Assembly: GCF_003865135.1 (NCBI RefSeq)
Contig: NZ_BHZC01000001.1
Location: forward strand, 3,658,001 to 3,722,000
Direction of reading: 5' to 3'
DNA from: Streptomyces chrestomyceticus JCM 4735
GTDB taxonomy: Bacteria > Actinomycetota > Actinomycetes > Streptomycetales > Streptomycetaceae
Length of the DNA stretch: 64,000 nt
Shown here in pieces: positions 1 through 64,000 of this stretch. Under the pieces are notes generated by a model, which did not search any database, was not told the DNA's origin, and worked only from the letters and a program-made list of their open reading frames with translations. Each line of letters begins with the position of its first letter. Position 1 is the stretch's first letter. Position numbers and translations under genes: made by a program.

Positions 1-132
1 GACCCGGCCGCGGTGACCCTGCACGTCCAGGTCGCCGAGGCGGTACGGGTCGGCGACGCGGACCGCGCCGAGGCGCTGACCCGCGAGATCACCGTGGGCG
101 CCATGGCCGAACTGGACGTCCTGGCGCCGTGA
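1..132 (+). CDS. C-terminal end of a probable GntR/FCD-type regulator (partial)
   Basis: The window opens inside a gene; only the last 43 codons are visible, ending with TGA at 130-132. The fragment is helical and acidic. A His-containing helix followed by AEAVRVGDADRAEAL resembles the last helices of the FCD ligand-binding domain of FadR/GntR regulators, where a GD-x-x-x-A segment is typical. The DNA-binding half lies outside the window, so the family call is an inference from a short tail and could be wrong. The gene converges on the decarboxylase gene and shares a terminator with it. Confidence 0.45.
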   Translation, partial: DPAAVTLHVQVAEAVRVGDADRAEALTREITVGAMAELDVLAP

Positions 133-136
133 CGGC

Positions 137-164
137 GCCCGGCCACCGCCGGACGTGGCCGGGC
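137..164. terminator. Bidirectional hairpin terminator
   Basis: A perfect 10-bp inverted repeat (GCCCGGCCAC / GTGGCCGGGC) with an 8-nt loop lies between two converging genes, 5 bp after one stop and 15 bp from the other. No T-run follows, which is usual for Streptomyces terminators. Confidence 0.65.
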
Positions 165-178
165 AAGGACACCGTCCC

Positions 179-1903
179 TCAGTCCCCGTAGGCGTTCTGC
201 TCCGCGAACCGCTGCGCCAGCGCGGTGAGCAGCTCCGGCGCGTCCTCGCGCGGCAGGACCGCCTCGATCAGCACCAGTTCGTCCGGCGTACGGGCGGCCA
301 GCGCCAGCGCGTCCGCCAGCTCGGCGGGGGTCCCGACGCGCACCGCGACCGTGCCGGGGCCCGCGCCGAAGGCGGCGGGCAGGGCGGTGTAGTCCCAGGC
401 GGCGATGTCGTTGTACGGGGCGGTGGCGCCGTGGATGGCGCGCTCGACCGTGTAGCCGTCGTTGTTGACGACGACCACCACCGGGGCCGCGCCGTAGCGG
501 GCCATGGTGCCCAGCTCCTGCGCGGTGAGCTGGAGGGAACCGTCCCCGATCACCAGCACCGAACGCCGGTCCGGCGCGGCCAGTTCGGTACCGAGGGTGG
601 CCGGCAGGGTGTAGCCGATCGACCCCCACAGCGGCTGCCCGACGAACCGCCCGTCCGCGGGCAGCGGCACCTCCTGCGCACCGTAGAACGCGGTCCCCTG
701 CTCCGCGACCAGCACACTCCCGGCGGGCAGGAACCCCCCGACCTGTGCCCACAGTTGACGCTGCGTCAGCTCACCCCGCCCCTCCCCAGCCTCCGGATAC
801 GAGAAGGACTCCCCGTACCCCTCGGGCTCCGGCAGCTCCGCATCCCGCAGCAGCCCGGCCAGCCCGCCGACGGCATCCGCCATGGCTATCCCCTCGAACA
901 CCCCGCGTCCCGCCGAGGCGCGCCCAGGACGCAGCTCGATGGTCCGCTCCGGCGCGAAGTGGTGGCTGAAGCCGCCGGTCACGCTGTCCGAGACCGGTGC
1001 GCCGACCAGGATCAGACAGTCCGCGTCCTCGACGGCCGCCCGGGCCCGCTTGTCGCTGATCTCCCCGGCGTAGGAGCCGACGAACCCGGGAGCGGTCTCG
1101 TCCAGTACGCCCTTCCCGCTGGAGAACACGGCGGACCGGACCGGCGCGGCGGCGAGCAGACCGGCGAGCGGCCCGCGCAGCCCGAACCGTTCGGCCTCGT
1201 GCCCGGCCAGCACGGTGACGCTGCGCGCCCCGTCCAGCATCCGGGCGCAGCCGTCGAGAAACTCCCGCAGCAGCCCCGGGTCGGCGGGCCCGTCCGGCAC
1301 GATCAGCGGCCCGTCCGGCGCCGGCACCCGGGCCAGTACGACGTCCGTGGGCAGATTCAGATGCACCGGCCGGCGCTCCCGCCACATGACCCGCAGTACG
1401 CGGTCGATCTCGGCCGGGGCGTTCTCCGCGGTCAGATCGGCACGGGCCACCGTCACCTCGGCGAACATCCGGCCGAAGTGCCCGTACTCGCCGTCCATCA
1501 GGGTGTGATGCACGGGGCGGCCGGCCGCGGCGACCTCGGTGGCGGGCATCCCGGTGACGGCGACGACCGGCACCCGTTCGGCGTAGGCGCCGGCCACACC
1601 GTTGACGGCCGACAGTTCGCCGACACCGAAGGTGGTGACGAGGGCGGCGGCGCCGCGCAGCCGGGCGTAGCCGTCGGCGGCGTAGGCGGCGTCCAGTTCG
1701 TTGCAGGTGCCGACCCAGGCGAGGCCGGGGAAGGCGGTCACCTGGTCGAGGAAGCCGAGGTTGTAGTCACCGGGGACGCCGAAGAGATGTTCGATGTCCA
1801 GCTCGCGCAGCCTGCGGAGCAGATAGTCGGCGACGGTGATCCGAGCGGTCGCGGCCTGGGGGGTGGTGGCCTGCGGGCCGATGTCCGAGGGGGTGTCCGA
1901 CAT
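179..1903 (-). CDS. Thiamine-diphosphate alpha-keto acid decarboxylase (pyruvate/indolepyruvate decarboxylase family)
   Basis: A 574-residue cytoplasmic enzyme of the family that decarboxylates a 2-keto acid to an aldehyde using thiamine diphosphate and Mg2+. The catalytic features of pyruvate and indolepyruvate decarboxylases are visible: Asp46 in VPGDYN, Glu69 in CNELD, the HH pair at 132-133, the GDGS...NN cofactor motif around residues 450-480, and the Glu shortly after NNDGYTVE. Length matches the family (about 550-600). The substrate (pyruvate, branched-chain keto acid or indolepyruvate) cannot be told from sequence. Divergent from a MarR gene across 93 bp containing two palindromes, so MarR control is likely. 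Confidence 0.9.
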   Translation of the reverse strand: MSDTPSDIGPQATTPQAATARITVADYLLRRLRELDIEHLFGVPGDYNLGFLDQVTAFPGLAWVGTCNELDAAYAADGYARLRGAAALVTTFGVGELSAVNGVAGAYAERVPVVAVTGMPATEVAAAGRPVHHTLMDGEYGHFGRMFAEVTVARADLTAENAPAEIDRVLRVMWRERRPVHLNLPTDVVLARVPAPDGPLIVPDGPADPGLLREFLDGCARMLDGARSVTVLAGHEAERFGLRGPLAGLLAAAPVRSAVFSSGKGVLDETAPGFVGSYAGEISDKRARAAVEDADCLILVGAPVSDSVTGGFSHHFAPERTIELRPGRASAGRGVFEGIAMADAVGGLAGLLRDAELPEPEGYGESFSYPEAGEGRGELTQRQLWAQVGGFLPAGSVLVAEQGTAFYGAQEVPLPADGRFVGQPLWGSIGYTLPATLGTELAAPDRRSVLVIGDGSLQLTAQELGTMARYGAAPVVVVVNNDGYTVERAIHGATAPYNDIAAWDYTALPAAFGAGPGTVAVRVGTPAELADALALAARTPDELVLIEAVLPREDAPELLTALAQRFAEQNAYGD

Positions 1904-1939
1904 GGCGGTAACCGGCTTTCTTCACGCTTGAACGGTTTA

Positions 1940-1956
1940 GGTCAAGGTTGTTGACC
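1940..1956. promoter_or_regulatory. Probable MarR operator 1
   Basis: Perfect palindrome GGTCAA-GGTTG-TTGACC in the divergent region, 37-53 nt upstream of the decarboxylase start. Its core GTCAA-N5-TTGAC recurs at 1991-2005. Binding by the adjacent MarR protein is inferred. Confidence 0.6.
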
Positions 1957-1984
1957 CAAGTCGCGAGCGTACGGAACCCCGGCA

Positions 1985-2005
1985 TAAAATGTCAACATGC
2001 TTGAC
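1985..2005 (+). promoter_or_regulatory. -10 box and second MarR-type operator over the marR start codon
   Basis: TAAAAT at 1985-1990 lies 6 nt before the MarR ATG at 1997 and fits a -10 hexamer of a leaderless transcript; no ribosome binding site precedes the ATG. GTCAA-CATGC-TTGAC at 1991-2005 overlaps the start codon and has the same core as operator 1, suggesting autorepression. Confidence 0.5.
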
Positions 2006-2704
2006 CCTTGTCGCCCGGACGCCTACGACCGCGATTTCACCCTGTTCTACTTCGCCTACCGCGCCTTCACCGGAGCGGCCGACGCGGCCCTGGCCGAGCA
2101 GGGCATGGGCCGCGCCCACCACCGCATCCTGACGTTCCTCGCGTACTCCCCCGGCATGAGCGTCGGCGAACTGTGCCAGGCGCTCCAACTGACCAAGCAG
2201 GCCATCAACGGGCCGCTGCGCAAGCTCGGCGACGAGCAACTCGTACGGGTGACGCCGGGCGAACGGGACCGCCGCCGCAAGGAACTCCACCTCACCGAAC
2301 GCGGCGCGGACCTCGAACGCACGCTCCACGCGCGCCAGCGCGCCCTGTTCACCGCCGCCCTGGAGGAAGCCGGCCCGGAGGCGGCGGAAGGCTGGCGCCG
2401 CATGCTGGCGCCGCTGGCGGGCCGCGACTGGGAGGTCTTCACCGCATCAGTGGAAGCCCGCCGAACGGAAGGCACCGGCCCCACCACCCCTGACCCCTCA
2501 GAACAACGGCTGCTGTCCGGGAAACGGCGGCTCCTCCGGATCGAACAGACGCTCCGCCGGAGCCATCATCGGCGCGATGCGGCGGGAGCCGGGGCACGAC
2601 ACGAGCTCCAGCACGGTACGGCGGCCCGGCGGGTCGTGCCGGGCGAAGCGGCCGCCGACGACGGCGATCTCTCGGGCGCATACGGGGCACGGGCGACGCG
2701 GTGA
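1997..2704 (+). CDS. MarR-family transcriptional regulator
   Basis: Winged-helix protein. The helix-turn-helix is at about residues 55-80 (MSVGELCQALQLTKQAIN) and the wing contains GERDRRRKELHLT, both characteristic of MarR. The open frame is 235 codons, longer than the usual 140-170. From about residue 165 the tail is Arg-rich, low in recognisable structure, and lies wholly antisense to a small gene at 2498-2707. The tail may be spurious: a TGA in another frame at 2491-2493 would end the protein at normal length if one base were missing upstream. The ATG has no ribosome binding site and sits just after a -10 box, so a leaderless mRNA is likely. Probably regulates itself and the divergent decarboxylase. 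Confidence 0.8.
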   Translation: MLDPCRPDAYDRDFTLFYFAYRAFTGAADAALAEQGMGRAHHRILTFLAYSPGMSVGELCQALQLTKQAINGPLRKLGDEQLVRVTPGERDRRRKELHLTERGADLERTLHARQRALFTAALEEAGPEAAEGWRRMLAPLAGRDWEVFTASVEARRTEGTGPTTPDPSEQRLLSGKRRLLRIEQTLRRSHHRRDAAGAGARHELQHGTAARRVVPGEAAADDGDLSGAYGARATR

Positions 2705-2707
2705 CAT
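2498..2707 (-). CDS. Small zinc-ribbon-like protein of unknown function
   Basis: A 69-residue protein starting MSPRRPCPVC. It has a CPVC pair near the N-terminus and one further Cys (SCPGSRR); conserved-looking blocks (REIAVVGGRFARHDPPG) resemble a small hypothetical protein I recall from Streptomyces. A CxxC knuckle suggests metal binding but too few Cys/His are present to be sure. It lies entirely antisense to the 3' end of the MarR frame, so at least one of the two 3' ends is not conventional. No function assigned. Confidence 0.6.
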   Translation of the reverse strand: MSPRRPCPVCAREIAVVGGRFARHDPPGRRTVLELVSCPGSRRIAPMMAPAERLFDPEEPPFPGQQPLF

Positions 2708-2933
2708 TTCCTCATTGTCCCCCGGAGCCCCGGACTCCCCCGCGCGCGCCCCCACCGCAGCGCCCCCGGGCCGCACTCCGTACGGCAGGGGGCGCACACG
2801 GAAGCACAACTCCACACCTCCGCGCCCCCGCACTCCTTCACCCCTACGCGCGTCCAGGTTCGGTTCTCCACGGGGTTGGGAATCTAGGAGGGGCCGGTGT
2901 CACCACGGGGGTGACACCGTGACACGGACGCGG

Positions 2934-2939
2934 AAGGGA
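2934..2939 (+). promoter_or_regulatory. Ribosome binding site deciding the transpeptidase start
   Basis: AAGGGA, 6 nt before GTG at 2946. An in-frame GTG at 2919 has no comparable site, so 2946 is preferred. Confidence 0.5.
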
Positions 2940-2945
2940 CACGGC

Positions 2946-3824
2946 GTGCACAAGGGACGTGCGGTGGCCGCGGGGCTGCTGGTGCTGGCCGTGACGACCG
3001 GCTGCAAGACCATCACGATCACCCCGAACGGCGGACTCCCCCCGTCGACGGCTCCCGCGCCGTCCATGCCGGGACGGGCGGACGTGCTGCCCGCACAGAC
3101 GGCGCACAAGGAGCTCCCCAGACGCGCACAGGCCACCAAAGCCCCTCGCCGCACCGCGAAGCCGGTGCTGGCCCAGGGCTCCCGTGGCCCCCGCGTGCGC
3201 GAACTTCAAGCCCGTCTGGCCCAGTTGTCACTCTTCCGCCGTAAGCCCACCGGCTTCTACGGCCGGCAGACCGCGGCCTCCGTCGCGGCGTTCCAGCGCA
3301 AGCGGGGTCTGCCGTGCACGGGGACCCTGGACCGCGCCACCTGGCACGCCCTCCACTCCAGCACCCGCCCGCCGACCCGCGCCGAGACGCACCCGCACAC
3401 CAAGAAGACCGCGAAGAAACCCACCCGCAAGCCCGCCAAGAAACGAGTCCCCCGCCCCGACGCCCGCTGCATGACGGGCCGTGTGCTGTGCATCAGCAAG
3501 CGGAGCAACACGCTCACCTGGATGGTGGACGGCAAGGTCCGCTCGACGATGGACGTCCGCTTCGGCGCCCAGTACACGCCGACCCGGGAGGGCACGTTCC
3601 GCATCGCCTTCAAGAGCCGCAGCCACGTGTCGTCGATCTACCACACCCCCATGCCGTACGCGATGTTCTTCAGTGGCGGCCAGGCCGTCCACTACTCCCC
3701 CGACTTCGCCGCCCACGGCTACCAGGGCGCCTCCCACGGCTGCGTGAACGTCCGCCACAAATCAAGAATCGCCGCCCTGTTCCAGCAGGTGACCCCAGGC
3801 GACAAGGTAGTCATCTACAAATAA
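2946..3824 (+). CDS. L,D-transpeptidase with peptidoglycan-binding domain
   Basis: A 292-residue exported protein that should form 3-3 cross-links in peptidoglycan or attach to it. The N-terminus has a hydrophobic stretch ending in VTTGC, so it is probably a lipoprotein, although the lipobox is imperfect. A PG_binding_1 domain follows (about residues 75-140, LQARLAQL...FQRKRGLP). A Lys/Pro/Thr-rich linker leads to the YkuD catalytic domain with the HG-x(n)-SHGCVN signature at 263-268; Cys266 is the predicted nucleophile. The next gene converges, with a hairpin between. Confidence 0.92.
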   Translation: MHKGRAVAAGLLVLAVTTGCKTITITPNGGLPPSTAPAPSMPGRADVLPAQTAHKELPRRAQATKAPRRTAKPVLAQGSRGPRVRELQARLAQLSLFRRKPTGFYGRQTAASVAAFQRKRGLPCTGTLDRATWHALHSSTRPPTRAETHPHTKKTAKKPTRKPAKKRVPRPDARCMTGRVLCISKRSNTLTWMVDGKVRSTMDVRFGAQYTPTREGTFRIAFKSRSHVSSIYHTPMPYAMFFSGGQAVHYSPDFAAHGYQGASHGCVNVRHKSRIAALFQQVTPGDKVVIYK

Positions 3825-3953
3825 CCCACACCCCACACCCGCACCCAACCCCGAACCCCCACCCCCCCCGCAGTAACCCCAACCATCAATTGAGCAACCC
3901 CCACAAACACCAACCAGGTCCGCGAAAGCGGCGCCGGCTTAGGCGCAAAATCA

Positions 3954-3990
3954 GCGCGGGCAGGGCCGGGGGAACGAGCCCCGCCCGCGC
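3954..3990. terminator. Hairpin terminator in a 265-bp intergenic stretch
   Basis: GCGCGGGC...GCCCGCGC with further inner pairing (GGGC/GCCC) lies between two converging genes. The stretch 3825-3920 before it is strikingly C/A-rich on the + strand and holds no gene. Confidence 0.5.
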
Positions 3991-4089
3991 CGGATGCGGC
4001 GAGCCGTTGGTACGGGGGGAACCCCGGCTCGCGCGCAAGCCGATGACCAGTCGGCTTCACCACGTACTGCGCCGGGGCGCCGGAAAGTG

Positions 4090-5157
4090 TCACACCCGGG
4101 CGACGGGTGGTGCTCCGGGGATGCGCAGCTCGTCGGGTGCGGCGGGGGTGGTGGTGACGGTGCCGGCGGGGTCGGGTGCGGCGAGGGCCCCGGGAACGGC
4201 GGCGGAGGGGGCGTAGCGGTGGTCGTCGTCCTCGTCGTCGCCCTTGCCGCCGTGGCCCTTGCCGTGCCCCTTTTGGCCGCCTTGGCCGTGACTGCCGCGG
4301 CCGTCGCCGTCCCCGTCGCCGTCGTAGCGGGGGCCGCCCTGGGTGCGGTCGAGGTACTGGCGGCAGAACGCGTGCACCTTGTCCGGGCCGCCGGCCGCGC
4401 GTTCGAGGCGGCGGAGGGTGTCCTGGCCGAGGACGGAGCGCCGGCCGGATTCGTACGTACGGCAGAACGTGACGCCGAGCCGGTTCTTCTCCTTGCCGTC
4501 CGGTCTGCCCGGAGGGTCGGGCCGGCTGTCGTCGTCGCCGGTGCCGCCGGTCGGGTCCTGCCCGGGGGTGCTCTGCCCGGGAGCTGGGGACCGGCTGCCG
4601 CCGGTGCGGCTGTCCTTGCCGTCGTCACTGATCAGGGGTTCGGGCCGGTCCGTGCCGGGGCTGGTCGGGTCCGGCATCCGGGTGGTGCCGTCGGTGGCCG
4701 TGCCGGTGTCGTCGGTGGCGGGCGGGCCGGCGGACTCGGCGGCCGAGACGCTGGTGGCGGGGGCCGGGCCGGTGCCGCTGTGGAAGGGCGTCGGCAGGAC
4801 GCCCGCGCCCGCGGCGACGGCGACGCCGCCGAGCGCGCAGCCGGCCAGGGCCACCATGAACCCGCGGCGCAGGGGCCGTCCGAAGCGGCGGCGGGTGCGC
4901 ACGGCTTCGGCCCCGCCGACCGTGATGCCGGCCGGAGCCTGCCCCCGGGCCTCCCGCGCCTCGCGAAAGGCGGCGACAGCGGCCTCCTCCCCGGGAAGCG
5001 GTGCGTCCTGCCCCAGGTCGCGCCCCGCCGCCGAGGCGGCGTTCAGCAGGGCGGTGAGTTCCGCGGCACCGGTGCCGGCCGGGGAACCGGCGGGTTCGCC
5101 GCGCAGCAGTCGCTCCGCGGCCTCCTCGTCGAGCCAGTTGTACCGGTCGTCGGCCAT
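4090..5157 (-). CDS. Single-pass membrane protein coupled to the sigma factor, possible anti-sigma factor
   Basis: 355 residues. The acidic N-terminal cytoplasmic half starts MADDRYNWLDEEAAERLL. One transmembrane segment follows at about 95-117 (GFMVALAGCALGGVAV). The outer region is long and rich in Pro, Gly, Asp and Thr, with a pair of Cys (FCRTY, FCRQY) and a Gly/His/Asp-rich tail. Its ATG overlaps the sigma-factor TGA by one base (TGATG), which implies coupling and a regulatory partnership. It lacks a clear HxxxCxxC zinc anti-sigma motif, so the anti-sigma role is inferred from position and topology only. Confidence 0.6.
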   Translation of the reverse strand: MADDRYNWLDEEAAERLLRGEPAGSPAGTGAAELTALLNAASAAGRDLGQDAPLPGEEAAVAAFREAREARGQAPAGITVGGAEAVRTRRRFGRPLRRGFMVALAGCALGGVAVAAGAGVLPTPFHSGTGPAPATSVSAAESAGPPATDDTGTATDGTTRMPDPTSPGTDRPEPLISDDGKDSRTGGSRSPAPGQSTPGQDPTGGTGDDDSRPDPPGRPDGKEKNRLGVTFCRTYESGRRSVLGQDTLRRLERAAGGPDKVHAFCRQYLDRTQGGPRYDGDGDGDGRGSHGQGGQKGHGKGHGGKGDDEDDDHRYAPSAAVPGALAAPDPAGTVTTTPAAPDELRIPGAPPVARV

Positions 5158-5870
5158 CACATGTCCTTCTGCGTTCGTGCGGCCGTTTCCGTCACACCCG
5201 GTACGTACGATTCCGCCGCGCTCGCACCCCGTCCGCCGCCCTGTGCGGGCACTCCTTCCGCGGGTCCGCCGTCCGTGCCGGGCCCGGCGCCGCCGCCGTT
5301 CTCGGGTCCGGCTCCGAGCAGGTCGGCGAGCCGCCGCAGGCCGCGATGGGCGGCGGTCCGTACGGCGCCGGGCCGTTTACCCAGGACTCCGGCCGCGCTC
5401 TTGGCGTCCAGGCCGACCACCACGCGCAGCACGACGGCTTCGGCCTGGTCCTGCGGGAGGCGGGAGATGAGGCGGAAGGTGTGGTGGGTGCCGAGGGCTT
5501 CCATGGCCTCGTCGGCGGTGTCCGAGGCGCCCGGTTTGTCGGCCAGTTCGGTCTCGTCGCCGCCGGCCGCGGGGCGGCGTCCGCGCATCCGTATGTGGTC
5601 CAGGGCCCGGTTGCGGGCTATCCGTGCGGCCCAGCCCCGGAACCGGTCGGCGTCGCCGCTGAAGCGGTCGAGGTCGCGGGTGATCTGGAGCCATGCCTCG
5701 GAGGCCACGTCCTCGGCGTCCGCCTCGCCCACCAACGTCCGTACATATCCGATAAGCCGGGGATGCACGGCACGGTAGACGGTACGGAACGCCGCTTCGT
5801 CGCCGCCCTGCGCCGCCTGTACGGCGACCGTCAGCCGGCCGTCGTCCGGCTGAATGTCATCCCCTCGCAC
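5157..5870 (-). CDS. ECF-type RNA polymerase sigma factor
   Basis: 237 residues from GTG at 5870, which has AGGA 8 nt upstream; an in-frame GTG at 5888 lacks a site. Region 2 is visible in AFRTVYRAVHPRLIGYVR and AEDVASEAWLQI, with RFRGWAARIARNRALDHIR as region 2.3-2.4. Region 4 is LPQDQAEAVVLRVV...AAGVLGKRPGAVRTAAHRGL. The C-terminus has a Gly/Pro-rich extension beyond region 4. The next gene overlaps by one base and encodes a membrane protein that may hold it inactive. Target promoters are unknown. Confidence 0.88.
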   Translation of the reverse strand: MRGDDIQPDDGRLTVAVQAAQGGDEAAFRTVYRAVHPRLIGYVRTLVGEADAEDVASEAWLQITRDLDRFSGDADRFRGWAARIARNRALDHIRMRGRRPAAGGDETELADKPGASDTADEAMEALGTHHTFRLISRLPQDQAEAVVLRVVVGLDAKSAAGVLGKRPGAVRTAAHRGLRRLADLLGAGPENGGGAGPGTDGGPAEGVPAQGGGRGASAAESYVPGVTETAARTQKDM

Positions 5871-6301
5871 GGGTCCATCCTGTCGCACCCGGAAAGTCCG
5901 CCGCCCGGTCCTCGCTGATTCGCTGTTCTCGGGCACCGCGGGTACCCCTGGTAACCCGTATGTCCCCGCTGACGGTAACCCGGCCGCCCGCACACCGGGC
6001 ACCCGGGCCGCTGCTGACCTGCCCCTCCGCCTCGGCGGACGGTACGCACGGCGTCCGCGCCGGGTCGGCGCGGACCCGCACGCTACGGCCACCGCACTCC
6101 CCGCGTCCAGAGCCCCCGCGCACCGGGACGGCACCCGGCGCGCGGTACGTGCCGCACCCCGGTCCACACCCCGTGTGACGCTTTCGCGGCGGACGGCGCT
6201 GTAAGGGTCAGGGGCTCGTCACCGGGCCTCCCTGGTACGACGGCCGGGGCCTCTCCTGTGGGGGGTGGCGGCCCCGGTCGTCCCCTTCTCGCCGCGTCCG
6301 G
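5871..6301. other. Intergenic stretch without a supported gene
   Basis: GC-rich DNA upstream of the sigma factor. Open frames exist on both strands but have no recognisable domain, start context or coding pattern. It must hold the sigma-operon promoter, which I cannot place. Confidence 0.5.
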
Positions 6302-6405
6302 CCCTGGCCGCTCAGACCTGGTCGGCCAGTTTTTTGAAGTCCGCCCAGGAAAGGGCCGGATCGCGGCGGTCCCAGACCTTCTGCGCCGGCGCGCGCAGCG
6401 GCAGC
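6302..6405. repeat. 104-bp direct repeat, left copy
   Basis: Identical to 7331-7434 except one base (G at 6388, A at 7417). The right copy is the 3' end of the GH20 hexosaminidase gene; the left copy is a displaced duplicate. Together they bracket the Uma2 gene. Confidence 0.9.
6312..6405 (-). pseudogene. Duplicated C-terminal fragment of the hexosaminidase gene
   Basis: On the minus strand this encodes the last 31 residues of the neighbouring hexosaminidase, ending FKKLADQV and stop, with one substitution (RAPAQ for RALAQ). Upstream, similarity stops abruptly at 6406, so it is a fragment with no start or domain. It most likely arose when the intervening segment was inserted or by unequal recombination. 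Confidence 0.85.
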
Positions 6406-6556
6406 AGCCGTCGCCCCTGACCCGGCGTATCCGTCACGCCGCGCTGGACGGAAGCGTCATCCCCGCGCCGTAGGTACGTACGGCCATGGCCAAGACCGGT
6501 TCCGGGGGGCGGGGAGCTCCCATCTCGCTGTGGCCGCAAGCGCTACCGTAAAGCCC

Positions 6557-7138
6557 ATGACCGCACTGCCCGACTGGATGCGCCCGCCACGCGCGGAAGG
6601 CTGGTTCGCGGAGGACCTGGATCACCTCCCCGAGGCACCGCGTCACACCGAGTTGATCGACGGAGCCCTCGTATTCATGATGTCGCCCCAGCGGTCCTGG
6701 CACGGCCGGCTCATCACCGCCCTGACCACCACCCTCATGGCTCAGGCGCCGGCCGGCGTCGAGGTCGAACGGGAAATGACGATCCGCCTCGATGCCCGGA
6801 ACCGCCCCGAGCCGGACCTCTTGCTGACGGATCTGCCCTACGACCCCGACCGCACCTGGTACGCCCCCGAAGCCGTGCAGCTCGTCGTGGAAGTCGTCTC
6901 CCCCGAGTCGGCCCACCGCGACCGCACGGTCAAGCTCCGCAAATACGCAGAGGCCGGGATCCCGCACTACTGGTGCATCGAGGAAGAGGACAATTCCCCC
7001 ATCGTCCATGTGTACGAGCTCGACGAGCCTACGGGTGTCTACGCGCCCGCCGGAATCTTCCGAGGCTCGCTTCGGCGCCCGGTGCCCTTCGAGATCAGTC
7101 TCGACCTCGACAAGCTCACACCTCTCCGGAACGTCTGA
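6557..7138 (+). CDS. Uma2-family putative restriction-endonuclease-fold protein
   Basis: 193 residues. The family has a PD-(D/E)xK nuclease-like fold common in multicopy in Streptomyces; its biological role is unsettled. Visible landmarks are HTELIDGALVF near residue 30, RPEPDLL, LVVEVVSPESAHRD and KLRKYAEAGIPHYWCIE, which supply the Asp, Glu and Lys of the fold. I chose ATG at 6557 because the family usually starts shortly before the DWMRPPR segment. A GTG at 6530 is possible. The gene stands alone between the two 104-bp repeats, suggesting it came in as a unit. Confidence 0.85.
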   Translation: MTALPDWMRPPRAEGWFAEDLDHLPEAPRHTELIDGALVFMMSPQRSWHGRLITALTTTLMAQAPAGVEVEREMTIRLDARNRPEPDLLLTDLPYDPDRTWYAPEAVQLVVEVVSPESAHRDRTVKLRKYAEAGIPHYWCIEEEDNSPIVHVYELDEPTGVYAPAGIFRGSLRRPVPFEISLDLDKLTPLRNV

Positions 7139-7330
7139 GGAGTCATGGTCAGGTCAGCGCCGGGACAGGGCGCAGGCCGACCTCGACCGGACCGCGGCCC
7201 GGTCCCGGAACCTCCCGTGCGTCCGTCCGCATGACGCCTCCATGGGCCGCCATGCGGATGGACGCGTGACCAACGCGCGACCAACAGTGGCCAGGAACAG
7301 TCGGGTGCACCCAGCAGAAGGCGGCGCCGC

Positions 7331-7434
7331 CCCTGGCCGCTCAGACCTGGTCGGCCAGTTTTTTGAAGTCCGCCCAGGAAAGGGCCGGATCGCGGCGGTC
7401 CCAGACCTTCTGCGCCAGCGCGCGCAGCGGCAGC
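7331..7434. repeat. 104-bp direct repeat, right copy
   Basis: Covers the stop codon and last 31 codons of the hexosaminidase gene plus 10 bp downstream. The partner copy is at 6302-6405, 1029 bp away. Confidence 0.9.
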
Positions 7435-8969
7435 CGGATGCCGTCCGCCACCTGCTGCTGCGTCTGCTCGCCCGCCAGGTCGCACCACACCGCCAGGCGC
7501 GCGCCGAGCACCCGGTCGGGGCCGGACTGGGACTGCGGTACGGGCTTGGTGCCGCGCAGCACTCCGGGGGTCCACTGGGTGTAGATGCGTTCGCCGGTGG
7601 GGTACGGCATGTTGTTGGGTTCGCCGAGCACGTAGTACAGGTACTCGTCGTTGAGGTTGACGACCTTGCGGTTCTCGCGCAGGTACTCGTCCGGTTCGCG
7701 GGCGCCGATCTCCTTGCCCGTCCAGTAGGCGACGGTGCGGCCGGAGTCGGGGGCGACGTCCGTGTTGCGGAAATAGCCGTCGTTCCACGCTTCGACCTGC
7801 TTCGCGCCGGCGGCGCGGACGGTCTTGTCCCGGTCGTTGAGCCAGCCGGTGGCCAGGTCCTCGATCGTGGCGTCCGCCCCGTACTTGTCGCGGGCGGCGC
7901 GGGCCAACTGCGGGTAGTTCTCGGCCGGGGACCGGTCGGCCAGCGCGCGGTACTCGTCGCCGCCCAGGTGCCAGTGCTTGCCGGGGAAGAGCGGGGCGTA
8001 CTCGCGCAGCAGGTCGTCCACGATCTCGGCGGCGCCGGGCTGGGAGATGTCCATCGCGCCGCGCTGGGTCCGGCCGTCGGCGGAGCGCAGTTGGAGGTCG
8101 GGGTGGGCTTTCAGTACGGCGCCCAGGTGGCCGGGCGAGTCGATCTCCGGGATGACGGTGATGTGCAGGCCGCGGGCGAGGTCGACGAGGTGGCGCACCT
8201 GGTCCTTGGTGAGGTGGTCCTCGGAGACGATCTCGGGGTGTTTCTCGCTCTCGATGCGGAACGCCTGGTCGTCGGAGAAGTGGAGCTGGAGCTGGTTGAG
8301 CTTGAGGCCGGCCAGGTCGCGGATGCGGTCCTCGATCCACCCCACGTCGAAGTGCTTGCGCGCGATGTCCAGCATGAAGCCGCGCTGGGCCCGGTCGGGC
8401 CGGTCCTCGACGGTGCCTTCCGGGACGCCGCCGGAGGTCCGTACGGACTGCAGGACGGTGCGGGTGGCGTTGAAGATCCCGGCGTCGGTGGGGGCGGTGA
8501 GGGTGAGGCGGGTGCCGCGCGCGGTGAGGGTGTACGCCTCCTCGGCGGTGTCGTACACGGGCGCGTTGTCCTCGCGCCGGGCGGCGTCCTCGCCGCCGGA
8601 CAGCCGCAGCTCGACGTCTCCGGGCCGTACGGTCTGTTTGCCCCAGACCGTCCGCAGACCGCCCAGTTCCTGGGCGAATCGCCGGGCCTCGTCGGCGACC
8701 GGGCTCTTCTCACCCGCGGGCACCACGACGCGGGCCGTCTTGGCGGGCCGCCAGCCGCGCCCGTCGGCCGCGCTGAACTTCTGTACGGCGGGCACGGTGC
8801 GGGGCGGGCCCTGCACCGGGTCCCAGGTGGGGGTGGGCGCGGCGGAGGCGCTGCCGCCGTCCCCCTTGGGCGGGGTGCCGCCGCTGTTCGAGCAGCCCGC
8901 GACGGACAGCGCCGTGAGGGCGGCCGTCACTCCTGCGGTGATGCTCGCGGCCAGTTTTCCGGTCCTCAT
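7341..8969 (-). CDS. Secreted GH20 beta-N-acetylhexosaminidase lipoprotein
   Basis: 542 residues. The signal peptide ends in the lipobox LSVAGC, so the mature enzyme should be anchored outside the membrane. It has an N-terminal GH20b-like domain, then the catalytic barrel with HLGGDEY; Asp338-Glu339 form the substrate-assisted catalytic pair of family 20. It should release terminal GlcNAc/GalNAc, for example from chitin or wall fragments. The start has GGGAGG about 11 nt upstream. The last 94 bp of the gene recur near 6.3 kb. Monocistronic. Confidence 0.92.
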   Translation of the reverse strand: MRTGKLAASITAGVTAALTALSVAGCSNSGGTPPKGDGGSASAAPTPTWDPVQGPPRTVPAVQKFSAADGRGWRPAKTARVVVPAGEKSPVADEARRFAQELGGLRTVWGKQTVRPGDVELRLSGGEDAARREDNAPVYDTAEEAYTLTARGTRLTLTAPTDAGIFNATRTVLQSVRTSGGVPEGTVEDRPDRAQRGFMLDIARKHFDVGWIEDRIRDLAGLKLNQLQLHFSDDQAFRIESEKHPEIVSEDHLTKDQVRHLVDLARGLHITVIPEIDSPGHLGAVLKAHPDLQLRSADGRTQRGAMDISQPGAAEIVDDLLREYAPLFPGKHWHLGGDEYRALADRSPAENYPQLARAARDKYGADATIEDLATGWLNDRDKTVRAAGAKQVEAWNDGYFRNTDVAPDSGRTVAYWTGKEIGAREPDEYLRENRKVVNLNDEYLYYVLGEPNNMPYPTGERIYTQWTPGVLRGTKPVPQSQSGPDRVLGARLAVWCDLAGEQTQQQVADGIRLPLRALAQKVWDRRDPALSWADFKKLADQV

Positions 8970-9276
8970 ATACGCAAAACCTCCCTTTCCGGGGCGAAGG
9001 TATTGCCAGGTGACAGACGTTTGTGTCTACTACGCGCGCGAAAGCTCTCTCATACGGGTGAAATTCGTGCATCCGTCGGACAGTGACCGACAGACGTCGT
9101 TACGGTGGCGTCTCAACCTGCTCACCCTTCCCGGAGCCCACGGCCCCCGCGCACCCGCCGCGGCCGCGCACGCCCCGGCCGCCCGATCCGACGTACTCCC
9201 CCGATCCCCGATCCGACGTTCTCCGCCCTGATCCGGCGCGTACCGCCCGATCCCGCGTCCGCCGCCCCGAGGAGCC
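8970..9276. other. Divergent promoter region, 307 bp
   Basis: Lies between the hexosaminidase and the OHCU-like gene. The AT-richer segment near 9000-9070 probably carries promoters. I could not identify a reliable operator such as a DasR site. Confidence 0.35.
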
Positions 9277-9879
9277 ATGCAGCCCAGCGACATCCCGGCC
9301 GCCCCGCCGACACCGCTGCGCACTGCACGGCCCGCCACACCCTCCCAGAAGCTGCCGCCGCTGCCGTCACCGCCTCCCGGCAGCGCCGCCCCGGCCCGGC
9401 CGACCGGCCTGGACCGCCTGAACGGCGCTCCGGCGGACGCCGCCGAAGCGGCCCTGCTGCTCTGCTGCGGCAGCCGCCGCTGGGCCCGCCGCCTGGTCGC
9501 GCACCGACCGTACCCGGACCCGGAGGCCCTGCTGGCCGCCGCCGACGAGGCGAGCTACGACCTGACCGCGGCCGACCTGGACGAGGCGCTGGCCGGGGAG
9601 ACCGTCTCGCCGCAGCCGCTCGTCGGCGCGCGCGGCCCGGGCACCCTCGCGGCCCACACCGCGCTGCGCGCCGCGCACGCCGAGTACGAACGCCAGTTCC
9701 GGCACGTCTTCGTCATCTGCCTGGACGGCTTCCGCGACACCGAGCTGCTCAACGTGGTGCTGACCGCCATCCACGGCCGGCTCGGCAACGAGCCCGAGGA
9801 GGAGCGCGCCGTCGCCGCCGACGAGCTGCGCCGGATCGCGGGCGGGCGGCTCGCCCGGCTCGCCGCCTCCCGGGACTGA
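9277..9879 (+). CDS. OHCU-decarboxylase-fold protein (possibly non-catalytic)
   Basis: 200 residues with a GAGGAG ribosome binding site. After a Pro-rich N-terminus of about 40 residues it follows the layout of 2-oxo-4-hydroxy-4-carboxy-5-ureidoimidazoline decarboxylase: LN...AA, CGSRRWARRLVAHRPYPD, EYERQFRHVFVICLDG, and the closing E...A..ELRRIAGGRL. The family's catalytic His sits in an HP-x-[IL]-G motif; here the equivalent reads SPQPLVG, and the following EQ is also missing. It may therefore not decarboxylate ureidoimidazoline. No other urate-pathway gene is nearby. Confidence 0.72.
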   Translation: MQPSDIPAAPPTPLRTARPATPSQKLPPLPSPPPGSAAPARPTGLDRLNGAPADAAEAALLLCCGSRRWARRLVAHRPYPDPEALLAAADEASYDLTAADLDEALAGETVSPQPLVGARGPGTLAAHTALRAAHAEYERQFRHVFVICLDGFRDTELLNVVLTAIHGRLGNEPEEERAVAADELRRIAGGRLARLAASRD

Positions 9880-10097
9880 CCGGCCCCGGCCGTCCGGCCC
9901 GCCCCCTACCCGTTCCCCCGCCCGCCGTACAGGGCCGGAGCGCCCTCGGCGGGTAGCCCGTACGTGCCTGTTTGATCACACCTGAGGACCCCGGCGGGAG
10001 GAACCGACAGTCCGTCGCTACGATGGCCGGGGCCGGTGGACCGTACCCGGCCGGGCCAGACCGACAGAGAAGCCGGCAGGCCCCGATCCCCGCTCCC

Positions 10098-10103
10098 GGA
10101 GGG
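10098..10103 (+). promoter_or_regulatory. Ribosome binding site of sdhC
   Basis: GGAGGG, 7 nt before GTG at 10111. This fixes the start within a longer open frame. Confidence 0.6.
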
Positions 10104-10110
10104 TTTTTCC

Positions 10111-10491
10111 GTGCCGGCTGGAACGCTGTACCGCGGCCGGGAAGGCATGTGGTCCTGGGTGGCTCACCGAGTCACCGGCGTCCTCATTTTCTTCTTCCTG
10201 TTCGTGCACGTCCTCGACACCGCACTCGTCCGCGTCTCCCCCGAGGCCTATGACGACGTCGTTGCCACCTACAAGACGCCCCTCGTCAACGTGATGGAGT
10301 ACGGCCTCGTCGCCGCCATCCTCTTCCACGCGCTCAACGGCCTTCGCGTGATCGCCGTCGACTTCTGGTCCAAGGGACCGAAGTACCAGAAGCAGCTCCT
10401 GTGGACCGTTGTCGGCGTATGGGCCGTCCTGATGGCCGGCGCCTTCTACCCGGTGCTGCAGCACACGCTGCGCACCCTGTTCGGGAGCTGA
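10111..10491 (+). CDS. sdhC: Succinate dehydrogenase cytochrome b556 subunit
   Basis: 126 residues, three membrane helices (about 25-45, 65-85, 100-120). It forms the membrane anchor and quinone/heme site of complex II with SdhD. HRVTGV near the N-terminus and HALNGLR in the second helix are the conserved SdhC motifs; the His residues are candidate heme ligands. First gene of sdhCDAB. Confidence 0.95.
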   Translation: MPAGTLYRGREGMWSWVAHRVTGVLIFFFLFVHVLDTALVRVSPEAYDDVVATYKTPLVNVMEYGLVAAILFHALNGLRVIAVDFWSKGPKYQKQLLWTVVGVWAVLMAGAFYPVLQHTLRTLFGS

Positions 10492-10500
10492 TGACGCGCG

Positions 10501-10971
10501 ATGTCTGCTGAAACGACTCCTGCTGTGAACGACTCCGTCTCCCTGTACGACGTGGACAACCCGGCTCCCGTGATCGAGCCGCCCCGCAAGCGTACGAAGA
10601 AGACGCCCAAGTCGACCCGTACGAATTTCGAGATGTACGGCTGGCTCTTCATGCGCCTGTCCGGCATCGTGCTGGTCGTCCTGGTCCTCGGCCACCTGCT
10701 GCTCCAGCTCGTGCTGGACGGCGGCGTCTCCAAGATCGGCTTCGCCTTCGTGGCGGGCCGCTGGGCCTCGCCGTTCTGGCAGGTCTGGGACCTGGTGATG
10801 CTGTGGCTGGCGATGCTGCACGGCGCCAACGGCCTGCGCACGGTCATCAACGACTACGCGCAGCGGGACACCACCCGCTTCTGGCTGAAGATGCTCCTGT
10901 ACACCGCCACGGTGTTCACCGTCCTTCTGGGCACGCTGGTGATCTTCACCTTCGACCCGAACATCCGCTAG
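10501..10971 (+). CDS. sdhD: Succinate dehydrogenase hydrophobic membrane anchor subunit
   Basis: 156 residues. A charged cytoplasmic N-terminus of about 45 residues is followed by three membrane helices. MRLSGIVLVVLVLGHL and MLHGANGLRTVINDYA match the anchor-subunit motifs. It starts 10 bp after sdhC. Confidence 0.94.
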   Translation: MSAETTPAVNDSVSLYDVDNPAPVIEPPRKRTKKTPKSTRTNFEMYGWLFMRLSGIVLVVLVLGHLLLQLVLDGGVSKIGFAFVAGRWASPFWQVWDLVMLWLAMLHGANGLRTVINDYAQRDTTRFWLKMLLYTATVFTVLLGTLVIFTFDPNIR

Positions 10972-10996
10972 GCCCCGGGGCTGAGGTAACCGACTC

Positions 10997-12751
10997 ATGA
11001 AGATCCACAAGTACGACACGGTCATCGTCGGCGCCGGTGGCGCGGGCATGCGCGCGGCCATCGAGTCGACCAAGCGCAGCCGCACCGCGGTCCTGACGAA
11101 GCTGTACCCCACCCGCTCCCACACCGGCGCGGCGCAGGGCGGCATGGCCGCCGCCCTGGCCAACGTCGAGGAGGACAACTGGGAGTGGCACACCTTCGAC
11201 ACGATCAAGGGCGGCGACTACCTGGTCGACCAGGACGCCGCCGAGATCCTGGCGAAGGAGGCCATCGACTCGGTCCTGGACCTGGAGCGGATGGGCCTGC
11301 CGTTCAACCGCACCCCGGACGGCACCATCGACCAGCGCCGCTTCGGCGGCCACTCCCGTAACCACGGTGAGGCCCCGGTCCGCCGGTCCTGCTACGCCTC
11401 GGACCGTACGGGCCACATGATCCTCCAGACGCTGTACCAGAACTGCGTCAAGGAGGGCGTGGAGTTCTTCAACGAGTTCTACGTGCTGGACCTGCTGCTC
11501 CAGGACGTCGACGGCGTGAAGAAGTCGGCCGGTGTGGTCGCGTACGAGCTGGCCACCGGCGAGATCCACGTCTTCCAGGCGAAGGCCGTGATCTTCGCGT
11601 CCGGCGGTACCGGCAAGTTCTTCAAGGTGACCTCCAACGCGCACACCCTGACCGGTGACGGCCAGGCCGCCGCGTACCGGCGCGGGCTGCCGCTGGAGGA
11701 CATGGAGTTCTTCCAGTTCCACCCGACCGGCATCTGGCGGATGGGCATCCTGCTGACGGAGGGCGCCCGCGGTGAGGGCGGCATCCTCCGCAACAAGGAC
11801 GGCGAGCGCTTCATGGAGAAGTACGCGCCCGTCATGAAGGACCTCGCCTCGCGTGACGTCGTCTCGCGCTCCATCTACACGGAGATCCGCGAGGGCCGCG
11901 GCTGCGGTCCCGAGGGCGACCACGTCTACCTGGACCTCACCCACCTGCCGCCGGAGCAGTTGGACGCCAAGCTGCCGGACATCACCGAGTTCGCGCGGAC
12001 GTACCTCGGCATCGAGCCCTACACGGACCCGATCCCGATCCAGCCGACCGCGCACTACGCCATGGGCGGCATCCCGACCAACGTCGAGGGCGAGGTGCTG
12101 GCCGACAACACCACCGTCGTGCCGGGCCTGTACGCCGCCGGCGAGGTCGCCTGCGTGTCCGTGCACGGCGCCAACCGCCTGGGCACCAACTCGCTGCTGG
12201 ACATCAACGTCTTCGGCCGCCGGGCGGGCATCGCGGCGGCGGAGTACGCGGCCACCGCGGACTTCGTCGAGCTGCCGGAGGACCCGGCGAAGATGGTGCG
12301 GGAGCAGGTCGAGCGGCTGCGTTCCGCCTCGGGCAACGAGCGGGTCACCGAGATCCGCAAGGAGCTCCAGGAGACCATGGACGCCAACGTGATGGTGTTC
12401 CGTACCGAGCAGACGATCAAGACCGCGGTCGAGAAGATCGGCGAGCTGCGCGAGCGCTACCTGAACGTGTCCATCCAGGACAAGGGCAAGCGGTTCAACA
12501 CCGACCTGCTGGAGGCCGTCGAGCTGGGCAACCTGCTCGACCTGGCCGAGGTGATGGCCGTGTCCGCGCTGGCCCGCAAGGAGTCCCGCGGCGGTCACTA
12601 CCGCGAGGACTACCCCAACCGCGACGACGTCAACTTCATGCGGCACACCATGGCGTACCGCGAGGTGGCGGCAGACGGCTCGGAGTCGATCCGCCTCGAC
12701 TACAAGCCGGTCGTCCAGACCCGCTACCAGCCGATGGAGCGTAAGTACTGA
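10997..12751 (+). CDS. sdhA: Succinate dehydrogenase flavoprotein subunit
   Basis: 584 residues. It oxidises succinate to fumarate with covalent FAD. GAGGAG near the N-terminus is the dinucleotide-binding motif, and SHTGAAQGG carries the His that usually binds FAD covalently. HPTG, the TEGARGEGG loop and [11 protein letters not shown] are conserved catalytic and FAD segments. The final codon overlaps the ATG of sdhB by one base (TGATG). Confidence 0.97.
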
Positions 12752-13524
12752 TGAGCACCTCCACCCTCGAAAAGCACTCCAAGGCCCTGGACGCGGCCGA
12801 GGACGGCGCCTCGCACACCATCACCATCACGCTGCGGATCCGCCGGTTCAACCCGGAGGTCTCCGAGGACGCCACCTGGCAGGACTTCCAGCTCGAGATG
12901 GACCCGAAGGAGCGCGTCCTGGACGCCCTCCACAAGGTCAAGTGGGAGCAGGACGGCACGCTGACCTTCCGCCGTTCCTGCGCGCACGGCATCTGCGGCT
13001 CGGACGCCATGCGGATCAACGGCAAGAACCGCCTGGCGTGCAAGACGCTGCTGAAGGACATCAACCCGGAGAAGCCCATCACGGTCGAGGCCATCAAGGG
13101 CCTGACGGTCCTCAAGGACCTCGTGGTGGACATGGAGCCGTTCTTCCAGGCGTACCGGGACGTGATGCCGTTCCTGATCACCACCGGCAACCAGCCGACG
13201 CGGGAGCGCCTGCAGTCCGCCGAGGACCGCGAGCGCTTCGACGACACCACCAAGTGCATCCTGTGCGCCGCGTGCACCTCCTCGTGCCCGGTGTTCTGGA
13301 ACGACGGCCAGTACTTCGGTCCGGCGGCGATCGTCAACGCGCACCGCTTCATCTTCGACAGCCGGGACGAGGGCGGCGAGCAGCGGCTCGAGATCCTCAA
13401 CGACAAGGACGGCGTCTGGCGCTGCCGTACGACCTTCAACTGCACGGACGCCTGCCCGCGCGGTATCGAGGTCACCAAGGCGATCCAGGAGGTCAAGCGC
13501 GCGCTGATCACGCGTCGCTTCTGA
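12751..13524 (+). CDS. sdhB: Succinate dehydrogenase iron-sulfur subunit
   Basis: 257 residues. It carries electrons from FAD to quinone through [2Fe-2S], [4Fe-4S] and [3Fe-4S] clusters. Cysteines are visible in CAHGICGSDA with a later C (RLACK) for the first, CILCAACTSSCP for the second, and CTDACPRG for the third. Last gene of the operon; a strong hairpin follows at 13588. Confidence 0.96.
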   Translation: MSTSTLEKHSKALDAAEDGASHTITITLRIRRFNPEVSEDATWQDFQLEMDPKERVLDALHKVKWEQDGTLTFRRSCAHGICGSDAMRINGKNRLACKTLLKDINPEKPITVEAIKGLTVLKDLVVDMEPFFQAYRDVMPFLITTGNQPTRERLQSAEDRERFDDTTKCILCAACTSSCPVFWNDGQYFGPAAIVNAHRFIFDSRDEGGEQRLEILNDKDGVWRCRTTFNCTDACPRGIEVTKAIQEVKRALITRRF

Positions 13525-13540
13525 TCCCGAGGCGTAAGCC

Positions 13541-14404
13541 CTAGAACCTGGTTCCGGTCAGCGACCCGAACCGGGTCTGGAAGCCGCGAAGGGCTCCGCT
13601 CCCGTACGTACGGAGGCGGAGCCCTTCGGCATGTCCGGCCTCCGCCCGCGCACTGCGCCCGGACTCCGCCGCCCGTACCGGCGGCGCGGCGGGGTAGACG
13701 AGGGTCGGCGGCAGCTCGGTGTCGACGAAGGTCACCGGACGGGTGCAGAAGTACGACGGCACGAGCAGCAGGCCCCGCCCCTCCAGGCGCAGGTCCCCGT
13801 CGCGCGGATAGGTGACCTCCAGGACCGGCCGCCGCCAGCGCATCTCCGGCCCGAACGTCCGCAGCATCGCCTCGGCGCCGTCCTGGCGCAGCGCGTGCAG
13901 CCGCAGCGTACGGTCGGCTTCGACGCGCCGCCCGATCAGCGGCCAGCCCGGGCCGAGGGCGGTGTGGTGGTACGTACGCAGACTGCGCGCGAGGGTGCGC
14001 AGCGCGGCCGGTTCACCGTCGGCCAGGGAGCGCATCCAGGACGGCGGGGCGGCGTGCTGGCCGTGCCCCGACCGGTACGTCTGACCCGCCAGCAGTCCGA
14101 TCTCGCCGCGCAGCCGGCGCCGGGGCGTCGTCATGACGGCCTCCAGCCCCGGCTCCACACCGGCCGAACCGGCCGCCGGGGTGAGGAAGTCGGGAAAGTA
14201 GCCGCGCGGCGGGACCAGCGGCAGCAGCATCCGCAGCGGCCCGGGGCCGTGCCGCGCGGCGTGCTGCCGCCAGGCGGCCAGGGCCGGTTCGGTGCGGCTC
14301 TCGCGCAGGCGGTGCAGGCTCAGGACGGTCTCCCACAGGGGGTCGGCCCCCTCGGCGATCCGCGTCCGGCGCAGATCCTGCGGCGTGAAGTGGACTCGTA
14401 ACAC
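13541..14404 (-). CDS. Truncated winged-helix (ArsR-like, DUF5937-type) regulator
   Basis: 287 residues from GTG at 14404, with GGGGGA 5 nt upstream. It starts VLRVHFTPQDLRRTRIA...DPLWETVLSLHRLR, as in a large Streptomyces regulator family that has this N-terminal domain and a C-terminal helix-turn-helix. Here the sequence is family-like through PPTLVYPAAP and then ends in a short unrelated tail that runs over the sdh terminator. The DNA-binding domain is gone. The second codon is TTA, the rare leucine codon read by the bldA tRNA, so translation may be developmentally timed. Probably a decayed gene, though a short product could still be made. Confidence 0.7.
   Translation of the reverse strand: MLRVHFTPQDLRRTRIAEGADPLWETVLSLHRLRESRTEPALAAWRQHAARHGPGPLRMLLPLVPPRGYFPDFLTPAAGSAGVEPGLEAVMTTPRRRLRGEIGLLAGQTYRSGHGQHAAPPSWMRSLADGEPAALRTLARSLRTYHHTALGPGWPLIGRRVEADRTLRLHALRQDGAEAMLRTFGPEMRWRRPVLEVTYPRDGDLRLEGRGLLLVPSYFCTRPVTFVDTELPPTLVYPAAPPVRAAESGRSARAEAGHAEGLRLRTYGSGALRGFQTRFGSLTGTRF
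13588..13627. terminator. sdh operon terminator hairpin
   Basis: GAAGGGCTCCGC and GCGGAGCCCTTC form a perfect 12-bp stem; the loop holds a further palindrome (CCGTAC/GTACGG). It lies 64 bp after sdhB and inside the tail of the truncated regulator frame. Confidence 0.75.
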
Positions 14405-14428
14405 AACGATCCCCCGATACCGTGAGCA

Positions 14429-14453
14429 CACCGCTGTTCCCCGAACAGCGGTG
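14429..14453. promoter_or_regulatory. Palindrome upstream of the truncated regulator
   Basis: CACCGCTGTTC-CCC-GAACAGCGGTG, a perfect 11-bp inverted repeat, begins 25 nt before the GTG start. It could be an autoregulatory operator or a 5' leader hairpin. A second, weaker repeat (ATTCGTT/AACGAAT) is at 14513-14534. Confidence 0.4.
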
Positions 14454-14589
14454 CACCCGAGGATCCGACCCGTGGGCCGCATTCCGCAACCCGTACACGC
14501 CGTTGAGGCTGAATTCGTTCAATGAAAAACGAATGAGAGAACATCTGTGCTGGTCAGGGCGGTGCGCCAGATGTGGTCCGGAGGCGGCA

Positions 14590-14652
14590 CGGACCGCATC
14601 GGTACGACTGGATGCCAGGGCGGCCCGGACCGCCTCGGTACGACTGGACGCC
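14590..14652. repeat. Imperfect tandem repeat, 36-bp period
   Basis: Two 27-bp units (14590-14616 and 14626-14652) differ at two positions, each containing TCGGTACGACTGGA. They lie just beyond the MerR stop codon in noncoding DNA. Confidence 0.6.
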
Positions 14653-14659
14653 GCGGGCG

Positions 14660-15136
14660 TCACGCCGAGCGCAGCGCCATGGACGCCAACGCCCGGTCCT
14701 GGTCCCGGCGTTGACGCATCACATGCGCGTACGTCGCCAACGCCTCTCTCTTACGGGCCAGTTCGGCGATCTCCGCGTCCAGTTGTGCCATCTGCCGCTC
14801 CACCGCCCCGCAGGAGCGGTCGCAGAAGACCAGCCCGGGGCCGCCCTGGGCGCACGGCAGCAGCTCCCGTATGGCGTCCGTACTCAGGCCGGTGGCGAGC
14901 AGCTCGCGGATCTGCCCCACGGTCTCCGGCGCGTCGGGGCCGTAGCGGCGGTAGCCGTTGGCGTCCCGGTCCGCGCGCAGCAGGCCCTGCTGCTCGTAAT
15001 AGCGCAGTGAACGGGCGCTGGCCCCCGTGCGCTCGGCCAGCTCGCCTATGCGCAGGCCGCCCCCGGTCCGCAGACCGCCCTCGGTCCCCAGTCCGTCCCC
15101 TGCCGCGCGCACCACTCGCTCACCCGACCGTGCCAT
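14660..15136 (-). CDS. MerR-family transcriptional regulator
   Basis: 158 residues from ATG at 15136, with GGGGGAGG 6 nt upstream. The N-terminal winged helix is LRIGELAERTGASARSL then RYYEQQGLL, and a coiled dimerisation helix follows (MAQLDAEIAELARKREAL). Two cysteines (CAQGG, FCDRSC) could sense a metal or redox signal. It is divergent from an alpha/beta hydrolase whose start is preceded by a MerR-type palindrome, so that hydrolase is the likely target. Confidence 0.9.
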   Translation of the reverse strand: MARSGERVVRAAGDGLGTEGGLRTGGGLRIGELAERTGASARSLRYYEQQGLLRADRDANGYRRYGPDAPETVGQIRELLATGLSTDAIRELLPCAQGGPGLVFCDRSCGAVERQMAQLDAEIAELARKREALATYAHVMRQRRDQDRALASMALRSA

Positions 15137-15220
15137 CAACTGCCTCCCCCTGTACGACCGGCCCCTCGAACCGGCGACCCGGCCTCACGCGCCGCTGTCT
15201 CGATCTCCCGACCCGGCGAC

Positions 15221-15249
15221 TTGACCTTGACACCGGTGTCAGGGGTCAA
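15221..15249 (+). promoter_or_regulatory. MerR-type operator/promoter
   Basis: TTGACC-TTGACACC is followed by GGTGTCA-GGGGTCAA, a near-perfect dyad typical of operators lying in the long spacer of MerR-controlled promoters. The hydrolase ATG lies only 11 nt downstream, implying a very short or absent leader. Confidence 0.65.
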
Positions 15250-15259
15250 CCTGATCCGC

Positions 15260-16090
15260 ATGACGAAGATTCCCGCGGCCACCGCGTCGCGCCTCCCCGC
15301 CCTGTCCACCACCGTCACCCCCGCCGACGAGGGCACCGTCCCCGCCGCCCACGGCATCCTGCTCGCGCACGGCGCGACCGGCAGCATCGAGGGCAACTAC
15401 GCCGGACTCGTCCCCGCGCTCGCCGCCACCGGCCACACGGTCGTCGCGCCCGACTACCCCGGCTCCGGCCGCACCCCGCGCGCCGAAGGGCCCCTGGAAC
15501 TCGACGCCCTCGCCGACGCGCTGGTGGCCGAGGCCGTCGCGGCGGGCGTCGAAACGTTCACCCTGATCGGCTTCTCCCTCGGTACGGCGGTGTCCGTACG
15601 GGCCGCCGCACGCCACCCGGAGCGCGTACGCGGCCTCGTCCTGACCGCCGGCCTCGCCAAGCCCGACCACCGGACGAACATCTGGCTCGACCTGTGGCTG
15701 CGCCTGCTGGACCGCGGCGACTACGCGGGCTTCGCCCAGGCCCGCGCGCTCAGCGGCCTCTCCCCCGAAGCCCTGAACAGCCTGCCGCCCGCCGAACTCG
15801 CCGCCGTCCTCGACGACAGCCCCGACGCCCCGCCCGCCGGTTCGGCCGAGCAGACCGCGCTGGTCAAGGAGGTCGACACCACCGGCGACCTGGCCGGCAT
15901 CACCGTACCGACGCTGGTCGTCGCCACCACCGAGGACCAGCTCATCCACCCCTCCCACTCCCGCTACCTGGCCGAGCACATACCCGGCGCCGAGTACGCG
16001 GAGATCGCCACCGGGCATGTGCCGATGGTGGAGCGGCCGGCGGAGTGGGAGGGGATGATCGTGAAGTTCCTGGGAGAGCGGGGGCTGTAG
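15260..16090 (+). CDS. Alpha/beta-hydrolase
   Basis: 276 residues. It has the oxyanion-hole segment LAHGATGS, the nucleophile elbow GFSLGT (Ser near residue 115), an acid in TEDQLIHP and the final His in GHVPMVE, so the triad looks complete. It is cytoplasmic with no signal peptide. Substrate unknown. A TTG at 15221 is open but lies inside the operator, so ATG at 15260 is preferred. Likely induced through the divergent MerR protein. Confidence 0.85.
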   Translation: MTKIPAATASRLPALSTTVTPADEGTVPAAHGILLAHGATGSIEGNYAGLVPALAATGHTVVAPDYPGSGRTPRAEGPLELDALADALVAEAVAAGVETFTLIGFSLGTAVSVRAAARHPERVRGLVLTAGLAKPDHRTNIWLDLWLRLLDRGDYAGFAQARALSGLSPEALNSLPPAELAAVLDDSPDAPPAGSAEQTALVKEVDTTGDLAGITVPTLVVATTEDQLIHPSHSRYLAEHIPGAEYAEIATGHVPMVERPAEWEGMIVKFLGERGL

Positions 16091-16174
16091 GCGCGTGCGG
16101 GCCTCCGGTGGACACGGGGGCGTGAGGGGCCGGCCGGCTCGGTCGTCCAGCCGGGACCGGGGACGGAAACCCAG

Positions 16175-16237
16175 GTCGAGCCAGGGTCGGGATCCGTGGT
16201 CGGACCAGGGCGGGATCAGTGGTCGGACCGAGGGCGC
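16175..16237. repeat. Degenerate tandem repeat, about 23-24 bp
   Basis: Units start at 16175, 16199 and 16222 (GTCGGACCAGGGCGGGATC-like). They lie just upstream of the TetR gene and could contain its operator, but no clean dyad stands out. Confidence 0.45.
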
Positions 16238-16252
16238 ATTAAGGTCGATGCC

Positions 16253-17104
16253 GTGGACGAAGCGACCAGGGCGGACGCCGGTACGGACGGGAACGGGGCA
16301 CGGAACGTGACGGACGACGGCAGCCCGGCCCCGGACCCGGAATCCGCCCGCCCCGCGGAACCCACCGCCCGCGAACGCACCCCCCACGGCTCCCGGACCC
16401 GCACCCTCATCCTCGAAACCGCCCTCCGCCTCTTCCAGGAGCGCGGCTACGACAAGACCACCATGCGGGCCATCGCCCAGGAGGCCGGTGTCTCGGTCGG
16501 CAACGCGTACTACTACTTCGCCTCCAAGGAGCACCTGATCCAGGGCTTCTACGACCGCATCGCCACCGAGCACGCGGCCGCCGTGGCCGATGTCCTGGCG
16601 ACCGAGCGGGACCTGGCGGGACGGCTGCGCGGCGTGCTGCTCACCTGGCTCGACATCGCCGCGCCGTACCACCGCTTCGCCGCCCAGTTCTTCAAGAACG
16701 CCGCCGATCCGGACAGCCCGCTCAGCCCCTTCTCGGACGCCTCCGAAGGGCCGCGCGAGGCCGCCATCGCGCTCCAGCGGCAGGTGCTGGCCGGCGCGGA
16801 CACCAAGGCCGACCCGGAACTGGCGGCGGCGCTCCCCCTGTTGCTGTGGCTCCAGCAGATGGGGCTGGTCCTGTACTGGGTGCACGACCGCTCGGAGAAC
16901 TGCGAGCGCAGCCGCCGCCTGGTCGAGCGCACCTCCCCCCTGGTCGCCCGTGCGGTCGCCGCGTCCCGCTTCCGGGTGCTGCGGCCGCTGGTGCGCGAAG
17001 TCACAGACGTACTGAGCGAGTTCGTCCTCCCGGCGGCAGCGGGTGCCGCGGCCCGCCCCGCCTCCCGCAAGGACGCGAAGCACCCGCCGCCGGAACGCGG
17101 CTGA
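16253..17104 (+). CDS. TetR-family transcriptional regulator
   Basis: 283 residues from GTG at 16253 (AAGG upstream); a GTG at 16307 would give a shorter protein. A disordered N-terminus precedes the TetR helix-turn-helix: ILETALRLFQERGYDKTTM...AGVSVGNAYYYFASKEHLI. The C-terminal ligand domain is family-typical. The C-terminus is Arg/Lys/Pro-rich. Ligand and targets are unknown; the next gene is an exported esterase on the same strand. Confidence 0.88.
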   Translation: MDEATRADAGTDGNGARNVTDDGSPAPDPESARPAEPTARERTPHGSRTRTLILETALRLFQERGYDKTTMRAIAQEAGVSVGNAYYYFASKEHLIQGFYDRIATEHAAAVADVLATERDLAGRLRGVLLTWLDIAAPYHRFAAQFFKNAADPDSPLSPFSDASEGPREAAIALQRQVLAGADTKADPELAAALPLLLWLQQMGLVLYWVHDRSENCERSRRLVERTSPLVARAVAASRFRVLRPLVREVTDVLSEFVLPAAAGAAARPASRKDAKHPPPERG

Positions 17105-17170
17105 CCGCGCCACCGGCCCGGCCCGCCCGACACTCCCGTACCGCTTACGCCTCCCCCGTACGCTGCGATC

Positions 17171-18381
17171 ATGATCCACATCCGACGCGGCGCCATAGCC
17201 GCGCTGCTCGCGCTCACCCTGCCCCTGCCGCTCGCCGCGGCGGCCACCGCGTCGGCGACGGGCCCAGGTGCCGCTTCCACCCCGCCCGGGCCCTCTCCCT
17301 CCCCCGCCCCACCGGCCCGTACGCGATCGGACGGGACCGCCTCCACCTCGTGGACCACGGCCGCAAGGACCCCTGGGAGCCGTCCGCCCACGGGCGCGAG
17401 CTGATGGTGTCCCTGTACTACCCGGCCCGTACCGGCACCGGCCGCCCGGCCCCGTACATGACCAAGGCGGAGGCCACGACGTTCCTGGAGCGCCTGCGGC
17501 AGGCCGGGCAGCTTCCGCCGCAGGCCGGCCAGTTCCCGCCCGAGGTGCTCAGCAGCACCCGCACGCACGCGCGCACCGCTGCGCTCCCGGCGGCCGGCCG
17601 GCACCCCTTGGTCGTACTGTCCCCCGGCTTCGGCCTGAACCGCGCCACGCTCACCGTGCTCGCCGAGGAACTGACCAGCCGAGGCAACGTCGTGGCACTC
17701 GTCGACCACGCCTACGAGGCCGACGCGGCCTTCCCCGGCGGACGCACCCTGCCCTGCACCGCCTGCGCGAAACTGGACGCGACCACGTCCCCGGGCGCGG
17801 GAGCGGCCTTCATGGCGGACGTAGCCCGCAACCGCGCCAAGGACATCAGCTTCCTCCTCGACCGCATCCTGCCCGGCCACCACCACCCGGCCTGGAAGCG
17901 CAGCGGCCTCATCGACCCGAAGCGCGTCGGCATGGCGGGCCACTCGATCGGGGGCGCCGCCACCGCTACCGCCATGGCGGGCGACTCCCGGATACGCGCC
18001 GGCGCGAACCTGGACGGCACCGTGGCGGCCCCCGTCCCGGAGCAGGGCCTGAACGGGCGCCCCTTCCTGCTGTTCGGCAATCAGGCGACGGGCCGCCCCG
18101 GCACGGACGAGACCTGGGACACCACCTGGTCCCGCCTCGACGGCTGGAAGCGCTGGCTGACCGTGACCGGCGCCACCCACCTCACCTTCACCGACCTCCC
18201 GGCCCTCGCCCAGCAGGCGGGCCTCCCCACGCCCCCGGGCACGGTCCCCGGCCTGCGCGGCAGCGACCTCACCCGCAGCTACGTGGGCGCCTTCTTCGAC
18301 CAGCGGCTCCGCGGCATCCCGCAGCCACTGCTGAACGGCCCGGTCCCCGGAAACCCGGAAGTCACCTTCCAGACTCCCTGA
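17171..18381 (+). pseudogene. Exported alpha/beta-hydrolase (esterase/PAF-acetylhydrolase-like) with an apparent frameshift
   Basis: ATG at 17171 opens a clean signal peptide (MIHIRRGAIAALLALTL...AAAATA). The mature enzyme, from RPTGPYAIGRDRLHLVDHG onward, continues only in another frame to the TGA at 18379-18381. One base change in length between about 17265 and 17315, a C-rich stretch, would join them. The mature part looks intact, with nucleophile elbow GHSIGG (Ser codon 17944-17946), an Asp in NLDGT and a His in THLTF. It may be a real lesion or a sequencing indel. Read as one gene it would be about 400 residues, a normal size. Confidence 0.7.
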
Positions 18382-18394
18382 TCACCCCTCGGGC

Positions 18395-18898
18395 CTACTC
18401 CCCCTCGAAAACCTTCTCCACAAACGCATCGAGATTCATCACCAGCCGTGCAATACGGTCCGCCAGCGGCAAGGTCTCCTCATGCCGCCCGGCCAGCTCG
18501 GACTTCTTCTTTCCACGGACGTACAGCGAACACGCCAGATCCGCACAGACATAAGCCCCGACGGTATTCCCCTGCCGCCCCAGCGGCCCGGCCTTCCGCG
18601 CGGCGAGCAGACTCACCCCGGAGCCGGGATGTCCGGTGATACACAACGAACACACGGTCGTCTTGGTAAAGCTCCGCCGCACTCCTTGCGGCACCCGCAA
18701 CGTCACCCCGACGACGCCGCCCTGCCGAGGCGCCACCAGGTAACTCCGGTTCGGCGCCCCGGGGTCCCGCCACCCGAGGAAATCCAGGTCCCCCCACGGC
18801 AGGTCGGAAAACCCCACCGGCAGATTGATGCGGCTCGCCTCCCCCTTCGAGCAATTCACGAAGGAGGCACGTATCTCTTTTTCACCCAACGGATCCAT
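18395..18898 (-). CDS. FBP-domain (FusB-like, EF-G-binding) protein
   Basis: 167 residues, beginning MDPLGEKEIRASFVNCSKGEA. It has LPWGDLDFLGWRDP, then a zinc-finger-type set: CSLC, and CADLACSLYVRGK. This is the layout of FBP/FusB-like proteins. Known members bind elongation factor G and in staphylococci free it from fusidic acid; in Streptomyces the role is not defined. It converges on the esterase. Confidence 0.82.
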   Translation of the reverse strand: MDPLGEKEIRASFVNCSKGEASRINLPVGFSDLPWGDLDFLGWRDPGAPNRSYLVAPRQGGVVGVTLRVPQGVRRSFTKTTVCSLCITGHPGSGVSLLAARKAGPLGRQGNTVGAYVCADLACSLYVRGKKKSELAGRHEETLPLADRIARLVMNLDAFVEKVFEGE

Positions 18899-18975
18899 GA
18901 CTGGTGAAACTAACAGCCGGACGTCCGGGGCGTCGCTTCATTTTTCGGAGGGGGCTCCGGGCTTCGGGGGTGTCG

Positions 18976-20162
18976 TCAGTGCCATGCCTGCGGACCGGGC
19001 TTGTTGCGGCGCCGCACGAGAACAATGACCATCACCACGAGCCCGATCACCAGCAGCCCACCCACGGCCATGCCGCCGTACATCATCATCTTCTTCCCGC
19101 CGATCGGCGGGTTGGGGTCCTTGCCCTTGGCGGCGCCGGCGACCACGGGGTCCTTGGACGCCTTGCCCTGCGGCATGGGCAGCGGGCCCTCGGGGGGCCG
19201 GCGGGGATGTCGCGGGTGAGTGCCGGCAGCGGCTGGATGAAGCCGTAACCGTAGTGCTCGTCGGGCAGCTTGAGATGCTTAGCCTTCACCGACTTGGCGA
19301 GTCCTGCCGTCTTCACCATGCGGTTGGCGATCTGGCCGGGGGTGAGGTCGGGGTACTTCTCCAGGAGCAGGGCGGCTGTGGCGGAGGCGTAGGCGGTGGC
19401 CATCGAGGTGCCGTCAGCGGTGGAATAGCCCGTGTCACTCTGACCGTTCGGGTACGGAATATCTACACCAGGCGCCAGGACGTCGACCGACTTGTTGTAG
19501 TTACTGCCGTCCCAGAACTTGCCGAACTCGTCCACGGCTCCGACACCGATGGCACCGGGGCAAGCGGCCGGAATGCGTTCTTTCGGCAGAGCGTCGTTGC
19601 CGACGCCGGCGAGGACCACGACGCCCTTCTCCACCGCGTAGTGGACAGACTCACACATGTCTGGAGTGCTGGGGTCCGCGACAAACGACATGTTGATCAC
19701 ATCGGCACCGTGATCCACCGCGTACCGGGTCGCCTCCGGAGTGTTCTTGTCGGCCGTCAGCGGCAGGATCTTCGCATCGGGCGCCAGTCCCTTGACACCC
19801 TGGCTGCCACCCGGACCATGGCCACGTCCTGCGATGAGCCCCGCCATACCGGTCCCGTGGTCGCGGATGTCCATGCCTGACGGCGGGGCTTCCGGCTTGT
19901 CAACCGACGGATTGGGGAAGTCCTTGCCAGGCAGGAAGGCTCCGCCCAGGTCCTGGTGAGTCGTGCGGAAGCCGGAGTCGATGACAGCGACGGTGATGCC
20001 CTTGCCGGTCGCCTCCTTCCAGACGCTCTGCACGTCGAACGCCGGGAACGGCCACATCGCACTCCGCGTCTGGTCCGCCGAAGCCGTACCTGTCGCAGTG
20101 AGGAGCAGCGCTCCGGTCAGCGCGGCACCGGCGGCCGCGCGCAGAGTTCGGGTGACCTTCAT
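18976..20162 (-). CDS. mycP: Mycosin-like S8 serine protease, frameshifted before its membrane anchor
   Basis: From ATG at 20162 (GAGGA 7 nt upstream) a signal peptide ending TASA precedes a subtilisin domain with Asp62 (VIDSG), His102 (DHGTGMAG) and Ser253 (GTSMATA). This is the mycosin type that accompanies type VII secretion. The literal frame continues to 19086 with an Arg/Pro-rich tail and no anchor. In the next frame, 18976-19176 encodes PQGKASKDP...GGKKMMMYGGMAVGGL, a membrane helix and RRRNK, the usual mycosin C-terminus. Adding one base to the six-G run at 19192-19197 fuses the two. As read, the protease would be released rather than anchored. Confidence 0.85.
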
Positions 20163-20329
20163 GCTCTGATCCTCACTGCTTCCGTTCGGGCGGACAGGGC
20201 CGGGCGGTGGCCACTGGGCGGGGCACCCGTTCAGGCAGGCGTCCCGGTTTGCAGAAGTGCCCCGCACTGCGCGCGCGGGGCACTTCTTCGTACCACTTCA
20301 TACAGCCGAAGCCGACGGCACGTACATCC

Positions 20330-21799
20330 CTACTCGATCACGCGAGGGGACACGTTGCGCTGCGGCGTCCACGTCTCCTCGTCCTCGACAAGGTAGTCGG
20401 GACGCTCCTTCTTGGTCTTTTCCTTGTCCTTGGGACGACCGTGCGCCGCCGCGCCGCCCATCGCCTGGCTCCCGCCGGCGCTGCGGTGCAGTCCGGCGCC
20501 GCCCTGCTTGGCTCCGGCTCCCAGGGATCCCGGAGCGCCGACGACTCCGCCGGGCTTACGGGCCTGAGCACCACCACGGCCCACCACACCGCGTCCCGCG
20601 CCGCTGCCCACGGCACCGGCGCCGCCGCCGATGCCGCCGGGAATCCCGGTCCGTCCGGCGCCCGCGCCGCCGGACCGGCTGCCGCCCAGGACACCACCAC
20701 GGCCGCCGGGGACCGCACGCGAGCCCCCGCCACCGGCGCCGCCCGTCTTGCCGTACGGCAGCGGAGCGATGAAGCCACCCGTCGAGCCGCCTCCGCCCGA
20801 GCCACCGCCCGTTCCGCCGGCAGGCGGGTTGACTCCGCCTCCGGTGAGCCCGGGGCCCACCGGGGCGACGGTGCCGCCCTGAAGGCTGTCCAGGCCGGTC
20901 CGCACCGGACCGTTGGACGGCTGGATGTTCACACCGCCGCCGAGGCCGTTGTAGCCGCTTCCGCCCTTGGGTCCGTGCGGGGTCACGGAGGTGGGCTTGG
21001 GGCGGGTGCCACCGACGACGGGCATGTCGACGGGCGGGGCTTGCGGGTAGACGCCCGGTTCGGACGGCCAGTCGCCCCGGCCGCCCGGCGGATCGCCCTT
21101 GGGCGGTCCGCTGACCTTCACTTCCTGCAACCGGTAGTGGTTGGCCAGTTGTTCCATGACAATGACCGCCTCAACCTGGCGCTCCTTGCTCAGGGAGAGC
21201 TTGTCGCGGTTGGCCTCCAGCGCCATCTTGGCGTCCATCTTCGGGTTCGCCATGTCCTTGTGGAACTGGGAGTCGTCGCCCGAGGAGTTGAAGGCGCTCT
21301 CGACCTTGCCCGGGTCCTTGATCCCGGCCATGGTCTTCTTGGCCTGGCGCAGGTTGTGCGCGACACCGGCTTCCGGACCGGAGGACCGCGTGCCGATCAA
21401 CATCGACTCGACGTTGCGGGCGTGCCCGTAAGTCCGGTCGATCTTCTTGAGGACCTCTGCCGCCTCACGCCGGAACGCGTCAGCGGCCTTGCCCTGCCAG
21501 TGGGCCGAGGCGTGGTCGACGGCGTCCATGAATGCCTTGCGGATGCCGCCGTGGCCGTCCTGGCCGCCCAGCCGGTCGGCGGACGCCCGCCAGTGGTCGC
21601 CAGAGGTCTCCAGCGCGTCCGGGTCAGCGTTCTCGATCATCGCGCGCAGCGCGTCGATCCCGTGGTGATGGAAGTCCGAGTCCGAGACCGGAATGGGCTT
21701 GTAGTTGTCGAACTGCTTGAGGCTTTCTTTCCGATGCTTCTCGTCGATCTGCTTGGCGTACGCCTTGTTGCCCTCGGCGTCCATCGGCCCACCGGCCAT
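20330..21799 (-). CDS. Type VII secretion substrate, WXG/PPE-like with Gly-rich C-terminus
   Basis: 489 residues from ATG at 21799. The N-terminal half (about 1-240) is helical and carries a WxG motif in SAHWQGKAADAF. The middle is a long Pro/Gly-rich repeat-like region. The C-terminus is charged and ends RPDYLVEDEETWTPQRNV, a tail I recognise from Streptomyces ESX-associated proteins; YLVED fits the YxxxD/E T7SS export signal. It is preceded by a WXG100-like gene and followed by the mycosin gene, forming a small secretion satellite. Function of the secreted protein is unknown. Confidence 0.78.
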   Translation of the reverse strand: MAGGPMDAEGNKAYAKQIDEKHRKESLKQFDNYKPIPVSDSDFHHHGIDALRAMIENADPDALETSGDHWRASADRLGGQDGHGGIRKAFMDAVDHASAHWQGKAADAFRREAAEVLKKIDRTYGHARNVESMLIGTRSSGPEAGVAHNLRQAKKTMAGIKDPGKVESAFNSSGDDSQFHKDMANPKMDAKMALEANRDKLSLSKERQVEAVIVMEQLANHYRLQEVKVSGPPKGDPPGGRGDWPSEPGVYPQAPPVDMPVVGGTRPKPTSVTPHGPKGGSGYNGLGGGVNIQPSNGPVRTGLDSLQGGTVAPVGPGLTGGGVNPPAGGTGGGSGGGGSTGGFIAPLPYGKTGGAGGGGSRAVPGGRGGVLGGSRSGGAGAGRTGIPGGIGGGAGAVGSGAGRGVVGRGGAQARKPGGVVGAPGSLGAGAKQGGAGLHRSAGGSQAMGGAAAHGRPKDKEKTKKERPDYLVEDEETWTPQRNVSPRVIE

Positions 21800-21848
21800 G
21801 ACCGTCCCCCTTGGTCGTCTATCTGCTGTTTCGCCTGCCGCCGGGACC

Positions 21849-22160
21849 TCAGCCGGACATCGTCGAGCGAGTCTCCTGCTCGCGGTCCTCGTACGCGCCG
21901 CGGCTGCGCTCCGCCTTCTCCCCGAATTCCTTGATGAGGCTCTGGAGGGCGTCGACAACCTGCGACATGTAGTTCTGCATCTCGTCGTGCGCCGTAGCGA
22001 TCTTCGCGGCCTCGTTGAAGTTGGACCCGAAGGCCGACTTCGGAATGCTCGTGCTGTATTTGACCTTCTGGCTCGGCTCGTCCATATCGCCCTGCAAGCT
22101 CTTCAGCTTGCGCACGACGCTGTCCAGCTCGTGCAGATCGACCCTGTACTGCTCGCCCAT
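21849..22160 (-). CDS. WXG100-like small T7SS protein
   Basis: 103 residues, about the size of EsxA/EsxB proteins, with two predicted helices around a central turn. The turn reads FGSNF rather than WxG. The C-terminus has YEDRE, a YxxxE export motif. Probably secreted as a helical-hairpin dimer with itself or with the larger downstream protein. First gene of the three-gene unit. Confidence 0.75.
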   Translation of the reverse strand: MGEQYRVDLHELDSVVRKLKSLQGDMDEPSQKVKYSTSIPKSAFGSNFNEAAKIATAHDEMQNYMSQVVDALQSLIKEFGEKAERSRGAYEDREQETRSTMSG

Positions 22161-22585
22161 CGAAGTCCTTCCCCGTTACTCCGCACCGCCGCCGCGCGGA
22201 CGACACGGCCGGCGCCGTGAGGCGGTCCGGCCCGCGCGCGCAGGCAACGCAAAGAGTGTAAAAAATAGGGGCTCAAGAGGGTGAACCGCAAGATCAGAAG
22301 TCATGATTTGCCCGATTTCGCACTAAACATCACCGCACTTTGCAAGTGCGTCGCCGCAACGCCCCACCCACACCGCAGCGCACCCCAACCCGCCTGTGCT
22401 TCATGCCCGTTCGCAACCCTCCCGACACCCACAAGTGCCGACGCCTTCACGTTTCCCTGGACCGGCCAACCGCCACATTGGCTCGCATTCAGGGCGGACC
22501 GCCCTCCCCCAACACCCTGTCCCGAGACCGGGCACAATGCCGTCCCCCAGCCCTTTCGACTGAGCGATCATGACGAGGTAGCACC
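22161..22585. other. 425-bp divergent intergenic region, lower GC
   Basis: AT-richer than its surroundings, including GAGTGTAAAAAATAGG around 22253 and poly-C/CA stretches near 22370. It should contain divergent promoters for the WXG100-like gene and the membrane protein at 22586. No gene or clear operator seen. Confidence 0.4.
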
Positions 22586-23257
22586 GTGTCCAAGGCCGTC
22601 TTCAATATCTCGCGGGCGCAGGATTCCCGGCAGTTCGCCGCGCCGCCCGGCTACCAGGCTTGGGGTTCCCTGACCTCTGGAAAGTTCTCCGGGGAGCTCG
22701 CCGACGGAGAGGTACTGGCGCACGTTCACCGCTGTGAGGCAGAAGTGCCCACAGCGCCACTGTTTCTCATCACCCATCCCTCCGGGCCTTCCCGGACGCT
22801 CTGCACGGTCAGCGCGCCGGCCGGTGGCGCCGCGCAGCGGAAGGAAAGGGAGTACACCGTCCACGGACCCGCCGGTGACTACGCCGGGCGCATCGTCCAC
22901 GGGCGCTCGCCGCGCGGGATCCGTCAGGCGTGGCGCATACACACCCCAGCGGGCACTCAGGCTGCCGCCGGCTACAAGGGCAGCTTGCGCGGGTGGTTCG
23001 CGTACTGGGTGATGGTGCCCCTGTGGCCCCTGTTTGCCGTAATGGGCCTGCTTCACGACGGCGGCGGCCCTTCCACCTGGATGTGGGGCAAGCCCGCGCG
23101 CATCACTTGGCGGCCCAGGCCGAGATGGCGGGGCGGCGTCCTGATGAGGTTCACCTGGAGCTACAGCTTGTTCACCTGGTACACGGAGCGGCTGGACGCG
23201 TCACTGACCCACGCACAAGCGGTGCTGTATTTCGCTTCGCTGTCGAAGGACAGCTGA
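22586..23257 (+). CDS. Unrecognised membrane-associated protein
   Basis: 223 residues from GTG with GAGG 7 nt upstream. I do not recognise a family. The first about 130 residues look beta-rich and soluble. One hydrophobic segment (GWFAYWVMVPLWPLFAVMGLLH, about 135-156) is followed by a Trp/Arg-rich stretch and an amphipathic end. Its base composition is lower in GC than its neighbours, and it abuts the T7SS satellite across a shared promoter region, so it may belong to the same accessory segment. Confidence 0.6.
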   Translation: MSKAVFNISRAQDSRQFAAPPGYQAWGSLTSGKFSGELADGEVLAHVHRCEAEVPTAPLFLITHPSGPSRTLCTVSAPAGGAAQRKEREYTVHGPAGDYAGRIVHGRSPRGIRQAWRIHTPAGTQAAAGYKGSLRGWFAYWVMVPLWPLFAVMGLLHDGGGPSTWMWGKPARITWRPRPRWRGGVLMRFTWSYSLFTWYTERLDASLTHAQAVLYFASLSKDS

Positions 23258-23560
23258 CGCATCAAAAATCGCCAAAACCCCCTGCCGTCTTTCCGTTGGC
23301 GAGCAGAGGTGAACACCGAAGTTCCGAGCGTGCCGAGAGAGGCACCCGCCCGAAGGGAATACACAGCTCCTCGGGTCCGCCGTACGGCTCGCCTCACCCT
23401 GTGCCCGTAGTGCGTCCGCGCCCGAGGGTTCGACGTTCGGCTGAGGCGGGGGTCGACGTTCGGCTGATCCCGGGGTGGTCCGCGCATACCGGCGGCCTCG
23501 TCCGAGCATGTGTGAGATGGCGCACTGACGACGGGGCGCCGGGGTGTGCGGGGGCCGGAG
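23258..23560. other. 303-bp intergenic stretch without a supported gene
   Basis: Lies between converging genes. I see no strong hairpin or coding pattern. Confidence 0.35.
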
Positions 23561-23839
23561 TCAGGGGGCTGGGGTGGAGGTGTCGGCGGGAGTCCCGGTG
23601 GTGGGCCTGTGCAGGGCGCGGACGCCGCGGAACCCGATCACTCCGATTGCCGTCCCCAAGAGAAAGGACGTCACCGCGAGCGCGAGGTGGACCCAGAAGT
23701 AGGCGGTCGGGTCACCCGCGTCGTCGAAGGCGAGGCCGCTCCCGTCCTTCCAGAGGTTTTTGGCGAAAGTGATCCAGATGAACCAGCTCCATACCCCGAA
23801 CGCGAGCAGGAACCAGGAGACGGGGCGCGAGAGCTTCAT
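23561..23839 (-). CDS. SCO4848-family membrane protein
   Basis: 92 residues, starting MKLSRPVSWFLLAFGVWSW. Two membrane helices (about 8-25 and 45-68) frame a short outer loop with KNLWKDGSG. This small actinobacterial family has no known function. It is divergent from the D,D-carboxypeptidase gene. An in-frame ATG farther upstream is open but would overlap that promoter region. Confidence 0.85.
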   Translation of the reverse strand: MKLSRPVSWFLLAFGVWSWFIWITFAKNLWKDGSGLAFDDAGDPTAYFWVHLALAVTSFLLGTAIGVIGFRGVRALHRPTTGTPADTSTPAP

Positions 23840-23939
23840 GGAATCCAGTATGGGCAGCGGCTCCATCCGGCGGTCGGCGGGGGCACTCTTCCGTGGGGTG
23901 GTGTCCGGGGCGCCCGCGCCGACGGGTACGTTCACCGAC

Positions 23940-25241
23940 GTGCCGACCTCCTCTGCCGTTCATCCGATCACCGCCGCCCCCGTACGGCGCCGGATACTCA
24001 CCCGTACGGGCGCCGCCCTGGCCGGCACCGCCGTCCTGCTGCCGCCGCTGCTGCTCGCCGCGCCCGCGCACGCCGACGAGAAGCCGAAGGACGGCAAGGG
24101 CGGGCAGCACGCGCCGAAGGCGCCGGCGCCGCCCGCCGGGATGTCGAAGGTCGGCGGTGGCCGGCTGGGACAGGCCGGTACGCAGGTGCAGCTCAAGCCG
24201 GGGGCCCCGAAGCTGCCGGACGACCTCACGGCGCGTTCCTGGATCGTCTCGGACGCCGAGAGCGGCAAGGTGCTGGCCTCGCACAACGCGCACTGGCAGT
24301 TGCCGCCGGCCAGCACGCTGAAGATGCTGTTCGCCGACACGGTGCTGCCGAAGTTCCCCAAGGACCAGAAATACACGGTCAAGCCGACCGACCTGGCGGG
24401 CATGGGTGACGGCAGCAGCCTGGTGGGGATAAAGGAGAATTTGAGCTATACGGTTCATGACCTCTGGCTGGGGGTTTTTCTGCGCTCCGGGAATGACGCC
24501 GTTCACACGCTCTCCGCGATGAACGGCGGTACGGCCAAGACCGTGCAGGAGATGCAGAAGCAGGCCGAGGCGCTGAACGCGACGGACACGCATGTGGTGA
24601 CGCCGGACGGTTATGACGCCCCGGGCCAGGTGTCGAGCGCGTACGACCTGAGTCTGTTCGCCCGCGCGGGGCTGCAGAACGCGGACTTCCGGGAGTACTG
24701 CTCCACGGTGAGCACGCAGTTCCCGGGCGAGGTCAAGGACGGCAAGCGCGGGACGTTCGGTATCCAGAACACCAACCGGCTGCTCAGCGGTGATTACGAC
24801 GTCAAGCCGTACCCGGGCATCGCGGGGGTGAAGAACGGCTACACCACCAACGCCGGCTCGACCTTCACCGGGGTCGCCCAGCGCGGCGAGCGCAAGCTGC
24901 TGGTCACCGTCATGAACCCGGAGAAGAAGGAACACAACGAGGCGTACAAGGAGACGGCCAAGCTCTTCGACTGGGGGTTCGCGGCGGCGGACAAGGTCGA
25001 GCCGGTCGGCCGGCTGGTCGGGCCCCGGAGCGAGGAGGGCGACGCGCGGACGGGCGGCGCCAAGCTGGACGGCGACCGGACGCGGGCCGGGCTGGAGGAC
25101 GGCTCCGGCGGTTCCGGCGGCGCGTGGACCGCGCTGGCGATCACCGGCGGGGCACTGGTGGTGCTGGGCGGTCTGGCACTCCTGGTGCACCGCCGCTGGC
25201 CCCTTCCGGAGCTGATGCGGCGGCGCGGGGGCAAGCACTAG
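23940..25241 (+). CDS. D-alanyl-D-alanine carboxypeptidase (low-molecular-mass PBP)
   Basis: 433 residues from GTG at 23940. A signal peptide (ILTRTGAALAGTAVLLPPLLLAAPAHA) is followed by the S11-type domain: Ser125-x-x-Lys128 (STLK), Ser183-Gly-Asn185, and Lys298-Asn-Gly300, where KNG stands in for the usual KTG. It trims the terminal D-Ala from peptidoglycan stems. A C-terminal membrane helix (AITGGALVVLGGLALLV) anchors it. The start is uncertain since earlier in-frame ATGs exist near the divergent gene. Confidence 0.9.
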   Translation: MPTSSAVHPITAAPVRRRILTRTGAALAGTAVLLPPLLLAAPAHADEKPKDGKGGQHAPKAPAPPAGMSKVGGGRLGQAGTQVQLKPGAPKLPDDLTARSWIVSDAESGKVLASHNAHWQLPPASTLKMLFADTVLPKFPKDQKYTVKPTDLAGMGDGSSLVGIKENLSYTVHDLWLGVFLRSGNDAVHTLSAMNGGTAKTVQEMQKQAEALNATDTHVVTPDGYDAPGQVSSAYDLSLFARAGLQNADFREYCSTVSTQFPGEVKDGKRGTFGIQNTNRLLSGDYDVKPYPGIAGVKNGYTTNAGSTFTGVAQRGERKLLVTVMNPEKKEHNEAYKETAKLFDWGFAAADKVEPVGRLVGPRSEEGDARTGGAKLDGDRTRAGLEDGSGGSGGAWTALAITGGALVVLGGLALLVHRRWPLPELMRRRGGKH

Positions 25242-25260
25242 GACCAGACGGGTGCTAGGA

Positions 25261-25304
25261 CGGGGCCGGGTCTGAGTACGGGGACGTACTCGGACCCGGC
25301 CCCG
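25261..25304. terminator. Strong bidirectional terminator
   Basis: A 20-bp stem with one G-U pair (CGGGGCCGGGTC.GAGTACG and its complement) and a GGGA loop sits between the carboxypeptidase and yihY-like stops. Confidence 0.85.
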
Positions 25305-25306
25305 CC

Positions 25307-26218
25307 CTACGCCCGTTCCGGCTCCGCGGGCCTCTCCTCGCAGTCCAGCGACTTGCGCGACGACTCCGGGTCGCAGCGTTCGGTCGCGGTCCAGGAGGCG
25401 CAGAAGACCACCAGTTTGGCCGTGAAGTTGATCCACAGGAGCAGGGCGATCGGTGTGCCGAAGGCGCCGTACATGCTCTTGGCGGCGACGCCCTGGAGGT
25501 AGCCGCTGAGGAGCAGTTTGAGGAGTTCGAAGCCGACGGCGCCGATGAAGCCGGCGACGACGACGGCGCGGCGGGGCGGGTGGACGCCGGGGAGCCTGGT
25601 CAGGACGTAGGCCAGCAGCAGGAAGTCGGCGAGTACGGCGATGCAGAAGCCGACGGCGGACAGCAGGACGCTGCCGATGCCGCCTTCCGCGAGGCCGAGG
25701 GCCTTCGCCGCCTTGCCGACCGCGGCGCTGGCGAAGCCGGAGCAGGCCAGGGAGGCCAGGGCGGTGCCGCCGAGGCCGAGGAGCAGGGCGATGTCCTTGA
25801 GCTTGGCGACGAAGAAGTTGGTGTCCTCGTCGTCCTTCTCCCAGACGGCCCGCAGGCAGTCGCGCAGCGACTCGACCCAGCCGGCACCGGTGAAGAGCAG
25901 GGCGACACCGGCTATGATGCCGACGGTGGCGGCGTTGTCGACGAGTGCGCCGAGGTCGAGCTGGCCGGAGATGCCGGGGATCTGCTCCGCGATCTTCGAC
26001 TGCAGGTCGTGGAGCTGCCGCTCGTCGAGCAGGGCGGCGCCGAGCGCGGCGGCCACGGTCAGCAGCGGGAAGAGCGCCACGAAGCTGGTGAAGGTGATCG
26101 CGGCGGCCAGCCGGGTCCAGTGGACCCGTTGCATACGTTCGTACGCCCGCCACAGGTGTGTGGTCATCAGCCAGGACACGGCCGGGCCGACGACCGGCAG
26201 CTTGCTCAACCATTCCAT
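25307..26218 (-). CDS. YihY/BrkB-family inner membrane protein
   Basis: 303 residues with six predicted membrane helices. AAAITFTSFVALFPLLT and TPIALLLWINFTAKLVVF are the conserved family blocks. It was once called ribonuclease BN in error; the function is unproven, with transport-type roles suggested. Last gene of a minus-strand run PAP2-UbiA-GtrA-YihY with short gaps (10 bp to GtrA). Confidence 0.88.
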   Translation of the reverse strand: MEWLSKLPVVGPAVSWLMTTHLWRAYERMQRVHWTRLAAAITFTSFVALFPLLTVAAALGAALLDERQLHDLQSKIAEQIPGISGQLDLGALVDNAATVGIIAGVALLFTGAGWVESLRDCLRAVWEKDDEDTNFFVAKLKDIALLLGLGGTALASLACSGFASAAVGKAAKALGLAEGGIGSVLLSAVGFCIAVLADFLLLAYVLTRLPGVHPPRRAVVVAGFIGAVGFELLKLLLSGYLQGVAAKSMYGAFGTPIALLLWINFTAKLVVFCASWTATERCDPESSRKSLDCEERPAEPERA

Positions 26219-26227
26219 GGGCCCCGC

Positions 26228-26770
26228 CTACCCTTCATCAGCCTTCGACACCATCTGTACAGGTATGTCGCTCGCGTGGCGGAAGACTAGCGTCCGCGTA
26301 CCCCAGAAACGCAGGCACGTCGCCAGTGCCATGCCGACTCCCGCGCCCGAGACGGTGTCGGCGGTCGCCGAGGTCAGGCCGAGGACGTGGTGCGAGAGCC
26401 CGAGGCAGGCGAGCTGTACGAGGGCTCCGGCGAGGCTCACGGCGAGGAAGAGGGTGTAGCGGCGGAGGGGGGTGGGGGTGCGGGGGCCGGGACCACCGTA
26501 CGGGGGTGGTGCGGGGCGGGTGCGGGCGCGGTACGTGCCTACGGCGTTTCCGGTGTAGGCGATGGTGCAGCCCGCCAGGAACGACAGGGACTTGGCGGTG
26601 AACGGGTCCAGGCCGGCCGGGCCGCGCAGCCAGACGAACAGGGCCAGGTCGGCGGCGTACGCGAGGCTGCCGGCCACCGCGAAGCCGAGCAGTTCGGGGG
26701 CGAGGACGCGGAGGCGGCGGGCCGGTGGCGGGCGGCCCGGGGTGCTGTGGCGGGTGGGGCTCCGGGGCAT
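26228..26770 (-). CDS. GtrA-family membrane protein
   Basis: 180 residues, four predicted membrane helices, with FAVAGSLAYAADLALF and the later NAVGTYR segment. GtrA proteins act with polyprenyl-phosphate sugars. In mycobacteria the homologous Rv3789 sits in the arabinan donor region, and this gene likewise follows UbiA by 21 bp. That context supports a role with decaprenyl-phospho-arabinose. Confidence 0.85.
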   Translation of the reverse strand: MPRSPTRHSTPGRPPPARRLRVLAPELLGFAVAGSLAYAADLALFVWLRGPAGLDPFTAKSLSFLAGCTIAYTGNAVGTYRARTRPAPPPYGGPGPRTPTPLRRYTLFLAVSLAGALVQLACLGLSHHVLGLTSATADTVSGAGVGMALATCLRFWGTRTLVFRHASDIPVQMVSKADEG

Positions 26771-26791
26771 GGTGGTGTGCCGTTCGTCCGG

Positions 26792-27772
26792 TCACACGTC
26801 CGCGACGGCCATCGCGTACAGGCCGGTCCAGGCCAGCCCGATGACGGCCAGCGGGCGGTCCCGCAGGACGACGTCCTCCGGGGTGCCCGCGGTGCCCCGG
26901 TCGGCGAAGACCGCGTAACGCAGCACGGCGAGGATGAACGGGACCATGGAGAGCTGGCGCCACGGCAGGACGCCCGCGGGCGCGCCGCCGCTCTCCAGCG
27001 CCCACAGGCAGTACGCGAGGACGGCGCCGCCCGCCGCGAGCTGCCACACGAAGCGCAGGTAGCCGTCGCTGTACTCGCGCAGCAGGGGCCGGGTCGCGCC
27101 CCGGTCCGCCCGCTCGTCCCGCGCCGCCCGGACCGCTTCGGAGTAGCGCTTGGCGGCGACCATGAACAGCGCGCCGAAGCCCGCGGTGATCAGGAACCAG
27201 CGGGACAGCGGGATGCCGAGCGCGGGGCCGCCGGTCATGGCGCGCAGCAGGAAGCCGGTGGTGACCACGGCGAGGTCGATGACCAGGACGTGCTTCAGGC
27301 TGACGCAGTAGGCGAGCTGCATGAGGAGGTAGGCCGCGAGCAGGGCGGCGGTGGCGGGGTTGCACAGGACGGCGGCGGCTACGGGGGTGAGGACGGCGAG
27401 CAGGGCGCCGGCCGCGTAGGCGACGGGTACGGGCACCTCGCCCGCGGCGACCGGGCGGCGGCACTTGTCGGGGTGGGCGCGGTCGGCCGTGGCGTCGCGT
27501 GCGTCGTTGACGAGGTAGACGGCGGACGCGGCGGCGGTGAAGAGGAGGAAGAGGAGCGGGAGTTGCAGGAGGGTCCGGTGGAGGAAGAGGTCTCCGGCGG
27601 CGGCCGGGGCGGCGGCCACCAGGACGTTCTTGACCCATTGGCGTGGGCGGGCGGTGCGGAGCAGGCCCAGGGGGAGGGTCAGGGCGCGGGGGTGGGGGCC
27701 GGGTTGCGCGGAGGTGGGCGGTCCGGGGTCGGGCGGTGGTTCTTCCAGGAAGGCGGCGGAACGTTCGGTCAC
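26792..27772 (-). CDS. ubiA: Decaprenyl-phosphate phosphoribosyltransferase (UbiA family)
   Basis: 326 residues from GTG at 27772, preceded by GGGGG. A multi-pass membrane enzyme that should move 5-phosphoribose from PRPP to decaprenyl phosphate, first step to decaprenyl-phospho-arabinose. The prenyl-phosphate/Mg motif NDARDATADRAHPDK is present and RPRQWVKNVLV is the family's opening segment. It overlaps the upstream phosphatase by GTGA. Downstream are GtrA and YihY; DprE1/DprE2 are divergent nearby. Confidence 0.9.
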   Translation of the reverse strand: MTERSAAFLEEPPPDPGPPTSAQPGPHPRALTLPLGLLRTARPRQWVKNVLVAAAPAAAGDLFLHRTLLQLPLLFLLFTAAASAVYLVNDARDATADRAHPDKCRRPVAAGEVPVPVAYAAGALLAVLTPVAAAVLCNPATAALLAAYLLMQLAYCVSLKHVLVIDLAVVTTGFLLRAMTGGPALGIPLSRWFLITAGFGALFMVAAKRYSEAVRAARDERADRGATRPLLREYSDGYLRFVWQLAAGGAVLAYCLWALESGGAPAGVLPWRQLSMVPFILAVLRYAVFADRGTAGTPEDVVLRDRPLAVIGLAWTGLYAMAVADV

Positions 27773-28212
27773 GATCGCCCCCAGCGCATGCTTCCCGGCG
27801 GCGTCCAGCTCATGCTTTGCGCGTGCGTCCAGCTCATGCTCTGTACGCCCACCGGCCGCGGCGCGCCCAGAGCCACGGCGGAGGCGGCGTGCGCGCTGGG
27901 GAAGGAGTGGGGGCTCGCGGTCCGTACGAGGGGGGTGTGGCCGGGCAGCGGGGGGCGCGGGCGGCGTACGACGCGCTTGAGGGCGACGCTCAGCAGGTGG
28001 GCGCCGCAGCTCAGGGCCGTGCCGCGGAGCCAGGCGGAGCGCCGGGACCGGTCGGCCGCGGCGCCCGCCGGCCCGGCGGCGAGCCAGAGCGCTCCGTGCT
28101 CGCCGCCGTGCGAGAGGGCGCGGGCCACGGCGGCCACCCGGGGGTCGGTTCCCCGGGTGCGCGGCGCCACGAGCAGGCGGTGATCCATCTCTTCGGGGGA
28201 CAGCGGGGTCAC
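27769..28212 (-). CDS. PAP2-type phosphatase lacking its third motif (truncated)
   Basis: 147 residues from GTG at 28212 (ATG at 28188 also possible). It should dephosphorylate decaprenyl-phosphoryl-5-phosphoribose by position. Motifs 1 (KRVVRRPRP) and 2 (SFPSAHAASA) are present. The essential third motif SRxxxxxHxxxD is absent; after VALGAPRP the protein ends in a repeat-derived tail (QSMSWTHA QSMSWTPP) and stops within the GTGA overlap with ubiA. No frame in the about 110 bp available encodes the missing motif, so this is a deletion, not a frameshift. Probably inactive unless another phosphatase substitutes. Confidence 0.72.
   Translation of the reverse strand: MTPLSPEEMDHRLLVAPRTRGTDPRVAAVARALSHGGEHGALWLAAGPAGAAADRSRRSAWLRGTALSCGAHLLSVALKRVVRRPRPPLPGHTPLVRTASPHSFPSAHAASAVALGAPRPVGVQSMSWTHAQSMSWTPPGSMRWGRS
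27801..27840. repeat. 16-bp tandem repeat in the PAP2 tail
   Basis: GCGTCCAGCTCATGCT occurs at 27801-27816 and 27825-27840 (24-bp period). It lies at the point where the phosphatase loses family similarity. Confidence 0.85.
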
Positions 28213-28429
28213 CTCGATCCGGTTCGTGCCGGCTCCCGGGCGGACCGCCCGCTTCGTGCGGTCCGCCCGGCGCCTGTCCCTCAAGCCCTTGGGGGCTCCG
28301 CGTCCGACTCTTGCGGTGCGCCGCGCGCCGTGCCGTCGCGATTAGCCCATCCACCGCGTTAATCACTCTTTTCGTGCGGTCGGGGGCGGGTGACCGAATC
28401 GGGGCGAGTGCCGCATTACGGTCGCTGGC

Positions 28430-29812
28430 ATGTCGTCGCCCGCCGGCCCGGCCGGCCCCCGCACCACCCCCGTCACCAGGTCCGTCACCGGCTGGGGCCG
28501 TACCGCCCCCACCACCGCACGGCTGGTCCGCCCGGTTTCGTACGACGAGGCCGCGGCGGCGGTACGGGCGTGCGGGGCGCGCGGCGGCATCGCCCGGGGG
28601 CTCGGGCGCGCGTACGGGGACGCGGCGCAGAACGCGGGCGGCGCCGTCTGGGACATGACCGGACTGGACCGCGTCCGGGCCGTCGACACCGAGGCGGGCA
28701 CGGTGGTGTGCGACGCGGGGGTGAGCCTGCACCGGCTGATGGAGGTGCTGCTGCCGCGGGGCTGGTTCGTGCCGGTGTCGCCCGGCACCCGGTACGTGAC
28801 GGTCGGCGGCGCCGTCGGCGCGGACATCCACGGCAAGAACCACCACGTCGCGGGCTCCTTCACCCAGCACGTACGGTCCTTCGACCTCCTCACCGCGGAC
28901 GGCGCGGTACGCACCGTCCGGCCGGGCACCGCCCTCTTCGACGCGACCGCCGGCGGCCTGGGCCTGACCGGGGTGATCCTCGCCGCGACGATCGCCCTGG
29001 TGCCCGTACGGACGTCGCTGATGACGGTGGACACCGAACGCGCGGCGGACCTGGACGACCTGCTGGCGCGGCTGTCCGCCACCGATCACCGCTACCGCTA
29101 CTCCGTCGCCTGGATCGACCTCCTCGCGCGCGGCGCGGCGACCGGCCGCGCGGTGCTGACCCGCGGCGACCACGCCCCGCTGGACGCCCTGCCGGCGCGG
29201 GCCCGCCGCGCGCCGCTCGCCTTCCGTCCCGGGCGGTTGCCGCCCGCGCCGCGCGGCCTGCCGGACGGGCTGCTCGGTCGGCGGTCCGTCGGGCTGTTCA
29301 ACGCCTTCTGGTACCGCAGGGCGCCCCGGCGCCGGACCGGTGAGCTGCAGAAACTCTCCACGTTCTTCCATCCGCTGGACGGAGTGCCGCACTGGAACCG
29401 GGTGTACGGGCGCGGCGGCTTCGTGCAGTACCAGTTCGTGGTCGGACTCGGGGAGGAACGGACGCTGCGCCGCATCGTGGAGCGGATCGCGGCGCGGAGG
29501 TGTCCGTCGTTCCTGGCGGTGCTCAAACGCTTCGGCGCGGGCGGTCCCGGGTGGCTGTCCTTCCCGTCCGAGGGCTGGACGCTGGCCCTGGACATCCCGG
29601 CCGGACTGCCCGGCCTCGGCCCGTTCCTCGACGGGCTGGACGAGGCGGTGGCGGAGGCGGGCGGCCGGGTCTACCTGGCCAAGGACGCCCGGCTGCGGCC
29701 CGAGCTGGTCGACGTCATGTACCCCCGGGCCGACGCGTTCCGCGCGCTCCGCGCGCACACCGACCCGCGCGGCGTCTTCACCTCGGACCTCTCGCGCCGC
29801 CTCGCGCTGTGA
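28430..29812 (+). CDS. dprE1: Decaprenylphosphoryl-beta-D-ribose 2'-oxidase
   Basis: 460 residues, FAD-dependent. It oxidises the 2'-OH of decaprenylphosphoryl ribose. FAD segments are clear: IARGLGRAYGD, PVSPGTRYVTVGGAV and IHGKNHH. The substrate domain has FWYR, FFHPLD, YGRGGFVQYQFV and AKDAR, whose Lys matches the catalytic Lys418 of Mycobacterium tuberculosis. By alignment from memory, the residue equivalent to Cys387 (WNICVDF) is Ala386 here (WTLALDI), so benzothiazinones could not bond covalently. Divergent from the PAP2-UbiA run; DprE2 follows by 51 bp. Confidence 0.92.
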   Translation: MSSPAGPAGPRTTPVTRSVTGWGRTAPTTARLVRPVSYDEAAAAVRACGARGGIARGLGRAYGDAAQNAGGAVWDMTGLDRVRAVDTEAGTVVCDAGVSLHRLMEVLLPRGWFVPVSPGTRYVTVGGAVGADIHGKNHHVAGSFTQHVRSFDLLTADGAVRTVRPGTALFDATAGGLGLTGVILAATIALVPVRTSLMTVDTERAADLDDLLARLSATDHRYRYSVAWIDLLARGAATGRAVLTRGDHAPLDALPARARRAPLAFRPGRLPPAPRGLPDGLLGRRSVGLFNAFWYRRAPRRRTGELQKLSTFFHPLDGVPHWNRVYGRGGFVQYQFVVGLGEERTLRRIVERIAARRCPSFLAVLKRFGAGGPGWLSFPSEGWTLALDIPAGLPGLGPFLDGLDEAVAEAGGRVYLAKDARLRPELVDVMYPRADAFRALRAHTDPRGVFTSDLSRRLAL

Positions 29813-29863
29813 GAGGCCCGGCTCCCGTAAAGCAATCCCCCACTCCCCAAGGACTCACCGCAC

Positions 29864-30619
29864 ATGAAGGACGCCTTCGGCTCCCCCCAGTCCCTCCTGG
29901 TCCTCGGCGGCACCTCCGAGATCGCCCTCGCCACGGCCCGCCGCCTGGTCGCCCGCCGCGCCCGTACGGTCTGGCTGGCGGGCCGCCCCTCCCCCGCGCT
30001 GGAGGAGGCGGCCGGGCGGCTGCGCTCGCTGGGCGCCGAGGTCCGTACGGTCGCGTTCGACGCGCTGGACACCGGCGCCCATGAGGAGGTGCTGGGCAAG
30101 GTCTTCGCCGAGGGTGACATCGACGTGGTGCTGCTGGCCTTCGGGGTGCTGGGCGATCAGGAGCGTGCGGAGGCCGAGCCGGCCACGGCGGTCCGGGTCG
30201 CGCAGACGAACTACACCGGCGCCGTCTCGGCGGGCCTGGTGTGTGCCCGGTCGCTGCGCGTCCAGGGGCACGGTTCGCTGGTCGTGCTGTCCTCGGCGGC
30301 GGGCCAGCGGGCGCGGCGCTCGAACTTCGTCTACGGCTCCAGCAAGGCCGGGCTGGACGCGTTCGCGCAGGGCCTGGGGGACGCGCTGTACGGGACGGGG
30401 GTGCACGTGATGGTGGTACGGCCCGGTTTCGTCCGGACGCGGATGACGGCCGGCCTGGAGCCCGCTCCCCTGGCCACGACGCCTCAGGCGGTCGCCGGGG
30501 CGATCGAGGCGGGGCTGCGGCGGCGGAGCGAGGTGGTGTGGGTGCCGGAGGCGCTGCGGCCGGTGATGGGCGTACTGCGGCATATGCCACGGGCACTGTT
30601 CCGGCGGTTGCCGGTGTGA
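29864..30619 (+). CDS. dprE2: Decaprenylphosphoryl-2-keto-ribose reductase
   Basis: 251 residues, short-chain dehydrogenase. VLGGTSEIALA is the NAD(P)-binding turn; the catalytic set is Ser in LSSAAG and YGSSK. With DprE1 it completes epimerisation of decaprenylphosphoryl ribose to arabinose. CAAGGAC lies upstream of the ATG. It converges on the RNA-ligase-like gene with a 22-bp gap. Confidence 0.92.
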   Translation: MKDAFGSPQSLLVLGGTSEIALATARRLVARRARTVWLAGRPSPALEEAAGRLRSLGAEVRTVAFDALDTGAHEEVLGKVFAEGDIDVVLLAFGVLGDQERAEAEPATAVRVAQTNYTGAVSAGLVCARSLRVQGHGSLVVLSSAAGQRARRSNFVYGSSKAGLDAFAQGLGDALYGTGVHVMVVRPGFVRTRMTAGLEPAPLATTPQAVAGAIEAGLRRRSEVVWVPEALRPVMGVLRHMPRALFRRLPV

Positions 30620-30641
30620 GGCGGGACACCGGCCACGCGGA

Positions 30642-31223
30642 CTACCGAGTAGGCGTGGGCGGCCGCGAAAGATCCGCCTGCCGCGGTACCCCGGAGGCGG
30701 GCGCGCCGAACGGGTACTCCCGCTCCAGCCGCCACACACCGTCCTCCCCCTGCTCGTACAGGGCGAATCCGCCGATCGTCCAGGCCGCTTCGAAGTCCTT
30801 CAGCGCCACGAACGCCCGGTCCATGGCCTCTTCGGAGATGCCGTGCGCGACGGTCACGTGCGGGTGATAGGGGAACTGCAGTTCGCGGGCGCAAGGGCCG
30901 GACGCGGCGCGTACCCGTTCCTGGAGCGCGGTGCACTCCGCCTCGCCCTCGGCCAGCTTGACGAACACCACCGGCGACAGCGGCCGGAAGCTGTCCGTGC
31001 CCTCCAGCCGGAGCCGGAAGGGGCCGAAGCCCGCGGCGACCTCGGCGAGGTGCTCCTCGACGGCGGGCAGGTCCTCCCTGCGGGCCTCGGTGGGCGGCAG
31101 GAGGGTGATGTGGGTGGGGATGCCGTGTGCGTGCGGGTCCCCGAAGCTTGCGCGCTGCTCCTGGAGGAAGCTGCCGTACGGCTCCGGGACCGCGATCGAA
31201 ACGCCGAGCGTAACGGTCCCCAC
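30642..31223 (-). CDS. 2'-5' RNA ligase superfamily protein (2H phosphoesterase)
   Basis: 193 residues from GTG at 31223, with GGAGGGA 6 nt upstream. The two HxT/S motifs of the 2H family are present (THITLL and HVTVAH), about 85 residues apart. The family includes LigT/ThpR and cyclic phosphodiesterases; the substrate here is unknown. It lies downstream of trpS on the same strand, separated by a hairpin. Confidence 0.85.
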   Translation of the reverse strand: MGTVTLGVSIAVPEPYGSFLQEQRASFGDPHAHGIPTHITLLPPTEARREDLPAVEEHLAEVAAGFGPFRLRLEGTDSFRPLSPVVFVKLAEGEAECTALQERVRAASGPCARELQFPYHPHVTVAHGISEEAMDRAFVALKDFEAAWTIGGFALYEQGEDGVWRLEREYPFGAPASGVPRQADLSRPPTPTR

Positions 31224-31340
31224 TGCGTTCTCCCTCCTGAAGCTGTCGTCGGCCCCGGATGCCAGTGTGCCGGGTGGGCCGTCCCCGCGGCGACCGTCCT
31301 TGGTCCGCCGCACCCGGGCCCGAAGACCCGGTACGGCGGC

Positions 31341-31367
31341 GGGCCGGGGCGCGTCGGGCCCCGGCCC
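31341..31367. terminator. Terminator after trpS
   Basis: GGGCCGGGGC and GCCCCGGCCC form a perfect 10-bp stem, 7 bp past the trpS stop in the minus direction. Confidence 0.7.
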
Positions 31368-31373
31368 GGCCGG

Positions 31374-32399
<1,026 letters not shown>

Positions 32400-33914
32400 T
32401 CAGGTCCGCGGACGGGTCCGGCGCGCGGCCGGGCAGCGGCGGGGGCATCGGGGGCGACCGGGAGGGCGTACGGGGGTACCTGGGCGTGCGCGCGGGGGCC
32501 CGACCGGGGCCCGTACAGCCGTCGGGCCCGTCCGCGCCCTGTTCCCCGCCCACCGGAACTGCGACCGTGGAGCCATGACCGAAGCCGATGCCCCTTCGTC
32601 CGGTACGGCATCTTCGTCCGGTACGGCGCCCGGATCAGCCCCGAACACTCCGCCGCCCTCCCCCTCCGCTCCCTACCCCCTCGACCCCACCGGTGCCGGT
32701 CTGCGCGAGACCGCCCGGGAGCTCCAGGCCCGCGGCCCCGCCGTGCCGGTGGTGCTCCCCGGCGGCGTCCTCGGCCATGCCGTGACCCGCCACCACGCCC
32801 TGCGCGACTTCCTCGTCCACCCGGAAGTGGCCAAGAACGCCTGCCACTTCGCCGCGCTGCGCGAGGGCCGTATCCCGCCCGGCTGGCAGCTCACCACCTT
32901 CGCGACCGTGGACGGGATGACCACGGCCGACGGCGCGGACCACCGGCGGCTGCGGGAGCCGGTCGTCAAGGCGCTGTCGCCCCGGCGGGTGGCGGCGCTG
33001 CGGCCCCGGGTGGAGCGGCTGACCGCCGAGCTGCTCGACGGCCTGCCCGCCCTGGCGGCACAGGGCGGCGGGACGGTCGACCTCCGGCAGGGCTTCGCCT
33101 ATCCGCTGCCCATGCGGGTGATCTCGGAACTCATCGGTGTGGACGAGGAGTTCCGGGACCGGCTGCACGAGCTGTCGGGCCTGGTCGTGAACACCGCCAT
33201 CGACCCGGAGACGGTGCTGGCGGCCAACCGGGAGCTGGTCGCGGTCCTCGCCCAGGTGGTGGCGGCCCGCCGCGCGGCGCCGGGCGACGACCTGACCAGC
33301 GCGCTGATCGCGGCGTGCGACGCGGCGGAGGCCCGGCTGAGCGAACGGGAGCTGATCGGCACCCTGCTGCTGACCATCGCCGCCGGGCACCAGACCACCC
33401 TCGACCTGATCGTCAACGCCGTACGGGCCCTGTGCGCCGACCGCGGGCAACTGGAGCTGGTCCGCTCCGGGCGGGCGGACTGGGCGGACGTGGTCGAGGA
33501 GACGCTGCGCCACGACAGTCCGGTGGCCAATTTCCCGTTCCGCTATCCGACCCGGGACCTGGACATCGGCGGCACGGTCGTCCCGCAGGGGTCGCCGGTG
33601 CTCGCCGCGTACGGGGCGGCCGGGCTCGACCCGGAGGTGTACGGGCCGGACGCGGACCGCTTCGACGTGACGCGGCGGCCCGCCGCCCGGCACCTGGCGT
33701 TCGGGCACGGGGCGCACGTCTGTCCGGGCGCGCCGCTGGCCCGCCTGGAGGCCGGCATCGCGCTGCGGGCGCTGTTCGACCGGTTCCCCGACCTGGCCCT
33801 GGCCGTGCCGGAGGCGGACCTGGCGCCGCTGCCCACCTTCGTGGGCAACAGCGTCACGGAGTTTCCGGTACGGCTGGGCCGGGACGCGGGGCCGGGCGGG
33901 AAGCCCGGGGACGG

Positions 33915-35192
<1,278 letters not shown>

Positions 35193-35245
35193 GGGGTCCT
35201 CCGGGGCGATCGGTCTCGTACGGCTTTCCGGTCGTGCTCCCCGGG

Positions 35246-35340
35246 TGCCCAGGCAAGGCGGCACCTCGTGGCGGGCCGTCCGCGGACGGCCGCGCACCGC
35301 TCCCCCGAGGTCGATTCCCCGTGCGCCAGTCGCGGTGCGC
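35246..35340 (-). ncRNA. ZTP (pfl) riboswitch controlling glyA
   Basis: On the minus strand upstream of glyA, a perfect 9-bp stem (GCGCACCGC at 35332-35340 with GCGGTGCGC) encloses GACTGGCG and ends with GGGGGAGCG. A perfect hairpin (GGCCGTCC/GGACGGCC) acts as linker. GCCGCCTTGCCTGGGCA ends the element. ACTGGCG, the GGGGAGC block and CCUGGGCA are the conserved ZTP/pfl elements that form the pseudoknot binding ZMP/ZTP. glyA is a known target class. The mechanism (terminator or SD masking) is not clear; about 50 nt separate it from the start codon. Confidence 0.82.
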
Positions 35341-35442
35341 GGAGCCAGTCTATCGGGGGGTGTCCGGCGCAACCTTTCTTCGCATACCGTCCGCCCAACG
35401 GGATTTTTTCGCCCGGGACCGACCGCATACCGAACGGAGTCC

Positions 35443-36660
35443 ATGGTGACCCCCACGACGTCCACGGAACGCGACATCGCCGCCGCCGAAGCCCACAGCG
35501 CCCACAACTACCACCCGCTTCCCGTCGTCGTGGCCTCCGCCGAAGGGGCCTGGATGACCGATGTCGAGGGCAAGCGCTACCTGGACATGCTCGCCGGGTA
35601 CTCGGCGCTCAACTTCGGCCACGGCAACCGCCGGCTGATCGAGGCGGCGAAGGCGCAGCTCGACCGGGTGACGCTGACGTCGCGCGCCTTCCACCACGAC
35701 CGGTTCGCCGAGTTCTGTACGCGGCTCGCGGAGTTCTGCGGCATGGAGATGGTGCTGCCGATGAACACCGGCGCGGAGGCCGTCGAGACGGCGGTCAAGA
35801 CCGCCCGCAAGTGGGGGTACCGGGTCAAGGGCGTCCCGGACGGCCGGGCGAAGATCGTCGTGGCGGACAACAACTTCCACGGACGGACGACCACCATCGT
35901 CTCCTTCTCCACCGACCCGGAGGCGCGTGCCGACTACGGCCCGTACACGCCGGGCTTCGAGATCGTCCCGTACGGCGATCTCCAGGCGCTGGCGGACGCG
36001 GTGGACGAGGACACCGTGGCGGTGCTGATCGAGCCGGTCCAGGGCGAGGCGGGCGTGCTGATGCCGCCGCCCGGATACCTGCCGGGCGTACGGGAGTTGA
36101 CGCGTGAGCGCAACGTTCTGTTCATCGCGGACGAGATCCAGTCCGGGCTGGGCCGGACCGGCGCGGACTTCGCCTGCCGGCACGAGGACGTGGTGCCGGA
36201 CGTGTACGTGCTCGGCAAGGCGCTGGGCGGCGGCATCGTGCCGGTGTCGGCGGTGGTCTCCTCGCGTGAGGTGCTGGGGCTGTTCCGGCCGGGCGAGCAC
36301 GGGTCGACGTTCGGCGGCAACCCGCTCGCGTGCGCGGTGGCGCTGGAGGTGCTGGCGATGCTGCGGACCGGCGAGTACCAGCAGCGCGCCACGGAACTGG
36401 GCGAGCACCTGCACCACGAGCTGGGGCTGCTGGTGGGCGGCGGCGCGGTGGACGCGGTGCGCGGGCGCGGGCTGTGGGCCGGCGTCGACATCAGCCCGGC
36501 CCTGGGGACGGGCCGGGAGATCTCGGAGCGGCTGATGGAGCGGGGTGTGCTGGTCAAGGACACCCACGGCAGCACCATCCGGCTGGCGCCCCCGCTGGTC
36601 ATCACCAAGGAGGACCTGGACTGGGGGCTGGACCAGCTACGGGCGGTGCTGGCGGGGTGA
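35443..36660 (+). CDS. rocD: Ornithine-oxo-acid transaminase
   Basis: 405 residues from ATG at 35443 with ACGGAGT upstream. A class-III PLP aminotransferase converting ornithine and 2-oxoglutarate to glutamate semialdehyde and glutamate. Opening block HNYHPLPVV...YLDMLAGYSALNFGHG is typical of ornithine aminotransferase; NTGAEAVE and DEIQSGLGRTG are family motifs; the PLP lysine is in LGKALGGG. Divergent from glyA. Confidence 0.93.
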   Translation: MVTPTTSTERDIAAAEAHSAHNYHPLPVVVASAEGAWMTDVEGKRYLDMLAGYSALNFGHGNRRLIEAAKAQLDRVTLTSRAFHHDRFAEFCTRLAEFCGMEMVLPMNTGAEAVETAVKTARKWGYRVKGVPDGRAKIVVADNNFHGRTTTIVSFSTDPEARADYGPYTPGFEIVPYGDLQALADAVDEDTVAVLIEPVQGEAGVLMPPPGYLPGVRELTRERNVLFIADEIQSGLGRTGADFACRHEDVVPDVYVLGKALGGGIVPVSAVVSSREVLGLFRPGEHGSTFGGNPLACAVALEVLAMLRTGEYQQRATELGEHLHHELGLLVGGGAVDAVRGRGLWAGVDISPALGTGREISERLMERGVLVKDTHGSTIRLAPPLVITKEDLDWGLDQLRAVLAG

Positions 36661-36663
36661 CCG

Positions 36664-36690
36664 GGGGGTGCTGCCCCTACGGGGCGCCCC
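36664..36690. terminator. Possible terminator between converging genes
   Basis: GGGTGC...CCC-TAC-GGG-GCGCCC can fold with one bulge, in the 30-bp gap between rocD and the next gene. Confidence 0.35.
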
Positions 36691-37884
36691 TCACAGAATC
36701 ACATGCGGCAGGAACCGGGCGTACTCGTCCGTGACCAGCCCCGCCGACTCCCGGATGCCGAGCCCCGCCGACTCGTTCTCGACGACCCACGCGCCGAGCA
36801 CCACCCGGTTGCCGTCGAAGTCGGGCAGCGGGGCCAACTCCTGGTAGCAGCATGCATCGTCGCGTACGACGGGTGCCGCGCCCGGCTCGTGGACGGTGAC
36901 GCCGGCGCCCTCACGGCCGAGCAGCGGCTTGGCCACGTACCCGGGCGCGTCGGGCCCGTCCGCCAGTTCGCGCGGCCCGTCGAGGTAGGCGGGCAGCAGG
37001 TTCGGGTGGCCCGGGTACAGCTCCCAGAGGACGGCGAGCAGCGCCTTGTTGGACAGCAGCATCTTCCAGGCGGGCTCGATCCACAGGGTGGTGCCGGTGC
37101 CGCCGCCGTTGTCGAGCGTGTCGAGGACGTGCGGCCCGAACGCGTCGGTGGCCAGCCACTCCCACGGGTAGAGCTTGAAGCAGGACCGGATGAAGCGCAG
37201 CCGCTGGTCGACGAAGCGGCCGGAGAGGCGGTCCCAGCCGATCTCCTCGATCGGGATCGCCACCGTCTCCAGTCCGGCCTGCCGTGCCGTCTCCTCCAGG
37301 TAGGCGACGGTCATCAGGTCCTCGCCCAGCTCGTCGCCGGCGGAGTGCGCGAAGTGCACCGGCGCGCCCGGCGGCAGCAGCCTGGCCTGTTTGCGCCAGG
37401 CGTCGACCAGCCGTTCGTGGAGCGAGTTCCACTGGTCGGCGCCGGGAAAACGTTCCTCCATCCAGAACCACTGCGGCCCCGCCGCCTCGACCAGCGAGGT
37501 CGGCGTGTCCGCGTTGTATTCCAGCATCTTGGCGGGCCCGGTGCCGTCGTACCGCAGGTCGAACCGCCCGTAGAGGGTAGGCAGTTCGGCGCGCCGGTAC
37601 CAGGACTCGGCCACCAGGTCCGCCAGCCGCCGGTCCTCGATACCGAGGTCGGCGAAGCGCCGGTGTTCGACGATGTGCGCGGCGGCGGCCAGGCACATGG
37701 CGTGCAGTTCCTCGACGACCTCCTCCAGCGCCTCGACCTCGGGCAGCGAGAAGGAGTAGTACGCGCTCTCGTCCCAGTACGGGCGCAGCGAGTCGTCCGG
37801 GTAGCGGGTCAGCGGATAGATCAGGCCCTGCGCCTCGACGGTCTGCTGCCAGCCGGGGCGCGGGTCGACGGTGTGCCGCTTCAT
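36691..37884 (-). CDS. Glutathionylspermidine-synthase-family ATP-grasp enzyme
   Basis: 397 residues. The family C-terminal synthase domain is recognisable: PTLYGRFDLRYDGTGPAKMLEYNADTPTSL, then WIEPAWKMLLSNKALL and a Gly-rich loop LLGREGAG with CYQELAPLP. It should join an amine to a carboxyl at the expense of ATP. Actinobacteria do not make glutathionylspermidine as far as known, so the substrate is open. A small lipoprotein gene lies directly upstream in the same orientation. Confidence 0.82.
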   Translation of the reverse strand: MKRHTVDPRPGWQQTVEAQGLIYPLTRYPDDSLRPYWDESAYYSFSLPEVEALEEVVEELHAMCLAAAAHIVEHRRFADLGIEDRRLADLVAESWYRRAELPTLYGRFDLRYDGTGPAKMLEYNADTPTSLVEAAGPQWFWMEERFPGADQWNSLHERLVDAWRKQARLLPPGAPVHFAHSAGDELGEDLMTVAYLEETARQAGLETVAIPIEEIGWDRLSGRFVDQRLRFIRSCFKLYPWEWLATDAFGPHVLDTLDNGGGTGTTLWIEPAWKMLLSNKALLAVLWELYPGHPNLLPAYLDGPRELADGPDAPGYVAKPLLGREGAGVTVHEPGAAPVVRDDACCYQELAPLPDFDGNRVVLGAWVVENESAGLGIRESAGLVTDEYARFLPHVIL

Positions 37885-37923
37885 GCGGGGCTCCCCCGCC
37901 AGCTCTGGTGGGTCGCACCGCCG

Positions 37924-38316
37924 TCACCCGCCGCTGGAGCCGGAGCAGCCGAAGCCGCCTCGGTTGACGGCCGTGCTGTGGCTGAACGTGCCCGAGTCGG
38001 CGTACCGGCCGTTGACGTCGGAGCCGTAGTACCACTGGCCGTCGGTCTTCTTGCCGCCCACGGCGCTGCCCTTGTTCTTCCCGGACGACGAGCCCGTGCC
38101 GCCCGTACTGCCGGTGCCGCTCGACCCGCTGCCGCTCTTGCAGGACTTTGAGTCGATGACGCGGTAGCCCTTGACCGCGTCGTAGCTGTTCCGGTCGACG
38201 CAGCGCTTGTCCGGTTCCGAGCCGCAGGAGGTGAGCGCTGCCGCCAGCGCTCCCATGCCGCCCAGGATCACCGTGCTCGACCGCAGCCTCCGCCGGGCTT
38301 TCGTGTGCTCTGCCAT
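37924..38316 (-). CDS. Small Gly/Ser-rich lipoprotein of unknown function
   Basis: 130 residues from ATG at 38316. A basic start, hydrophobic core and LTSC lipobox predict a lipoprotein. The mature part has four or five Cys, a Ser/Gly linker and WYYGSDVNGRYADSGTF, ending GGFGCSGSSGG. No family I can name. Spacing to the ATP-grasp gene is 39 bp, so they probably form an operon, possibly enzyme plus wall-associated partner. Confidence 0.72.
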   Translation of the reverse strand: MAEHTKARRRLRSSTVILGGMGALAAALTSCGSEPDKRCVDRNSYDAVKGYRVIDSKSCKSGSGSSGTGSTGGTGSSSGKNKGSAVGGKKTDGQWYYGSDVNGRYADSGTFSHSTAVNRGGFGCSGSSGG

Positions 38317-38430
38317 CCCTTGCCTGCCCCCGTACATCTGTGGCAACTGTTTTCGGCCACGCCAGACTAAAGGCCATGTCCCGTGCCACCGCAACGGGCC
38401 TGCGGGGACGGCCGGACCTACAGTCGATGT

Positions 38431-39348
38431 GTGCTGCTTGGGATGATCTGTGCGCTCGGTTCGGCGGTCTGCTTCGGTACGGCGTCGGTCCTCCAGGCGG
38501 TGGCGGCCCGCGCCACCGCACCCGGGACCGGTTCGCGGTCGGGTGTGGACCCCAGACTTCTGCTGCGCGTCCTCGGCCAGTGGCGCTATCTGCTCGGCCT
38601 CGCCCTGGACGGCTGCGGCTTCCTCCTCGAACTGGTGGCGCTGCGGTCGCTGCCGATCTACGCGGTGGGCGCGGCGCTCGCCGCCAGTCTCGCGGTGACG
38701 GCCGTCGTCGCCGTACCGCTGTTGCGGGTCCGGCTCAGCCGGGCGGAGTGGGCCGCCGTGCTGGTGGTTTGCGGCGGGCTGGCGCTGCTGGGGCTGGCCT
38801 CGGGCGCGGAGGGGAAGGGCACGGGCTCCACCGCGCTGCGCTTCGGGACGCTGGCCGTCGCGCTGGCCATCCTGGCCTGGGGCGCGCTGGCCGGGCGGCT
38901 GCCCGGACGGGCGCGGGCGGCGGCGCTGGGGCTGGGCGCCGGGTTCGGCTTCGGCGTCGTGGAGGTCGCCGTACGCCTGATCCCCGACCTGTCCCCCGCG
39001 TCCCTCCTGTCCAACCCCGCCACGTACGCCCTGCTCGTCGGCGGCGGCGCGGCCTTCCTGCTGCTGACCTCGGCCCTCCAGCGCGGCTCGGTGACGGCGG
39101 CCACGGCCGGTATGGTCATCGGCGAGACGCTCGGGCCCGCGCTGGTCGGCGTGGTCTGGCTCGGCGACCGGACCCGTGCCGGGCTGGCGCCCCTGGGCAT
39201 CGCGGGGTTCGCGCTGGCGGTGCTGGGCGCGCTCGCGCTGGCCCGCTTCGGGGAGGCGCCGGAGGAGGCGGGAGCGGCGGAGGGCCCCGGGGCGGCGGTC
39301 GGGGAACCGGCCGCGACCGGCCTACGGCGCGGGCGGCAGGACCCGTAG
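38431..39348 (+). CDS. DMT/EamA-like multi-pass membrane protein
   Basis: 305 residues from GTG at 38431, nine or ten predicted membrane helices beginning MICALGSAVCFGTASVLQAVA. The repeat of two helical halves resembles drug/metabolite transporters, but no substrate is suggested. The C-terminal about 35 residues are Ala/Gly/Glu-rich and cytoplasmic. The last 27 bp overlap the converging MocR gene. Confidence 0.8.
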   Translation: MLLGMICALGSAVCFGTASVLQAVAARATAPGTGSRSGVDPRLLLRVLGQWRYLLGLALDGCGFLLELVALRSLPIYAVGAALAASLAVTAVVAVPLLRVRLSRAEWAAVLVVCGGLALLGLASGAEGKGTGSTALRFGTLAVALAILAWGALAGRLPGRARAAALGLGAGFGFGVVEVAVRLIPDLSPASLLSNPATYALLVGGGAAFLLLTSALQRGSVTAATAGMVIGETLGPALVGVVWLGDRTRAGLAPLGIAGFALAVLGALALARFGEAPEEAGAAEGPGAAVGEPAATGLRRGRQDP

Positions 39349-40758
39349 CAGCGCCTCCAGGACCCCCGCGAAGGCGTGATCGGGCGGCCTGCCGTACGTC
39401 ACGACCAGCCCGTCCCGCGCCCCGGCAACACCCACCCCTCCCTGGCCCCCGGAGTGCGCGAACGTACTCAGCCCCTCCAGCGCCAGCCCCTGCCACCGGG
39501 CCGCCTGGACAACCGACTGCTCGGTGCCCGGCGGCAGTTCCAGGACGACGTGCAGGCCCGCCGCAATGCCGCTGACCCGGATGTGCGGGGCCTGTTCGGC
39601 CAGCGCGGTGACGAGCTGGTCGCGGCGGCGCCGGTAGCGCAGCCGCATGCCGCGTACGTGCCGGTCGTACGCGCCGGAGGCCATGAACTCGGCGAGCGTC
39701 AACTGTTCCAGCGCGCTGGTCTGCCACTCCCCCTGGCTCTTGAGGGCCAGCACCGGGTCGACGAGGTGGTCGGGCAGCACCATCCACGCCAGCCGCAGCG
39801 CGGGCGCGAGGCTCTTGCTCGCGGTGCCGAGGTAGGCGACGCGGTCCGGGTCGAGCCCTTGCAACGCGCCCACCGGCTGCCGGTCGTACCGGAACTCCCC
39901 GTCGTAATCGTCCTCCAGCACCAGCCCGCCGCCCGCGCGCGCCCAGTCGATGACGGCGGCGCGGCGGTCCGGGTGCAGCGGTACGCCGGTGGGGAACTGG
40001 TGCGCCGGCGTGAGCAGCGCCGCCCGTACGCCGGGCAGCTCCGCCAGCCGACCGGTGTCCGCGCCGTGCGCGTCGACGGGCAGCGGGGTGGGGCGCAGAC
40101 CGGCGCGGGACAGCACGTCCCGGTGGAAGGACAGGCCGTACGCCTCGGTGCCGATTCCGCGCACGCCCGAGTCCCGCAGGACGCGGGCGAGCAGGCCGAG
40201 GCCCTGCATGAAGCCGGTGCAGACGACGACGTGCTCGGGGTCGGTCCGTACGCCGCGGGCGCGCGCCAGGTAGTCGGCGAGCACGGTACGCAGTTCCGGG
40301 CGGCCCAGCGGCGGGCCGTAGCCGAACGCGTCGTTGGGGGCGGCGGTGAGCGCGCGGCGGGCGGCGGCGAGCCAGGCGGCGCGGGGGAAGCCGGAGACGT
40401 CCGGGGTGCCGGGCCGCAGGTCGTAGCGCGGGCGGTCGGGTACCGGGGGCCGGGCGGAGCGCCGGGCGGGCGGTGCGGAGCGGGACGGTTCGGCGCGCCG
40501 GGCGACGCGGGTGCCGGAGCCCTGCCGGGCGCTCAGCCAGCCCTCGGCGACCAGCTCGGCGTACGCGTCGGCGACGGTGTTGCGGGCGATGCCGAGGTCG
40601 GCGGCGAGCGTACGGGAGGACGGCAGCCGGGTGCCGGGCGCCAGGCGGCCCGTACGGACGGCTTCGCGCAGGGACCGCATCAGGCAGGCGCGCAGCCCGC
40701 CGGGACCGGAGAGGTCCAGGTGCAGGTCGCGGCCGAAAGTGGCCCAGGAATCGTCCAT
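39322..40758 (-). CDS. MocR/PdxR-type regulator (GntR helix-turn-helix fused to aminotransferase)
   Basis: 478 residues. N-terminal winged helix: LREAVRTGRLAPGTRLPSSR...LGIARNTV. The C-terminal domain is class-I aminotransferase-like, with the PLP lysine in LGTASKSLAP and the DDYDGEFRYD motif. MocR proteins sense PLP-linked amino acids or amines and regulate a divergent gene. Here that is the AhpD-like/PEP-mutase operon starting 48 bp away, its likely target. Confidence 0.92.
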   Translation of the reverse strand: MDDSWATFGRDLHLDLSGPGGLRACLMRSLREAVRTGRLAPGTRLPSSRTLAADLGIARNTVADAYAELVAEGWLSARQGSGTRVARRAEPSRSAPPARRSARPPVPDRPRYDLRPGTPDVSGFPRAAWLAAARRALTAAPNDAFGYGPPLGRPELRTVLADYLARARGVRTDPEHVVVCTGFMQGLGLLARVLRDSGVRGIGTEAYGLSFHRDVLSRAGLRPTPLPVDAHGADTGRLAELPGVRAALLTPAHQFPTGVPLHPDRRAAVIDWARAGGGLVLEDDYDGEFRYDRQPVGALQGLDPDRVAYLGTASKSLAPALRLAWMVLPDHLVDPVLALKSQGEWQTSALEQLTLAEFMASGAYDRHVRGMRLRYRRRRDQLVTALAEQAPHIRVSGIAAGLHVVLELPPGTEQSVVQAARWQGLALEGLSTFAHSGGQGGVGVAGARDGLVVTYGRPPDHAFAGVLEALLRVLPPAP

Positions 40759-40805
40759 ACGAATGGACCATACCCGTGCGCCAATGGCGGCGTAGCGTCA
40801 CTGGC

Positions 40806-41276
40806 ATGACGACGAACCCCCAGCACGGGCACCATCAGCCGCGCATCGCCATCGCGCGCAACGCGCCCGAGGTGTACAAGGCGATGGTCGCCCTCGACGC
40901 GGCCGCCAAGAAGGGCCTGGACCCGGCGCTGGTCCACCTGGTGAAGATCCGCGCCTCGCAGATCAACCACTGCGCCTTCTGCCTCGACATGCACATCAAG
41001 GAGGCCCGCAAGGAGGGCGAGACCGAGGAGCGCGTGTACCTCCTCAACGCCTGGGAGGAGGCCGGCGCCCACTACACCCCGAAGGAGCAGGCCGCCTTCG
41101 CCCTGACCGAGGCCATCACCGTCCTCACCGACGGCTTCGTGCCGGACGCCGTGTACGAGCGGGCCGCCGCCCACTTCGACGAGGCCGAACTGGCCCAGTT
41201 GATCGCCCTGATCACCACCATCAACGCGTGGAACCGCTTCGGCGTGACCACCCGCATGACTCCCGGGCAGGCATGA
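40806..41276 (+). CDS. Carboxymuconolactone decarboxylase/AhpD-like protein, copy 1
   Basis: 156 residues. The redox motif is INHCAFCLDMH (CxxC with a nearby His), as in AhpD alkylhydroperoxidases. It probably forms a trimeric disulfide reductase. Its TGA overlaps the next ATG (ATGA). Copy 2 downstream is closely similar in the central 100 residues, so the pair came from tandem duplication. Confidence 0.9.
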   Translation: MTTNPQHGHHQPRIAIARNAPEVYKAMVALDAAAKKGLDPALVHLVKIRASQINHCAFCLDMHIKEARKEGETEERVYLLNAWEEAGAHYTPKEQAAFALTEAITVLTDGFVPDAVYERAAAHFDEAELAQLIALITTINAWNRFGVTTRMTPGQA

Positions 41277-41764
41277 TGACGACCACCACCGGCACCACCA
41301 CCGACACGAGCACCGACTCCGCACGGCTCGACTTCTACAAGCGCGCCCCGGGCGTCTACCAGCCCCTGCTGAACGCGCACATCGCCGCGAAGAAGGGCCT
41401 GGGCGACGACGTCCTGGCCGAGCTGGTCCTGATCCGCGCCTCGCAGATCAACCACTGCGCCTTCTGCCTCGACATGCACGTCAAGGACGCGCAGAAGGCC
41501 GGGGTCTCCGAGGAGCGCATCCACCTCCTCAACGCCTGGGAGGAGGCCACCGGCCACTACTCCGCCAAGGAGCAGGCCGCCCTCGCCCTGACCGAGGCCG
41601 TCACCGTCCTGACCGACGGCTTCGTGCCGGACGCGGTCTACGAGCGGGCCGCCGCCCACTTCGACGAGCGCGAACTCGCCCACCTGATCTCCCTGATCAC
41701 CACCATCAACATGTGGAACCGCATCAACGTCGCGGTCCGCCAGCCCATCGGCGGCGGAGCGTGA
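41273..41764 (+). CDS. Carboxymuconolactone decarboxylase/AhpD-like protein, copy 2
   Basis: 163 residues. It keeps INHCAFCLDMH and the LTDGFVPDAVYERAAAHFDE block of copy 1, but has a Thr-rich N-terminus in place of the His-rich one. It starts with adjacent ATGs at 41273 and 41276. Its stop overlaps the next gene (GTGA), so three proteins are translationally coupled. Confidence 0.9.
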   Translation: MMTTTTGTTTDTSTDSARLDFYKRAPGVYQPLLNAHIAAKKGLGDDVLAELVLIRASQINHCAFCLDMHVKDAQKAGVSEERIHLLNAWEEATGHYSAKEQAALALTEAVTVLTDGFVPDAVYERAAAHFDERELAHLISLITTINMWNRINVAVRQPIGGGA

Positions 41765-42516
41765 CCGCAGCCGCCTTACGCGCCCTGCACCACGGCCGGG
41801 CGGCGGACGACCCGCTCGTCCTGCCCGGCCCGTGGGACGCGGAGAGCGCGCGGATCTTCGCGGCGGCCGGTTTCCCGGCCCTGGCGACGCCGAGCGCGGG
41901 CATCGCGGCGTCGCTGGGCTACGAGGACGGGAGCACGCCGCCGGACGAGATGTTCGCGGCGGTGGCCCGGATCGTCCGGGCCGTGGACGTACCGGTGACG
42001 GCGGACCTGGAGGCCGGGTACGGGCTGCCCGCGCGGGAGCTGGTGGAACGTATCGCCGCGACCGGCGCGGTCGGCTGCAACATCGAGGACAGCGACCACC
42101 GCACCGGAGTGATCGCCGACGTGGACCGGCAGGCGGACCGGCTGGCGGAGATCCGGGCGGCGGCGGGTGGCGAGCTGGTGATCAATGCCCGTACGGACGT
42201 GTTCCTGCGGGCCACGGGCGGGCCAGGCGGCGATCAGGCCGGTCCGGCCGCCCAGGTCGAGGAAGCGGTGCGGCGCGGATTGCGGTACGCCGCCGCGGGC
42301 GCCGACTGCGTGTATCCGATCCTCGCGCCGCCGCAGGTGCTGCGGGAACTGGCGGAGCGGATCGGGCTGCCGGTCAACGCCATCGCCGTACCGGGCGGCC
42401 CGTCGCCGCGCGAACTCGGCACGCTGGGGGCTGCCCGGGTCACCTTCGGCGGCGGGTTGCACCGGCGGGCGATGGAGGGGGTACGGGCGGTGGCGGAGGC
42501 GCTCCGTACCGGCTGA
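41761..42516 (+). CDS. Isocitrate lyase/PEP-mutase superfamily protein
   Basis: 251 residues from GTG at 41761. The barrel motifs are PGPWDAESARIFAAAGFPALATPSAG, the metal site in DLEAGYG, GCNIEDSDH and INARTDVFLR. The catalytic KKCGH loop of isocitrate lyase is absent, so it is the 2-methylisocitrate lyase-like/PEP-mutase type, perhaps an oxaloacetate or phosphonopyruvate hydrolase. Last gene of the operon divergent from MocR; a hairpin follows. Confidence 0.86.
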   Translation: MTAAALRALHHGRAADDPLVLPGPWDAESARIFAAAGFPALATPSAGIAASLGYEDGSTPPDEMFAAVARIVRAVDVPVTADLEAGYGLPARELVERIAATGAVGCNIEDSDHRTGVIADVDRQADRLAEIRAAAGGELVINARTDVFLRATGGPGGDQAGPAAQVEEAVRRGLRYAAAGADCVYPILAPPQVLRELAERIGLPVNAIAVPGGPSPRELGTLGAARVTFGGGLHRRAMEGVRAVAEALRTG

Positions 42517-42531
42517 GGACCGAGCTGATCT

Positions 42532-42566
42532 GCGGGGGTGGTGACGGCTTCGCCCACCACCCCCGC
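42532..42566. terminator. Terminator between converging genes
   Basis: GCGGGGGTGGTG and CACCACCCCCGC form a perfect 12-bp stem with an 11-nt loop. Confidence 0.8.
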
Positions 42567-42570
42567 GCGA

Positions 42571-43365
42571 TCACTTCTCCTTCTTCTGTGTGGCGTTCTC
42601 CGCGGCGTTCTCCGTGGCGCCCTGCGTGACGTTCTTCGTGGCGGCGATGATCTCGGCCAGGGCCGCCACGACGTCGGCCTCGGACGCCTCCTTGGTGACG
42701 CCGAGGCCGTGCAGTACGCCCTCGCCGTCCTCCAGTTCCAGCAGGGCGAGCAGGATGTGCTCGGTGCCGACGTAGTTGTGGCCCAGGCGCAGGGCCTCGC
42801 GGAAGGTGAGTTCCAGCGCCTTCTTCGCCTGCGCGTCGAAGGGGATCAGCGCGGGCATCTCCCCGGCCGCGGCCGGCAGCAACTCGCTCACGCGCTGCCG
42901 GACGGCTTCCAGCGTCACGCCCTGCGCCACGATCGCCCGCGCCGCGAGGCCCTCCGGCTCGGCCAGCAGGCCGAGCACCAGGTGCAGCGGGCTGATCTCG
43001 GGATTGCCCGCGGCGTGCGCCTCGTTCTGCGAGGTCACCACCACGTTCCGGGCGCGTGCCGTGTACCGGCTGAACCCCTGGCTGGGATCCAGGTCGGACG
43101 CCTCGCCGGGCGTCTTGGGCACGAACCGCTTCTGGGCGGCCTGCTTGGTGACGCCCATGCTCTTGCCGATGTCCGTCCAGGACGCCCCCGAGCGGCGGGC
43201 CTGGTCCACGAAGTGGCCGATCAGGTGGTCGGCGACCTCACCGAGGTGCTCGGCGGCGAGTACCGCGTCGGTCAACTGGTCCAGCGCGTCGGGGTGGACC
43301 TTCTTGATGGCCTCGATCAGGTCGTCGAGGCGGATCGGATGGGTGCTACGACTGGGTTCCGTCAT
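42571..43365 (-). CDS. Clp N-terminal-domain protein with helix-turn-helix
   Basis: 264 residues. The N-terminal about 85 residues include a helix-turn-helix (SWTDIGKSMGVTKQAAQKRF). Residues about 95-245 hold two Clp N-terminal repeats (SRYTARARNVVV...ISPLHLVLGLLAEPEG and ALELTFREALRLGHNYVGTEHILLALL). There is no AAA+ ATPase module. It could be a regulator that senses misfolded protein through its Clp-N half. Two identical-core palindromes lie directly upstream of its start, consistent with autoregulation. The C-terminus is Ala/Thr/Asn/Lys-rich. Confidence 0.85.
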   Translation of the reverse strand: MTEPSRSTHPIRLDDLIEAIKKVHPDALDQLTDAVLAAEHLGEVADHLIGHFVDQARRSGASWTDIGKSMGVTKQAAQKRFVPKTPGEASDLDPSQGFSRYTARARNVVVTSQNEAHAAGNPEISPLHLVLGLLAEPEGLAARAIVAQGVTLEAVRQRVSELLPAAAGEMPALIPFDAQAKKALELTFREALRLGHNYVGTEHILLALLELEDGEGVLHGLGVTKEASEADVVAALAEIIAATKNVTQGATENAAENATQKKEK

Positions 43366-43367
43366 GC

Positions 43368-43384
43368 GTCAACCGTAAGTTGAC
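43368..43384. promoter_or_regulatory. Palindromic operator A upstream of the Clp-N/HTH gene
   Basis: GTCAAC-CGTAA-GTTGAC, perfect 6-bp arms with a 5-bp spacer, starting 3 bp from the start codon. The same arms and spacing recur in operator B. Confidence 0.65.
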
Positions 43385-43395
43385 GCCCTGCGGTC

Positions 43396-43412
43396 GTCAA
43401 CCCTTGGTTGAC
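43396..43412. promoter_or_regulatory. Palindromic operator B upstream of the Clp-N/HTH gene
   Basis: GTCAAC-CCTTG-GTTGAC, centre 28 bp from operator A (close to three helical turns), which suits cooperative binding of two dimers. Binding by the HTH protein is inferred. Confidence 0.65.
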
Positions 43413-43433
43413 GATTCCCGCACTCCCCTTTCC

Positions 43434-43453
43434 TAGAGCATCTGCTCTACTAT
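43434..43453 (+). promoter_or_regulatory. TetR operator overlapping a -10 box
   Basis: TAGAGCA-TC-TGCTCTA (43434-43449) is a perfect palindrome, and TACTAT at 43448-43453 fits a -10 hexamer 7 nt before the TetR ATG. The transcript is probably leaderless and autorepressed. Confidence 0.6.
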
Positions 43454-43460
43454 TGCGCTG

Positions 43461-44063
43461 ATGCGTACCGTCAATGCAGAAGAGCACGCCCGCAAGCGGG
43501 CCCACATCCTCGCCGCCGCGGCCGGCGAATTCGCCGCGTACGGCGTCGACGGCACCTCCACCGCGCGCATCTGCCGCGCCGCCGGGATCGGCTCCGGCAC
43601 GCTCTTCCACTACTTCGCCACCAAGCGCGACATCTTCCACGCCCTGTTCGCCGACGACCTGCCGCGCAACGCCGAAGCATGCGCCCGCGCGACCGCCGAG
43701 CAGCGGCCGGAGGACGGCATCCGCCTCCTCGTGGACCACCTGCTCACCGACCTCGCCGACCCGCTCGTACCGGGGCTCGCCGCCGCGGTCGTCTTCCAGG
43801 TCAACCGGGACGAGGAGTTCGCCCGGCTGATCATGTCCGACACCGCGCAAGTACGGGCCGCGCTGGAGACGTTGACGGCCCGGCTCGCCGAGGAGGGGCG
43901 ACCGCTCCCCTTCCCGCCCGAACGGGTCGCCGCCTGGATTCAGGGACTGCTGGACGCCGCGTATCTCTCCGCCGGGGAACCGGACTTCGACGCCGCGACG
44001 CACACGGCGGAACTGCAACGCATCGTCACCTGGCTGACCGGCGCCGACGCGCCCGACGCCTGA
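43461..44063 (+). CDS. TetR-family transcriptional regulator
   Basis: 200 residues. N-terminal helix-turn-helix: ILAAAAGEFAAYGVDGTSTARICRAAGIGSGTLFHYFATKRDIF. The C-terminal ligand domain is of the usual size. No ribosome binding site precedes the ATG, in keeping with the -10 box placed 7 nt upstream. The next gene, 35 bp downstream, encodes a membrane protein that may be in the same transcript. Confidence 0.9.
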   Translation: MRTVNAEEHARKRAHILAAAAGEFAAYGVDGTSTARICRAAGIGSGTLFHYFATKRDIFHALFADDLPRNAEACARATAEQRPEDGIRLLVDHLLTDLADPLVPGLAAAVVFQVNRDEEFARLIMSDTAQVRAALETLTARLAEEGRPLPFPPERVAAWIQGLLDAAYLSAGEPDFDAATHTAELQRIVTWLTGADAPDA

Positions 44064-44098
44064 ACGCACTCACATCTCACCACAGGGGGAACCAGCCG

Positions 44099-44896
44099 AT
44101 GACGTACGACGAGACTCCGAAGACCGTGCCACCCGCACCGAAGGTTCCGCTGTCCAAGGAGCCGTCGCCAGCACACGAGTTGACCGCACACGACCGGACG
44201 ACCGTCGGCCCCACCACCGGCGAACGCGCCGTGCTGTGGGCGGGCTTCCCCGTCCTGGGCGCGGTGGCGTTGTGGCTGGTCAGCAGGGCGGCGGGCTGGG
44301 TGGCGTCGCTCCCGTGGGCCCCGATGCAGGGGCCGTTCAAGCTGATCGCCTCCGCGCCCGAACCGCTGCTGTCGATCGCTTCCGTGGCCGTCGGTGCCCT
44401 CCTCGGCCTGGCCGTCGCGTTCTTCGCCGAGCGGGAGTACGTGACCGCCGACATCGGGCCGGACCGGGCCGCACTGACCGTCGACGGGGTCACCCGGACG
44501 GTGCCGCGCGCGGCGACCGCCGCGGTCTTCCGGGACGGCAAGAACCTGGTCCTCCTCGGGCATGACACCGCCGAACTCGTCCGCCTCTGCGGCGACTTCG
44601 ACGCGGACCGCTTCGCCGCCGCCTTCGAGCGGCACGGCTACCCGTGGCACCCGGACGGCGATCCGTACGCCGCCGACTTCCGCCGCTGGGTCGCCGCGCA
44701 GCCCGACCTGACCAGCGCCGCCCACGCCCTGTTCAAGGCCCGCGCGCACGCCCTGAAGAAGGGCGAGAAGAAGGACGCCGAGCAACTCCGGGAGGAACTG
44801 GCGCGGCTGGGCGTCGTCGTACGGGACGACAAGGACAAGGCGCAGCACTGGAGGCTCGTCCAGCCTGCTCAGGACACCGACGCCCCCACCGAATAA
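44099..44896 (+). CDS. YqeB-like membrane protein
   Basis: 265 residues from ATG at 44099 with AGGGGGA upstream. A Thr/Pro-rich cytoplasmic start is followed by two membrane helices (about 42-62 and 80-105). Then comes a soluble domain: FAEREYVTADIGPDRAALTVDG...PRAATAAVFRDGKNLVLLGHDTAEL, and a Lys-rich C-terminus. This resembles the YqeB family, of unknown function. Probably co-transcribed with the upstream TetR gene. Confidence 0.72.
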   Translation: MTYDETPKTVPPAPKVPLSKEPSPAHELTAHDRTTVGPTTGERAVLWAGFPVLGAVALWLVSRAAGWVASLPWAPMQGPFKLIASAPEPLLSIASVAVGALLGLAVAFFAEREYVTADIGPDRAALTVDGVTRTVPRAATAAVFRDGKNLVLLGHDTAELVRLCGDFDADRFAAAFERHGYPWHPDGDPYAADFRRWVAAQPDLTSAAHALFKARAHALKKGEKKDAEQLREELARLGVVVRDDKDKAQHWRLVQPAQDTDAPTE

Positions 44897-44908
44897 GGGC
44901 GACGCGTC

Positions 44909-44930
44909 ACTCACGCCCATCACCGTGAGT
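44909..44930. terminator. Weak hairpin after the YqeB-like gene
   Basis: ACTCACG/CGTGAGT, a 7-bp stem 12 bp past the stop. It may end the TetR-YqeB transcript. Confidence 0.35.
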
Positions 44931-45249
44931 AGTCACATCACATGACTTCCGTCGGCTCCCGAAGCAAGTGATCCCTGACACCGAACTTTTCTGTTATACC
45001 GCAACGCCGCTGGTCAGGCGCATAGTTCGCGCCTGGCCGACTCTTTTCGGCACGTCATGACATGTGCAGAGCATCGTGTAGGGTTTCGATCTCTGTCACC
45101 CAGGGTGTTGTTCTGGCCAGCGATGTGGCTGTGCCGTTGCGCGCCTCGGCACCCCGGTGGGCAGCGCGCAACTCCCGCACAGCGGTGTCCGCGTGGACCG
45201 GATCTGGTCGGCCAGATCCTGGCCGTGGACGCCGCGGAAAGGTTTGCCC
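44931..45249. other. Promoter region of the secreted HEAGH protein
   Basis: About 320 bp without a supported gene. CAGGCGC/GCGCCTG (45015-45035) is a perfect 7-bp dyad that could be an operator. The region is AT-richer near 44980-45060. The end holds GGAAAGG at 45236-45242, the ribosome binding site for 45250. Confidence 0.4.
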
Positions 45250-46977
45250 ATGTCCCGGAAACGGGCCTTGAAGAGACGCGTCCTGCGGCCGGTCCCCCTC
45301 GTCGCGCTGGCGGGCGCCGGCGCTTGCCTGGCCGTCGTGGTCGTACCGTCCGCCTTTGGTACGACCACGCCGTCCGGATCGGCCGCCCCGACCGCGAAGA
45401 GCGGCACCTGCACGATCCGCACCACGGGCCAGCACTCCGAAGCTCCCCCTAGCTGCCTCGGCGTCACCGCCTCCCTCGACCACCTGCCCGCCGTCGGCGA
45501 ACAGGCCACGCTCACCGTGGACGTGAAGGCACAGGCGGACGTCAAGAACGCCGGCCTGGCCGTACAGCTCCCGCCCTCGCTGCGAATAGCCGACCAGGAC
45601 TCCGGCCTCACCACGCCCACGACGGACGCCTTCGGCCAGCGCACCAGCCAGAAGCTGGCCCTCACGCCGGGCACCCGCTCCGTCGAGATCAAGGTCAAGG
45701 CCGTCGCGGCCGGGCCCGCGCAGATCCAGGCGGACATCAGCGACATCGACCGTCCCGACCCGCGCCGCGCCGGGCACGACTCGGTGGAACTCACCGTCGG
45801 CACCGCCAAGGGCTCCACGGACGAGGGCCTGTCGGTCGTCAAGGGCCGCGCGACCAAGGTCAACGGCCCCGGCCCCGGTCAGCGCAAGCCCCGTAAGGTC
45901 ACACCCAAGACGCCCGCCCCGGCCCACGCCTCGTCGGCCGCCGCACCGGCCGCGCGCGCCCAGGTCTGCGTCGGCGGCACCTTCCGCAACCGCTTCCAGT
46001 CCGCCGAGGGCGGCAACTGGAACGCCAAGGCCAACCGCGACGAACCGGTCAGCAACGCCAACGTCACGCTGTGGGGCAAGGCGACCGCCAACGGCGCCAC
46101 GCAGCGGCTCGCCACGGGCATGACCGGCAACGGCAACGGCCAGTTCAACCTCTGCTACACGCCCAGCACCGCCGTCACCTCCGCGGCCTGGGTGGAGTTC
46201 CAGACGCAGGCCGGCGGCATGTGGTCGGTGGTCGACCGCAACGGCAGCCGCTACGCGACCACCTCGTACGCGCTGAACAACGTCTCGCGCAGCACCAGCC
46301 TGGGCAACGTGTACGCCAACCAGGGACAGAGCCGCGCCTGGCACGTCCTTGACACGCTCAACAAGCTCTGGTGGAACCGCGGTTCCACCACCAACTGCTG
46401 GGCGTCCAGCCAGCAGAGCGGCCGCTGCACCCCGATCACCGTGCAGTGGTACCCCGGCTCCACCGACGGTACGTACTGGATGTCCGGCGAGGACAAGATC
46501 CACCTCGCGGACGACGACCCGGACTCCGAGCACACCACCGTGCACGAGGCCGGCCACGCCCTGATGGGCAAGCTCTACCGGGGCTGGTGGCCCCAGGTCA
46601 CCAACTGCTCGCCGCACTACGTGAGCCGCACCTCCTCCGCCAGTTGCGGCTGGACCGAGGGCTTCGCGGACGCGGTGGCGTTCCACACGTTCAACGACAC
46701 CACGTTCTACTGGGGCAACGGCGCCTCCCAGGACCTCGCCAACGACCGCTCCACCAGCGGCATCGACCCGGGCGACGCGTGTGAGGCCCGGGTGGCCACC
46801 GCGCTGGTCGACCTGTGGTCGCAGGTCGACGGCGACTGGACGAAGAGCAACACGATGATGGCCCAGAACCCGCAGTCCAGCTTCCGCGAGTACTTCACCA
46901 CGGACCGGCCGGCCTACGGCCTGGACACCGGACAGACCGCGCGCAACATCATCTGGAAGCACACCATCTGGTACTGA
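45250..46977 (+). CDS. Secreted zincin-like metalloprotease with HEAGH motif
   Basis: 575 residues from ATG at 45250. The signal sequence is [28 protein letters not shown]. Residues about 55-180 form a beta-sandwich adhesion-type domain ([15 protein letters not shown]). A Pro/Lys/Ala linker near 215-235 leads to a Cys-containing domain. The catalytic region has His432-Glu433-x-x-His436 (VHEAGHALM) and Glu470 in GWTEGFADA, which fits a gluzincin third ligand. The protease call is inferred from this motif; no named family is certain. No pro-peptide or operon partner is evident. Confidence 0.75.
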
Positions 46978-47004
46978 CGAGTACTGACGTGACCTGACAC
47001 CCAT

Positions 47005-47035
47005 GGGCCGGGCCGGCCACCAGTCGGCCCGGCCC
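47005..47035. terminator. Terminator between converging genes
   Basis: GGGCCGGGCCG and CGGCCCGGCCC, a perfect 11-bp stem with a 9-nt loop. Confidence 0.75.
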
Positions 47036-47057
47036 CTACGTATGCGCCGACGCCCCC

Positions 47058-47318
47058 TCAATTCCGCAGCCGCTGCCGTTGCCTCCCGGTGGGCGCGGTG
47101 AAGATGCTGACGGATTCCTCCGTGTGCCGGGTGAAGCGCTTGTGCCCGGTCTCCGCCCCGTGCGCGCGAATCCACGTGTTCGACTGCATGGGATTGTCCC
47201 AACAGGCGGAACGCTCACCACACGCTTCTTCGTCGACTTCGGTGACGCACTCGGCGAAGTGGGCGCGAATTCCGGTGAGCTGGATTTCGAGGCGGGTGGT
47301 TACAGGGGGCGTCGTCAT
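47058..47318 (-). CDS. Small Cys-containing hypothetical protein (DUF7848-like)
   Basis: 86 residues from ATG at 47318 with AAAGGGA upstream. It has FAECVTEVDEEACGERSACWDNP and WIRAHGAETGHKRF. This pattern of Cys plus a WxxxHxxxTGH segment resembles small Streptomyces proteins found beside XRE/DUF397 loci; assignment to DUF7848 is tentative. It is divergent from the XRE regulator across 239 bp. Confidence 0.6.
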   Translation of the reverse strand: MTTPPVTTRLEIQLTGIRAHFAECVTEVDEEACGERSACWDNPMQSNTWIRAHGAETGHKRFTRHTEESVSIFTAPTGRQRQRLRN

Positions 47319-47557
47319 GGCCGTCCCTTTCGATCGGGAAAGGCTGGGGACAGGATCACTGTCGCCACTGGTGCGCAGGAAGAGCACGCCGTCACTTCCG
47401 CGTGAGCGCATGAGTCGGGTGAGGTGCTCCCGGCTGGAGAGCTGGTCAGGTTCACTCTTTCGGGACAAGGTTCGCTCCTTTCCGAAGAGGTTCAGCGTGT
47501 CCTACAGTCGAGACTCCATCAACGTGTCATTTGTGGCAGGAAAGTTGGCGGTAGCCC

Positions 47558-48394
47558 TTGAACCGCAAGGAGTTGAACCCGGACAGCAGTCCGCAGGCGG
47601 CCTTCGGGGCACGTCTGCGCAGCTCGCGCGAGAGCCATGGGTGGAAGCAGGAAGATCTGGCCGAGCACATGGGGTACTCCAGTACGCACATCTCAGCCGT
47701 TGAAACCGGTCGGAAGATTCCAACCTTGCGCTTTTCGCGCAGCGCTGACCGCGCCTTCGGCACCGAAGGGATAGCCGACACGTTCGAGCGGCAATGGCGC
47801 GAGATCAAGCACGGCGCACTGCTGGAGGGGTTCCCGGAGTTCGTGGGGCACGAAGGCCGGGCAGCGGAGATCCGGCTGTACGAAGTCGGTGTCATGCCGG
47901 GACTTCTTCAAACGTCGGATTACGCATCCGCCCTAGCCGACAGCGCTGTTAGACGGGGCGCGATCACGGCAGAGCAGGCAAGCGAGCGAGTCTCACTCGT
48001 CGCCGAGCGTCAAGCCGTGTTGCGTCGGACGTCTCCGCCGTTGGTTCTGGCAGTGCTGGATGAGAGCTGCCTGCGCCGCACCGTTGGCGAGCCTGCGGTG
48101 ATGGAAGCCCAGTTTGCGCACCTGATCGACTTCGCCAAGCTCCCCAACACCATCCTTCACGTGGCCCCGTTCACCATGGGTGCGGATAGGCCGTTCGACT
48201 TGCCGATCACGGTGATCACGCTGATGGACCGTTCTCTGATGTCGTACGCGGAGTCAGCCCAGCGAGGGCACCTCGAACGAGAATGCACCTCGGTAGTGCC
48301 CCTACTGACGGCCTACCATCAGTTACAGGCCGCAGCCCTCTCTCAGTCGGCTTCCGTGGCCATGATCGAACAGCTAAGAAAGGGCACACCGTGA
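47558..48394 (+). CDS. XRE-family regulator with DUF5753 domain
   Basis: 278 residues. The start is uncertain: TTG at 47558 or 47573. The helix-turn-helix is at about 18-60 (LRSSRESHGWKQEDLAEHMGYSSTHISAVETG). The DUF5753 domain follows (YEVGVMPGLLQTSDYA...ERQAVL...VLDESCLRR...LPNTILHVAPF). This is the WhiJ/Scr1 type of Streptomyces regulator, which works with small DUF397 proteins. Its stop overlaps the first DUF397 start (GTGA), the classic paired arrangement. Base composition is lower in GC than the flanks. Confidence 0.9.
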   Translation: MNRKELNPDSSPQAAFGARLRSSRESHGWKQEDLAEHMGYSSTHISAVETGRKIPTLRFSRSADRAFGTEGIADTFERQWREIKHGALLEGFPEFVGHEGRAAEIRLYEVGVMPGLLQTSDYASALADSAVRRGAITAEQASERVSLVAERQAVLRRTSPPLVLAVLDESCLRRTVGEPAVMEAQFAHLIDFAKLPNTILHVAPFTMGADRPFDLPITVITLMDRSLMSYAESAQRGHLERECTSVVPLLTAYHQLQAAALSQSASVAMIEQLRKGTP

Positions 48395-48591
48395 CCACCG
48401 AACCCCTCCACTGGTTCAAGTCCTCCTACAGCAACAACGGCGGTCAGTGCATAGAGGTCGCCACCAACCTCGCCGTCTCGCACGGCGTGGTCCCCGTCCG
48501 CGACTCCAAGAACCCCAACGGCCCACACCTGACGCTCAGCACGGACGCATGGTCCGGCCTGGTCGAGTTCGCCCGGCACACGGCCGTCTGA
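48391..48591 (+). CDS. DUF397 protein, copy 1
   Basis: 66 residues: WFKSSYSNNGGQCIEVATN...GVVPVRDSKNPNGP...WSGLVEFAR, the full DUF397 domain. GTG start overlaps the XRE stop. In Scr1/Scr2-type and WhiJ-type loci the DUF397 partner modulates or antagonises the XRE protein; that role is inferred here. A terminator follows, so only this copy is surely in the XRE operon. Confidence 0.9.
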   Translation: MTTEPLHWFKSSYSNNGGQCIEVATNLAVSHGVVPVRDSKNPNGPHLTLSTDAWSGLVEFARHTAV

Positions 48592-48610
48592 CCTCAGCAG
48601 AGCGGCCACG

Positions 48611-48644
48611 GCCCCGCTACTCCCCCACGGAGCAGCGGGGCTTT
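48611..48644 (+). terminator. Intrinsic terminator after DUF397 copy 1
   Basis: GCCCCGCT and AGCGGGGC form an 8-bp stem followed by TTT. It separates the XRE/DUF397 pair from the rest of the array. Confidence 0.7.
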
Positions 48645-48728
48645 CGCATGGTCACATGTTTCGCCAATCAGGTTGCGGGATAGACCCGTTGACGTGCTAG
48701 CCCCCAAGCGGCTACGAGAGGGCACCCC

Positions 48729-49106
48729 ATGACCGCCGAGACCCCCCACTGGTTCACGTCCTCGTACAGCGAGAACGGCGGCGCCTGCGTAGAGGCCGCC
48801 ACCAACCTCGTCACCTCACGAGGCGTGGTCCCCGTCCGCGACTCCAAGAACCCCAACGGCCCGGTCCTGACCCTGACCCCCGGCGCCTGGACCGGACTCA
48901 TCCAGTTCGCCCAGCAGGCCCCCCGCTGGCTCAAGTCCTCGTACAGCGACAACGGCGGCCAGTGCGTAGAAGCCGCCATCAACCTCATTGCTTCGCGCGG
49001 CGTGGTGTCGGTCCGGGACTCCAAGGACCCCGACGGGCCGGTCCTGTCCCTCGCCCCGGACGCATGGGCCGGGCTGATCTCGTTCGCCCGGCAGGCAGGC
49101 ATCTGA
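48729..49106 (+). CDS. Double-domain DUF397 protein (copies 2 and 3 fused)
   Basis: 125 residues. Two complete DUF397 domains stand head to tail: WFTSSYSENGGACVEAATN...WTGLIQFAQQA, then directly PRWLKSSYSDNGGQCVEAAIN...WAGLISFARQAGI. DUF397 proteins are usually single-domain and about 60-70 residues. Fusion fits loss of the stop/start between two tandem copies. A weak AGAGGG lies upstream of the ATG. Confidence 0.88.
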   Translation: MTAETPHWFTSSYSENGGACVEAATNLVTSRGVVPVRDSKNPNGPVLTLTPGAWTGLIQFAQQAPRWLKSSYSDNGGQCVEAAINLIASRGVVSVRDSKDPDGPVLSLAPDAWAGLISFARQAGI

Positions 49107-49119
49107 GGGAGGCCACCTC

Positions 49120-49319
49120 GTGACCACCGAAACCCCACGCTGGTTCAAGTCCTCCTACAGCGAGAACGGCGGCGTCTGCATCGAAGTCGCAACCAACCTC
49201 ATCACCACACTCGGAGTGATCCCGTCCGCGACTCCAAGGATCCGGACGGACCGGTCCTGACCCTGACCCCCGACGCCTGGTCCGAACTGGTCCGGTACGC
49301 ACGGCACGCCTCTCTCTGA
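49120..49319 (+). pseudogene. DUF397 copy 4, frameshifted
   Basis: GTG at 49120 opens a normal start (TTETPRWFKSSYSENGGVCIEVATN...GVIP), but then the frame leaves the family. Adding one C to CCC at 49221-49223 restores VRDSKDPDGPVLTLTPDAWSELVRYARHASL and the stop at 49317. So this copy has a single-base deletion, or the assembly is one base short here. Confidence 0.85.
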
Positions 49320-49332
49320 GAAAGGGCCTTCC

Positions 49333-49533
49333 GTGACAACCGAATCGCCCCGCTGGTTCAAGTCCTCCTACAGCAACAACGGTGGCGCCTGCGTAGAGGC
49401 CGCCACCAACCTCCTCACCACACACGGCACGGTCCCCGTCCGCGACTCCAAGGTTCCGGACGGCCCCGTCCTGACCCTCACGCCGGACGCATGGGCCGGA
49501 CTGATCGAGTTCGCCCGGCAAGCCGGCATCTGA
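49333..49533 (+). CDS. DUF397 protein, copy 5
   Basis: 66 residues, intact: WFKSSYSNNGGACVEAATN...GTVPVRDSKVPDGPVLTLTPDAWAGLIEFARQAGI. GAAAGGG lies just upstream of the GTG. It starts 14 bp after the frameshifted copy ends. Confidence 0.88.
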   Translation: MTTESPRWFKSSYSNNGGACVEAATNLLTTHGTVPVRDSKVPDGPVLTLTPDAWAGLIEFARQAGI

Positions 49534-49544
49534 GAGAGGCCCCC

Positions 49545-49745
49545 GTGACCACCGAACCACCCCGCTGGTTCAAGTCCTCCTACAGTGACAACGGTGGCGC
49601 CTGCCTGGAAGCCGCCACCAACCTCATCGCCTCGCACGGCGTAGTGCCCGTCCGCGACTCCAAGACCCCGGACGGACCGGTCCTCACACTCACCCCGGAC
49701 GCCTGGACCGAGCTGCTCCAGTACGCCCGCCTCACCCCCACCTGA
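49545..49745 (+). CDS. DUF397 protein, copy 6
   Basis: 66 residues, intact: WFKSSYSDNGGACLEAATN...GVVPVRDSKTPDGPVLTLTPDAWTELLQYARL. GAGAGAGG lies upstream of the GTG at 49545. Last member of the array; the serine protease gene converges 18 bp on. Confidence 0.88.
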   Translation: MTTEPPRWFKSSYSDNGGACLEAATNLIASHGVVPVRDSKTPDGPVLTLTPDAWTELLQYARLTPT

Positions 49746-49763
49746 CCCCGGCGGCGAAGCCGC

Positions 49764-50930
49764 CTACGCGAACTTCTGGCTGATCCCCATGAACACCCGC
49801 TTCGCCTCCACGCCCAGATGCGGGCCGGCCAGCCACGTGTGGTTCAGGGAGCCGATGGAGCTGTTGGAGACCAGGTACGTGCGGCCGCCGTAGTTCGTGA
49901 ACCAGCCGCCGCCGGACGTGCCGCCGGTCATCGTGCAGCCGATGCGGTACATCGTGGGGGTGCCCTGGGCCATCGTGAGGCGGCCGGGGCGGGCGGGGCA
50001 GTTCATCATGCGGGCGCCGTCGTACGGGGGCGCCGCCGGGTAGCCGAATGCCTGGAGGCCGCTGACGCGGTCCGGCGAGGGTGCGCCGAACCAGACCGGC
50101 AGCGCGGCGCCGACGGTTTCCTGGAGCGACTTGCCGCCACCCCCTTCCGGCTGGACGTGCAGGACGGCGAAGTCGTACGCGGAACCGGCATTGCCGGACT
50201 TGGTGCTGCCCATGTCGATCCACTCACCGGACGTGGTGGCCCAGTTCGCCCACCACACCCCGTACGGCGCGACCTCCTGCGCCGGGGCCCGGCCGACCTG
50301 GCTCATGGGCAGGCCCTCGTCGTTGTAGGACGGCACGAAGACGATGTTGCGCATCCAGCCGCCGCTCCGGCCGGTGTGCACGCAGTGGCCCGCGGTCCAC
50401 ACCAGGTTCGACTCGCCGGGGTGCGCCGGGTCCTCCACGACGGTGCCGGAGCAGACCATCGGGCCCTGCGGGCTGTCAAACATGATCTTGCCTATGGGGG
50501 CCATGTGCTGGTGGTACGGCCGGGCCACCTGCCGGGCCTGGACCGGGCGCGGTTCCGGGTCGCTGCCGCCGGCGTCGCCCGCGTTCTGGGTGGTGACGTC
50601 CGGTGTGTCCCTGGCCTCGGCCATCCGGGACGGGTTCCACAGGTCCTTGATGACGGGGTTGACGAACTCGGACGCCTCGCGGGCCCACTGGTCCCAGTCC
50701 TTCCACCCGCCCTTCTGCCACTTCTTGACGTCGTCGAGGCTGGTGGGCAGCCCGCTCGGCAGGCCGGAACCGCCCGCGTCCGCCCCCGCCTCGCCGCCGC
50801 CCCGGTGGTCCGCGGCCGCCGAACTGCCGGGCGCGGCGACCTTGTCGTCCTGCGGGCCGCAGGCGGTCGCGGTGGCGAACAGTGCGACCGCCGCGGCGGC
50901 GGCCGCTGCGGTACGGCGTATGACAGGCAT
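49764..50930 (-). CDS. Trypsin/V8-like serine protease, predicted lipoprotein
   Basis: 388 residues. The signal sequence ends TATACGP, a lipobox-like site, so the enzyme may be membrane-tethered. Chymotrypsin-fold triad: His182 (WTAGHCVH), Asp253 (AYDFAVLHV), Ser339 (GGTSGGGWF). The segment between signal and protease domain (about 30-150) is Gly/Ala then charged, and may be a pro-region. No inhibitor or chaperone gene is adjacent. A 168-bp gap to the response regulator gene follows its start. Confidence 0.88.
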   Translation of the reverse strand: MPVIRRTAAAAAAAVALFATATACGPQDDKVAAPGSSAAADHRGGGEAGADAGGSGLPSGLPTSLDDVKKWQKGGWKDWDQWAREASEFVNPVIKDLWNPSRMAEARDTPDVTTQNAGDAGGSDPEPRPVQARQVARPYHQHMAPIGKIMFDSPQGPMVCSGTVVEDPAHPGESNLVWTAGHCVHTGRSGGWMRNIVFVPSYNDEGLPMSQVGRAPAQEVAPYGVWWANWATTSGEWIDMGSTKSGNAGSAYDFAVLHVQPEGGGGKSLQETVGAALPVWFGAPSPDRVSGLQAFGYPAAPPYDGARMMNCPARPGRLTMAQGTPTMYRIGCTMTGGTSGGGWFTNYGGRTYLVSNSSIGSLNHTWLAGPHLGVEAKRVFMGISQKFA

Positions 50931-51098
50931 GGAGCGTGTTCCCCTTGGTTGTGCGTCCGGAGAGGTGTCATGTCGTCGACATGCCCCCGGCCGGGGGCGC
51001 TTCTACTATGCCTGGGCTTCACGCGGGGACGGTGACGAGGGGTTGCGTTGTACCCCAACTTTTTTACGGACCGTGACCCGCGGTTCGGATGCGGCGCC

Positions 51099-51797
51099 TC
51101 AGCCCGTCAGCCCCGCCTGATGCGCCAGCAGTGCCGCCTGTACGCGGCTCTGGGTGCCGGTCTTGTCGAGGATGCGCCCGACGTGGGTCTTGACGGTGCC
51201 CAGGCCGATCTCCAGGCGGCTGCCGATGTCCAGGTTCGACAGGCCCTGGCCGAGCATCGCCAGGACCTCCCGCTCCCGGTCGGTCAGCGCGGCGAGCCGC
51301 TGGTCGGGGGCGGCCGCGCCGTCGGGGGCGCCGATCCGGCCGCCGCCCTGGAGCATCCGCCTGACGACATGGCCGGTCACGCCGGGCGAGAGCACCGCGT
51401 CGCCGGCCGCCGCGGCCCGTACGGCGCTGATCAGCTCCTGCGGGCCCTCGTCCTTGAGCAGGAAGCCGCTGGCACCGGCCTGGAGGGCACGGGTGACGTT
51501 CTCCTCGTCGCCGAAGGTGGTGAGCATGACGACCTGCGGCTTGGGGTCGAGCCGTACCAATTGCTCGATGGCGGCGAGGCCGTCGAGGACGGGCATCCGG
51601 ATGTCGACGAGCGCGACGTCGACCGGCATGCGGGCGGCCAGTTCGACTGCCTCGGCGCCGTTGGCGGCCTCCGCGACGACGTCGATGTCCTCGGCGTGCT
51701 TGAGGATGAGACGGACACCGTGCCGGATCATTTCCTCGTCGTCGGCGAGAAGGACTCGGACGGGCTGTGCGGCTCGCGCGCCGGGGAGATCGCTCAT
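51099..51797 (-). CDS. NarL/LuxR-type response regulator
   Basis: 232 residues. Receiver domain: acidic pair DD19-20, phosphoacceptor Asp65 (VALVDIRMPVLDG), Thr in LTTFGD and Lys in FLLKDEG. The LuxR helix-turn-helix is at the C-terminus (LTDREREVLAMLGQGLSNLDIGSRL...GTVKTHVGRIL). Its likely kinase is at 52429-54108 on the same strand, with one unrelated small gene between. Confidence 0.92.
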   Translation of the reverse strand: MSDLPGARAAQPVRVLLADDEEMIRHGVRLILKHAEDIDVVAEAANGAEAVELAARMPVDVALVDIRMPVLDGLAAIEQLVRLDPKPQVVMLTTFGDEENVTRALQAGASGFLLKDEGPQELISAVRAAAAGDAVLSPGVTGHVVRRMLQGGGRIGAPDGAAAPDQRLAALTDREREVLAMLGQGLSNLDIGSRLEIGLGTVKTHVGRILDKTGTQSRVQAALLAHQAGLTG

Positions 51798-51858
51798 GCG
51801 CCCAGGCTAGCGGGGCGCATGAGCGGGGCCGGGGCCGTCAAACGGTCGGTGCCCTCAC

Positions 51859-52341
51859 TCACTCCGGGTCCATGGGCACACCGAAGCTGAACTCCCCGCC
51901 CGGCTCCTCGCGCAGTGAATCGGGAACTCCGCCCACTCCGGCCAGCAGGGCCTCGGCCATGCCCCGCGTCAGCCGCGCGTCCGGCCGGGGTGCGGGACCT
52001 GGGGTCGGCGGGGCTTCCTGAGTGGGCCGCCCGCCGCCCCAGGACGTGTGGCGGGGCAGGGAGACATTGCCGGTACCCGGTCCCATGAAGGCCGCGGTGT
52101 CCGCGGCGACGATCACCCGGGCCCAGGTCTTGCCGCGGTCGGGGACGTGCTCGCTGAAGACGGTCAGCCGCACCAGTCCGTTGCCGTCGTCCATGCCCCA
52201 GGGCAGGGTCCACTCCAGCGCCCCCGGCACGGGGTCCATCCAGGTCCCGGCGCGCCGTTCGCGCCGGTGCACTTCCCGGCACGCCGCCAGCACCGGCTCC
52301 AGGTACCGGATCACGTACGCGTGCCAGATTTCCACGGCCAT
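51859..52341 (-). CDS. Unrecognised small protein between kinase and response regulator
   Basis: 160 residues from ATG at 52341 with GGAG upstream. The N-terminal half is Trp-rich and acidic (EIWHAYVIRYLEPVLAACREVHRRER...LEWTLPWGMDDGNGLVRLTVFSEHVPD). The C-terminal half is Pro-rich. No signal peptide, membrane helix or domain I can name. It lies in the same orientation as the two-component genes, with gaps of 61 and 87 bp, so co-transcription is possible. Confidence 0.65.
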   Translation of the reverse strand: MAVEIWHAYVIRYLEPVLAACREVHRRERRAGTWMDPVPGALEWTLPWGMDDGNGLVRLTVFSEHVPDRGKTWARVIVAADTAAFMGPGTGNVSLPRHTSWGGGRPTQEAPPTPGPAPRPDARLTRGMAEALLAGVGGVPDSLREEPGGEFSFGVPMDPE

Positions 52342-52428
52342 GGTGCTCCCCTCGACAGCCGACAGGCGATAGGCGGCAATCGGCGACGGTAGCCGCAGCG
52401 GCCCGGTCACGGCGGTCGGTTCGGGGCA

Positions 52429-54108
52429 TCAGCGGACCGCGGGCACCCAGAACCTGTCGATGTCGGTCAGTACGTCGGCACGGAAGCAGTACCGGGTGAG
52501 TTCCAGCCGCCCGCCCAGGGCCTCCTCGCCGGTGTACGGGAAGATGCACTCCGTGCCGCTGGGCCGGCGCGGCTCGTGGCCTGCTGCGGCGGCGCGGGCG
52601 AGGTCGTTGTCGTACAGGTACGCGGACTGGACGTCCTGGCGGCTCATGCCGACGTGGATGCTGTCCGGGGAGAGCTGTTCCTGGACCGGGCGGGAGCTCT
52701 GCACCAGGACCAGCCCGAACGCCAGCATCGTCCCCACTCCGACGAGACCGAGGAAGCCGGTCGCCAGGCCGGGCAGGTGGCGCAGGATGCCGGGCAGGGC
52801 GCCGGACTGGTGGTGTTCCTCGGCGGCGAGGGAGGCGGGGGAGGTTTCCGGGTGTGCGGCGGATGCCGCGGGTGCGGCGGGGTGTGCGGGGACGGTTGCC
52901 TCGACGAGGAAGCCGCCGACGCCGGTCGGGCCGGTGCGCAGTGCGCCGCCGAGCAGGCCGACCCGTTCGCGCAGGCCGGTCAGGCCGCGGCCGGTGCCGA
53001 GGCCGGTGGTGGCCTCGGGGGGTGCCGGGGGCGCGCCGTTGCGGACGGTGACGCGTACGCGGTCGTCGGTGTGCTCCACGGTCAGTTCGACGGACGCGCC
53101 GGCCGCGTAGCGGTGGACGTTGGTCAGCGACTCGCGGACGACGCGGTGCACCGCGCGCCGTACCCGGGGTTCCAGGGCGTCGAGGTCGGGGCCCTGCCAG
53201 CGGACGGTGACGGCGATGCCCGCGGCGCGGGACTCCTCGGCCAGCGCGTCGATGTCCGCGCGGGTACCGGTGGCGTCGGTGAGGGCGCCGGTGCCGGTGT
53301 CGCGGCCGAGCGGGCCGAGGACGCCGAGGACCGCGCGCAGTTCGTTCATGGCGTCCCGGGTGGCGGCGCGGACCTGTGCGGCCTCGTCCTTCAGCTCGGG
53401 TGCCTTGGTGGCGAGGGCCATCTCCAGGCCGCCGCTGTGCAGGGAGATCAGGCTGAGGCGGTGGCCCACCAGGTCGTGCATCTCGGCCGCTATCCGGGAG
53501 CGCTCCTCGACGCGGGACGCGCTGTCGGTCAGCCGCCGGGCCTCTTCCGCGGCGGCGGCACGTTCCCGCAGGGCGACGACCAGGCGGTCCTGCTGCCCGC
53601 GCGAGCTGCCGACCAGGCCGGGGATGAGGACGCCGACACCGCCGACGACCAGGCCCAGGGCGAAGCCGTAGCGCCAGCTCCCGTACCCGGTGCAGACCGT
53701 GCCGACGACGGCGGTGAGCACGGGGATCACGGTGGCGGTGAACAGGACGACGGTACGGCGGCGGGGGCCTTCGACGCGGCGGATCGCGTCGAAGGCGACG
53801 AGGGCGGTGAGCATCCCGCCGATCGGCAGGGCGCCCGCCACCGCGGCGAGGATCAGCAGGCAGGTGACGGGGATACGCCTGCGGAAGGGCAGCAGCACCG
53901 CCGCCCCGGCGGACAGGGCCAGTTTCCCTTCGAACGGCAGGAGATCGGAATAGCCCAGCTCTTCGGACCCCAAGACCCCCAGGGCAACCGGGCCGGCCAG
54001 GTAGACGAAGGCCGTGCCGACCTCGAAGAGGACGGCCAGGCGGCGCCGCTTGTGCCGTCGCGGCGGTGCGGCCTCGTACGGCCGGGGCGTCGGCGGCGTG
54101 AAGGGCAT
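52429..54108 (-). CDS. NarL-type sensor histidine kinase with a C-terminal membrane-anchored extra domain
   Basis: 559 residues. Four or five membrane helices (about 25-175), then the HisKA_3 dimerisation domain with the phospho-His in RIAAEMHDLVGHRL, and HATPase_c with the N-box (RESLTNVHRYA) and G-box (GTGRGLTGLRERVGLLGG). Unusually, about 140 residues follow the ATPase domain: an Ala/Pro linker, one membrane helix (GFLGLVGVGTMLAFGLVLV), and an extracytoplasmic tail with SIHVGMSRQDVQSAYL and two Cys. The tail may be a second sensor domain. Probably phosphorylates the downstream response regulator. Confidence 0.9.
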   Translation of the reverse strand: MPFTPPTPRPYEAAPPRRHKRRRLAVLFEVGTAFVYLAGPVALGVLGSEELGYSDLLPFEGKLALSAGAAVLLPFRRRIPVTCLLILAAVAGALPIGGMLTALVAFDAIRRVEGPRRRTVVLFTATVIPVLTAVVGTVCTGYGSWRYGFALGLVVGGVGVLIPGLVGSSRGQQDRLVVALRERAAAAEEARRLTDSASRVEERSRIAAEMHDLVGHRLSLISLHSGGLEMALATKAPELKDEAAQVRAATRDAMNELRAVLGVLGPLGRDTGTGALTDATGTRADIDALAEESRAAGIAVTVRWQGPDLDALEPRVRRAVHRVVRESLTNVHRYAAGASVELTVEHTDDRVRVTVRNGAPPAPPEATTGLGTGRGLTGLRERVGLLGGALRTGPTGVGGFLVEATVPAHPAAPAASAAHPETSPASLAAEEHHQSGALPGILRHLPGLATGFLGLVGVGTMLAFGLVLVQSSRPVQEQLSPDSIHVGMSRQDVQSAYLYDNDLARAAAAGHEPRRPSGTECIFPYTGEEALGGRLELTRYCFRADVLTDIDRFWVPAVR

Positions 54109-54164
54109 GGTCCCGATTATCCGTACGGCCGCGGCGGAATCGCTGGAACCTGGGGAGGAGGAAG

Positions 54165-54202
54165 GGCCGGGCGGGTCTGTCCGAAGACAGACCCGCCCGG
54201 CC
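54165..54202. terminator. Strong terminator of the betaine operon
   Basis: A perfect 17-bp stem (GGCCGGGCGGGTCTGTC and its complement) with a CGAA tetraloop, 18 bp past the binding-protein stop. It also insulates the histidine kinase promoter. Confidence 0.88.
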
Positions 54203-54220
54203 CCGGCAGGCTCGCCGCCG

Positions 54221-55207
54221 CTACTTCTCGGGCAGCCACTTCTTCCAGATGTCCGGGTGCTTCTCCACCCACCGCTTGCCCGCCTCGTCGGCGGACAGGC
54301 CGTCGGAGGCGATCATCTCGGAGACCTCGTTCTGGTTTTCCTTGGTCCACTTGAAGTTCTTCAGGAACGCCGCGGCCTCGGAGCCGCCCTTGGCGAATTC
54401 GGTGTTGAAGAACTTCTGGAGCGGTGTCGTCGGATAGGCGCAGTCGATGCTCGACGGGTCCTTCGCGCCCTTCTCCGCGCAGGCGTCGGTGTACTCGGGG
54501 AGTTTCACCTCGACCATCGGCACCTGGTTGAACAGCCACTGCGGCTCGTACCAGTACGTCAGGAACGGCTTCTTCTGCTTGGCGAACTGCTGGATCTGGG
54601 TGATCTGCGCCGCCTCGGAACCCGCGAAGACGACCTCGAAGTCCAGCTTGAGGTTCTTCACCAGCGCCTTGTCGTTGGTGACGTAGGACGGGGAGCCGTC
54701 CATGAGCTGGCCCTTGCTGCCGCTCTCGGAGGTGCGGAGCTGGTCGGCGTACTTGTTGAGGTTCTTCCAGTCGGTGACGTCGGGGTGCTTGTCGGCCCAG
54801 TACTTGGGGACCCACCATCCGATGTGGCCGGTGACGCCGTTGCCGCCGCCCGCCGTGATCGTCTTCTTGTCCTTGACGTACCGCTGCTCCTGGTCGGGGT
54901 GGCCCCAGTCCTCCAGGATGGCGTCCACCCGGCCCTGGCTGAGCGCGTCCCAGGCGGGGATCTCGTCCACCTGGACCGTGTCGACGTGGTAGTCCAGCTC
55001 GTGTTCGAGCAGGTACTTGGCCACCGCGACGTTGGCCTGCGCGCCGACCCAGGTCTGCGTGGACAGCGTCACGGACTTGGCGCCGCCCTGCGCCTGGAAG
55101 GGCGAGCCCTGCTTGGTCATGTCGGCCTTGCCGCAGCCGGAGAGGGCGAGCAGCGTCGCCCCCGCCAGTCCGGCGGCCCCCAGTACGCGTATACGGGTAC
55201 GGGACAT
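54221..55207 (-). CDS. Glycine betaine/choline ABC transporter substrate-binding lipoprotein
   Basis: 328 residues from ATG at 55207. Lipobox LALSGC. The OpuAC/ProX-type domain shows TWVGAQANVAVAKYLLEHELDY, then WEDWGHPD-like LEDWGHPDQEQ, HIGWWVPKYWADKHP and TYWYEPQWLFNQ; the Trp/Tyr residues should form the aromatic cage for a quaternary amine. Last gene of the operon, 3 bp after the permease. Confidence 0.93.
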   Translation of the reverse strand: MSRTRIRVLGAAGLAGATLLALSGCGKADMTKQGSPFQAQGGAKSVTLSTQTWVGAQANVAVAKYLLEHELDYHVDTVQVDEIPAWDALSQGRVDAILEDWGHPDQEQRYVKDKKTITAGGGNGVTGHIGWWVPKYWADKHPDVTDWKNLNKYADQLRTSESGSKGQLMDGSPSYVTNDKALVKNLKLDFEVVFAGSEAAQITQIQQFAKQKKPFLTYWYEPQWLFNQVPMVEVKLPEYTDACAEKGAKDPSSIDCAYPTTPLQKFFNTEFAKGGSEAAAFLKNFKWTKENQNEVSEMIASDGLSADEAGKRWVEKHPDIWKKWLPEK

Positions 55208-55209
55208 GG

Positions 55210-57201
55210 TCAGGCTCCCTTCCCCGTCGTACGGCGCTGCGTCGGCTGGGTGACCCGGTCGAGCATCAGGCCCAGGCAGACGATGGCCACACCCGCGACC
55301 AGGCCGAGGGCCAGGTCGCCGGTCGCCAGGCCGGTGACGACGTCGTAGCCGAGCGCGCCACCGCCCACCAGGCCGCCGATGATGACGACGGCGAGGACGA
55401 GGACGACGCCCTGGTTGACGGCCAGCAGCAGCGCGGGCCGGGCCAGCGGGAGCTGCACCTGCCGCAGGGTCTGCCAGCGGGTGGCGCCGAGCGAGCGGGC
55501 GGACTCCATCGCGGCCGGGTCGACCTGCCGCAGGCCCTGGGTGGTGATGCGGATGACCGCGGGCAGCGCGTACACGACGGCGGCGGCAGCGGCCGGGGCG
55601 CGGCCCACGGCGAACAGCGCGACCACCGGGATCAGGTACACGAACTGCGGCATGGTCTGCATGACGTCCAGCACCGGGCGCAGGATCGCCTCCAGGCGCT
55701 TGCTGCCCGCGGCGAGGATGCCGACGGCGAAGCCCAGCACCAGGGTCACCGCGAGGGCGGCGAGGACCTGGGAGAGGGTGTTCATGGACGGCTTCCAGAC
55801 GCCCAGGACGCCGATGGCGGCCATCGCGAGCGTCGCGGTCAGCGCGGTGCGCCAGGTGCCGATCAGCCAGGACAGCGCGGCGACGATCAGCAGCGCGCCC
55901 CACCAGGGCAGCGCGGTCAGGCCGTCGCGCAGCGGGTCCAGGACCCAGGAGGTGAAGTGCGCGGCCCAGTCGGCGGTACCGCCGACGACCGGGACCCCGG
56001 AGTAGAGGTGGTCGACCATCCACTCCTTGAAGTCGTTGACCGGGCGGGCGATGGCCACCGTCCAGCCGGACGGCCAGACGGTCGAGCCGGCCAGCCGCCC
56101 TGCGGCGGTCACCAGCGCGGTGAGGACGGCGATACCGGCCCAGGCGCGCCAGCCACGCAGCAGCTTCGGGCCGCGGGCGACCGGGTCGGCGCCCATCCGT
56201 TCACCGGCGGCGGCGGTCGTCCGGTCCATGACGATGGCGAGCAGCACGATCGGTACGGCGGCGGCGAGCGCGGCGCCGACGTCCACCGAGGCGAGGGCCT
56301 GGTAGACGCGATCACCGAGGCCGGCCGCGCCGATCATGGAGGCGATGACGGCCATGGACAGCGCCATCATGATCGTCTGGTTGAGGCCGAGCAGCAGTTC
56401 CTTGCGGGCCAGCGGCAGGCGGGCGGTCAGCAGCCGCTGCCGGCCGGTCGCGCCGAGGGAGGAGACGGCCTCCAGGACGCCGGGGTCGGCGCCGCGCAGG
56501 CCGAGCGCGGTGAGCCGGGCCATCGGCGGGGCCGCGTAGACGACGGTGGCCAGCAGCGCGGCGGGCACGCCGATGCCGAAGACCAGCACGACGGGCAGGA
56601 GGTACGCGAAGGCCGGCAGTACCTGCATGGTGTCCAGCACCGGCCGCAGGATCTTGAACAGCCGCTCGGAGAGGCCGCCCGCGAGTCCCAGCAGCGCGCC
56701 CACGACGACCGAGGCGACGACCGCCACGATCATCAGGGCGAGGGTCTGCATGGTCGGCAGCCACATGTCCAGGACGCCGCTGACGGCGAAGGAGAGGAGC
56801 GCGGTCGCGGCGATGCGGACGCCCGCGACGCGCCAGGCGACGAGGGTGACGCCCGCGGTGACGCCGGTCCAGCCGAGCAGCAGCAGGAGCTGGTAGACGG
56901 CGCGTACGGAGATCACGACGGCGTTGCTGAGGTGGCCGAGGAAGTACACGAACAGCGGGTGGCTGTCGCGGTTGTCGATGATCCAGTCGCTGGTCCGGCC
57001 GAGCGGGCCGGTCAGGTCGACGGTCAGGTCGCTCGGCCAGGTGCCGCTGGACCACTTGGCGTGGGCGAGCGGTACGAGGACCGCCGCGGCGACGGCGAGC
57101 ACGAGGATCTTGCGGAGGCCGCGGCTCCGGAGGGCGGCCTGGAGGGCGCCCGGCTGGTCGGGCGCGGTGGCGGGGCTTGCGGTGGGGGTGGCGGCCGTCA
57201 T
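55210..57201 (-). CDS. Fused double permease of the betaine/choline ABC transporter
   Basis: 663 residues, about twice a normal ProW-type permease. It contains two homologous permease halves: the EAA loop of the first is near 290 (EAVSSLGATGRQRLLTARLPLARKE), that of the second near 570 (ESARSLGATRWQTLRQVQLPLARP). Each half has a matching VLDxMQxxPxFxYLxP segment. So one polypeptide supplies both membrane subunits. It starts by ATGA overlap with a small upstream ORF. Confidence 0.9.
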   Translation of the reverse strand: MTAATPTASPATAPDQPGALQAALRSRGLRKILVLAVAAAVLVPLAHAKWSSGTWPSDLTVDLTGPLGRTSDWIIDNRDSHPLFVYFLGHLSNAVVISVRAVYQLLLLLGWTGVTAGVTLVAWRVAGVRIAATALLSFAVSGVLDMWLPTMQTLALMIVAVVASVVVGALLGLAGGLSERLFKILRPVLDTMQVLPAFAYLLPVVLVFGIGVPAALLATVVYAAPPMARLTALGLRGADPGVLEAVSSLGATGRQRLLTARLPLARKELLLGLNQTIMMALSMAVIASMIGAAGLGDRVYQALASVDVGAALAAAVPIVLLAIVMDRTTAAAGERMGADPVARGPKLLRGWRAWAGIAVLTALVTAAGRLAGSTVWPSGWTVAIARPVNDFKEWMVDHLYSGVPVVGGTADWAAHFTSWVLDPLRDGLTALPWWGALLIVAALSWLIGTWRTALTATLAMAAIGVLGVWKPSMNTLSQVLAALAVTLVLGFAVGILAAGSKRLEAILRPVLDVMQTMPQFVYLIPVVALFAVGRAPAAAAAVVYALPAVIRITTQGLRQVDPAAMESARSLGATRWQTLRQVQLPLARPALLLAVNQGVVLVLAVVIIGGLVGGGALGYDVVTGLATGDLALGLVAGVAIVCLGLMLDRVTQPTQRRTTGKGA

Positions 57202-57452
57202 GCGCGCCCCCGCTTCACCGTGCCGGCCGGCACCTGCATCGCCGCGGCGCGCTGGGCCTCGTGCCAGCGGCGCCGTACGACGGCACGGAGCCGGTCCGCC
57301 AGGGAGTGGACTGCAGGGACTTGGCGGATACGGTCCCGGGTCGGCGGCTGGAGCGTCCGCACCTGGGCGGGAGCGACCCGCACGGGCCGCCGGGTCGGCG
57401 GCCAACCGGCCGCTATCGCGGCGGCGTTGGCGGTACTGGAATGCGCGGACAT
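57198..57452 (-). CDS. 84-residue basic protein inside the betaine transporter operon
   Basis: It fits exactly between the ATPase and permease genes: its ATG overlaps the ATPase stop by one base and its stop overlaps the permease ATG by four. It is Arg/Ala-rich, with no membrane helix (RLRAVVRRRWHEAQRAAAMQV near the end). No family recognised. Coupling at both ends argues that it is translated. It could be an assembly or regulatory factor, or only a coupling linker. Confidence 0.62.
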   Translation of the reverse strand: MSAHSSTANAAAIAAGWPPTRRPVRVAPAQVRTLQPPTRDRIRQVPAVHSLADRLRAVVRRRWHEAQRAAAMQVPAGTVKRGRA

Positions 57453-58579
57453 CAGGCAGCCACCTCGCCGGCGTCAATGCGGGCGACGACGTTCAGCAGG
57501 CAGGTGCTGTCCACGACGCCCAGGCAGCGCTTGCCGTCCATCACGCGGGCCGAGCCGCCGGAGCGGGCGACGGCCTCGATGGCGTCGGCGACCAGGGTGT
57601 CCGGCGCGAGCGCCGCTCCGGTCTCCGACTCGCCGTCCTCGGCCGGGCGCATGGCGCGCCGTACGGTCAGCACCCGTTCGCGCGGGACGTCCTGGACGAA
57701 GTCGCGGACGTACTCGTCGGCCGGGGAGCCCACGATCTCCTCGGGCGTGCCGAGTTGAACGATTTTCCCGTCGCGCATCAGGGCGATCCGGTCACCGATG
57801 CGCAGCGCCTCGGCGAGGTCGTGCGTGATGAAGACCATGGTGCGGCCCTCGTCCTCGTGCAGCCGGACGACCTCTTCCTGCATGTCCCGCCGGATCAGCG
57901 GGTCGAGCGCGCTGAACGGCTCGTCGAACAGCAGGACTTCGGGGTCCACGGCGAGCGCGCGGGCGAGTCCGACGCGCTGCTGCTGGCCGCCGGACAACTG
58001 TCCGGGGCGGCGGTTCTCCAGCCCCGCGAGGCCGACCTTCTCCACCATCTCGGCGGCACGTTCCCGGCGTTCGGCGCGCGGCACGCCCTGGATCTCCAGG
58101 CCGTACGCGACGTTGTCGATGACCGAGCGGTGCGGCAGCAGGCCGAAGTGCTGGAAGACCATCGCGGCGCGGCGGCGGCGCAGTTCGCGCAGCTTGGTCT
58201 TGTCCATGGCGCGGACGTCCTCGCCGTCCATGTCCAGGCCGCCGCTGGTCGGCTCGATGAGCCGGGTCAGACAGCGCACGAGGGTGGACTTGCCGGAGCC
58301 CGACAGGCCCATGACGACGAAGACCTCGCCCTTGTGGACGTCGAAGCTGACGTCGCGGACGGCGGCCGTGCAGCCGGTCCGCTCACGCAGTTCCTGCGCG
58401 GACAGACCGGTCAGCTCGTCGTCCTCCGGGACGCGCTCGGCCTTGGGGCCGAAGACCTTCCACAGGTTGCGGACGGAGAACACGACGTCCCGGGGGTCCC
58501 GGGGGTTGCCGGCCGCCAGATTGTCGGCGGCCTCGCGGGGCTGGGGTATACCGGCTTCGGGGGCGGTGGCGGCCATCAC
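57452..58579 (-). CDS. Glycine betaine/proline-type ABC transporter ATP-binding protein
   Basis: 375 residues. Walker A is GLSGSGKST, the signature [15 protein letters not shown], and Walker [13 protein letters not shown]. The C-terminal about 110 residues hold CBS-like sequence (TVRRAMRP...[28 protein letters not shown]), as in OpuA/ProV ATPases that sense ionic strength. The first 60 residues include [19 protein letters not shown], typical of ProV. Its start overlaps the betA stop (ATGA). Confidence 0.94.
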
Positions 58580-60117
58580 GCACCACCTCCCTGGGTCGGG
58601 GAATCAACCAGCAGCTCAGCCGCCTTCTCCCCCACCATCAGCACGCCCAGCATCGGGTTGACGGCGGGCATCGTCGGGAAGACCGACGCGTCGGCGATCC
58701 GGATGTTGGACAGCCCGCGGATCTTCAGCTCGGGGTCGACGACCGCCATCCTGTCGTCCTTGGCGCCCATCTTGCAGGTGCCGGCCGGGTGGTAGACGGT
58801 GTGCGCGGCCTTGCGGACCAGCTCGCTGATCTCTTCGTCGTCGGTCACCTCGGGGCCGGGGAAGACCTCACGCTTGAGCCACTTCTTGAACGGCTCGGCC
58901 TGGGCGACCTTACGGGCCAGCTTGATGCCGTCCACGAGGGTCTTGCCGTCGTAGTCGTCCTCGTCCTCGAAGTACTTGAAGTCGAGCGCGGGCTTGACCT
59001 CGGGGTCGGCGGAGGTGAGGTAGAGGCGGCCGCGCGACCGGGACTTGGGGATGTTCGGCGTCATCGACACGCCGTGCTCGGGGCGTTCGTAGCCCAGTCG
59101 CTCCGGGTTGTCGGTGAACGGGATCTGGTAGAAGTGGAACATCAGGTCCGGGCCCTTGTGGTCCGGGTCCCGCTTCACGAACAGGCCCGCGTCGGAGTCC
59201 ATCGCGGAGTTGTCCGGCAGCGGTCCGTTGGTCTCCCAGACGATGACCGACTCGGGGTGGTCGATCAGGTTCTCGCCGACGCCCGGCAGGTCGAGCTTGC
59301 ACTCGATGCCCAGCGCTTCCAGGTCCTGCTTCGGGCCGATGCCCGAGTGCATCAGCAGCCGCGGCGTGTCCACCGCGCCCGCGCACACCAGCACCTCGCG
59401 CGCGGCCTCGACGTAGACCTCCTCGCCGTCCTTGGTACGGACGTGGACGCCCTTGGCGGTGGCGCCGTCCAGCTCCAGCTTGGTCGCCCAGGTCTCCAGC
59501 ATCAGCGTGAGGTTGGGCCGGTCACCGGCCTCCATGTGGGGGTGGAGGTACGCGACCGAGGCGGAGGAACGCTTGTTGTTCTCCGGGTGGTACGACAGGT
59601 CGAAGAACCCGACGCCCTCCTCGAACGGCTGGTCGTTGAAGCCGACGATCTCGGGTACGCCGAGGGCGGTCTTGGTGGCCTCGATCCAGTCGGTGGCGAT
59701 CTGGTTCTGGTCCTTCTTCGCCACCCGCACGATGTTGTTGCGCAGCTTGCCGAAGTAGGGGTCCATGGCCTTGGCGCCCCAGCCGGTGGCGCCCGCCGCC
59801 TCCCACTCGTCCCAGTCGGACGGCAGCGGCTTGAAGGAGATCAGGGTGTTGTGCGACGAGCAGCCGCCCAGCACCTTGGCGCGGCTGTGCAGGATGTGCG
59901 AGTTGCCGCGGGGCTGTTCGGTGGTGGTGTACTCGTAGTCCAGCTCGCCGCCGAGCAGGCCGAGCCACTTGCGCAGCGTCAGCACGTCCTCGCGGTCGAT
60001 GTCGGAGGGGCCGCCTTCGATGACGGCGACCGTCACGTTCGGGTCCTCGGTGAGCCGGGAGGCGATCACCGATCCGGCGGTGCCACCGCCGACGATCACG
60101 TAGTCGTACACGGGCAT
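58576..60117 (-). CDS. betA: Choline dehydrogenase-like GMC oxidoreductase
   Basis: 513 residues from ATG at 60117; AAGGAG lies 9 nt upstream. The FAD motif is [13 protein letters not shown]; the second GMC signature is [15 protein letters not shown]; the catalytic His is in HPAGTCKMG and an Asn in PAVNPM. With the adjacent aldehyde dehydrogenase and betaine/choline transporter it should oxidise choline to betaine aldehyde (and possibly further). Shared operon position supports choline over other alcohols. Confidence 0.92.
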
Positions 60118-60175
60118 GAGGTGGTGCTCCTTCTGCAAAGTTCGTGCGAGCGTGGTGCGGTGAACAGACGGGGCC

Positions 60176-61684
60176 TCAGCCCGCGAACCAGCGGACCGGT
60201 TCCGGCCGGAGGTTCTCGTAAACGTGCTTGCTCTCGCGGTACTCGTCCAGACCCGCGGGGCCCAGTTCCCGGCCGATGCCGGACTTGCCGAAGCCGCCCC
60301 ACTCGGCCTGCGGGAGGTACGGGTGGAAGTCGTTGATCCAGATGGTGCCGTGCCGCAGACGGGCGGCGACCCGGCGGGCGCAGGCGGTGTCGGCCGACCA
60401 GACGGCGCCGGCCAGCCCGTACTCGGTGTCGTTGGCCAGCGCGACGGCCTCGTCCTCGGTCGTGAACGTCTCCACGGTCAGGATCGGGCCGAAGGTCTCC
60501 TCGCGGATCACCTTCATGTCGCGGTGGCAGCCGTCCAGGACGGTCGGGCTGTAGAAGTAGCCGGTGGCCGGGCGGACATCGCTGGGCTCGGGACGGCGTC
60601 CGCCGCACCGCAACTGCGCGCCCTCCTGAAGGGCGGAGGCCACGTACGCCTCCACCTTCTCCAACTGCTGCTGCGAGACGAGCGGGCCGCACTCGACGCC
60701 CTCCTCGGTGCCGCGGCCCAGCTTGATCTTCTCGGCGCGGCGGGCCAGTTCGGCGACGAAACGGTCCCGCACCGACTCCTCGATGATCAGGCGGGCGCCG
60801 GCCGAGCAGACCTGGCCGCTGTGCGCGAAGGCGGCGTTCAGCGCCTGGTCGACGGCGGTGTCGAAGCCCTCGTCGGTGGCGCAGGAGTCGGCGAAGACGA
60901 CGTTCGGGTTCTTGCCGCCCAGCTCCAGCGCGATCTTCTTGGCGCCCGCGACGGCGGCCGCACCGGCCTTCGTGCCGCTGACCAGCCCGCCCGTGAAGGA
61001 GAACAGGTCCACGTCCGGGTGCTCGGCCAGCCGCTGGCCGACCGGCAGGCCCGCGCCGGTGACGATGTTGGCGACGCCGGCCGGCAGCCCGGCCTCGACC
61101 AGCAGCTTGACGAGATACACCGTCGAGAGCGGCGTGACCTCACTCGGCTTGATGACGAAGGTGTTGCCCGCGGCGAGCGCCGGGGCGATCTTCCAACTCG
61201 CCTGGAGCAGCGGGTAGTTCCACGGCGTGATCATCGCGCAGACGCCGACCGGCTCGTGCACGACAACGCTGTGCACGTCGGGACTGCCCGCGTCCACGAC
61301 CCGGCCGCCGCTCTCGTTGATCACCAGGTCCGCGAAGTACCGGAAGGCGTTGGTGACGTCGTCCACGTCGACCCGGCCCTCTTCGAGGGTCTTGCCGGTG
61401 TCCCGGCTCTCGATGAGGGCGATCTTCTCGCGGTCCCGCTGGAGCAGGTCCGCGACCCGCCGCAGCAGTGCGGCCCGCTCCGCGACGAGGGTGCGGGGCC
61501 ACGCACCCGCCCCGCCGTCGAACGCGCGACGCGCCGCCTCGACCGCCGCGTCGGCGTCCTCGACGCCGCCCTCGGCGACGACTTCGAGCGTCTTCGCATC
61601 GGCGGGGTCCAGGATCTCCCGCGTGGCGCCGGATACGGCGGAGCGCCACACCCCGTCTACGTGAATCGTCTCGCTTGCCGACAC
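60176..61684 (-). CDS. betB: Betaine-aldehyde dehydrogenase
   Basis: 502 residues from GTG at 61684. NAD(P)-dependent aldehyde dehydrogenase: the catalytic Cys in HSGQVCSAG, the general base Glu in ALELGGKNP, the Asn in TPWNYPL and the cofactor turn FTGGLVSG. It finishes choline oxidation to glycine betaine, an osmoprotectant or methyl donor. First gene of the six-gene operon. Confidence 0.93.
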   Translation of the reverse strand: MSASETIHVDGVWRSAVSGATREILDPADAKTLEVVAEGGVEDADAAVEAARRAFDGGAGAWPRTLVAERAALLRRVADLLQRDREKIALIESRDTGKTLEEGRVDVDDVTNAFRYFADLVINESGGRVVDAGSPDVHSVVVHEPVGVCAMITPWNYPLLQASWKIAPALAAGNTFVIKPSEVTPLSTVYLVKLLVEAGLPAGVANIVTGAGLPVGQRLAEHPDVDLFSFTGGLVSGTKAGAAAVAGAKKIALELGGKNPNVVFADSCATDEGFDTAVDQALNAAFAHSGQVCSAGARLIIEESVRDRFVAELARRAEKIKLGRGTEEGVECGPLVSQQQLEKVEAYVASALQEGAQLRCGGRRPEPSDVRPATGYFYSPTVLDGCHRDMKVIREETFGPILTVETFTTEDEAVALANDTEYGLAGAVWSADTACARRVAARLRHGTIWINDFHPYLPQAEWGGFGKSGIGRELGPAGLDEYRESKHVYENLRPEPVRWFAG

Positions 61685-61710
61685 GTCTGTTCTGCCTTTC
61701 GACTTCCGGT

Positions 61711-61735
61711 TTGTTGCCACTGGTTCACACCAGCA
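61711..61735. promoter_or_regulatory. Inverted repeat in the betB leader/promoter
   Basis: GTTG(CCA)CTGGT-TCAC-ACCAG-CAAC, 27 bp upstream of the betB start. It could bind a BetI-like repressor or fold in the leader. No regulator gene of that type is in the window. Confidence 0.4.
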
Positions 61736-61808
61736 ACGAGGACCCCTCCCCGGAACCCCTTTACCTATGCCGAAACGTTCGAGGAAAGTGACCCGACTCA
61801 CTCTTCCG

Positions 61809-61836
61809 GCCCCCGGAATGCAGGTTTGCCGGGGGC
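61809..61836. terminator. Probable terminator of the AraC-CPBP transcript
   Basis: GCCCCCGG and CCGGGGGC, 8-bp stem and 12-nt loop, 58 bp past the CPBP stop in the minus direction. Confidence 0.5.
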
Positions 61837-61893
61837 GATACGGGTCACTGGTCCGGTCCTTTCGGCCCACGGCCGGGGTGGGCGAGCATCCGT

Positions 61894-62730
61894 TCAGCGG
61901 GGCCTGGTGTCCCCCGTACGGCGGCTCCGTGCGCCACGGAAGCGGGTGAGCGTCGCCGGATCCCACAGCGCCATGACGGCCAGGCCCAGCAGCGCGACGA
62001 GCGGCCCTGCGGCCGCGGTGGGCACGGAGGGAACGAAGGAGCTGCTGAGGTTGGCGACGGTGTGCGCGATGATGATCGCGAACACGCTGCCGCCGGTGTT
62101 GTTGAAGATCCACACCCACAGCACCCGCAGAAAGACCGCGCCGAACGCGCCCAGCGCGACGAGCGTGCCGTCCTGCCCGCTCCGCACGATCGACGGAACG
62201 TGCATCAGCCACCAGAAGGCCCCCAGGGCGAGGCTCCCCCGCAGCGCGCCCCAGCGCCGCTGGAGCGGTTCGGTGGCGTAACCGGACCAGCCCAGCTCCT
62301 CCCCTACGGCGAGCAGCGCATAGACGGGGACGAACAGGAGCACCGTCAGCCAGCCCTGGGCGGGCTGCGTGAGCACCCGCGCGCCGGTGACCTGCATCAG
62401 GACGTACGTCACCGCGTAGACGAAGGGGCTCAGCAGCAACACCGGCACCCACCAGCCCCACCCGGTCCCCCGCCGGTCCCACCCCCGCCGCCACAGTTCC
62501 CGCACGCCCGCGCGTCCATGGGCGCGTGCGGTGAGGAGTACGGCCGCCAGGGCCGGGGTGAAGCCCGCGACGTAGTCCGTCACGGGGGCGTTCTTGGGCA
62601 GGCCGGGTAAGTCGATCAGGGCGCCGCCGACCCAGCAGGGCACGAGCAGCAGGAACACCAGGCCGAAGAAGGGCCAGGTCAGCGGGTCTTTACGCGTATC
62701 AGTGGGAACCGTGACGGCGGAATCGGTCAT
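61894..62730 (-). CDS. CPBP-family intramembrane metalloprotease
   Basis: 278 residues from ATG at 62730, with about seven membrane helices. The CPBP/Abi motif 1 is EELGWSGY (EE with a W in place of the usual spacing), with FWWLMHVPS, FNNTGGS and IAHTVANL forming the other motifs; Glu and His residues are predicted metal ligands. Role unknown; some members cleave prenylated or bacteriocin-type peptides. Its start lies inside the 3' end of the AraC gene (32-bp overlap). Confidence 0.88.
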   Translation of the reverse strand: MTDSAVTVPTDTRKDPLTWPFFGLVFLLLVPCWVGGALIDLPGLPKNAPVTDYVAGFTPALAAVLLTARAHGRAGVRELWRRGWDRRGTGWGWWVPVLLLSPFVYAVTYVLMQVTGARVLTQPAQGWLTVLLFVPVYALLAVGEELGWSGYATEPLQRRWGALRGSLALGAFWWLMHVPSIVRSGQDGTLVALGAFGAVFLRVLWVWIFNNTGGSVFAIIIAHTVANLSSSFVPSVPTAAAGPLVALLGLAVMALWDPATLTRFRGARSRRTGDTRPR

Positions 62731-63601
62731 GCGCCGCACCGTAGGTATCGCCGACGTCCACCAGCTTGAACGAATGGGACCTGGACGCGCCCCCGCCCGA
62801 CGCCCCTTGCCGCAGCGCCGTCGCCAGCTCACGCGGTGTACACCGGGCGAAGGCGCGCACCTCGCGCGCGAGGTGGGCCTGATCGGCGTACCCGGCCTCC
62901 GCGGCGACCGTGGCCAGCGGCAGCGCGGCGGTGGTGCGGTCCCGCAGCAGAACCGTCGCGCGCTCGAAACGGAACAGCCGCGCGACGGTCTTGGGCGGCG
63001 GCCCGATCTGCTCGCGGAAACGGCGTACCAGGTGCCGACGGCTCCACCCGAGTTGCTCCGCCAGCGCGTCGACGCGCTCCCCGCCCGCCGTGGCGGCGAG
63101 ACGCCGCCAGGCCCAGGCGACGGCCGGGTCCGGTCGGGGCCCGCCCGCCATACGGGCCGCGAGCGCGCTCTCCAGGATGGCGAACCGCCGCGGCCAGTCA
63201 CCCGCTTCGGCCAGCCGCTCGGCGAGCCGCGCCGCGCCCCGGCCGAGCAGCGCACCCAGATCCGCCGTCTCGTTGCTGATCAGGTGCATGGGCAGCCCGA
63301 GCAGCGAGTACGCCGTCAGCGGGGTCACCCGCAGCAGGACACCGCGCTGCTCCCCCACGACACCGGCCTCCGACAGCCGGTCGTGCAACCCGATGACCAG
63401 GGAAGTACGCGGGCCGCCGAGGCGGTCGGCACGGGACGGCGGCGCCAGGACCGGATCACCGTACGCGATCACCAACGTCACCCGACTGGACGGCAGTTCG
63501 CGCCGCCGTACCACGCCCGCCAGCCGCTCCCGATAACCGGAACAGTCCCGCACGATTCCGGCCAGGGGCCGCCCCGGCCGTAAACAGACGATGTCGTCCA
63601 C
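62699..63601 (-). CDS. AraC-family transcriptional regulator
   Basis: 300 residues from GTG at 63601, GGAG 11 nt upstream. The N-terminal sensor domain is followed by the double helix-turn-helix: VDALAEQLGWSRRHLVRRFREQIGPPPKTV and LATVAAEAGYADQAHLAREVRAFARCTPREL. It overlaps and precedes the CPBP protease gene, so the two are probably co-transcribed and functionally linked. Confidence 0.9.
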   Translation of the reverse strand: MDDIVCLRPGRPLAGIVRDCSGYRERLAGVVRRRELPSSRVTLVIAYGDPVLAPPSRADRLGGPRTSLVIGLHDRLSEAGVVGEQRGVLLRVTPLTAYSLLGLPMHLISNETADLGALLGRGAARLAERLAEAGDWPRRFAILESALAARMAGGPRPDPAVAWAWRRLAATAGGERVDALAEQLGWSRRHLVRRFREQIGPPPKTVARLFRFERATVLLRDRTTAALPLATVAAEAGYADQAHLAREVRAFARCTPRELATALRQGASGGGASRSHSFKLVDVGDTYGAAHDRFRRHGSH

Positions 63602-63753
63602 CGACGTGCCCGTCTCCTCAGATCGTCTGGCCGCCGCGCTACCGATGGTCGCGGGGGGCTGATGCCCCGTACCGCCTGGCCCGCGGCCTGATCCTGCACG
63701 GCCGCCTCACGGGCAAAGGCGCCTGAAGCGCCATAGCCGCAGGTCAGAACCGA

Positions 63754-64000
63754 TCAGGACCGCCGAGGGTCGAAGAATTTCAGCGCGGTCTGCTGGATGC
63801 GGCTCTGGGCGGGCCACTCCGCGTCGGGGCCGAGGACGAGGACGGCGAACTGGCGGCCGTCGGGGACGGTGAAGGCGCGGTCGGTGACGCGGGCGCGGAC
63901 GCCCAGCTTTTCGCTGTCGTAGGCGTAGACGAGTTCGACGGTGCCGGAGCTGACGCCGACGTCCTTGGCGGGGCCCAGGCTCATCTCGACGTAACCCGGC
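63754..64000 (-). CDS. C-terminal part of an unrecognised protein (partial)
   Basis: The frame is open to the right edge (PGYVEMSLGPAKDV...) and ends at 63754. About 82 residues are visible: a beta-rich piece with TVELVYAYDSEKLGVRARVTD and RQFAVLVLGPDAEWPAQ. No family identified. An ATG at 63984 exists, but in-frame coding upstream of it makes a longer gene more likely. Confidence 0.6.
   Translation of the reverse strand, partial: PGYVEMSLGPAKDVGVSSGTVELVYAYDSEKLGVRARVTDRAFTVPDGRQFAVLVLGPDAEWPAQSRIQQTALKFFDPRRS

Follow-up and report, generated by a model that had tools for sequence, protein, structure and literature searches.

A six-domain DUF397 array behind one XRE-DUF5753 regulator of Streptomyces chrestomyceticus, probably a tandem amplification of the regulator's own partner

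Streptomyces genomes encode numerous DUF397 partners, which influence differentiation and antibiotic production in those species that have been examined, but the reason why certain regulators own many of them is apparently unexplained in the open-licence literature. This question is raised by a locus of Streptomyces chrestomyceticus JCM 4735, in which six domains of the DUF397 (BldB/Scr2-like) type lie behind one XRE-DUF5753 regulator gene (47558-48394) on the same strand.

Layout of the locus and length of the array

The locus is part of a window of 64,000 nucleotides, which is the whole stretch of DNA analyzed here and which lies at 3.658-3.722 Mb of the 9.38-Mb single contig of the host genome. 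The following features were assigned around the array (window positions):

47059..47318, minus strand: divergent ORF of 86 aa, weakly DUF7848-like (PF25232, 23.3 bits, cut-off 24.5)
47492..47525, plus strand: two TCARCGTG-like direct repeats in the regulator promoter region, starting at 47492 and 47519
47558..48394, plus strand: XRE (HTH_31)-DUF5753 regulator of 278 aa with a TTG start (PF13560, 54.7 bits; PF19054, 141.2 bits; each above cut-off)
48391..48591, plus strand: DUF397 copy c1, 66 aa (PF04149, 74.2 bits), overlapping the regulator stop codon (GTGA)
48610..48642, plus strand: strong, terminator-like hairpin 3' of c1, assigned by its fold and its conservation in the S. monomycini linkers
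48689..48718, plus strand: putative promoter TTGACG-18-TACGAG 5' of c2, with hexamers and 18-nt spacing as in S. monomycini
48729..49106, plus strand: c2-c3, in-frame fusion of two DUF397 domains, 125 aa (two PF04149 stretches, 134.3 bits)
49120..49319, plus strand: c4, frameshift-split DUF397 copy with its ORF end at 49260 (part matches in two frames)
49333..49533, plus strand: DUF397 copy c5, 66 aa (PF04149, 74.1 bits)
49545..49745, plus strand: DUF397 copy c6, 66 aa (PF04149, 71.3 bits)
49750..49764, no strand: short hairpin where c6 and a trypsin-like gene converge with their ends

A sequence-only reading of this DNA had described one regulator with at least six DUF397 domains, a fusion and a frameshifted copy included, and the layout was found to be as stated. 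With six domains, the locus belongs to the XRE-(n)DUF397 tandems, which have at least two same-strand DUF397 genes after one XRE gene. The five intact domains scored 67.7-73.3 bits against PF04149 in a whole-genome search (cut-off 24) and carry the CxE and RDS motifs, and the frameshifted c4 was matched in two parts (26.3 and 38.3 bits). A direct-repeat search recovered the same six-copy series (families D2 and D3) with start spacings of 338, 177, and then 212-214 nt, the latter being regular across c3-c6. The 338-nt step covers the c1-c2 linker including the hairpin, and the 177-nt step corresponds to the in-frame c2-c3 fusion, whose junction in the alignment is 35-37 nt shorter across stop and start than those of c5-c6 and c3-c4. 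Relatives of the 125-aa fusion protein are P0001 from S. chrestomyceticus (89%) and P0002 (77%). The c4 frameshift is not confined to this record, as its 46-aa product occurs on three contigs, this genome's included, although these possibly stem from repeated sequencing of a single strain; intact 66-aa relatives of c4 are found in S. chrestomyceticus and S. albofaciens (P0124-P0126). Since c4 is broken, at least one copy is dispensable. The fold of 49743-49790 with the hairpin behind c6 (-12.8 kcal/mol, z -0.41) is no better than that of shuffled sequences. As a side observation, an N-terminal KSSYS-GG-CxE segment is repeated before a full DUF397 domain at 5360565-5360783 of the same genome and in P0006.

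The claim that loci of this type typically have one or two DUF397 genes agrees with a count among 45 close relatives, which were found with the regulator protein and of which 34 have one partner, nine have two, and two have three. The HMM used for this count was started from the copies of the array itself and then iterated, and copies less than 700 nt apart were chained, whereby three loci own one more copy outside this distance, five stop less than 1.5 kb before a contig edge, and one of the loci with two partners has a partial second copy. The host genome encodes 29 DUF5753 regulators, and the window array is the longest among their loci: 19 have one neighbouring DUF397 gene, four have two, one has three (4194426), four have none nearby (5717523, 7869161, 3999946, and 6819053), and the one in the window has six domains. 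In two of the 19 single-partner loci the DUF397 gene is upstream (528195, and 4319860 at a distance of about 1.3 kb). Across 392 Streptomyces genomes, a tight-spacing scan for three DUF397-like motifs matched 11 genomes, eight of them with true DUF397 according to the HMM, and a wider-spacing scan matched five, two of them true; the matches of each scan to non-DUF397 sequence in three genomes were dropped after checking. Taken together, the two scans point to at least nine of the 392 genomes, the own genome included; the true number is higher or equal, as two four-copy arrays, those of G376 and G010, escaped the patterns. The largest other Streptomyces array that we found has five copies (G019), and therefore six is the longest array found and does not constitute a separate class.

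Relatives, recombination and divergence of the copies

The nearest named relative of the locus is that of S. monomycini (L060), whose regulator is 95% identical. No genome of the 392-genome sample matches the regulator as closely, and a second scan of the genus for closer species (323 genomes, 1e-225, overlapping the first sample) returned only the own genome. The numbers of copies differ among relatives: S. monomycini has three, in 338-nt steps, compared to six in the window. The S. monomycini array has two linkers of 137 nt, which are 100% identical to each other, and identity between its first two units is 93%. It lacks c3-c6, with about 3 kb of other DNA in their place, and therefore this species does without the long array. 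This replacing stretch (L060:6718-9676) has no blastn match to the window, contains an ORF with an HTH-like stretch recognized by eye, and includes a 10-base run of N about 2 kb past the last S. monomycini copy.

In a protein tree of 57 rows, the 13 array rows, which come from the window, S. monomycini, S. chrestomyceticus, and one further record, formed one group with a single change, and none of 500 label shuffles was as tight, although support for the group itself is weak (45/74; present in 49% of 200 bootstrap trees). The 57 rows do not include c4, short matches, or most of the matches in the own genome that had no assigned locus. Within the tree, c5 and c6 form a pair (98/91), and a larger group of 15 rows (94/68) adds one row from L070 as well as the second partner of a paralogous regulator locus of the own genome (6711738-6713115, 69% DNA identity), which is the sole non-array copy of this genome grouped with the array copies. 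As the array copies group together, there is no sign in the tree of recruitment from many other loci. Conversion-like tracts were detected in two of 36 pairs, namely c1-c2 and m1-m2 (permutation P 0.0005 each), and such long shared tracts are as would be expected for gene conversion.

The copies had been claimed to differ mainly around GGxC(V/I/L)E and SKxPxGP, and this claim did not hold. Among the five intact copies, 29 of 58 core positions vary, and of the 164 pairwise differences 21 fall into the GGxCxE segment and 19 into DSKxPxGP, the other four segments having 22, 35, 38, and 29. Targeted diversification at these two sites was thus rejected for the window array, since the segments show no excess divergence. 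The variability per position follows the family background (Spearman 0.73 against 43 partner domains taken from related loci), only two of the array-variable columns being conserved there (<0.6 bit). Conversely, 13 residue occurrences of the copies have no counterpart at their column among the 43 domains (e.g., an Ala in four of the five copies). The dN/dS values of the ten window copy pairs are 0.27-0.77 and that of c1 against its S. monomycini counterpart is 0.25 (NG86 script), whereby the values between copies are averages blurred by conversion.

The ratio of N-half to C-half divergence is 0.95 in the window array and 0.90 in the background, for which the 95% range is 0.45-1.50. Of 13 arrays tried, L066, L165, and L175 had no usable copies; the ratios of the remaining ten extend from 0.11 to 5.94, with L060, L170, L173, and L185 above the range, L172 below it, and the window inside. 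A rule suggested by S. monomycini and G019, namely that arrays vary in the N-half and homogenize the C-half, is not established by the ten ratios, which scatter both ways. This scatter would fit conversion tracts placed at random, ten arrays being too few to exclude an N-half bias. In the five-copy array of G019 (L185), the C-terminal halves are much alike, whereas the N-terminal halves differ, one of these halves being of a different, WAPS type. Overall, we read the pattern of the window array as probably reflecting relaxed constraint and recombination, not diversifying selection.

Regulator promoter, c1-c2 linker and a proposed mechanism

The regulator has a lower dN/dS than the copies, namely 0.16 against S. 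monomycini and 0.05 in its HTH part. In the NCBIfam SCO1979-type model it scores 125.7 bits, far below the cut-off of 350. A structure search returned only HTH-region matches for the XRE sequence and no solved structure by sequence for DUF397; likewise, PADLOC gave only HTH-region matches for XRE and none for three DUF397 queries. Natural single-chain fusions of XRE-DUF5753 with DUF397 exist as well (P0121, 322 aa, 45% identical to the window regulator in the alignment, and P0122, 344 aa).

The regulator upstream regions of the window and 41 further loci were compared (n=42, the partial loci L085, L097, L100, and L103 being left out). Many of them have TCARC-type direct repeats at about -67 and -40; TCAAC.T occurs in 34 of 42, compared to a mean of 0.8 in shuffled sequences, and the first repeat in 30, compared to a mean of 4.7. 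An inverted repeat, GTAGY-N6-RCTAC, was observed about 92 nt upstream of the XRE start in 34 of the 42 regions (relatives among L061-L104) compared to 0.1 in mononucleotide shuffles, a count that ignores the kinship of the loci. It is absent upstream of the regulators of the window and of S. monomycini, both of which retain the direct repeats. The whole own genome contains two such sites (5429406 and 6711650), each at an XRE/DUF397 locus, and 138 matches to the reversed control pattern, although words containing TAG may be rare there anyway. WhiJ9 of S. venezuelae binds direct repeats with the consensus CGXXCTCAAC (PMC10294661), and because of this reported binding we infer that the direct repeats rather than the inverted repeat are the likelier operator of the regulator. 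The divergent DUF7848-like gene was considered as a conserved target and rejected, since among the 45 loci, a few of which contain little upstream DNA, it is present only in L060 (tblastn, 1e-3).

A terminator had been proposed at 48611, and a hairpin at 48610-48642 indeed folds well (48589-48660: -32.5 kcal/mol, z -2.62) and is conserved in S. monomycini. Behind it, TTGACG-18-TACGAG has identical hexamers and spacing in S. monomycini with a changed spacer; we take this element to resemble streptomycete promoters. A simple consensus promoter/terminator scan listed neither the hairpin nor this element.

Overall, these data suggest, with a probability of roughly 0.6, that this is a WhiJ/Scr1-type locus whose own DUF397 partner was amplified in tandem, which would raise the partner dose without creating new specificities. 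Unequal recombination would have amplified the partner gene, and gene conversion would partly homogenize the copies. The XRE-DUF5753 protein would bind the direct repeats in its own promoter and thereby control itself and c1, which overlaps it by four bases, as in 25 of 27 relatives examined, and may be made in a coupled manner. The copies c2-c6, located behind the terminator-like hairpin, would form a second transcript that supplies extra DUF397 protein. By analogy to the BldB, WhiJ, and Scr literature, the DUF397 products, including the tethered two-domain form, may hetero-oligomerize and modulate mainly the local regulator, so that the effect of the array would be a higher and more graded partner dose.

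We favor this reading because the array rows group together, though with weak branch support, the S. monomycini linkers are identical, conversion-like tracts occur, and the spacing of c3-c6 is regular. In addition, the variation follows the family background, dN/dS is 0.27-0.77, the fusion is kept at 125 aa, the c1-c2 linker has a hairpin and a conserved TTGACG-18-TACGAG, and natural fusions exist. Published reports point the same way: S. clavuligerus has 33 DUF397 genes beside 24 XRE genes with five tandem-DUF397 units, in most pairs DUF397 expression exceeds that of XRE, and most DUF397 genes have alternative TSSs (PMC8269248); BldB of S. venezuelae hetero-oligomerizes with most of ten paralogs (PMC10294661). 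The 13 residue occurrences unseen in the background and the consensus scan, in which neither promoter nor terminator was listed, count against this reading, as do the broken c4 and the lack of c3-c6 in S. monomycini. This clade, in which the copy number ranges from three to six and both a fusion and a broken copy occur, presents a convenient natural series for testing partner dose versus identity.

Other explanations and comparison with known systems

It is conceivable, though unlikely, that the array is the product of mostly neutral birth and death, in which slippage or unequal crossing-over creates tandem duplicates that then degenerate, with no role beyond c1. This would be in line with the broken c4 and its identical product on three contigs, with the difference between three and six copies in near relatives and the lack of c3-c6 in S. 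monomycini, and with copy dN/dS values above the 0.16 of the XRE gene. However, of the five copies that come after c1, four are undamaged and conserve W, SSYS, NGG, C, E, and RDSK, the fusion is in frame at 125 aa in relatives, and dN/dS is still below 1, whereby retention of c2, c3, c5, and c6 is judged from few comparisons.

The sequence-only reading had suggested that the array may be a bank of partners or decoys, in which divergence of the copies would allow them to bind different regulators; under this reading, XRE-DUF5753 proteins encoded at other loci of the genome would be tuned. Its assignment to the WhiJ/Scr1-BldB/Scr2 kind, in which DUF397 acts on or with XRE and BldB hetero-oligomerizes (PMC10294661), stands, but a special diversification for different regulators is not supported, as the copies group together, their variable sites follow the family, dN/dS is below 1, and the N/C ratio is 0.95. 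We thus consider the bank quite improbable. The 29 DUF5753 regulators of the genome, the cross-interaction of BldB with most paralogs (PMC10294661), the variation at 29 of 58 positions with 13 residue occurrences absent from the background, and the 6.71-Mb paralog's second copy inside the 15-row group would suit it, and regulators without a neighbouring DUF397 gene do exist, but this pool is small (four of 29). Against it, the array copies are, with weak support, grouped and not scattered among the partners of other regulators, their variable sites are largely family-wide with no excess at GGxC or SKxPxGP, and neither half of the domain is favored in the window array.

As a more speculative variant with very little probability, the array might be a recombining reservoir, whose mixed oligomers, the tethered c2-c3 included, would link several WhiJ/Scr1-type regulators to each other; changes in the number of copies as well as conversion would then rewire the control of development and antibiotics between close strains. 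A type II toxin-antitoxin locus with multiple copies of a DUF397 toxin and an XRE antitoxin, as proposed from genome context (PMC2701414, PMC4239341, PMC7159879) and echoed in the NCBI name of the fusion P0121 ("Scr1 family TA system antitoxin-like" regulator), is hardly credible, as overexpression of Scr2 caused no toxicity (PMC6262351) and that of 14 DUF397 proteins from S. coelicolor had no clearly toxic effect (PMC10364602), and both partners are fused in one chain in P0121 and P0122.

The locus can be placed beside several described systems. It is like Scr1/Scr2 (SCO4441/4442) and WhiJ/SCO4542 of S. coelicolor in combining XRE-DUF5753 with an adjacent DUF397, but these have one partner gene and the window has six domains (PMC6262351, PMC10364602). 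With WhiJ9-BldB9-iosA of S. venezuelae it shares a WhiJ-like regulator, DUF397, and TCAAC direct repeats near the regulator start, whereas no iosA or abaA neighbour was identified at the window, where the divergent ORF is weakly DUF7848-like (PMC10294661). Tandem DUF397 coupled to an HTH gene is described generally in PMC7159879 and is a feature that the locus shares with the mobile TA-like neighbourhoods and VMAP-ternary systems treated there. In the S. clavuligerus XRE-(n)DUF397 units, one XRE gene is likewise followed by several DUF397 genes (PMC8269248); the window differs from them in its six domains, fusion, broken copy, and c1-c2 hairpin. Tandem DUF397 behind one regulator is thus already published (PMC8269248, PMC7159879), and the window array is an unusually long example of it.
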